In this document: positions 1 through 25,895 of the stretch, one piece after another
How the letters are laid out: the number at the start of each line of letters is the position of its first letter
Position numbering within the stretch: position 1 is the stretch's first letter
Source: a virus
Virus record (IMG/VR): IMGVR_UViG_3300028298_000030
Span: 1 to 25,895 of that record
DNA: 25,895 bases
Direction: 5' to 3' (one strand)
The notes under the pieces: model-generated
What the model was told of the DNA's origin: nothing
The model's input: the letters and a program-made list of their open reading frames with translations, nothing else
The model's database searches: none
Made by a program: the position numbers and the translations under genes

Positions 1-169
1 TGGTGCATCCCGCAACCTGCCGGGTTCTGGGTTCAAGTCCGGTGAGCTGATCTTTCCCGCAGAAGTACCGGTCAAGAGGATAACAAGCGGTCGTAAGTTT
101 ATACTGGCAGTATTCGTCCCCGGCACAAACATCTCCTGCATGCAGGTATGCACACTTGTGAGATTGCAT
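1..169 (-). CDS. Cys-rich small protein, 3' end cut by window edge
   Basis: An ATG at 167-169 opens a frame that stays open to the window edge, giving 56 residues without a stop. The start lies one base after the stop of the upstream 51-residue gene, so it looks like the next member of the AbrB-headed operon. The visible peptide is MQSHKCAYLHAGDVCAGDEY followed by further Cys residues at about 21, 29, 37 and 54. The spacing suggests a small metal-binding or disulfide protein. I do not recognise a family. The function is unknown and the C-terminus lies outside the window. Confidence 0.6.
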   Translation of the reverse strand, partial: MQSHKCAYLHAGDVCAGDEYCQYKLTTACYPLDRYFCGKDQLTGLEPRTRQVAGCT

Positions 170-170
170 T

Positions 171-326
171 TCAAATCAACCCCGCATCGCGTCCAACCTC
201 ATACGCAGCATCGATCAGGGCCGCTTCATGGTCGGTCAGACAATCGTTCATATCCCGCCCGCAGGCCTCGGTGTCCTTGTTGCAGGCACCGCAGAGATCC
301 GCAATGAGGTTGGCCATGTGGCTCAT
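171..326 (-). CDS. 51-residue four-Cys protein
   Basis: The frame starts with ATG at 324-326, overlapping the TGA of the upstream gene as ATGA, and stops at 171-173. The peptide begins MSHMANLIADLCGACNKD. It carries Cys at about residues 12, 15, 22 and 29, in a CxxC-x6-C-x6-C pattern, followed by a probable helix (LTDHEAALIDAAYEVGRDAG). That suggests a minimal zinc-binding module. The evidence that it is real is the coupled overlap on its 5' side and the one-base gap to the next gene. The length is typical of virus early proteins. No function can be assigned. Confidence 0.65.
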   Translation of the reverse strand: MSHMANLIADLCGACNKDTEACGRDMNDCLTDHEAALIDAAYEVGRDAGLI

Positions 327-586
327 GATGCCCTCTGTTCCTGCGGGTTGTATTCCCGGACCACATACCGCTGGTTACCCTCGATCACATACTGGATCGA
401 GAAATGCCGCCCGCTCTCATCGCAGGGATCACAGGGGCCATCATGCATGCAGGTGTATCCCTTTGCGGAAATGCACCCACAGAATGGGTATTGGCAAACT
501 TTGATTTCCTCAGGCGATTCAGAATTGTTAGCAGTCTCCCCTTCTTGATCGGGACTGCCATCATGGTTTTTGGTTGTTGTTTGCAT
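323..586 (-). CDS. Cys-rich hypothetical protein, second gene of the AbrB operon
   Basis: This is an 87-residue protein. I place the start at the internal ATG (584-586), where a GGTGTG-like ribosome site precedes MQTTTKNHDG; the frame could extend upstream to 607 with a TTG. It overlaps the end of the AbrB-like gene by 26 nt and its stop overlaps the next ATG as ATGA. The N-terminal 25 residues are polar and acidic. A Cys cluster follows at about residues 31-62 (CQYPFCGC, then C-x6-C-x2-C), which probably binds zinc. The C-terminal part (FSIQYVIEGNQRYVVREYNP) looks like a short beta hairpin. The family is not recognised. Its position makes it an early or regulatory gene. Confidence 0.65.
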   Translation of the reverse strand: MQTTTKNHDGSPDQEGETANNSESPEEIKVCQYPFCGCISAKGYTCMHDGPCDPCDESGRHFSIQYVIEGNQRYVVREYNPQEQRAS

Positions 587-746
587 TGGTTTCACACACC
601 TTTTCAACGATCATCTTACCTCTTGATTCCCGGATATTTACGGTATCCCCGGGTGAGATTCCGAGCGCGATAGCAATACTTTGGGGTATTGACATCCGAA
701 TTGCCCGGCTCACTTGATTGACTTTGACATTGAGCGTTTTGCCCAT
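561..746 (-). CDS. AbrB/SpoVT-type swapped-hairpin DNA-binding protein
   Basis: The protein has 61 residues starting at ATG 744-746. It shows the AbrB/MazE-like fold signature: MGKTLNVKVNQVSRAIRMSI, then PQSIAIALGISPGDTVNI, then ESRGKMIVEKV. The VNQVSRAIRMSIPQ part matches the 'rvt.kg.v.IP..i...lgi..GD.v' pattern of AbrB proteins. These act as dimeric transcriptional regulators or as the antitoxin half of small modules. The C-terminus ends in an NNNQKP tail. A TATA-like box (767-777) sits about 25 nt upstream, so the transcript is probably leaderless, and TATATACC repeats flank the start. Autoregulation of this divergent region is likely (inference). No toxin partner is apparent next to it. 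Confidence 0.8.
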   Translation of the reverse strand: MGKTLNVKVNQVSRAIRMSIPQSIAIALGISPGDTVNIRESRGKMIVEKVCETNANNNQKP

Positions 747-753
747 ACCAGAG

Positions 754-811
754 TATATACCAGTGAGGATATATACCTTGTGGTTTGTGGGTTGGAAAAA
801 GGATATATACC
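754..811. promoter_or_regulatory. Divergent promoter with three TATATACC repeats
   Basis: Three copies of a TATATACC motif occur on the plus strand: 754-761 (AGTATATACCAG), 767-777 (GGATATATACC) and 801-811 (GGATATATACCAG). The copy at 801-811 is about 25-30 nt before the plus-strand ATG at 834. The copy at 767-777, read on the minus strand, is about the same distance from the minus-strand ATG at 746. Both can therefore be archaeal TATA boxes of leaderless transcripts. The first copy covers the likely minus-strand transcription start. The repetition with flanking GG..CC suggests they also serve as binding sites for the AbrB-like protein (inference). Confidence 0.6.
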
Positions 812-833
812 AGTACGAATAGAATACCACACC

Positions 834-1019
834 ATGCAAAACACGATTGAAGTTCTCACTATTGTGAAAACCAGTGATGAGGCGGGGCAGGTCAACTATT
901 CGGTGAATGGTTCTCTCTCGCTCGATGAAGCTGCACGGGCGCTTGTAATCGTGGCGTTTCAGGCAGAAAAACCGAAAAAAGAAGGGAGTATTCTAATAGG
1001 AGTGAATGACGATGGATAA
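834..1019 (+). CDS. 61-residue hypothetical protein, first gene of the plus-strand pair
   Basis: I choose ATG 834, which gives MQNTIEVLTIVKTSDEAGQV and 61 residues. A TATA-like box lies 25-30 nt upstream, whereas the in-frame ATG at 714 would lie inside the divergent regulator. The protein looks like a small alpha/beta domain: a beta strand, a turn, SVNGSLSLDEAARALVIVAF forming a strand plus helix, and a Lys-rich C-terminus. No recognised family. The end overlaps the next gene by a few bases, so the two are probably co-expressed and under the same control as the AbrB-like gene. Confidence 0.6.
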   Translation: MQNTIEVLTIVKTSDEAGQVNYSVNGSLSLDEAARALVIVAFQAEKPKKEGSILIGVNDDG

Positions 1020-1266
1020 AATTAAGATAATCACAGTGGCTCTGATTGCCGCAATGGTATTAGCTACAGGATTCGTTGCGGGGATGCAGTATCAGAAAAG
1101 CCAGCCGGTTAAGGTTGATGTTATCAGTTATTCAGGGATTGATATCACAAAAGTACAAACTTTTCTTTATCCCGTGAAAATGGAACAGACCACCATGCTC
1201 TCAGACCAAAATTATTATTGGGATCGGAATGTTTCTTTTTACGGAATTTTAATTCATCCCAGTTAA
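1012..1266 (+). CDS. Small membrane-anchored or secreted hypothetical protein
   Basis: The second of two close ATGs (1012) is preferred because the AGGAGTG ribosome site at 998-1004 is 7 nt upstream of it; the ATG at 1006 is too close. The 84-residue product has a short positively charged start (MDKIKI), then a hydrophobic segment at about residues 5-24 (IITVALIAAMVLATGFVAG). A polar, Tyr-rich, mostly beta tail of about 55 residues follows. This fits an N-terminal anchor or uncleaved signal with an external domain. It is co-transcribed with the 61-residue gene. Possible roles include a cell-surface or superinfection-exclusion factor, but nothing in the sequence decides this. Confidence 0.65.
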   Translation: MDKIKIITVALIAAMVLATGFVAGMQYQKSQPVKVDVISYSGIDITKVQTFLYPVKMEQTTMLSDQNYYWDRNVSFYGILIHPS

Positions 1267-1291
1267 GAAAATAACCCCAAAATGCAGAAAA

Positions 1292-1438
1292 CTATATCAA
1301 TGTGGTTAAAAAAATATGTTTAGTAGTAATATGAGACAGAAAATCAGGAAGGTCATCCGGCAGATCAGGGCACACCAGTTCGGACAGCCCGCCCCAGAAT
1401 TTCTCTCCTTTGACCCGGGCTTCAGACGCAGGGCTCAC
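1292..1438 (-). CDS. Possible 48-residue protein at the end of the late operon
   Basis: This is a short frame beginning at a GTG (1436-1438) with a GGTGG just upstream and a codon pattern like that of its neighbours (third positions rich in G/C until the end). The product is acidic and contains GEKFWGGLSELVCPDLPDDL. It follows the winged-helix-like gene and precedes a run of seven T on the minus strand (about 1308-1314) that could end transcription. The frame is also open upstream as far as a TTG at 1528, overlapping the previous gene. Support is weak and the real start may differ. Confidence 0.3.
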   Translation of the reverse strand: MSPASEARVKGEKFWGGLSELVCPDLPDDLPDFLSHITTKHIFLTTLI

Positions 1439-1466
1439 GCACCACCTTGCATCCGATAACTCTTTT

Positions 1467-1769
1467 TTACATCGCGATATTGACGAGCTGCCGGAACATC
1501 GCAGGCTCCGGGACGGTCTGGAGCCCAAGACTCGCTCTCACGAAACCCTTCCCGGTGTTTGAGATGCGCCGATAGCCACACTCATTAAGGGCGTGGGCGA
1601 TGTTCCATTCCATCCGGACGATCCGCTGGCTGGCAATCTCCGGCAGTCGTTCGAGGTAGTCCTGGATCACGGTGCAGGACACAAAAAACGGGTACTCCCT
1701 GCTCTTGAGGTAATTGAGAACAAGTGGAGAAACGAGCAGGAAATCCCAAGAAACCCGGATTTCACCCAT
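1467..1769 (-). CDS. 100-residue protein with winged-helix-like C-terminal half
   Basis: Start taken at ATG 1767-1769 (MGEIRVSWDFLLVSPLVLNY), because the longer frame would overlap the tail hub gene by more than 100 nt. Residues about 30-85 read as a helix-rich domain with a terminal hairpin (IQDYLERLPEIASQRIVRME, WNIAHALNECGYRR, then GKGFVRA). This resembles the winged-helix modules often found in virus regulators and replication proteins. An A/T-rich TTTAAATATC at about 1791-1800 lies 22-31 nt upstream and could be its own promoter, though read-through from the tail operon is equally possible. The family is not recognised, so the DNA-binding role is only a suggestion. Confidence 0.55.
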   Translation of the reverse strand: MGEIRVSWDFLLVSPLVLNYLKSREYPFFVSCTVIQDYLERLPEIASQRIVRMEWNIAHALNECGYRRISNTGKGFVRASLGLQTVPEPAMFRQLVNIAM

Positions 1770-1795
1770 TGCTAAAAAGTAGGCGGATCTGATAT

Positions 1796-4597
1796 TTAAA
1801 GCAACGCTTTTTGGGAAGCTGCCGTGTTCTTGTCCAGAACATTGTACACGTCCTTGACGTAATCCCCGAGGGTAAGCGACACGATCATCCTGTTGGCATC
1901 CATCTCCCACAGGATCACCTGCCGCTCGATCGCTGTGGCCCCGGTGTATGGCACGATGGAGATCTTCTGTCCCTCCCGGATCATCACGGGCCCGGTAAGC
2001 TGCACTCCATCCCGCACGCGGTTCACCGTGAACTGGAACCAGGTCAGGTTCATCGAGGATTTCTGGTAGTACTGGGAGCCCTGCAGGAGCGCATTTGATG
2101 CTGCCACTTCCAGGTCCGGGATAGTCGTGAGGGTATCAATCGTGATGTTCTTCGTGATTGTGCCATGGAACTGTAGTGTTGATCCCGTTTCCGGTGCTGC
2201 TTCCGTGTGCTGGGTTGTTGAAATCAGACACCCTGGTAGGTGTGGAGTTATGATTGAAGTCCCGGCCCCAATATCCCCACTGCTCCCGATCGCTGTATAA
2301 GGTCCATAAACAGCATCCGAATCGATTGACCGGAAGGTTCGTTTCTCGGTCCCGACGTAGTGATCTGTACCTGTGGAAATTATTGAAGAATCTTTAATAT
2401 AGGTTTTAGTTGCGATGAGGATACTGTATTTCATGAGAGGAATAGTATCCAAATATCCGGTTGTGAAGGTTACCGTTGTGGTCAAAGTACCATCAGTTTG
2501 GGTTTCTGTAGTTATTCCCGAGACTGTTTTTGCTCCATAGATTTGTGGCGCGGCATCTGCCTTGATGCCGTACACATAAAATGTGTCACCAATTTTGAGA
2601 GCATATCCCTGTCCGATCAAAGTAATGGTGGTGGCACTCGCCGCATAGGAATAAACATACCCATCCATCCGGTAGGAGATCACTGTTGAAGCTTTGAAGA
2701 ACTGTTTTGATGAATCCCATGCATCCTTTGCCGATATCGCTGCCGTGATGCTGCTATTCAGGCCACTCTGGGCAGTTGCGAGTGCGTTCTTGCCCTTGGC
2801 GATCACCTTCGTGAACAGGTCCACCTTATCATCGGAGTTCGTGAACCGGACGCAGTTCACTCCGTTGGTGAATGCCCGCACCACATCCGGCTCCATGAGG
2901 TCGTTGGAGAAGTCCATCCGTGGCACCTGCACGATCAGGCAGTTATCAAGGGTGAGCGGAACCTGCGCAGCCCCGGTAACTGCTGCCGTGATAGTGGTTG
3001 CATCGTTGGCGGTAATCCTGCCCCATGCGAGGACTCCGATATTATTCACGGGGAACTTCACATACGAGTGGCCGGTTGTGGTGTATGCACCTGAGTAGGT
3101 AATCGGTGCACCCCCTTTGGTTGCCGAGATCTTGAAGTATGCTGTGGGGCCGCCGGTATTGACATACACGACATAGTATATCGTCCCGGCCACGATCTGC
3201 GCAGGAAGGGTGCCTGTCGTTGAGAATATGACCCGATCTCCAGTACACGGCAAAGTCGTCCATGGAGTGATGACGTCGCTACCCCCGGCAGAAAGCAAAA
3301 CGGTACTGCCCACCGTGGAGAGGATGCTGGCGGTCGGGAACAGGATCCAGTTGCCCACGAGTGCGCTTGTTGTGAGTCCCGCGCTCGTGATGGTGATGAG
3401 ATTGGAGCCGTTGAAAGTCGCATACTGGAACAGCATCGTCTCCATCCGGGTGCGCCAGTCGTAATCGGTTGCATTCGTGAGCTGGGAAAACGCCGTCAGT
3501 TTATCACTATCGGTGAGCGTCATCTGCAGCAGGGAGCCGGACGGGTCGATGAATCCGCCCCGGGTGCCGATGAAGTCCGGCTCTCCGGAGTTGATATCGA
3601 GGATTGAGGTGCAGAGCTGGCCGGGAGATTTCCCGACTTGTGAGGCCGGGGTCTTGATGTTCCAGTCACTGAGCTTCTTAACGTCCGTATACGCTTCGCA
3701 GTGGTAGATGGCTTTCTGGGGAGTGACACCTGGCGGACTCTTCTGCTCCTTCTCGGCCTTGGTGATCTTCCCCGACCAGATAACGTCATATCCGCCGATA
3801 ATGGCGATGTTCTTGTAGGTGCCGATCGTGGTGCTCTCGAACAGGTCAATTTCATCTGCAGTACCGGCACCGGTGTTCACGATATCGAACGTGGCCTTGC
3901 CGGCCTTGGTCATGGCACCTTGCACGAGAAGGTTCACAAAGAAGAGGTTGCAGGACGCCGTCTTATTCCGGCAGATGCAGGAGCCTTTCGGGGCTGTCTC
4001 TAGGGAGCGCTCGTATACGAATAGCGTAAGATTCCGGTATGCGGTTGATATCGTGGGCGGAGTAAAGGTACCGGTGGCGATCTTGAGCCAGTCGGTTTTT
4101 GTTGTAGTAGCCGCGCTGGATCCTCCGGAATCATTACACGTGAGGGCGATCTTGTGGGTGCCTGCAGCGATGGTTTTGAACTGGATGACGGGGTTCTGCA
4201 GGTCGCTGACCTTGCTGATGGTGAACGACCCGGATCCGCTCCCGTTTGTGTACGTGACCGGTGCCCCGCCCTTGGTGAGAGAGATTGAGATCCAAGATGG
4301 TGGACCCACTGCCACAACCCAGTACACAACCGTCCCGGATAAACCTGTGGGAAACGATCCCGTTGTGAATAGTTTTATCTGATCGTTGATCAGGAAAACG
4401 GTATAAAAATTGGTACCCGTCAGATACGGGGTCGAAACCGGGGCATCCATCGCGTGAGAGTCATCGAGCTTCCACAGCCACGAGTTTATCACGCCGTTGT
4501 CCGTGGTGGACTTGTCAACGAACCGGACGTTTAACGTACTGCCCGCCACTCCAAAATGTGTGCGGGGGTTGGAGTCAAAATCCGAGGTGATGGTCAT
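1796..4597 (-). CDS. Large tail hub / baseplate protein with PKD and beta-repeat insertions
   Basis: This 933-residue protein is the last large gene of the tail module, directly after the distal-tail-like gene (3-nt gap). Residues 7-50 plus about 130-175 read as a PKD/Ig-like domain (DFDSNP...VRFVDKST...SWLWKLDD, then NPVIQFKTIAAGTHKIALTC). The region from about 225 to 420 (FDIVNTGAGTADEIDLFEST, IIGGYDVIWSGKI, AEAYTD-like) and the C-terminus (about 840-920: LEVAASNALLQGSQYY, VMIREGQKISI, LTLGDYVKDVYNVLD) resemble the gp27-like hub domains of tailed-virus baseplates. Two copies of a beta domain with TKGGAP[VI]TY lie at about 64-128 and 452-514. The likely role is the central tail-tip hub that contacts the cell. 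The family call rests on motifs and gene order only. Confidence 0.75.
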   Translation of the reverse strand: MTITSDFDSNPRTHFGVAGSTLNVRFVDKSTTDNGVINSWLWKLDDSHAMDAPVSTPYLTGTNFYTVFLINDQIKLFTTGSFPTGLSGTVVYWVVAVGPPSWISISLTKGGAPVTYTNGSGSGSFTISKVSDLQNPVIQFKTIAAGTHKIALTCNDSGGSSAATTTKTDWLKIATGTFTPPTISTAYRNLTLFVYERSLETAPKGSCICRNKTASCNLFFVNLLVQGAMTKAGKATFDIVNTGAGTADEIDLFESTTIGTYKNIAIIGGYDVIWSGKITKAEKEQKSPPGVTPQKAIYHCEAYTDVKKLSDWNIKTPASQVGKSPGQLCTSILDINSGEPDFIGTRGGFIDPSGSLLQMTLTDSDKLTAFSQLTNATDYDWRTRMETMLFQYATFNGSNLITITSAGLTTSALVGNWILFPTASILSTVGSTVLLSAGGSDVITPWTTLPCTGDRVIFSTTGTLPAQIVAGTIYYVVYVNTGGPTAYFKISATKGGAPITYSGAYTTTGHSYVKFPVNNIGVLAWGRITANDATTITAAVTGAAQVPLTLDNCLIVQVPRMDFSNDLMEPDVVRAFTNGVNCVRFTNSDDKVDLFTKVIAKGKNALATAQSGLNSSITAAISAKDAWDSSKQFFKASTVISYRMDGYVYSYAASATTITLIGQGYALKIGDTFYVYGIKADAAPQIYGAKTVSGITTETQTDGTLTTTVTFTTGYLDTIPLMKYSILIATKTYIKDSSIISTGTDHYVGTEKRTFRSIDSDAVYGPYTAIGSSGDIGAGTSIITPHLPGCLISTTQHTEAAPETGSTLQFHGTITKNITIDTLTTIPDLEVAASNALLQGSQYYQKSSMNLTWFQFTVNRVRDGVQLTGPVMIREGQKISIVPYTGATAIERQVILWEMDANRMIVSLTLGDYVKDVYNVLDKNTAASQKALL
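3056..3244 (-). repeat. Beta-domain repeat, copy 2 (tail hub)
   Basis: Encodes residues about 452-514 of the hub: GDRVIFSTTGTLPAQIVAGT, YYVVYV, then ISATKGGAPITYSGAYTTTG. It matches copy 1 in length, order of strands and the KGGAP[VI]TY core. The divergence between the copies shows that this is not a recent tandem duplication. Confidence 0.65.
4214..4408 (-). repeat. Beta-domain repeat, copy 1 (inside the PKD domain of the tail hub)
   Basis: Encodes residues about 64-128 of the hub: a pattern of NDQIKLFTTGSFPTGLSGT, then VYWVVAV, then ISLTKGGAPVTYTNG. It aligns with the second copy at 3056-3244. Domains reading 'FTTTGTLPAGLSAGTxYYVV...F.lSaT.GGa' are common accessory modules in tail proteins of tailed viruses. 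This copy lies between the two halves of a PKD-like domain. Confidence 0.65.
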
Positions 4598-4600
4598 GGA

Positions 4601-5029
4601 TTACGACCCCACGATCCGGAGTGTAATGTCATAGCTGAGCGTTTCACCATGTGCCCCCTGTTCCCCGCAGGTGAACCGGGTGGGAACACAGTACCACGTC
4701 TTTGCTGAGACCGGCCACGCAAATATGAGCGATACTATCTCAACCCGGCAGAGATACAGGAGTTTCTCGAACTTTGTGGATCCCGGCGTGCTGCCGTCTG
4801 CGGTACCAAGTCCATCCTTGAACTGTCCGGAGATGCTGATACTCTCCTGTGTATATTTGAAGTCCAGTGCCTGGGCCGTGGTGGCGCCAGTCGTGGAATC
4901 CGCCGGGGCCTCCATCACAGCAATTTCGTTTACGTAGGAGTATTGAGGCCCACCGCCCTCGTTGTAGGTCTTATCGAAATCTACGGTGACGGTACTATCC
5001 TGGTTGGTGAGTGTGCATGCATATGTCAT
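4601..5029 (-). CDS. Distal tail / tail-tip-like structural protein
   Basis: 142 residues, starting MTYACTLTNQDSTVTVDFDK. It lies exactly between tape measure and tail hub, which is where distal-tail (Dit-like) proteins are found, and its start overlaps the tape measure stop as ATGA. It is predicted mostly beta. It contains SISISGQFKDGLG followed by FEKLLYLCRVEIVSLIFAWP and SYDITLRIVGS, like the first domain of Dit-like proteins, in which a strand-rich barrel forms a ring under the tube. It is shorter than typical Dit proteins, which suggests only the ring-forming domain. The identification rests on position and general character. Confidence 0.6.
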   Translation of the reverse strand: MTYACTLTNQDSTVTVDFDKTYNEGGGPQYSYVNEIAVMEAPADSTTGATTAQALDFKYTQESISISGQFKDGLGTADGSTPGSTKFEKLLYLCRVEIVSLIFAWPVSAKTWYCVPTRFTCGEQGAHGETLSYDITLRIVGS

Positions 5030-6105
5030 AGAGTCAGCCCCTTGCCACGCACACGCATGAACTCCATGAACTTCAGGAAGAGCTCGTATTCGGTCTTGGT
5101 CTGGCCGTAATTATAGAAGTTGAAGGTATCCCCACCTCCAGTACCTGCAGCGGATTGACCGGAGCCCCGGACGCCACTGAAGGTCTCACCCCGGTGCACA
5201 ACTGCGATACCGGTCTGGGTAACTGTCCCACCTGCGTCAAGGGTCGGCAATCCCAGCGAGCCGGCGGCCATGTTATAGACTCCTTTACCCCCGGCCCAAA
5301 GTGCGAGCAGGAAGCTCCAGATGGCTCCGAGGGGGTTGGCAATGAAATCAATGGCAATCTGGGTAATACCCGGGCCGTTCCCAATCCCCCAGAGGTACTG
5401 AAGGATTGAGATCATGAGGTCGGCAAGCCCGGAGAACGCCCCGAGAATGGCGGATCCGATATTGAACATTAATGCAATGGCATCATGGGCCAGTTTGACG
5501 TTGCCTATAATGACGTACTCGGCAATCGTCCAGAGCCAGTCGCCGATACCCTCCAGGATCCCGAGTGTGAAGTTGATCGCGCTCGTGATGTTGCCCTCTC
5601 CGAGTGCCCACTGGATGAGCTTGATGACCCATCCAAGTGGGGAGGTGAGCAGGAGCAGGTTCACGCCGAAGTCCAGCAGGCTTTTGAGTGTAAGGTTCTT
5701 AGTGAAGTTCCGGAAGGCAATGATCAGTTGATACAGCCACCGGACGAGCATCATGAAAATCGGCATCAGGGGCATCAGGATCACATCCATCAGGAACCCG
5801 AGCAGCTTGCCGATAGTTCCGAAAACCGTCGTGAGGATCTTGGAGTTCGAGACGGCCATCAGGAGCACCCCGACACCGATCCCGACCACGGCTGCCAATC
5901 CGGTTAGGGACTTTGTGAGGGTTTCGAAAACCGTTCCGATACCCTCGCCTTTCATAAGGCTCCCCTGGGCTGCCCCAAGTGCACCCGTAAGAGATTTCGG
6001 CCCGTTCTTTGTCGCTCCTCCACCCCCACCCCCGGCAAGGGCGTCCATCACTTTGCGTCCCTGCACATCGACGAGGACCTTGACGTTATAGTTTGTTTCC
6101 GGCAT
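5026..6105 (-). CDS. Tail tape measure protein (short)
   Basis: 359 residues from ATG 6103-6105, which follows a GGGGGGTGG ribosome site; a GTG two codons upstream is an alternative. It lies directly after the frameshifted chaperone gene and before tail-tip genes, the standard place of a tape measure. It has an Ala/Gly-rich N-terminus with a glycine run at about 25-31. Several strongly hydrophobic segments follow (about 70-85, 95-135, 150-200, 225-260), typical of tape measures that insert into the membrane. The C-terminus reads GETFSGVRGSGQSAAGTGGG, then FLKFMEFMRVRGKGL. For a tape measure it is short. If the usual length rule holds, the tail is short and non-contractile (inference). Confidence 0.8.
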   Translation of the reverse strand: MPETNYNVKVLVDVQGRKVMDALAGGGGGGATKNGPKSLTGALGAAQGSLMKGEGIGTVFETLTKSLTGLAAVVGIGVGVLLMAVSNSKILTTVFGTIGKLLGFLMDVILMPLMPIFMMLVRWLYQLIIAFRNFTKNLTLKSLLDFGVNLLLLTSPLGWVIKLIQWALGEGNITSAINFTLGILEGIGDWLWTIAEYVIIGNVKLAHDAIALMFNIGSAILGAFSGLADLMISILQYLWGIGNGPGITQIAIDFIANPLGAIWSFLLALWAGGKGVYNMAAGSLGLPTLDAGGTVTQTGIAVVHRGETFSGVRGSGQSAAGTGGGDTFNFYNYGQTKTEYELFLKFMEFMRVRGKGLTL

Positions 6106-6698
6106 GTCCACCCCCCGCTAACTTGTTCTGTCTCTCGACAATCCCGGCCACGAGGAAGACTTCCTCGATTGGCTCGGTGTCAAGCTCCGACGGCTTCTTT
6201 CCCAGCATACAGCACAGCTCAACGAGTGCCTGCCCCTCAGGACTCTTTGCGAAAGGAGATCGCAGTCTGGTGCGCCTCCTTGATCAGGGCCTCTGCCTTC
6301 TGGTAGATCAGTTCCGCTTCACCCGTGATCTCATCATAATAGCGCCATGATTCTGCGCTGTTGTAAGGTTCATCCATGCACAGTGCGGCAAGCGTGCGGT
6401 AGAGCTGTTCGAGGCTGTCATTGAGAAAACCGTCCGGGAGCTCAGTAGGTATAATCGTTCCGTTCCGGGCGGCTTCGAGGTCCACACCCTTATACTTCTG
6501 CGCAAGTTTCAGGATCTCCGACCGGGCGCTGCCGGGAAGAGCCATCCTGGTCCGGATGGTAATGCCATTGTGGACAAGGGAGAGTGATTTCTCCCCGGAC
6601 GACCGGATGAGGGCGTCCATGGCGGTATGAAGGGCAGCCTGCTTGCGTTCGAATTCATCGCGGGATGCAAGTTCTTTTTGGGGATCGAGTTCTTCCAT
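6086..6698 (-). CDS. Tail assembly chaperone GT-type fusion made by +1 frameshift
   Basis: A second frame downstream of the 153-residue chaperone stays open past its TGA and ends at 6086-6088. It encodes AKSPEGQALVELCCMLGKKP, SELDTEPIEEVFLVAGIVER, then QNKLAGGGHAG. It has no convincing start codon of its own and shows the usual character of the T part of lambda-like G/GT chaperones. Reading from the upstream frame requires a +1 (or -2) shift. The sequence at the overlap is TTT-CGC-AAA-GAG-TCC-TGA. Both TTT-C and TCC-TGA are plausible +1 slip points. The fusion would have about 203 residues and would overlap the tape measure start by about 20 nt, as in other tailed viruses. Confidence 0.7.
6237..6242 (-). 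other. Candidate programmed +1 frameshift site TCC-TGA
   Basis: The short chaperone ends at TCC-TGA, and the continuation frame begins with CCT or an adjacent codon (+1). UCC-UGA is the frameshift codon pair of eukaryotic ornithine decarboxylase antizyme. CCC-UAA works in the same way in phage SPP1 tail chaperones (established knowledge). TTT-C four codons upstream is an alternative slip point. Confidence 0.55.
6237..6698 (-). CDS. Tail assembly chaperone, G-type short product
   Basis: 153 residues, MEELDPQKELASRDEFERKQ onward, mostly helical with acidic and basic stretches, ending ISFRKES before TGA. Gene order (tail tube, this gene, overlapping second frame, tape measure) is that of the G/GT chaperone pair of siphovirus-like tails. 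The pair binds the tape measure and recruits tube subunits during assembly. It is absent from the finished virion in studied systems. The start is supported by a 9-nt gap from the tail tube stop. Identification rests on position and the open second frame rather than on a family motif. Confidence 0.75.
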   Translation of the reverse strand: MEELDPQKELASRDEFERKQAALHTAMDALIRSSGEKSLSLVHNGITIRTRMALPGSARSEILKLAQKYKGVDLEAARNGTIIPTELPDGFLNDSLEQLYRTLAALCMDEPYNSAESWRYYDEITGEAELIYQKAEALIKEAHQTAISFRKES

Positions 6699-6707
6699 AG
6701 TGCAGCC

Positions 6708-7169
6708 TCAGGAATTCGCAAATACGCAGCTCTTACCTTCGCCGGAGAATTCAACCGTCCACCAGTCGTTTTCCGGGAGACTCATGGGGAAACTCTCGAA
6801 ATAGACATCCGTTACGGTGATCTTACAGAGCGTCCCGGCTGCCCCGGTTGCCGTTGCTACGACGACGAACACGGGCACATCGTTGGTATCTGCCGTAGTG
6901 CCGTCGAAAGCAGAATTGTTCAGGATCTTGTAAGGGAACCCACTCGAGATGATCGTGTTGAATTTCGCGCTCTTAATTTTCACTTCTACGCGGAACGTGT
7001 GCCGGGCGAGATCCGCCCACAGGATTGATCCGCCGCCATACAGTTTTGCGACATCGTACTTGGGGGTGATCTCAACTCCTTTGAAGACCGCCAGTGCCGT
7101 AACACTATCGACTGTGATAATGCCCCGATTCCCAAAAAACGTGTCTAATACCATGCTTGGTGCTGCCAT
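6708..7169 (-). CDS. Major tail tube protein
   Basis: 153 residues starting MAAPSMVLDTFFGNRGIITV. It sits between the tail terminator and the chaperone, the canonical tail-tube position. The sequence is beta-rich with a long loop (KIKSAKFNTIISSGFPYKIL) and ends with FPMSLPENDWWTVEFSGEGK, which resembles the common tube protein ending 'p.nd.....ve..a'. Tube proteins of this size stack as hexameric rings around the tape measure. No cleavage or extra domain is visible. A frameshift-extended form is not apparent. Confidence 0.75.
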   Translation of the reverse strand: MAAPSMVLDTFFGNRGIITVDSVTALAVFKGVEITPKYDVAKLYGGGSILWADLARHTFRVEVKIKSAKFNTIISSGFPYKILNNSAFDGTTADTNDVPVFVVVATATGAAGTLCKITVTDVYFESFPMSLPENDWWTVEFSGEGKSCVFANS

Positions 7170-7172
7170 GTT

Positions 7173-7625
7173 TCATATCACCTGTTTTACCTGTAAATTC
7201 AATGTCCAGTAATGCATTACATAATCCCCGATACGCCAGTACCCGACTTCAAGCGAAGCATCGACGACTTCCCCGCCACACACAACACCGAGCACCGATG
7301 TCCCCCTTACCGTGGCATTGGCCTGGGTAAAGAGGTCCAGCGCAGCCAGCCCGTAATCCCGTGTTGACCGGATGTAGGAGGTGATGTCCGTGCCCTTGTA
7401 GAAGGCTACGATGTGCAGGGGATAGGTGTGCTCCTCGCCATTTGCATAGAGTTTGATCGTATCCCGTCCCTCAACGAACGGTATTGCGTAGGCTTCCGGT
7501 GGGGTAATGTACCGCGGGTCTTCGTCCCGTTCGGAGATCCGATCGAGTCCGAGGATGACAAGATTTGTCGTGATGCGGGCCATGACGGCATCGATGACGC
7601 AGTTGATCTGGTCACTCGATGACAT
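7173..7625 (-). CDS. Tail terminator / tail completion protein
   Basis: Start taken at ATG 7623-7625 (MSSSDQINCVIDAVMARITT), giving 150 residues and a 14-nt overlap with the previous gene; the longer frame to 7691 would overlap by 80 nt. It has an alpha/beta pattern with an N-terminal helix, a central strand pair (EEHTYPLHIVAFYKG) and a C-terminal strand (DYVMHYWTLNLQVKQV), like the gpU / HK97 gp10-neighbour family. It follows the gp10-like gene and precedes the tube gene, which is where the ring that caps the tail sits. It is assigned mainly by position and size. Confidence 0.65.
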   Translation of the reverse strand: MSSSDQINCVIDAVMARITTNLVILGLDRISERDEDPRYITPPEAYAIPFVEGRDTIKLYANGEEHTYPLHIVAFYKGTDITSYIRSTRDYGLAALDLFTQANATVRGTSVLGVVCGGEVVDASLEVGYWRIGDYVMHYWTLNLQVKQVI

Positions 7626-8079
7626 GATCCGCCCCGCTGAAGAGTTGCATGACCGCCTGGCAGCCGTTCGCAATGCCCGCCTCGATCCCATCTTCGATGA
7701 AGGAATTCGGGCGCATCCCTCGTATGCAGCGCCGGAAGATGAGGTCGCCGCCGCCTTTCGGTTTCCATGCCATGACGTGCGGGTGTCCGGGATTCCTCTT
7801 GCTCATCCCCTTGGCGCAGATCATCTGGTGCTTGGGCCCGTAGAGACCGGTACCGGTGATGTGGAAGGGAAGATATGAGGTGTTATTGGCGAACTCAATC
7901 TGGGTGCGGGTCAGTTTCCGCTCGTGCCAGTGCTGCCGCATGTATCCCTTGTCGACCGGGGTTCCCTTCATGATCTCGGTCTGGATCTCGGCCATGAAGA
8001 CATCGGCGATCCGTGCCTGCAGCTCTTCCATCTCGATTGTGCCGGTTACGATATCCTTGAGGATCTTCGAGTCGTTCAT
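7612..8079 (-). CDS. HK97 gp10-like neck / tail completion protein
   Basis: 155 residues from ATG 8077-8079, which overlaps the upstream stop as ATGA. The N-terminus is MNDSKILKDI and contains IADVFMAEIQTEIMKGTPVD followed by KGYMRQHWH. This is the 'v..a...ik..tPvdtG.lr.sw' signature of HK97 gp10-like proteins, which join head connector and tail. A central part (YLPFHITGTG, GPKHQMICAKG) and the ending (RPNSFIEDGIEAGI, 'rpnpFl..a') fit the same family. It sits after the connector and the XhlA-like gene and before the tail terminator. Confidence in the family is good. Confidence 0.8.
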   Translation of the reverse strand: MNDSKILKDIVTGTIEMEELQARIADVFMAEIQTEIMKGTPVDKGYMRQHWHERKLTRTQIEFANNTSYLPFHITGTGLYGPKHQMICAKGMSKRNPGHPHVMAWKPKGGGDLIFRRCIRGMRPNSFIEDGIEAGIANGCQAVMQLFSGADHVIE

Positions 8080-8372
8080 GGCTTGTACTGCATCACAATA
8101 GTGAACAGAGAGAGGCAAACCGAGATCAATGAGGTCACTACAAGACCCGCCCCTGCAAGGAGCAGGTTGTCAAGGCGCTTGTTCAGCTCCTTGATTTCCT
8201 CTTTCAGCTCGGAGACCGCGGTATCAGACTGTTCGCAAATCTGCTTTGCCTCCCGGGCGGTGTTTTTTCGTGCCATGTCAACTGCACCGACGAGGTTCTG
8301 GTCTCTCTCCCGCTGAATGCGTTCGCAGTCCAGGAACGTAACAAATTCATTCTCTCTCACTATTACCTCCAT
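8076..8372 (-). CDS. XhlA-like coiled-coil protein with C-terminal membrane segment
   Basis: 98 residues. The first 70 are charged and helical with a probable coiled coil (AVSELKEEIKELNKRLDNLL). A hydrophobic segment of about 20 residues follows (AGAGLVVTSLISVCLSLFTI) and a short basic tail (MQYKP). This resembles the XhlA/holin-associated family, a tail-anchored helical protein. It overlaps the connector gene on one side and the gp10-like gene (ATGA) on the other. That is odd, because lysis-related proteins usually sit outside the neck genes. It may be a membrane-active or membrane-tethering protein made with the virion genes. No endolysin is seen nearby. Confidence 0.6.
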   Translation of the reverse strand: MEVIVRENEFVTFLDCERIQRERDQNLVGAVDMARKNTAREAKQICEQSDTAVSELKEEIKELNKRLDNLLLAGAGLVVTSLISVCLSLFTIVMQYKP

Positions 8373-9076
8373 GCGGGCCCACCAGCCCGCGTGCGTTTGA
8401 AGTTGTCGAGCTGCATCCGGATATCGGGCGTGAACACATCCGATGCCTGGACTTTGAACATGTCCGCCGACTCCTTGGTGCCGATCATCCGGGCGGCGCT
8501 GGCTTCCTGCAGGGCCTTCTTTTTCGCTAGGAAGTTATCGGAGATCTGCTGCGCGATCATGCGGATGGCGTCTATCTCTTCTGAGTCGGAGTCAAACCCG
8601 GCGACGTATACCACCTTGACGTTGTTGTTGCCCTTGGAGGGGACGTTCTGCTCGAAGTAGATGTACGAGAACGAACCCCGGGTTGCGATGCGGAAATCCG
8701 CAGTACCGGGCAGGATACCAACCGCACGCTGCACCCGTGCCGTCCAGCTGGGTGCACTGGTCGCTGAGGCGAGATCTTCCGAAAGAGATGTTACGGAGAC
8801 GACCGGCTGCTCCCTGAGGAGCATGATCCGGTCGCGCTCTGCATATTGCCCGAGATCTCCGGTGGCTCCCCGGCCACTGTGGTACTCGGTGTAGGTGTTC
8901 TGCTCGAACGACGTGAGTTTGCAGTACGAGTTAATCGCGGCTGTGATGGAGTCGATCAACCGGTCGCAGAAGAGCTGCCACTGCGTTGCGGTCATGACCG
9001 CGCCGGACTGCCTGAAATCCGCGTAGCCATACCCCCCGCCGGAGGCTTCAACATCCGACTGCGTGAGGTAGACCAT
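8363..9076 (-). CDS. Head-tail connector / adaptor protein (gp6-like)
   Basis: 237 residues starting MVYLTQSDVEASGGGYGYAD. Helical segments (QWQLFCDRLIDSITAAINSY and a later EEIDAIRMIAQQISDNFLAK) flank a beta core containing TYTEYHSGRG, RIMLLREQPVVSVTSLSED and FSYIYFEQNVP. This is the HK97 gp6 / SPP1 gp15-like adaptor pattern: helical bundle, 'l..~Pv.sV~sl', a strand, helix. It forms the ring below the portal. Gene order (decoration and 107-residue protein, then this, then gp10-like) agrees. The C-terminal helix (SADMFKVQASDVFTPDIRMQ) is longer than in the smallest family members. Confidence 0.75.
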   Translation of the reverse strand: MVYLTQSDVEASGGGYGYADFRQSGAVMTATQWQLFCDRLIDSITAAINSYCKLTSFEQNTYTEYHSGRGATGDLGQYAERDRIMLLREQPVVSVTSLSEDLASATSAPSWTARVQRAVGILPGTADFRIATRGSFSYIYFEQNVPSKGNNNVKVVYVAGFDSDSEEIDAIRMIAQQISDNFLAKKKALQEASAARMIGTKESADMFKVQASDVFTPDIRMQLDNFKRTRAGGPAWR

Positions 9077-9084
9077 CCATCACC

Positions 9085-9408
9085 TCACGCTTCTTTCACC
9101 GGGACTTCCGGGGCCTCCATGATGCGGCGCACGAGCTCCACGTCATTCTGCGTGTAGCCGTGAATAGACTGTATAGCCCGCTGCACCCGGGAGTATTCCT
9201 CCTCTTCCAGAAGTATGTCGGAGCCTTCAACCAGCTTGATTTTCTGTGCCAGCCGGTCGTTGTTCAGGAGTTCCATGGCTCCGAGTTTCTGGTCGGGATG
9301 AAAAAGGGAGTTCACCAGAGATAGCCTCACATTGTAGGGGGCTTTGGTGACTGCTCCTTTTTCATCGACGCATTCCACAAGATAGGGATCGAGGTTGATT
9401 TTTCTCAT
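9085..9408 (-). CDS. Conserved small virion-module protein between capsid and connector
   Basis: 107 residues from ATG 9406-9408. The longer frame up to 9594 would run through the upstream gene. It begins MRKINLDPYLVECVDEKGAV, with a hairpin-type N-terminus. It then has VRLSLVNSLFHPDQKLGAME and a helical C-terminus ending RNDVELV-like (YTQNDVELVRRIMEAPEVPV). I recall similar 100-110 residue proteins next to capsid genes of other tailed viruses, but not a named function. A gap-free placement between the decoration protein and the adaptor suggests a structural or assembly role. Confidence 0.6.
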   Translation of the reverse strand: MRKINLDPYLVECVDEKGAVTKAPYNVRLSLVNSLFHPDQKLGAMELLNNDRLAQKIKLVEGSDILLEEEEYSRVQRAIQSIHGYTQNDVELVRRIMEAPEVPVKEA

Positions 9409-9413
9409 GGTGA

Positions 9414-10061
9414 TCACTCTGCCGACATGAATGGAATCCACTTCTTGACGCCATTGATGATTACACGGATAGTCCCGTGCTGCGTTCCAGCTGCGGTGTG
9501 TGTGTAGATCATCTTCCCGGTGCCGTCCGCTCCACTGAATGCGAATGCATTGGCAACCAGGTCCATGGCTGTCGCGGTGGGCACAGAACAGCACAGACAG
9601 GCGTTTGAACCAGAAGGTAACGCTGCGGTTGTGCCCAGAGCATAGAGTTCTGCCATGACACCGTAGTAGGTGCCGGCAGCGATCGCCCGGTTACCAACAA
9701 CGACATTGCCCCTGAGACCGGTTCCAAGCCCGGTGACGTTGCCGTATGAGGTATCGAGTTCAAGCGTGGCGTGATGACCGTGGGCGTTGCCGATGCTGTT
9801 CGTGGCGAGCAGGCATTTTGACCGTGCTGCAATCTGTTCTGACCCGGCACCGTTGCCGAGCAGGCCGATATACAGGCCGTATGTCGTACCGCTGGTGGCT
9901 GTCGAGCTGAACCAGGCAAGGATGCCCTTGTCATCTGCGGTGTTGATGACTACCGGGTCGCTGTAGGAAGTTCCCATCGTGAACTTCTTCATCCCGGGAT
10001 CGAGCGAGAGGGTTTGCCCATCGTCCGATTTCCGGAAGAAATGGGGTGATTGGGAGGCCAT
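9414..10061 (-). CDS. Probable capsid-associated (decoration) beta protein
   Basis: 215 residues starting MASQSPHFFRKSDDGQTLSL. The sequence is rich in Gly, Ala, Thr and short strands (TYGLYIGLLGNGAG, YYGVMAELYALGTTA, TIRVIINGVKKWIPF), typical of beta-sandwich surface proteins of capsids. It lies two genes after the major capsid protein with a 12-nt gap to the preceding similar protein. Head decoration or head spike are both possible. The pattern 'Gt.yG.~ael..lgttA.lP' occurs in other virus surface proteins (recollection, not checked). No signal peptide or membrane segment is present. Confidence 0.5.
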   Translation of the reverse strand: MASQSPHFFRKSDDGQTLSLDPGMKKFTMGTSYSDPVVINTADDKGILAWFSSTATSGTTYGLYIGLLGNGAGSEQIAARSKCLLATNSIGNAHGHHATLELDTSYGNVTGLGTGLRGNVVVGNRAIAAGTYYGVMAELYALGTTAALPSGSNACLCCSVPTATAMDLVANAFAFSGADGTGKMIYTHTAAGTQHGTIRVIINGVKKWIPFMSAE

Positions 10062-10073
10062 TGGTCTCTCACC

Positions 10074-10619
10074 TCACGTAAACGGTGTTGCCGCTTCCGG
10101 TAATGGGAGTGCACGCCCGATGGTGAATCCGACGGTCGAGCTGGTGAGCACAATCTGGTTCAGGATTGAACAGCGGTCGTTCTGGGCGAGACCGGTTGCG
10201 GTTGCGGTTGTGCCGAGACATCCGCGCCGGACCGTGAGCGTTCCTGCTGCGGTTAGCGGCAGGGAGTCTGCGATAACCTCAAGGATCTCTCCACCACCGG
10301 TAAGCAGGTAGTAGGGACAGATCCGGGGGTTCGTGCCGGTTCCGTAGAGCATTCCGTCTACAACAATCGATGTGGTGGTTGCTGTGTATGCGGTTCCGGC
10401 GTTGTCAATGTCGCACGGACCATACGTGATGGTCTCGGCCACGTTTGCAGCCGCACCGACCGGAGTCGTGTTTGCCACAACACCGACCACCCCTTTGATG
10501 AGGTTGCCGGATTTGCTCAGGTTGATCCAGTCATGCTGGGTGGCTTTCTGCACCTTGAACACAATCGGCATCACATACTGCAGGTTCATGAATTCTGGGA
10601 GTATTGCATCTGCTGACAT
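10074..10619 (-). CDS. Probable head decoration protein, first gene after the capsid protein
   Basis: 181 residues, MSADAILPEFMNLQYVMPIV onward, beginning 12 nt after the capsid gene. The small-residue composition (Ala, Gly, Thr, Val) and beta pattern resemble capsid-stabilising decoration proteins. Segments include SGNLIKGVVGVVANTTPVG, TAYTATTTSIVVDGMLYG and TVRRGCLGTTATATGLAQND. Such genes typically sit beside the major capsid gene, as lambda gpD does. A direct family match is not certain. It may form trimers at capsid local three-fold axes. Confidence 0.5.
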   Translation of the reverse strand: MSADAILPEFMNLQYVMPIVFKVQKATQHDWINLSKSGNLIKGVVGVVANTTPVGAAANVAETITYGPCDIDNAGTAYTATTTSIVVDGMLYGTGTNPRICPYYLLTGGGEILEVIADSLPLTAAGTLTVRRGCLGTTATATGLAQNDRCSILNQIVLTSSTVGFTIGRALPLPEAATPFT

Positions 10620-10631
10620 TTCTTTTCCTCC

Positions 10632-11945
10632 TTATGCGACCGTGATCCCGAATACTCCACCCTGGAGAGAGTTGGTCGCGTTGCTGTCCGACTTGTCGAT
10701 CAGGGTCTCGGAGAACGAAATGACGCCCCTTGTCGAGGTGTTCAGGTTCCCGAGTTCCTCATAGGTGTCGCCCCAGAGGACCCGGCGGGCTAGGAACGAT
10801 GTGTCGAGAACCATGATGCTGCCGTAGCTGCCGGTTGTGGTCGGCATGAACTGGATCGGAACCATCGGGATCTGCCCGACCGGTGTGACGATATCCACTT
10901 TGCCGAACCCGAACTCGGTCGCCTTGACCTGCTCGGTTCTCCAGAAGTCGTTCATGCCACGGCCTATTACGGCGAAGGTCTTCCAGTCGCAGACTGCAAG
11001 AGTGGGCATCTGACCGTGGAGGACCATGAGGCGGATTGTCTCATCGAGATATGGCTTGATCTTGTCGAGTGTGGCCGCTCCGCCCGCATAAGTCTGGGTG
11101 AGCGAGGCCGCCGTGTTGTTGGTGATGAGCTCGTAGAGGCCGGCATGCTCCAGCGTGCTGGCTGCCACATACGTGGGCGTCATGTTGGTGACGTCGCGTT
11201 CGACACCGATCATGCACCGTTCGCGCATGTTGCGGATGCTCTCGTTCGCGGCGATTGTCCGGATGGACATCAGGTCCCGTGAGGGGTACTGGGTCTGCCC
11301 GGCAACCTTCGCCATCTTGGTGACGCGGATGAAGTGGTACCCGATCTTACAGGTGGATGTCCGGATCGCATCCGTCATGTCGGATTCGACAGCCTGGGGA
11401 TCTTCCGAACCATAGAACGGTTTCCCGGTGCCGGTCTCGGTGATGGCATCCCACTGTGCGATCTTGCCGTGGTTGGCCTCTACGGGGATGAGCGCCTGCA
11501 GCGGATACACTTTCTTGAACAGCATGACAACCTGCTCGTCGGAGTAGTTGTGCATGAGGTTCGAGACACTGGTGGTGCTGGTGGCTTTCTTCAGGGTTGA
11601 CGCCCGGAGCTGCGCATCGATCTCGCTGGCGAAGTCCATCTGTGCTTTCTTGACCTTCGTCCGGAATCCTTCCATCCCGAACGTGTTGTCAAATACCGCT
11701 TTCCGGATATCCATCGGGTCGATGAGATCAATGAGTGGGATCATGACCGCTGCACGCGGATCGGCTTCGATTGCTTCGATCATCCGTTCGTGCGCAGACT
11801 TCTGGATTGCCTGCAGGTTGAAGATCGTATCTCCCTCATCGATGCCGTCGCCCCAGTACGCTCTTGCACGGGACCTGGATTCCTTCACACCGATATTCAG
11901 GCCGGGAATTGTGTTACCATACCCGGTTCCTTTGACAATTGCTGA
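10632..11945 (-). CDS. Major capsid protein (HK97 fold)
   Basis: 437 residues from ATG 11943-11945, which follows a strong GGAGG ribosome site 7-8 nt upstream; 14 additional in-frame codons exist upstream but would overlap the protease stop. The N-terminus is helical and charged (the probable delta region, about residues 1-130, including KKAQMDFASEIDAQLRAST). A core with the E-loop/P-domain pattern of HK97-type capsids follows: YPLQALIPVEANHGKIAQWD, the long spine helix ESIRNMRERCMIGVERDV, and MVPIQFMPTT. A cleavage between delta region and core is plausible because a protease gene precedes it. The exact site cannot be read. Confidence 0.85.
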   Translation of the reverse strand, partial: SAIVKGTGYGNTIPGLNIGVKESRSRARAYWGDGIDEGDTIFNLQAIQKSAHERMIEAIEADPRAAVMIPLIDLIDPMDIRKAVFDNTFGMEGFRTKVKKAQMDFASEIDAQLRASTLKKATSTTSVSNLMHNYSDEQVVMLFKKVYPLQALIPVEANHGKIAQWDAITETGTGKPFYGSEDPQAVESDMTDAIRTSTCKIGYHFIRVTKMAKVAGQTQYPSRDLMSIRTIAANESIRNMRERCMIGVERDVTNMTPTYVAASTLEHAGLYELITNNTAASLTQTYAGGAATLDKIKPYLDETIRLMVLHGQMPTLAVCDWKTFAVIGRGMNDFWRTEQVKATEFGFGKVDIVTPVGQIPMVPIQFMPTTTGSYGSIMVLDTSFLARRVLWGDTYEELGNLNTSTRGVISFSETLIDKSDSNATNSLQGGVFGITVA

Positions 11946-11952
11946 CATTTTT

Positions 11953-13125
11953 TTAGCCTCCTTTACTGACTTTTCCGAACCCGGCAACCATTGCTGATGC
12001 TGCCGATTTCATGACCGGTGCCTTGGTCGGGTCCTTCTCCAGGGCCTCTTTTGCGGCTGCCGGGTCAAGGATCACAACTGATGGGCCTTTTGCGGTGCTC
12101 TTCTCAATCGCATTGAGCCGGGTTTCCAGCGTTGCGAGCCGCTCTTCAGCCTTTGCGATACGGCCAAGGTCGGCCTTGGTGATGGTTGTCACGTCGGGCT
12201 CTGCCGGTTTTACGGCCAGCTCCGCCTTCTTGGCACAGGCGGGGCCTTTCTCAATTTTCTCTTCCATATCTTCATCCTCCTTTTTCTTCTCCTCGTCGAC
12301 AGGTTCGGCCTTGTTGAGGCCGATGCTTGCTTCGAGGGATTGGAGACGCTCAACGATCTGCGTCAGGAGCTCCTTGATCTCGCTCCCACCGCCCTCAGGT
12401 GCCGCACCCTGTTCTGTTTGATCGGGGCCGTCACTCGCGTCCTTCATGGGCGGTTGAGGTTCCGTAGTTTCCTCTTTTTTGTCATTTTCTTTGGGGGGTG
12501 CCATAGTACTCCTCTTTTTCGGGTACTTCCCGTCCGTTGTCGGATGGATCATGTTACTGGCAGAATCTGTGGCTTTACCAAGACCCGCCGTGATACTCAT
12601 AGCCTTCATTACCTCTGCGAATGTATTCGGGTTGATGGCGCTCCCGGGCTGGCAGATGGAGATCGAATAGAGCTCCAGGGCCTTGGTGATGCAGGGCTCG
12701 GTCCGCTTCGGTGGGTCGAGTGCACATGATGCTGTGCAATCCACCCGGTCACCGAAGATCGAGAACTGGTAAGGTTTGCCAACCTTGGATGCCTTGACGA
12801 CATCTTTCCAGAATATATCGCAGTCCGAAGTCGGCTTAACGCAGGCTTCCACGTAGAGATTCTGCCCTTTGAACTCAGCTTTCGTGAACCATCCGACCGG
12901 ACGTTCAGTGTGATCGAGATGCATGATCGGGAGCATCATGAAGTTCGGCAGGGCATCTTCCACTGCCTTTTTCAGGATTGTCTCATTCTCCCGGTCGAGA
13001 TGCGGGCCGGTGGCCATACCATAAACCTTCCGCGAATTATCGTCGAGAACGTTCAGGTCGAATACGAAGAGCTGCTTGCCACCCTTGCGTATTTGGAACC
13101 CCGGCCCTGCGGTAGATAAGGGCAT
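11953..13125 (-). CDS. Prohead protease fused to scaffold (XkdF-like)
   Basis: 390 residues. The N-terminal ~165 residues match the XkdF-type serine protease pattern: YGMATGPHLDRENETILKKA, then the His motif MLPIMHLDHTERPVG (H69 or H72) and the Ser motif YQFSIFGD (Ser122). The C-terminal ~190 residues are low-complexity, acidic and Lys-rich with two short coiled-coil segments (IKELLTQIVERLQSLEASIG; IAKAEERLATLETRLNAIEK), as in scaffold proteins that are degraded after assembly. The enzyme would cut scaffold, itself and possibly the capsid protein delta region. A TATAATAT box at 13151-13158 lies about 25-30 nt upstream of the ATG, so the transcript may be leaderless. The gene starts the capsid operon. 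Confidence 0.8.
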   Translation of the reverse strand: MPLSTAGPGFQIRKGGKQLFVFDLNVLDDNSRKVYGMATGPHLDRENETILKKAVEDALPNFMMLPIMHLDHTERPVGWFTKAEFKGQNLYVEACVKPTSDCDIFWKDVVKASKVGKPYQFSIFGDRVDCTASCALDPPKRTEPCITKALELYSISICQPGSAINPNTFAEVMKAMSITAGLGKATDSASNMIHPTTDGKYPKKRSTMAPPKENDKKEETTEPQPPMKDASDGPDQTEQGAAPEGGGSEIKELLTQIVERLQSLEASIGLNKAEPVDEEKKKEDEDMEEKIEKGPACAKKAELAVKPAEPDVTTITKADLGRIAKAEERLATLETRLNAIEKSTAKGPSVVILDPAAAKEALEKDPTKAPVMKSAASAMVAGFGKVSKGG

Positions 13126-13150
13126 TGAGACATGGGTTTAATAGTGAAGC

Positions 13151-13158
13151 ATATTATA
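13151..13158 (-). promoter_or_regulatory. Probable TATA box of the capsid operon
   Basis: TATAATAT on the minus strand lies 26-33 nt before the protease ATG (13123-13125), in the 54-nt space after the MuF-like gene. The spacing fits a leaderless archaeal transcript. No other gene gap in the head module has such a box. Confidence 0.5.
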
Positions 13159-13179
13159 GGGGAATGCCTCAAAGGAGGA

Positions 13180-14007
13180 TTATTTCTTCAAAAAGCGGGG
13201 CGCGAGAGCGCATCTGCATTGGATAATCTGTGCTGCAGGTGCCCCCAGGCTTGAATCGGCGGGATACATCATTTTACAGGCTGGCACCCGGGTGTTCTTC
13301 GATGCCATGAAGGCCGGCACCTCGAACGCTTCATCGACATCAATCACGACACCTTTCATGGCAAGATGCGACGGGCGGGTACGGTGATCCCCGGTAGTAG
13401 GCAGCCACTCTTTAAAGGGTGCGTAATCCTTCGTCCTACTCCAGGCCGCTTCGTTGTAAGATTGCGTACTAACCGTGCGGGCGATTGCCTCTGCTCTGAC
13501 AGCCCCGATGCCGTTGTAGTGCTGCTGGATGATCTCGGAGAACTTCGTGATACCAGCGCCTTTTTTGTCCGCTTCTACGATATCCCGGATGATCTTCTTG
13601 TTCATCTCGCCTGTGAACCCTTTGAGATCCGAGAGTGAAACTGCGGACAGGTTGGCGATGGCTCGTTCATCGGGGCGGGTGAAATTCAGGCCGATATCGA
13701 CAACTCTGTGCTGAGGGCGGGTCTGCGCAACAAGAGTCTGGTGCGTGTTGTCGATACCGCGCCGGTAAGCCTGCAGGACATACTGCTGGATAAGTCTGCG
13801 GCCCGGCTGGTCGATGTATGCGATATTGAGGATCTCCAGCAGCCGTATGAGTTCCCCGATATCGAGCTGCTGCAGCCGGAGCATCGGACGGAGCTCTTCG
13901 AGAGCCTTTGCCCGGGCGTTCCGGATCAGGGCGAGAAACTCGCGGGTGAAGATGTTGCGCACGGGACCGGAGGGATCGGATACTCGCACCGGAGATTTCT
14001 CCCTCAC
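13180..14007 (-). CDS. MuF-like minor head protein (SPP1 gp7 family)
   Basis: 275 residues from GTG 14005-14007, which overlaps the preceding stop as GTGA. The first ~130 residues are helical. The C-terminal half has the MuF signature: RAEAIARTVSTQSYNEAAWS, then KEWLPTTGDHRTRPSHLAM, then PACKMMYPADSSLGAP and IIQCRCALAP. Conserved residues are the TGDHRTRPSH loop, the M.YP.D.S pattern and the CRC near the end. MuF proteins sit at the portal vertex and help in head assembly and in genome injection. It is usually found right behind the portal. Here about 4 kb of accessory genes separate the two. Confidence 0.85.
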   Translation of the reverse strand: MREKSPVRVSDPSGPVRNIFTREFLALIRNARAKALEELRPMLRLQQLDIGELIRLLEILNIAYIDQPGRRLIQQYVLQAYRRGIDNTHQTLVAQTRPQHRVVDIGLNFTRPDERAIANLSAVSLSDLKGFTGEMNKKIIRDIVEADKKGAGITKFSEIIQQHYNGIGAVRAEAIARTVSTQSYNEAAWSRTKDYAPFKEWLPTTGDHRTRPSHLAMKGVVIDVDEAFEVPAFMASKNTRVPACKMMYPADSSLGAPAAQIIQCRCALAPRFLKK

Positions 14008-14285
14008 TTCAATGAATTATTTAAGTCTGTTGCTTTTGCCCAGTCCAGAATTTCGACCGAGATAGAATCCAGATACTTTCGGATCTCATCTCGTGTATTA
14101 AACTTTTTCGGGAGAATCCATAAGATAATACGTTCTGAGTAGTTCCAGGATGTTGAGATTCTCTCAGAGATTTGTTCATCCTTCTGCGCCTGCTGAGCAA
14201 TATTCCAGCGGACAAGAAGACGGGCACGACCGTCATCAATCCTGTCCAAAAATATTTCATCCGGTTTTGAGTTCGAATTTGGCAT
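14004..14285 (-). CDS. 93-residue hypothetical protein before the MuF-like gene
   Basis: Starts ATG 14283-14285 behind a GAGGT ribosome site; the stop overlaps the next GTG. The protein is mainly helical and charged, with DRIDDGRARLLVRWNIAQQA and KKFNTRDEIRKYLDSISVEI. A TATA-like AGTATATC lies about 31-38 nt upstream. It may be a small head-assembly or regulatory protein because of its coupling to MuF, but no family is recognised. Confidence 0.6.
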   Translation of the reverse strand: MPNSNSKPDEIFLDRIDDGRARLLVRWNIAQQAQKDEQISERISTSWNYSERIILWILPKKFNTRDEIRKYLDSISVEILDWAKATDLNNSLK

Positions 14286-14315
14286 TTACGCTACCTCTTT
14301 TAATAATAACGGACG

Positions 14316-14323
14316 GATATACT
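14316..14323 (-). promoter_or_regulatory. TATA-like box before the MuF operon
   Basis: AGTATATC on the minus strand, preceded by a purine-rich GAGAGAA, lies 31-38 nt upstream of ATG 14285. The 128-nt gap between the HNH gene and this gene is otherwise empty. It could restart transcription after the accessory insert. Confidence 0.4.
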
Positions 14324-14413
14324 TTCTCTCAAGTCGATACGAATTACACCAGGATAACCACCCGTAATAACTGGCAATGACATTTCTATCTTGTGGGGGG
14401 TCAAACCGTGACA

Positions 14414-15016
14414 TTACGGCACTCCTTTTCCAGCGAAAAACGACGGGTCTAATTCATACCCCTCCGGGCATGGTTCAAATTTTTTGTCAGATAAAAACCC
14501 CAATCCCCCGGTTTTTGATTTGTAAAAGTAGGGGGCGGTTTCTGCCATATCTAACGCACGACTGATCTTCCTTGTCAGCCACGCCCATCGTTTACCGTTT
14601 TTAATATCATTGATGGTTCTGACGGGGATATTACGATTCCTGCTAATCTGTGAACAGTTCAGGGTTTTAAGGTCTCTCACAATTCCAATAATCATTAATT
14701 GGGTGAGTTTATTATTTCCATTTCTCTCACCAAACGCCTTAACGGTACGTCCTTTTTTTGACATATCTTGCATGTTGTCTTTCGGAGTTCCTAAAAAGAG
14801 ATGCGCGGAATTAATACACATATGATTGTCACAGGTATGACACACCAACACCCCGGCAGGAATATCACCGTATAGTTGTGAATGGATGTACCGGGCGACA
14901 GTCCATTTCTTACCGGATTTCATTAATGTTGGGTATCCCCCGGTGTTCGGTGCATGAGAAGTACAGATATGACAACCATTCTCATTCACTTCAAAGGTTA
15001 TCGGGCGGGTTTTCAT
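14414..15016 (-). CDS. HNH homing-type endonuclease (HNH_3-like)
   Basis: 200 residues from ATG 15014-15016. This start overlaps the stop of the zinc-ribbon frame as ATGA and has a GGTGA just upstream. Residues about 1-50 hold a zinc-finger-like start (CHIC) and GGYPTLMKSGKKWTVARYIH. The HNH_3 core follows: VCHTCDNHMCINSAHLFLGT then PKDNMQDMSKKGR. A C-terminal helix-turn-helix (LNCSQISRNRNIPVRTINDI) is typical of homing enzymes that recognise long sites. The gene is more A/T-rich than the structural genes around it and stands alone behind the fibre gene, as expected of an intruding homing nuclease. It is not inside an intron or intein that I can see. Confidence 0.8.
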   Translation of the reverse strand: MKTRPITFEVNENGCHICTSHAPNTGGYPTLMKSGKKWTVARYIHSQLYGDIPAGVLVCHTCDNHMCINSAHLFLGTPKDNMQDMSKKGRTVKAFGERNGNNKLTQLMIIGIVRDLKTLNCSQISRNRNIPVRTINDIKNGKRWAWLTRKISRALDMAETAPYFYKSKTGGLGFLSDKKFEPCPEGYELDPSFFAGKGVP

Positions 15017-15132
15017 TTCTTTTTCACCCGTCTTTCGGTATCCCAATAAGGAGAATGACATTTCGGACAAATTTTTGGGTGTTTGTCTCCGCGCTGTGCC
15101 CACTCGTGCTTGCATCTGTTGCATTTGTGTAA
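15013..15132 (-). CDS. Zinc-ribbon microprotein frame without a standard start codon
   Basis: The frame just after the fibre's two stops (TAA-TAA) reads LHKCNRCKHEWAQRGDKHPK, then ICPKCHSPYWDTERRVKKK and a TGA. The TGA overlaps the HNH start as ATGA. The CxxC...CPKCxSPYWD pattern is that of a widespread small archaeal/bacterial zinc-ribbon family. In that family the usual start is M-[HFY]-K-C directly before the first Cys. Here a TTA stands where ATG is expected, and no ATG, GTG or TTG occurs between the stop and the first Cys. Either it is a decayed gene, or its start was overwritten when the end of the fibre changed. The preserved Cys residues and the coupled overlap argue for recent function. 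Confidence 0.5.
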   Translation of the reverse strand, partial: LHKCNRCKHEWAQRGDKHPKICPKCHSPYWDTERRVKKK

Positions 15133-15135
15133 TTA

Positions 15136-16842
15136 TTATCGGTATTCGAGCCGCGAGCCAACATACCGATAGACACATGACGCCGCACTATCCAGATCCC
15201 AAGCGAAAGCGCCCGCATTACCCGCACTACGCCAATCGCCGCCCAGCAGGGCCGAGCGATTTCCGGTTGCCTGATAATAATAATCACAGAGATATTGGCT
15301 GCTGGACCCTCCTACGGTCAATGGCACGAAGAGATAATCGAATGTTGAAGAGAAGACAATCGAGACCCCATAGTTATTTGTTGAAGGTAATGTGAATCCA
15401 GTATCCACATAGGGATGTGCGAAGGTATCTTCAACAAAATCATGGTCTGCAATCCAAGGATTCCTATTGGCTTTGATGTTGATGCCGGCAATCCATTTCC
15501 AGATATTTCCCCAGAAATTCTCAATCCCAAAGATGCTGAATGCCTTTGCTGCTTCTCCGGTCTTGTAGTGCGTAACCAAGGGGCATTCTCCGGAGGTGTT
15601 ACCGAGGTCCACCCCGTTGGTGCCGACCCCTGCCGTAAATCCTGTGTTTATGGCGTTGTTGAACGTTGATCCCGCTGTTGCATCGGTGACTACTGTCACT
15701 CCTGCATAGACCGACTGTGAGTTCAGCGTAGCGTTCCGGATAATGAAAAGCAACTGGACGGCACAGACCGAGTTGAAGTCCATGAAGTTCCAGCCGGTCC
15801 CCCGGTTCTTTGCGAGCTGCCGGATGTTCGGCAATGTTGCCGTTGCATTGTTCCAGCCGCTTAACGGCTTTACACCGGCGATTGAGCAGAGGAGATCTCC
15901 GGTCGTTGCGGTGAAATCCAAGCCACCTGCATCGTTCAGAACGTATCCCCCCGTTCCCGGCGTGGTCTTGGCAATGGTGCATGTCACCCCACATGCAGTG
16001 GGCATAATGACGGTGGTTTTCAGCCCGGTAACGCTGGATGTGTAGGTGAGTTTATCTGCCCCCGTTTTTGCCGGCGTCCATACCGTTTCCTGATAATCGG
16101 TTTTCGCACCTGCTGCCACGATCTTGTCAACAACACCTTCGACGGTATCATCATCGAGGATAGCCACGGTGAAGATATAATTCCCACCGAGGGTAATTGT
16201 CAGATTCCCGGACGATGTTGGTTCTGCCGTTACCGTGATTGTATTGACTTCCGTTGCTGTTGCAGTGACGTCGTTTGCCGATCCTTCAAAGGCCGAAACG
16301 TAGATGTAATCCTTTTCGACCGTGTCCACGACGAATGCCGGGTGGACTTTGTAGCCCGTTCGCGCCACCGGGTATATCGTGAACCGATATTTGTTCGAGA
16401 GTGCATCAACCTTGTAGTAAAATTTCGGGATACGGACCATTACCTGCCCGTTCGAACCGGTGTAGGAGAATAATGGATCTCCATAAAAGGCGGTCACCAC
16501 TCCCGCATTGGAGAGGTTGCATCGTCTGATAGCCCCGAATACTGCATGACTCGCCCAGTCCCCGGCAGACATCGTGATGGCCGCACCAAACTGGTTTACC
16601 AGAGTCAAAGTCGGGCTGGTGGAATCTGTCGCCCACTCAACACCGATCGGTAAATCGAGGGGTGAATAGGGCAAGTCCCCCCATTTTAAACCCGGTGTGA
16701 CCGAACTGTCAGCAATTAAGACCTGTCCGTTCGTTCCGACAGGCAATCTTGTAGCTGAATCCGCCCCAACCCCTGCCGGGAGATCTCCTTTTGCATCCCA
16801 GAGAGGATCGGTCGCAAGCGATCGTGACCTGATGTTGGTCAT
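15136..16842 (-). CDS. C-type-lectin-fold fibre / receptor-binding protein, retroelement-type target
   Basis: 568 residues from ATG 16840-16842 (a TTG two codons upstream is possible). The N-terminus has the fibre repeat pattern WDAKGDLPAGVGADSATRLP, VGTNGQVLIADSS. The middle and end match the formylglycine-enzyme-like / C-type-lectin fold seen in Mtd-like fibres: MVRIPKFYYKVDA, YIYVSAFEGSANDV, FWGNIWKWIAGINI, NPWIADHDF and DYLFVPLTVGGSSS. The last 50 residues (LCDYYYQATGNRSALLGGDW, then FAWDLDSAASCVYRYVGSRL) match the variable end of diversity-generating retroelement targets. An extra domain of about 100 residues (about 200-300) interrupts the fold. It probably binds host or surface ligands. 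Its place among head genes suggests a head fibre as an alternative to a tail fibre. Confidence 0.75.
   Translation of the reverse strand: MTNIRSRSLATDPLWDAKGDLPAGVGADSATRLPVGTNGQVLIADSSVTPGLKWGDLPYSPLDLPIGVEWATDSTSPTLTLVNQFGAAITMSAGDWASHAVFGAIRRCNLSNAGVVTAFYGDPLFSYTGSNGQVMVRIPKFYYKVDALSNKYRFTIYPVARTGYKVHPAFVVDTVEKDYIYVSAFEGSANDVTATATEVNTITVTAEPTSSGNLTITLGGNYIFTVAILDDDTVEGVVDKIVAAGAKTDYQETVWTPAKTGADKLTYTSSVTGLKTTVIMPTACGVTCTIAKTTPGTGGYVLNDAGGLDFTATTGDLLCSIAGVKPLSGWNNATATLPNIRQLAKNRGTGWNFMDFNSVCAVQLLFIIRNATLNSQSVYAGVTVVTDATAGSTFNNAINTGFTAGVGTNGVDLGNTSGECPLVTHYKTGEAAKAFSIFGIENFWGNIWKWIAGINIKANRNPWIADHDFVEDTFAHPYVDTGFTLPSTNNYGVSIVFSSTFDYLFVPLTVGGSSSQYLCDYYYQATGNRSALLGGDWRSAGNAGAFAWDLDSAASCVYRYVGSRLEYR
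15137..15171. repeat. Inverted repeat at the fibre gene 3' end
   Basis: TATCGGTAT (15137-15145) and ATACCGATA (15163-15171) are perfect complements separated by 17 nt, which itself contains GAGCCGCGAGCC. The hairpin covers the last codons and part of the stop codon. A hairpin right after the variable region is needed for target recognition in the Bordetella phage retroelement (established knowledge), where it lies downstream of the gene end. A role here is inference. Confidence 0.4.
15139..15294 (-). other. Variable-region-like 3' end of the fibre gene
   Basis: Of the last 52 codons, about 21 end in T: TAT, GAT, AGT, AAT, CGT, GCT, GGT, TGT and GTT. The gene otherwise favours C or G there in many places. 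Such codons can arise from AAT templates by substitution of the A positions, as in diversity-generating retroelements. Variable positions would be the YYY triplet, GDWRS, FAWDLDS and CVYRYV. No template repeat was found by eye in this window. Confidence 0.5.
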
Positions 16843-16844
16843 GA

Positions 16845-17243
16845 TCAATACCCCAGGTATTTGCAGTCGATTGTTGCTGCCGTTCCCCCGGTTTCACTCA
16901 CGAAGGTCAGACGGATATACCCCACTGCAGTTTCCGGGACGGTGAAGATATACGTGTCGTTTGCCGTGATCGTTGTGTCAAGGTTCGATATATCGAGGTT
17001 TGCCCAGACGGAATTATCCGGGCTACCCTCAACACGAACGACTACGGTTGTGTTGATAGCCGCCACGGTGACAAACATCGAATGGTTAATCCGTTCACTT
17101 GTGGCAAACCCGGTCGTGCTGCCCGGTGCCGTAAGTTGCGTGAAGGTATTCGCAAGCGAGTAACCAGTTGTTGATACCGGTAATCGGTTTGTCACGGACA
17201 CTTCACTCCCATCAGTAGTTACGAGTTTTACTGTTCCTGCCAT
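16845..17243 (-). CDS. Beta-rich structural protein before the fibre gene
   Basis: 132 residues from ATG 17241-17243 with a GAGG ribosome site. It begins MAGTVKLVTTDGSEVSVTNR and is dominated by Thr, Val and Ser with alternating strands (FVTVAAINTTVVVRVEGSPD, YIFTVPETAVGYIRLTFVSE), as in a small jelly-roll or Ig-like module. It ends close to the fibre start. It may be a fibre attachment or collar protein that works with the fibre (inference). No membrane segment or Cys motif is seen. No recognised family. Confidence 0.55.
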   Translation of the reverse strand: MAGTVKLVTTDGSEVSVTNRLPVSTTGYSLANTFTQLTAPGSTTGFATSERINHSMFVTVAAINTTVVVRVEGSPDNSVWANLDISNLDTTITANDTYIFTVPETAVGYIRLTFVSETGGTAATIDCKYLGY

Positions 17244-17364
17244 GTTTTTCCTCAGATCTGAATATCATTAATTTCACCAATTGGTTCCATGATCCTATGC
17301 GCATAGGTTTTTGTTTTTGCATTGGGCATAGCCAATTATAAAGGGGAATGTTAAAAATGATATT
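17244..17364. promoter_or_regulatory. Control region with palindromes and a TATA box
   Basis: This gap lies between divergent genes (plus-strand ATG 17365, minus-strand ATG 17243). It holds ACCAATTGGT (17276-17285), a perfect 14-bp palindrome CCTATGCGCATAGG (17294-17307) followed by a T-rich stretch, and TTATAAAG (17336-17343). The last is about 25 nt before the plus-strand ATG 17365, giving a leaderless transcript. Read on the minus strand, CTTTATAA could drive the fibre genes with a leader of about 70 nt that includes both palindromes. They are candidate operators. Confidence 0.45.
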
Positions 17365-17592
17365 ATGGGCATTGTTTTGGACAGCACCGTTGGGAGCAGC
17401 CCGCTTATAATTGACAGTTCAATCGAGAGCGATTCGACCAGCTTGGAGAGCCCGGTTACCGGCAGTTCCCTGCTCGTGATGACGTTTGATATCGGAGCTG
17501 GTTTTGTTGTCGGAAAAGTTATGACGACCGGGGGCCTGCCCGAACTCCTTGAGGCCCCGGGCGTAACGCTGGATAGCACTATCGACGCTTAA
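17365..17592 (+). CDS. Small acidic/Ser-rich protein on the opposite strand (moron-like)
   Basis: 75 residues on the plus strand, MGIVLDSTVGSSPLIIDSSI and so on, ending EAPGVTLDSTIDA. Codon use is consistent with a real gene (third positions rich in G/C). A TATA box TTATAAAG lies about 25 nt upstream, so it fits a leaderless transcript. It faces the minus-strand beta protein gene: the two stops share the TTAA at 17589-17592. A lone reversed gene with its own promoter inside a late operon is the layout of a 'moron', a gene expressed independently in the infected or lysogenic cell. LDSTI/LDSTV motifs occur at both ends. No recognised family. Confidence 0.55.
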   Translation: MGIVLDSTVGSSPLIIDSSIESDSTSLESPVTGSSLLVMTFDIGAGFVVGKVMTTGGLPELLEAPGVTLDSTIDA

Positions 17593-17882
17593 TAAATCGC
17601 TGTATTTACCTGGAAATACCCTTTTTTGCCGGGCGGTAACGCGATGCCGCTGACTTCTACATACGCCTGCACGACATACTCGCCGATCTGGGTGATTTCG
17701 GTGCCAACGGTGGTGTAGAGGATATCACCGGTGACGACGTCCCAACTGTCCGGCGTCCACACGGCAGCAGTGAGGTCGGGGCGTTTGATTTTGAGCAGCA
17801 CGGAAGTCGCCCCGGTCAATGCCCGGTTGGTTTTGACGGTGATCTGCTGCCCGGGTTTGCCGGCCCAGATGACATCGGACAT
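17589..17882 (-). CDS. Ig-like beta protein of the accessory insert
   Basis: 97 residues, MSDVIWAGKPGQQITVKTNR onward. It has strand pairs typical of a small Ig-like or BppU-N-terminal-like module (ATSVLLKIKRPD, YVVQAYVEVSG). It contains the 'G..~~i.v.t...l.ga.~~.i.ikrP' pattern often seen at the N-terminus of baseplate upper proteins. Its start overlaps the preceding stop by one base (TGATG). The tight coupling with the zinc-finger protein after the portal suggests co-expression. It is probably structural. Function unknown. Confidence 0.5.
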   Translation of the reverse strand: MSDVIWAGKPGQQITVKTNRALTGATSVLLKIKRPDLTAAVWTPDSWDVVTGDILYTTVGTEITQIGEYVVQAYVEVSGIALPPGKKGYFQVNTAIY

Positions 17883-18277
17883 CAGATCATCCCCTTCTTT
17901 TTCATTTTACTGTAATATTTTGAGTCTTCGTCAAGCTGGTCCTTGGCGATCTTGCTGGCGATCGCGGGATTGTCAGTATGCTCCGCCTCGGTTTTGATGC
18001 CCAGGGCCAGCTCTACCGGGTCGTAATCGCTATCCGGGCGGGAGTCTGTGCCTTCCATTACCAGAGTGGCTTTCTGGGCTTGCGTGGTTCTTTCCTTGAA
18101 TTGGATGCCATGATCTCCCAGGAACGAGGAGGTGTGCTTATTCTTACCGTTCCAGATTGTAGACGGAATTTTATCATATGCTTTGCATTGGTGATCGGGC
18201 CCACTAATTAGGTTTGCACATCGGGCACAAACCGGGCTGTAAATTACTTTTTTTAATTCTGAATCATCCAAAATCAT
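17882..18277 (-). CDS. Zinc-finger protein coupled to the portal gene
   Basis: 131 residues, with the start ATG overlapping the portal stop as ATGA. The N-terminal half has CARCANLISGPDHQCKAYDK followed by IPSTIWNGKNKHTSSFLGDH and GIQF, a pattern (C..C ... C.A[FY]...IP..I..G...H.....D.GI.F) that recurs in small proteins next to portal genes in tailed viruses. The C-terminal half is a charged helical tail (IASKIAKDQLDEDSKYYSKM, then KKKG). It may be a portal or maturation accessory protein. The Cys/His residues suggest zinc or iron-sulfur binding. No exact function. Confidence 0.6.
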   Translation of the reverse strand: MILDDSELKKVIYSPVCARCANLISGPDHQCKAYDKIPSTIWNGKNKHTSSFLGDHGIQFKERTTQAQKATLVMEGTDSRPDSDYDPVELALGIKTEAEHTDNPAIASKIAKDQLDEDSKYYSKMKKKGMI

Positions 18278-20538
18278 AATTCCTCCCTATGATATAAAAT
18301 TCCGGTTTCCTGCGCTACACGAGACCAGATTTCGTGCCAATGGTTAAGACTGGCCTCTTCCGGTGTTATTTTTCCATTAAAGATTTTATCCCAGTTCTCG
18401 CCTTCTACTTCTTTCATCTTATTATTTATGATAGGAAGTATTGTCTCCTGATCTATCCATCCATTTCCCCGATCTAGAATATGCAAATATTTTGAGCTCA
18501 CGCAACGTATTTGGGCAAGATCTATTTTCATAGCCATGAAATAATCTGCCGGCGAGAATGATCCGCCGGAGGGGTGGTTGTGTGTAAAATATCCATCTTT
18601 CAATGATTTAATTTCATCTTCGGTAAATTCAATGGAATCGATATTTCCCCCCTTTATAAGGATCGTTTCCCCATCTTTATCAAAAACCTTTGCACTTTCA
18701 GTTTTATTATTTTTTATATATGGTTCATAAGTTTTGAATCGTGCCGTTACTTTATCTGGTGTCGGAATTTCGGGTTTTACCGGGGTTTTCCCCGCATCAC
18801 CTGCCGGTTTGCTCTCTTCCTGCTTCCCGCTCTGTTCTCCCGGCTTATCCCCGAATTGTCCGTCATCAGCTCTCGGGTGCTCACTCTCCTTGAAGTCAGC
18901 CTTGCCAAACGGGTTCTTCTTCTGCCCGTCGTCCTCCGGCTCCCCGGAATCGCTGCGGGCCTGCCCGGAGTATCCCTCGGAGTGCGGTTTGCCACCCTGG
19001 TCGGGCTGGTTGCCAGTGTTACCTGCATCTCCCGCGAGCTCCTGCGTGATATCAGCCTGCTTGAGGTTCTGTAAGGCTGTCTCCATGCTCTGGTTATCCT
19101 GTTGCGAGACCCGGTCAACGGCTTCGGTGACAGCCTTGATGTGATCTTCATCCACCTTGGCCATCCGCATAGCCTCTTCCAGCGGGACTCCTGCGTTAAT
19201 CCATTTCGAGACCACATCGGCCCGGCCCTGCTCAACCTGGATCTCCTTGAGCAGGTCGTCGAGCTCGACGATGGGTTTGAACCGGAACTCCCAGTCGGCC
19301 TGGTAGCCATCGAGCTCCGGGAGGATCTCGGTATTGATGACAGTCTCAAGATGCCTGAGAATCGGGGCCAGCATCTTGCTCTTGGTGATGTTCTGATTGA
19401 TGTATGCCGTGGCGCGGTTGGCGTCCCCGGAAGTGAACTCCGACTCGCTGAAACCGAACATGGCCCAGATGATAGAGGAGATGAACTTCTGCCCCTCCAG
19501 CCACTGCATGTGCATGAGCTCGGGGAATACGGTACTGATCTCTTCCTGTCCGAGCAGGTGGAGGATGTTACCGAAATTCTCGGGGCCTTTGTTCTCCAGC
19601 TCGACCTCCATATTGCGCTCTTCGAGCTGCTCGATGCTGGATAAATCGGGATGCTTCCAGACGAGCGAGGGGCCGATGCCGTTAGCAAAGGTCATTCCTG
19701 CGGCCTTGGTGCTGTCGATCATGTATTCGAGCTGCCATTTGAGCTGCTGGATGAAGTCCGTGCCGTAGATGCTGTCCGCACGCTTATACATCATGATCAT
19801 GCACACGTCTGTCGGTGCAAAGGGGATGTAGACGCCGGGCCGGCTGTGCTGCCAGTATCGCTTCACGTACCCATGCGACCAGGGGCCGAAGTAGTTGAGG
19901 CCGTATTGCCCCATGACATTGCCGAACTGGTTGTCCACCTCGATCCAGAACTCGGGGCCGCTGTATGCCTTGAGCTCCAGCAGATTGCCCGCGATGCTCC
20001 GGACCTTGACCCATGCGGCCTGATCGTATCGGAGGATATCGGGAATGGTCTGCTTGATGAGCGTCTGGAAGGTATCCTGTGGGTTGGGCCGCTTAAGGAA
20101 TTTCTCGGCGAATTCTACCGGCACCTTGTTGTTATTGGTGACTTCCCACTCAGCGGTCTCGATGGTGTCCATGATGCGCTTCTCGCAGACTGCGTAAATG
20201 GCGTTCCGGGCGAGCCGGTCGTTATCGGATTTCCAGAAATTTGCACGGGGAATGCCGAAGATATTGAGATACGAGTTGACGCTGTAGATGGCCCGTCGCA
20301 TGGGGTCGTTATTGAGCTGCCTGGCCCGGTATTCGAGCGCCTCGACCTCGTCCTGTTCGGTCATGTAGTATCGCTTGGAGCTCTGCGATACCATGTTGGT
20401 GGCTTTCTGCAGGGTGCGGGTCCGCATGGCCAGCCGTTCCGATGTGACCAGTTCTTCATAGGAGGGGGCTCGCAAGACCCGGAGAGCGGAACGGTACCCG
20501 ACCGTGGCGGCTTTTGTTATTTTGTGGAGTAGACTCAT
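18274..20538 (-). CDS. Portal protein with C-terminal JAMM/MPN-like domain
   Basis: 754 residues. The first ~490 are a portal protein: wing and stem regions (RRAIYSVNSYLNIFGIPRAN, MMYKRADSIYGTDFIQQLKW), the typical FGFSESEFTSGDANRATAYI segment and TEILPELDGY. Residues about 500-596 are a Pro/Glu/Gly/Lys-rich linker. Residues about 597-754 read as a JAMM/MPN metalloprotease: SAKVFDKDGETILIKGGNI, then the motif THNHPSGGSFSPAD, giving His653, His655, Ser662 and Asp665 (H-x-H-x6-S-x2-D, one residue shorter than the usual x7). The DNA of the domain (about 18.28-18.73 kb) is visibly more A/T-rich than the portal body. The portal forms the dodecameric genome gate; a protease fused to it is unusual. 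Confidence 0.85.
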   Translation of the reverse strand: MSLLHKITKAATVGYRSALRVLRAPSYEELVTSERLAMRTRTLQKATNMVSQSSKRYYMTEQDEVEALEYRARQLNNDPMRRAIYSVNSYLNIFGIPRANFWKSDNDRLARNAIYAVCEKRIMDTIETAEWEVTNNNKVPVEFAEKFLKRPNPQDTFQTLIKQTIPDILRYDQAAWVKVRSIAGNLLELKAYSGPEFWIEVDNQFGNVMGQYGLNYFGPWSHGYVKRYWQHSRPGVYIPFAPTDVCMIMMYKRADSIYGTDFIQQLKWQLEYMIDSTKAAGMTFANGIGPSLVWKHPDLSSIEQLEERNMEVELENKGPENFGNILHLLGQEEISTVFPELMHMQWLEGQKFISSIIWAMFGFSESEFTSGDANRATAYINQNITKSKMLAPILRHLETVINTEILPELDGYQADWEFRFKPIVELDDLLKEIQVEQGRADVVSKWINAGVPLEEAMRMAKVDEDHIKAVTEAVDRVSQQDNQSMETALQNLKQADITQELAGDAGNTGNQPDQGGKPHSEGYSGQARSDSGEPEDDGQKKNPFGKADFKESEHPRADDGQFGDKPGEQSGKQEESKPAGDAGKTPVKPEIPTPDKVTARFKTYEPYIKNNKTESAKVFDKDGETILIKGGNIDSIEFTEDEIKSLKDGYFTHNHPSGGSFSPADYFMAMKIDLAQIRCVSSKYLHILDRGNGWIDQETILPIINNKMKEVEGENWDKIFNGKITPEEASLNHWHEIWSRVAQETGILYHREEL

Positions 20539-20541
20539 GGA

Positions 20542-22077
20542 TCACCTGTATTCATTCTTCCAGATCGGCTTGCTGCCGGGCTCTGTCTCGGTGGTATACT
20601 TCCCGGAACCCGGCAAGGCGGTCTGCTTTGAGGCCCCGCCTGCACTCTCCGAGACATAGATCGCGAAGTCAAAGGCGTCGAACTGGTCGTCGTAGGCACC
20701 ATCCGGCATGATGCAGAGTTCCGAGACGAAATCCGCCATGCCCTTTTTAACCCAGACTTTTCCATTCTGCACCAACCCGGACCGGCCATACGCGCGGCTG
20801 ACCTTGTCTTTCGTTGTTTTTACCTCTTTGACCCTAATAAAGGGGAATGTCTTCCGGATGCGCTGCACGAACTCCTTCTGGAATGCCACATCCTCGATGC
20901 CCATGATGTGTGGGTGCCACTGCTGGTACTTAGCGTTTACGATGGAGGCGCGACCTTCGTAGGTGAGCCGGGCCTTGTAGATATCGAGCACGTAGATCTC
21001 CTTTGCGATCTTTTCAAGGCCGATGATGCAGACCGCGAAGTAATCGCTCTGGTCGCCTTCCCCGATGCTGGGATCGACTCCACCGTAAGGTATGAGCCTC
21101 GATGCATCAATTTCAACACCATCGCTGCGAACAATCCAGAGTTTGCCATCTACCCGGGTCTCGGTGGTGTACCAGCGGAACCAGTCGTACTCGAAGATAT
21201 TGCCCTTTTTCATGAGCTCGGCATCGTTCTGGTACTGGAGATTGAAGATGACCGCACCGAGATTCTCCCGGATGGTGAGGAGGCCTTCGGTGAGCTTGCC
21301 GGTCGCGGGATCGAGCCGGTCGTGCAGGGGCATGTAGGTTTCCCAGATGCTGCACTCATCACCGTTGTCATCTCTCCGGATCCCCTGCTGGATCTGGGTG
21401 TCGTATCCGAGCTCATCGATCATGGTCTGGTACAGGTCCATGAAGTGGTACCGGGTGCCGATGATGTGGAGCTCGCCGCCCGGGATCAGGGTGGGAAGGA
21501 GGGTCTGCCGGAACCACTCCAGCATCCGGTCGCGGCTGCCTTCAGTGCGGGCGTTCTCGAAGTTGATCAAGTCGTCGCAGATGATGATGTCGTAGTGCCC
21601 GGACGTGACGGCACCGGAGTAAGCGCCGTGTGCGGTGATGGTGGCTTCGGTGAGGATCTTGCTCCTGCCTTTGAGAACGACCTGGTGGTCAGTCCATCTT
21701 TCCCCGGAGAGCGGGCCAAAATGCTTTCTTATGAGTGGGTGGTGGTGCAGGGCGGTCTTGATGGTGCCAAGGAACCGGACAGCATGATCGTCCGTATCGC
21801 TCACGATGAGGATCCTGATGTTGGGGTCCTGCAGGGCCCGCCACGCAGCATACCCGACCGTGACAACCCGACTCTTGCCGCATCCCCGGGGAGCGAGATC
21901 AAGGGAGATAGAGGTGTTCTCTATGTGGTGCAGGAGTCTCTCGTGGTGGGGCTCGATGACATAGGAGAAGACCTTTTTGATGAAGTACCGGCAGGATTGT
22001 AACAGGAACTCTTTTTCATGCGCTGCTGCTACGGTTGCCGGGTCAAAATGGGTGGGTGATTTGGTGACAGCATGCAT
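20542..22077 (-). CDS. Terminase large subunit
   Basis: 511 residues. ATPase domain: Walker A APRGCGKS at 62-69, Walker B IIICDD at about 164-169, and motif III-like GTRYHFMD near 207. Nuclease domain (RNase H-like): GGVDPS with Asp335, GIEDVAFQ with Glu395, and DDQFDAFDF with Asp463/464/467. This is the packaging motor that cuts concatemer DNA and pumps it into the procapsid through the portal. It comes after the small subunit and a zinc ribbon, and ends 3 nt before the portal ATG (GGTGATC ribosome site). No intein or frame break is seen. Length is normal. Confidence 0.92.
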   Translation of the reverse strand: MHAVTKSPTHFDPATVAAAHEKEFLLQSCRYFIKKVFSYVIEPHHERLLHHIENTSISLDLAPRGCGKSRVVTVGYAAWRALQDPNIRILIVSDTDDHAVRFLGTIKTALHHHPLIRKHFGPLSGERWTDHQVVLKGRSKILTEATITAHGAYSGAVTSGHYDIIICDDLINFENARTEGSRDRMLEWFRQTLLPTLIPGGELHIIGTRYHFMDLYQTMIDELGYDTQIQQGIRRDDNGDECSIWETYMPLHDRLDPATGKLTEGLLTIRENLGAVIFNLQYQNDAELMKKGNIFEYDWFRWYTTETRVDGKLWIVRSDGVEIDASRLIPYGGVDPSIGEGDQSDYFAVCIIGLEKIAKEIYVLDIYKARLTYEGRASIVNAKYQQWHPHIMGIEDVAFQKEFVQRIRKTFPFIRVKEVKTTKDKVSRAYGRSGLVQNGKVWVKKGMADFVSELCIMPDGAYDDQFDAFDFAIYVSESAGGASKQTALPGSGKYTTETEPGSKPIWKNEYR

Positions 22078-22295
22078 CAGCCCTCAGATTCTTTGGATTG
22101 TGCACCTATCACCGGGAATTTGCCCTGGACAAGACACTGTGGACATTCTGCAGTAATCTCTGCCTTCCGGATCGCCTGCCGCATTATACTCTCCGTCAGT
22201 GGCCGTTCCCGCCCGGTATATGGGGTGCGGTAGTTGGTGATGGTAGAGACTTTACCGCATCCCTGACATTTAATGATGAGTGAATATGCGATCAT
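22077..22295 (-). CDS. Zinc-ribbon protein between the terminase genes
   Basis: 72 residues starting MIAYSLIIKCQGCGKVSTIT. Two CxxC pairs (CQGC at about 10-13 and CPQC at about 51-54) are separated by a helix with GRERPLTESIMRQAIRKAEI, typical of a zinc ribbon with an insert. Start and stop overlap both terminase genes (ATGA and TGATG), so it is translationally coupled to packaging. Roles as a packaging cofactor or transcription factor are both possible. No family name is assigned. Confidence 0.65.
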   Translation of the reverse strand: MIAYSLIIKCQGCGKVSTITNYRTPYTGRERPLTESIMRQAIRKAEITAECPQCLVQGKFPVIGAQSKESEG

Positions 22296-22804
22296 AAACT
22301 CTCTGCGATGATATCACCAATCTTGCGGGCGGCCTCGGGTGACAGAGAGGGAATGAGTGGGGTAGACCCGGTCTTAATTTCACCGGCGTGCTCGACATCG
22401 TGCTTATCCCTCCAGTCCTTCGACTGCCGGTTCTTGAGCCAGAAGATCTGAGCGGTCACATCCGGGGCGACCTGCTTGACTGTGTTCTGCGTTATTTGGC
22501 TTCCATCCGGGTTTTCGGTGACCCGTTTTTCCGTATATTCATACCCACAGGCACGCTGGTACAGCGAGGCCACAACCTTACTATCCGCCTGATCCTTGCA
22601 CTCTTTTATGGCTCCGGCAAATTCGGGATATTCCTTTCTCCACCGGATCAGGGTGTCTTCATCCACCCCGAGTGCCTTGGCAATCTCTGGACCGGTTTTA
22701 CCCATAAGTGCGAGATCACCCGCTTTTTTCGGGTGTATTTCGGGATTATACAGGGACGGGCGGCCTCGTTTCTTCTTCTTTTCAGGCGGCAATTTCTTTG
22801 TCAT
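22292..22804 (-). CDS. Terminase small subunit
   Basis: 170 residues. A basic N-terminus (EKKKKRGRPSLYNPEI), then a helix-turn-helix (AGDLALMGKTGPEIAKALGV, DEDTLIRWRKEYPEF) of the terminase small-subunit type. An oligomerisation region follows, then KQVAPDVTAQIFWLKNRQSK with DWRDKHDVEH. This 'p.~~a~~~wLkNr..~~WrdK' ending is frequent in small subunits of this family. It recognises viral DNA and recruits the large subunit. The ribosome site GGGGGGT lies directly upstream, inside the end of the HNH gene. Confidence 0.85.
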   Translation of the reverse strand: MTKKLPPEKKKKRGRPSLYNPEIHPKKAGDLALMGKTGPEIAKALGVDEDTLIRWRKEYPEFAGAIKECKDQADSKVVASLYQRACGYEYTEKRVTENPDGSQITQNTVKQVAPDVTAQIFWLKNRQSKDWRDKHDVEHAGEIKTGSTPLIPSLSPEAARKIGDIIAESL

Positions 22805-23219
22805 AATTACCCCCCTTTATCGGCAATTTATTACTTTTACTTGAATTACAAACTTTGTGAGCCGGAACAAGATTATCCAAATCCTGTGTACCCCCCTTTG
22901 AAATCGGTATAACGTGGTCTATACTAAAATCGGTGTAGTGAATCTGTTTTCCACAAATATGACAAGTAAAACCTTTTCTTTCTACGACTTCCAACCGCAT
23001 TTTGATATTGTCATAATTTGCTTTGGATCGTTTGCGCTTTTTTATCGTTCCATTTTTGATGTCTTCCTTAATTTTTCTCGGTTCAATTACGCGATAATAA
23101 TAATTAATCAATTTTATTTTTTGTTTTGTCTCTTGTTTCTCCATTCTATCGGCCAGATTAAGCCAATATATTTTTTCTTCGGTGGGAAGAATGTCAAACC
23201 AAGGTAAGCCTATATCCAT
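22782..23219 (-). CDS. HNH endonuclease upstream of the terminase
   Basis: 145 residues from ATG 23217-23219 after a GGTGA ribosome site; a GTG one codon upstream is possible. It has a basic helical N-terminal half (RKIKEDIKNGTIKKRKRSKA). A classical HNH/McrA-like core follows: CHICGKQIHYTDFSIDHVIP, then ISKGGTQDLDNLVPAHKVCN and SSKSNK. The DNA is A/T-rich compared with the terminase. HNH proteins beside the small terminase are needed for cos packaging in HK97-type viruses (established knowledge). The A/T-rich composition also fits a homing nuclease. The location and length make a packaging role slightly more likely. Confidence 0.8.
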   Translation of the reverse strand: MDIGLPWFDILPTEEKIYWLNLADRMEKQETKQKIKLINYYYRVIEPRKIKEDIKNGTIKKRKRSKANYDNIKMRLEVVERKGFTCHICGKQIHYTDFSIDHVIPISKGGTQDLDNLVPAHKVCNSSKSNKLPIKGGNYDKEIAA

Positions 23220-23578
23220 CACTCACCTTTCATCATTTTATCATCTATTTCCCCACCAACAAAGGCACAACCAGGAGGATGATAGTAATCACCCCACCCG
23301 AAAATACGGCATGGTTCTGGTCTATCCTCTTCATGGATTGAACATTTACCATCCTTTAATTTTATGCAGGGGTTGTAGGTAAAAATGACATTTCCTTTGA
23401 GTTCGGTTCCTGCATGAAGGAGAGTGAATTTCATATCCTCTTCATCAAGGGTATCTGCCCGTAACCAAAACCCCTCACAGCATTTCCCACACTGTTTACA
23501 ATCTGGGATAAAACGCCCCTGCTCGAAATGACCCTGATTAAGAGGAAATTCGAGACAGTGCAAGAAAGGCCGATTCAT
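23219..23578 (-). CDS. YkgJ-type zinc/iron-chelating domain protein, second of a tandem pair
   Basis: 119 residues from ATG 23576-23578 (ATGA overlap with the previous gene). The domain has CKQCGKCCEGFWLRADTLDE, followed by FTYNPCIKLKDGKCSIHEED and RPEPCRIFGW. This is the YkgJ family pattern 'C..CG.CC......C..l....CsIye.RP..Cr.f'. The family binds zinc or iron-sulfur centres in bacteria and archaea and also occurs in viruses. The paralogue is the upstream neighbour. Its job in a virus is not known. Confidence 0.8.
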   Translation of the reverse strand: MNRPFLHCLEFPLNQGHFEQGRFIPDCKQCGKCCEGFWLRADTLDEEDMKFTLLHAGTELKGNVIFTYNPCIKLKDGKCSIHEEDRPEPCRIFGWGDYYHPPGCAFVGGEIDDKMMKGE

Positions 23579-23874
23579 TCCTTCACCACATACCCGCATC
23601 CATTCGGCTTGTAAAAGGCACCGAAACCATGGTACCGGGCACAGGTCAATGGATACTCTGAAGTGTCGTGAATGTTGCAGCTCGTGGGGAACTCCTGCCC
23701 TGGTGATTCATCAAGATGCTGACAGGTATGAGGGATAAGGAGGTGGTCCTGCTTTTTATCCTCTACACATCCGTGAGCTATCAACCATTCCCGGGTCTCT
23801 GGTGCCAGGTTCCGTGATATCACAGCAATGACGCGACAACAAGCTCCGCATCGGACGCATTCACCCATAGACAT
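23575..23874 (-). CDS. YkgJ-type Cys-cluster protein, first of a tandem pair
   Basis: 99 residues from ATG 23872-23874 (TGATG overlap with the previous gene). The domain begins at once with CVRCGACCRVIAVISRNLAP. It continues with IPHTCQHLDESPGQEFPTSC, NIHDTSEYPLTCARYHGFGA and a C-terminal YKPNGCGYVV. It is the same family as the downstream gene, but divergent. The coupled pair suggests a heteromeric or redundant metal-binding unit. Cys residues match the CxxCxxCC core. Confidence 0.75.
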   Translation of the reverse strand: MSMGECVRCGACCRVIAVISRNLAPETREWLIAHGCVEDKKQDHLLIPHTCQHLDESPGQEFPTSCNIHDTSEYPLTCARYHGFGAFYKPNGCGYVVKE

Positions 23875-24299
23875 CACACCTTGTTCTCATCGAGTTTGTG
23901 ATCTCCGCACCAGTCATCTTCAAAGACAACCGGATATCCATTCATCGTTGGAGCGTGGCGACGGCAACGGCCAAGTTTTTTGTGACCGTAGGTCTCCATC
24001 GATTGATATTCTCGTGGATTTGGGTCTTTCATTACGCAAAACATACATGTCCGGCACTGCATTCCTGCACTTCGGTGCTTCCATGGATCGGAATTGCCGG
24101 TATAACTTTTCGCGGAAAGTCGCTCATGTAAATTCTGCCAGCAGATAACCGCTTCGTTCAATTCCACTGGAGCAAGTTTCTGATGATACCTTCCGGGGTA
24201 AACTTCGATTGATGAAATCAACAATTCGTCGAATGAGATAATCTGTCCATTATTCGTGTGTATAGTGATTTTAATTGCTTCTCTTCCTGTTTCGTTCAT
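23874..24299 (-). CDS. Zinc-binding protein with CxxC and RCRRHAP motif
   Basis: 141 residues from ATG 24297-24299 (ATGA overlap with the previous gene). The N-terminal ~75 residues look like a small alpha/beta domain (ITIHTNNGQIISFDELLISS). The C-terminal ~60 have CRTCMFCVMKDPN and LGRCRRHAPTMNGYPVVFED then DWCGDH. This 'C..C...C....G.CRRHAP......~~Pv~..ddWCG.~' motif is frequent in small virus and archaeal proteins and is probably a zinc finger. It is coupled to the YkgJ pair, forming a run of three Cys-rich genes. The molecular role is unknown. Confidence 0.7.
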   Translation of the reverse strand: MNETGREAIKITIHTNNGQIISFDELLISSIEVYPGRYHQKLAPVELNEAVICWQNLHERLSAKSYTGNSDPWKHRSAGMQCRTCMFCVMKDPNPREYQSMETYGHKKLGRCRRHAPTMNGYPVVFEDDWCGDHKLDENKV

Positions 24300-24607
24300 G
24301 CGTTCATCTCCTCCTTGGTGATAGTGCTCTTCCAGACCTCGCTTTCGGGAGTGCCCCGGGGAAAGAACTGTGTTGCTCCCCCCAACTTATGAATCACCCG
24401 GACTTCCTTCAGTTCCCGGGCGTGCTTGCCGGTCAGGGTCTCGAACTCGTCGCGGAACACCGCGATGTGGGGGGGCCCCTGTGGTTTCCCGGGTTGTGGT
24501 GTAATGATGATGTCTGCCCCATCCTTCCGGATGAGCCGGATTCTTTTGATGGCGATGAGGTACCGGTCGGCCAGCTGCTGGAAATCATCGGTGAGAATGT
24601 TTACCAC
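24296..24607 (-). CDS. 103-residue hypothetical protein of the accessory cluster
   Basis: I choose GTG 24605-24607 (product MVNILTDDFQQLADRYLIAI), because the frame upstream of it lies inside the preceding gene in a composition unlike a real protein. A GGACG precedes it. The protein has a helical start followed by an alternating strand pattern with EVRVIHKLGGATQFFPRGTP and a final WKSTITKEEMNA. ATGA couples it to the zinc-binding gene. No recognised family. An ATG start is absent, so the boundary is less certain than for the neighbours. Confidence 0.5.
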   Translation of the reverse strand: MVNILTDDFQQLADRYLIAIKRIRLIRKDGADIIITPQPGKPQGPPHIAVFRDEFETLTGKHARELKEVRVIHKLGGATQFFPRGTPESEVWKSTITKEEMNA

Positions 24608-24929
24608 CGTCCTTTTTTGGCTGCTCTTTCTTCTGTACCTGTGGTTCCGTGGCGGGGATTGTTGGGGCGGGTGCGGGTTCTGGCGCTGATGCCGGTTCCG
24701 GGGGATCATCCGGTCTCCGCATCCAGATGGGGTGCTCCACCATGTAGTAAAGCAGTGTGGGCGTGATGAGGAGTCCACCAGTATGTTTCGAATATGTTGC
24801 CTCGTCCGGACGGGAGTCCCAGAATACCTTGAAGGATTGAGTGAGTTCCGCATTCCGTCCGCGCTGGACTACCGGGTCGTTCCTCCGGAGATCTTCCAGC
24901 GTCTTGATTGCCTGTTCGAGATCCATCAT
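24585..24929 (-). CDS. 114-residue protein with Pro/Glu/Ala/Lys-rich tail
   Basis: Starts ATG 24927-24929 (ATGA overlap with the previous gene). The first ~70 residues are a small folded domain (MMDLEQAIKTLEDLRRNDPV, TGGLLITPTLLYYMVEHPIW). The rest is a low-complexity PPEPASAPEPAPAP stretch followed by a Lys-rich end. Such tails are often flexible linkers or signals in virion-associated proteins. No family recognised. Confidence 0.55.
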   Translation of the reverse strand: MMDLEQAIKTLEDLRRNDPVVQRGRNAELTQSFKVFWDSRPDEATYSKHTGGLLITPTLLYYMVEHPIWMRRPDDPPEPASAPEPAPAPTIPATEPQVQKKEQPKKDGGKHSHR

Positions 24930-25168
24930 ATTAATACCATCACTTCTTTGGGCTGCCCGGTCCGGCTGCTGACCCGGTCGGGGTCCGGAGTATAGAGCGG
25001 GAGGCCCATGAGCCGGTCGGGATTGGCATTGATTCCTTCCTTTCTGAATTCATCTTTCAGCATGTCATAATCCTCGTTCGAGACCAGGATGCCCTTGGGT
25101 TTGAGTCCCACGCCCAGGGCCTGTGCCTGCTTCGCCGCAATGAGCGAGAAAAGGTCTTCTTTTATCAC
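24926..25168 (-). CDS. 80-residue hypothetical protein after the cysteine protease gene
   Basis: GTG start (25166-25168) overlaps the protease stop as GTGA. The product, MIKEDLFSLIAAKQAQALGV and so on, is mainly helical with a C-terminal part RLMGLPLYTPDPDRV. It lacks Cys clusters or membrane segments. The function is unknown. Its coupling suggests a partner of the neighbouring transglutaminase-like protein. Confidence 0.5.
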   Translation of the reverse strand: MIKEDLFSLIAAKQAQALGVGLKPKGILVSNEDYDMLKDEFRKEGINANPDRLMGLPLYTPDPDRVSSRTGQPKEVMVLI

Positions 25169-25686
25169 CCGACCACCCTCTCCCCCATTTTCAGATTCGG
25201 ATCGTATTCGAAGTGCAGCACACCGGACGGCTCACAATCGACAGGGTCCTCAATCCTGACACGGGCATGGGTGAATTTCGTGCCGTCGTTTTCGAGAGAG
25301 TACCCAAGGATTACCTTCGCTTTGATGCCTTTGATACGGAGCATCTCGACAGCAATAAGTGATCGTTCGGTGCAGTCGCCCTGCATTTTCTGCCATGCAG
25401 TCTCGGGTTTCCAGACCTCATTCCCGCGAGTCACGGTCTTAATACGTTGGAAAAGGTGGAATTCAAGCGCCCGGATGAAATCGCACATCGAGCCGGTGTC
25501 TGCATTGAGGCGCTTCACGCAGTCTTCCATGGACTCTTCCGGGATGATTTTATCCCATGCCATGGTCGGGATTACGAGCCGGTCGATATAAACGGGTTTT
25601 TCCACAATCTTTTCGACCGGTAATTCCCTCACGACCTCCACGATTTTCGGAGGGATGAGAGTTTGAAGGAATTCAATAAACGTCAT
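25165..25686 (-). CDS. Transglutaminase-like cysteine protease
   Basis: 173 residues. The first ~40 are a charged and hydrophobic stretch with EVVRELPVEKIVEKPVYIDR. A papain/transglutaminase core follows: GDCTERSLIAVEMLRIKGIK with Cys105, AKVILGYSLENDGTKFTHAR with His140, and HFEYDPN with Asp162 as the likely third residue. The GDC...GI.A.vvlGy...H pattern is that of bacterial transglutaminase-like proteins (BTLCP type). Possible roles are proteolytic processing or cross-linking. A host-derived surface enzyme is another option, but no signal peptide is evident. It starts the visible accessory operon after the fragment at the edge. Confidence 0.65.
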   Translation of the reverse strand: MTFIEFLQTLIPPKIVEVVRELPVEKIVEKPVYIDRLVIPTMAWDKIIPEESMEDCVKRLNADTGSMCDFIRALEFHLFQRIKTVTRGNEVWKPETAWQKMQGDCTERSLIAVEMLRIKGIKAKVILGYSLENDGTKFTHARVRIEDPVDCEPSGVLHFEYDPNLKMGERVVG

Positions 25687-25698
25687 GTCTTTTCTCCA

Positions 25699-25895
25699 TC
25701 ATTGTGCATGACCAATTCTCGGAAGTGGCTTTTCACTGCACGGTGCTGCCTGCTCTTGTTCCTTCAGGTGCATCATCAGCCCCAGCTCAGTACCCCACTC
25801 TTTCCGCAGCTCCTCGGCTCTTGATATTTGAGGTTCCGTGTCGAGCGGCTCATCGTCTTTATGCAGTTCCCGTTCAAGTGCAGCGAACTCCTTAT
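25699..25895 (-). CDS. C-terminal fragment of a gene cut by the window edge
   Basis: A frame open from the edge to the TGA at 25699-25701 encodes KEFAALERELHKDDEPLDTE, then PQISRAEELRKEWGTELGLM and a polar end. The TEPQI..AEEL...WG.E.G pattern reminds me of the linker between ParB-like nuclease and methylase domains in virus proteins. Here, though, the protein stops soon afterwards, so it could be a ParB-like protein that lacks the methylase. This is recollection only. The N-terminus is missing. Confidence 0.4.
   Translation of the reverse strand, partial: KEFAALERELHKDDEPLDTEPQISRAEELRKEWGTELGLMMHLKEQEQAAPCSEKPLPRIGHAQ

Follow-up and report, generated by a model that had tools for sequence, protein, structure and literature searches.

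An HNH endonuclease gene in place of template repeat and reverse transcriptase: a viral DGR target whose retroelement was very probably destroyed in place

A gene for a phage tail or fibre protein in the stretch of DNA analysed here (the window, a linear virus record of 25,895 bases) is very probably the target of a diversity-generating retroelement (DGR) that was destroyed in place. The target is intact, its variable region (VR) is mutagenised, and the reverse transcriptase (RT) is missing at the site where relatives have it, as in an orphaned DGR target. In-place destruction is preferred because a stub of RT remains at the syntenic position beside an adenine-biased VR, with neither template repeat (TR) nor RT elsewhere in the contig, and because homology to the related locus L002 stops at the end of the target and resumes in RT, while the nearest relative of the target, L001, has TR and RT intact. 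It is further preferred because of two parallel cases, L013, with an HNH gene of another family, and L058, where the same RT tail is left but nothing has been inserted. The record is a genome fragment, so the absences of TR and RT given below cover these 25.9 kb.

The target frame extends over positions 15136-16848 of the minus strand (570 aa) and starts at TTG, with the first ATG at 16842, which confirms the gene location given in an earlier, sequence-only reading of this DNA. The protein belongs to a tail protein family (PHROG 5302, E 1e-72), and its relatives have TR and RT directly downstream; Pfam and NCBIfam gave no useful match to it. All of the motifs that had been noticed as a C-type-lectin pattern (YYYQATGNR, GGDW, FAWDLD and VGSRL) are located at its C-terminus, where the VR comprises codons 532-567 (15148-15255, minus strand). 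When the VR was compared with the TR of L002 over 108 nt, mismatches were found at 23 of 32 adenines and at 8 of 76 other bases (p 5e-10), and over 80 nt at 17 of 26 adenines and 3 of 54 other positions (p = 2e-8). The TRs of L001, L003 and L005 gave the same adenine-biased picture. Upstream of the VR no such bias was seen in the target gene relative to L002 (16 of 72 adenines and 51 of 204 other bases mismatched). Adenine-biased variation among related genomes had been named beforehand as a test, and the proposed AAT-type template also exists, as real TRs in those four relatives: each of the 11 AAT codons in the L002 TR appears as NNT in the window (GAT, CGT, AGT, AAT, GCT, GAT, GAT, AGT, TGT, TAT and TAT). 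Judged from these alignments, in which the template adenines are those of the relatives' TRs only, the target ends in a genuine DGR VR, made by the same kind of machine as the VRs of its relatives. In IMG/VR, a degenerate VR pattern found only L002, and the left-junction pattern, in a search that may omit near-identical records, found nothing, so that no second allele of the window lineage was seen.

Scanning IMG/VR with the target protein yielded 30 loci. In the five nearest of these (74–83% protein identity) a TR (about 100 nt) and an RT gene of 334–335 aa come directly after the target, in this order; all five RTs contain the GNYLSQ motif, and that of L003 matches Pfam RVT_1. Differences between TR and VR that are restricted to adenines are the diagnostic pattern of mutagenic retrohoming. 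The best TR showed at most two non-adenine mismatches to its VR in 20 of the 30 loci (none in 17), with 8–24 adenines differing. Moreover, in the RT-positive loci L056, L057, L060 and L065 the flanks are 99.3–99.7% identical and the VRs only 85–90% in five of six pairs, and because these VRs diverge while their flanks stay near-identical, sequence comparison indicates that mutagenic retrohoming is active in the family. In L003 (11412-11680) and L004 (2868-3140), five of the mismatches between TR and VR fall outside adenines, and two samples share an identical VR; perhaps this is a DGR that is no longer active although its RT is intact.

On the minus strand, the window begins with a transglutaminase-like gene, two cysteine-cluster genes, an HNH gene, the small and large terminase genes and the portal gene (18274-20538), followed by small genes including a DUF6385 gene. 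Then come the DGR target, a further HNH gene, a small gene, the MuF gene (13180-14007), a gene that we read as protease-like, an SU10-type capsid protein gene and further structural genes. The target thus lies between portal and MuF, as had been reported. The suspicion that a head-module position is an oddity was rejected, since in the RT-positive L005 the order is portal, DUF6385-like gene, target, TR, RT, small gene and protease, and this arrangement is normal for the lineage. The two cysteine-cluster genes adjoin the packaging genes (23219-23599 and 23575-23877, minus strand), both carry a CxxCxxCC pattern (zinc- or iron-chelating; the second slightly below the Pfam cut-off) and probably represent a duplication. 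The HNH gene that adjoins the small terminase gene (22782-23222, minus strand) matches Pfam HNH with E 1.3e-14. The portal has a long additional C-terminal part of about 200 residues with THNHPSGGSFSPAD, similar to the JAMM/RadC metal-binding motif, and this part has no Pfam match. With the MuF protein as query, no relatives were found.

Homology to L002 continues to about the target stop codon and restarts within the RT gene at position 8599 of L002, and 741 window bases, with junctions near 15135 and 14395, stand in place of about 1.2 kb. The part missing relative to the relatives extends from about the target stop to about RT codon 298, that is, the TR and ~89% of RT. The last ~35 RT codons and the stop codon remain at 14286-14394 of the minus strand (QDRNVIASYYGWLSWCNSYRLERKYIRPLLLKEVA, read from 14394 to 14286). 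This stub is 74% identical to the end of the L002 RT over 34 aa (85% in DNA over 79 nt), matches the L003 RT with E 5.6e-8, and aligns with positions 305-333 of a profile built from the RTs of 16 relatives (35 bits). Its frame is still open, from an ATG at 14414 (42 aa). Immediately 3' of the stub lies the small gene (14004-14285, minus strand), as it does after RT in L001, L002, L003 and L005 (38–51% identity in those four loci); homology is claimed for these four only, because a profile comparison with the small genes of distant relatives gave no significant link.

No TR was detected on either strand of the 25.9 kb in a search with template adenines as wildcards, and no complete RT, as RVT_1 gave no match and the RT profile matched the stub only. 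Because neither a TR in the same genome nor a DGR-type RT gene was found in these 25.9 kb, the locus is not a complete DGR. The sequence-only reading had seen neither template nor RT and had proposed a template-repeat search with mismatches on A and an RT-profile search of the flanks; the first agreed with it, and the second bore it out for a complete RT and matched only the C-terminal stub that it had overlooked. Likewise, its description of the target as an orphan is well supported as far as separation from the retroelement goes, although the gene standing in place of TR and RT had escaped it. This gene (14414-15016, minus strand, with the frame open as far as 15178) encodes an HNH endonuclease of about 200 aa, with an HNH catalytic domain recognised by Pfam HNH_3 just above the cut-off (E 1.5e-5) and by PHROG HNH families, down to E 2e-22; PHROG endonuclease families match with E 1e-22 to 1e-23. 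Used as a query, its product found only distant relatives, of 32–51% identity. Its stop codon overlaps the ATG that opens the stub frame. Directly after the target stop lies a fragment without start codon (15016-15132, minus strand, LHKCNRCKHEWAQRGDKHPKICPKCHSPYWDTERRVKKK), which from its cysteine pairs we read as zinc-ribbon-like; no copy of it was present among the other loci compared. The G+C content of the insert is 43.7%, against 53.1% for the window, which is not exceptional, with 7% of windows equally low.

Loss of RT has happened repeatedly in the family. A full RT is present in 56 of 75 non-redundant loci and a frame-broken one in L027; 14 loci have none, and four were left out as undecidable, being cut by the contig end (L038, L043, L057 and L088; the RT match of L043 stops at the contig end). 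RT is thus absent from 14 of 71 decidable members, a fraction that, like that of the second set below, is only indicative, the sets being best hits of queries and non-random. In a quick tree of the target without its VR, from which no direction of change was inferred, 11 changes of RT state are needed, of which well-supported branches make at least 9 unavoidable, and the window is sister to the RT-positive L001. We take these changes as losses because stubs and TR remnants remain. Compared with RT-positive sisters, TR and RT are both lost in L011, L022 and L026; two further losses begin near the TR start, that in L058, where there is no insert, ending at the RT tail that the window has also retained, and that in L069 ending slightly beyond RT; and L019 and L093 have lost the RT body but not the TR. 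An HNH gene of another family (phrog_3377) is flanked in L013 by what is left of the TR and by the final RT codons. The deletion or insert starts within the first few tens of TR bases in L013 (6638-6720), L058 (4065-4180) and L069 (911-1005). Besides the TR, only the first 19 RT residues are left in L019 (4628-5050, which contains N's) and L093 (4780-5240).

In most RT-less VRs an adenine bias towards the TR of some relative persists; the VR of L014, for instance, differs from the TR of its sister L018 at 20 of 27 adenines and at none of 53 other bases. The VR of the RT-less L095 has no adenine signature (15 of 25 adenines and 23 of 55 other bases, p 0.1), which is what an old loss would be expected to leave. 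RT-less sister pairs are uninformative on freezing, as near-identical pairs are 100% identical and the remaining pairs may be separate losses. A second set, which consists of more distant loci and overlaps in part with the first, contains 39 loci with RT, 18 without and two listed as partial, of which L171 has a truncated RT and L189 a match of 10 bits, too weak to count. In this set, L119 (61% identity to the window) has a small gene directly after the target. A further relative is L114, the Methanosarcina virus MetMV, whose complete 67.8-kb genome carries an RT-less member of the target family at 43200-44768, with AZF89919.1 as its product; the C-terminus of this relative is also present in the IMG/VR locus L154. 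L001 encodes a clamp-loader-like ATPase that we read as archaeal, Pfam giving AAA-type families only. From this ATPase and from the reach of the family to a Methanosarcina virus, an archaeal host of the window virus is our guess.

The main competing explanation is continued diversification of the VR in trans, with TR and RT supplied from another part of the viral genome, by a co-infecting virus or by the host. The contig is incomplete and the VR is intact and in frame, both compatible with such action, and L019 and L093, where a TR without RT body would make sense if RT were supplied in trans, are possible candidates for it. However, relatives have TR and RT in cis directly after the target, with one RT per record, and RT was absent from the whole records of the RT-less loci searched, among them that of MetMV, a complete genome, and others of 36–54 kb. 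The exception is L040, outside the 14 RT-less loci, a bacterial genome bin with an RT on another contig. A retroelement acting at a distance, which the sequence-only reading had allowed for, therefore found no positive evidence, and we consider it improbable. Its other proposal, that the variation is now frozen, is favoured over action at a distance because of the truncated RT tail at the syntenic position, which makes the window VR probably frozen. Still less credible is that the target was captured by recombination from a DGR virus, so that this locus never had a retroelement of its own and the VR bias was inherited from the donor. The surroundings of the cassette do vary (before a tail gene in L003, in the head module in L005), and the nearest target is that of L001, yet the nearest RT tail and TR are those of L002. 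Against capture, an RT tail followed by the small gene, in the right position, implies that the cassette was once whole here or arrived whole. A mis-join of a DGR-bearing locus with a foreign HNH gene during assembly is very improbable. This is a metagenome contig, and an IMG/VR search for the left-junction pattern, where near-identical records may be omitted, found no second contig with it; but such an error would take two false joins, one on either side of the insert and both inside a single syntenic locus. Both flanks come from that locus, the frames are intact, and L013, an independent contig, has the same kind of replacement.

Under in-place destruction, the most likely course is that an ancestor diversified its tip by a DGR, that the TR-RT module was then lost in place, and that the tip has since been passed on like any other gene. 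Once TR and RT were gone, the VR would have dropped out of mutagenic retrohoming and would form one fixed, C-type-lectin-like binding tip. The loss may have occurred through repair of an HNH-promoted break with co-conversion of the flanks, or through a deletion that the HNH gene then filled. As two HNH genes of different families occupy the same position (in the window and in L013), the evidence suggests that the site is attractive to endonucleases or that RT is dispensable there. Retention of the RT tail may be due to its position beside the next gene, whose ribosome-binding site it perhaps carries. Tentatively, and with more doubt than confidence, TR-RT loss could be a recurrent, selected lock-in, in which a tip is diversified, the mutator is shed and one tip is fixed, with homing endonucleases as one evicting agent.

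Searches for DGRs usually begin from RT, and for this reason their loss is little documented. Here, viruses that have the module can be compared directly with related ones that lack it, with sharp breakpoints, two replacements by endonuclease genes, a graded series of loss from the VR of L014 (no non-adenine change against its sister's TR) to that of L095 (no signature), and a testable case in the complete genome of a named virus, MetMV. Whether and when a virus gains by switching its mutator off therefore becomes a testable matter. A DGR-type tip without RT should be treated as possibly fixed rather than hypervariable.

As in the known viral DGRs (Bordetella phage BPP-1 type; archaeal virus ANMV-1, PMC4372165), the VR of the window is C-terminal and differs from the relatives' TRs on adenines, and in those relatives TR and RT lie directly downstream; unlike in them, the TR of the window is gone, only the last ~35 RT codons remain, and an HNH gene is found instead. 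The best PDB match of the family profile is TaqVP, the DGR variable protein of Thermus aquaticus (5VF4, PMC6328139); the match is weak (E 0.0019), and its second matched stretch covers the terminal GGDW...GAR, the VR of TaqVP. An AlphaFold2 model of the C-terminal domain of the window protein was too poor to use for the fold (mean pLDDT 36) and was discarded. The predicted HNH endonuclease resembles the free-standing homing endonucleases seg and mob of T4 (PMC2988022) in that its gene lies between two phage genes, probably in the same transcript as its neighbours; unlike these, it occupies the site of a functional module instead of adding to intergenic space. No viral DGR reduced to an RT stub and no endonuclease in the place of RT was found in a literature search outside which most subscription journals fell. 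What is known already are DGRs themselves and an RT-less remnant variable protein in Nostoc PCC 7120, all3226, which has remnant TR-VR homology and no RT nearby and for which the authors suggested that selection of a good variant may be followed by removal of the parts that serve diversification (PMC7517822). The window shares with all3226 a variable protein and the absence of RT nearby. However, all3226 belongs to a cyanobacterial chromosome with dispersed paralogues, whereas the family described here is one of viruses, in which the same locus occurs with and without the module, a stub of RT can still be recognised beside an endonuclease insert, and losses have taken place separately many times.
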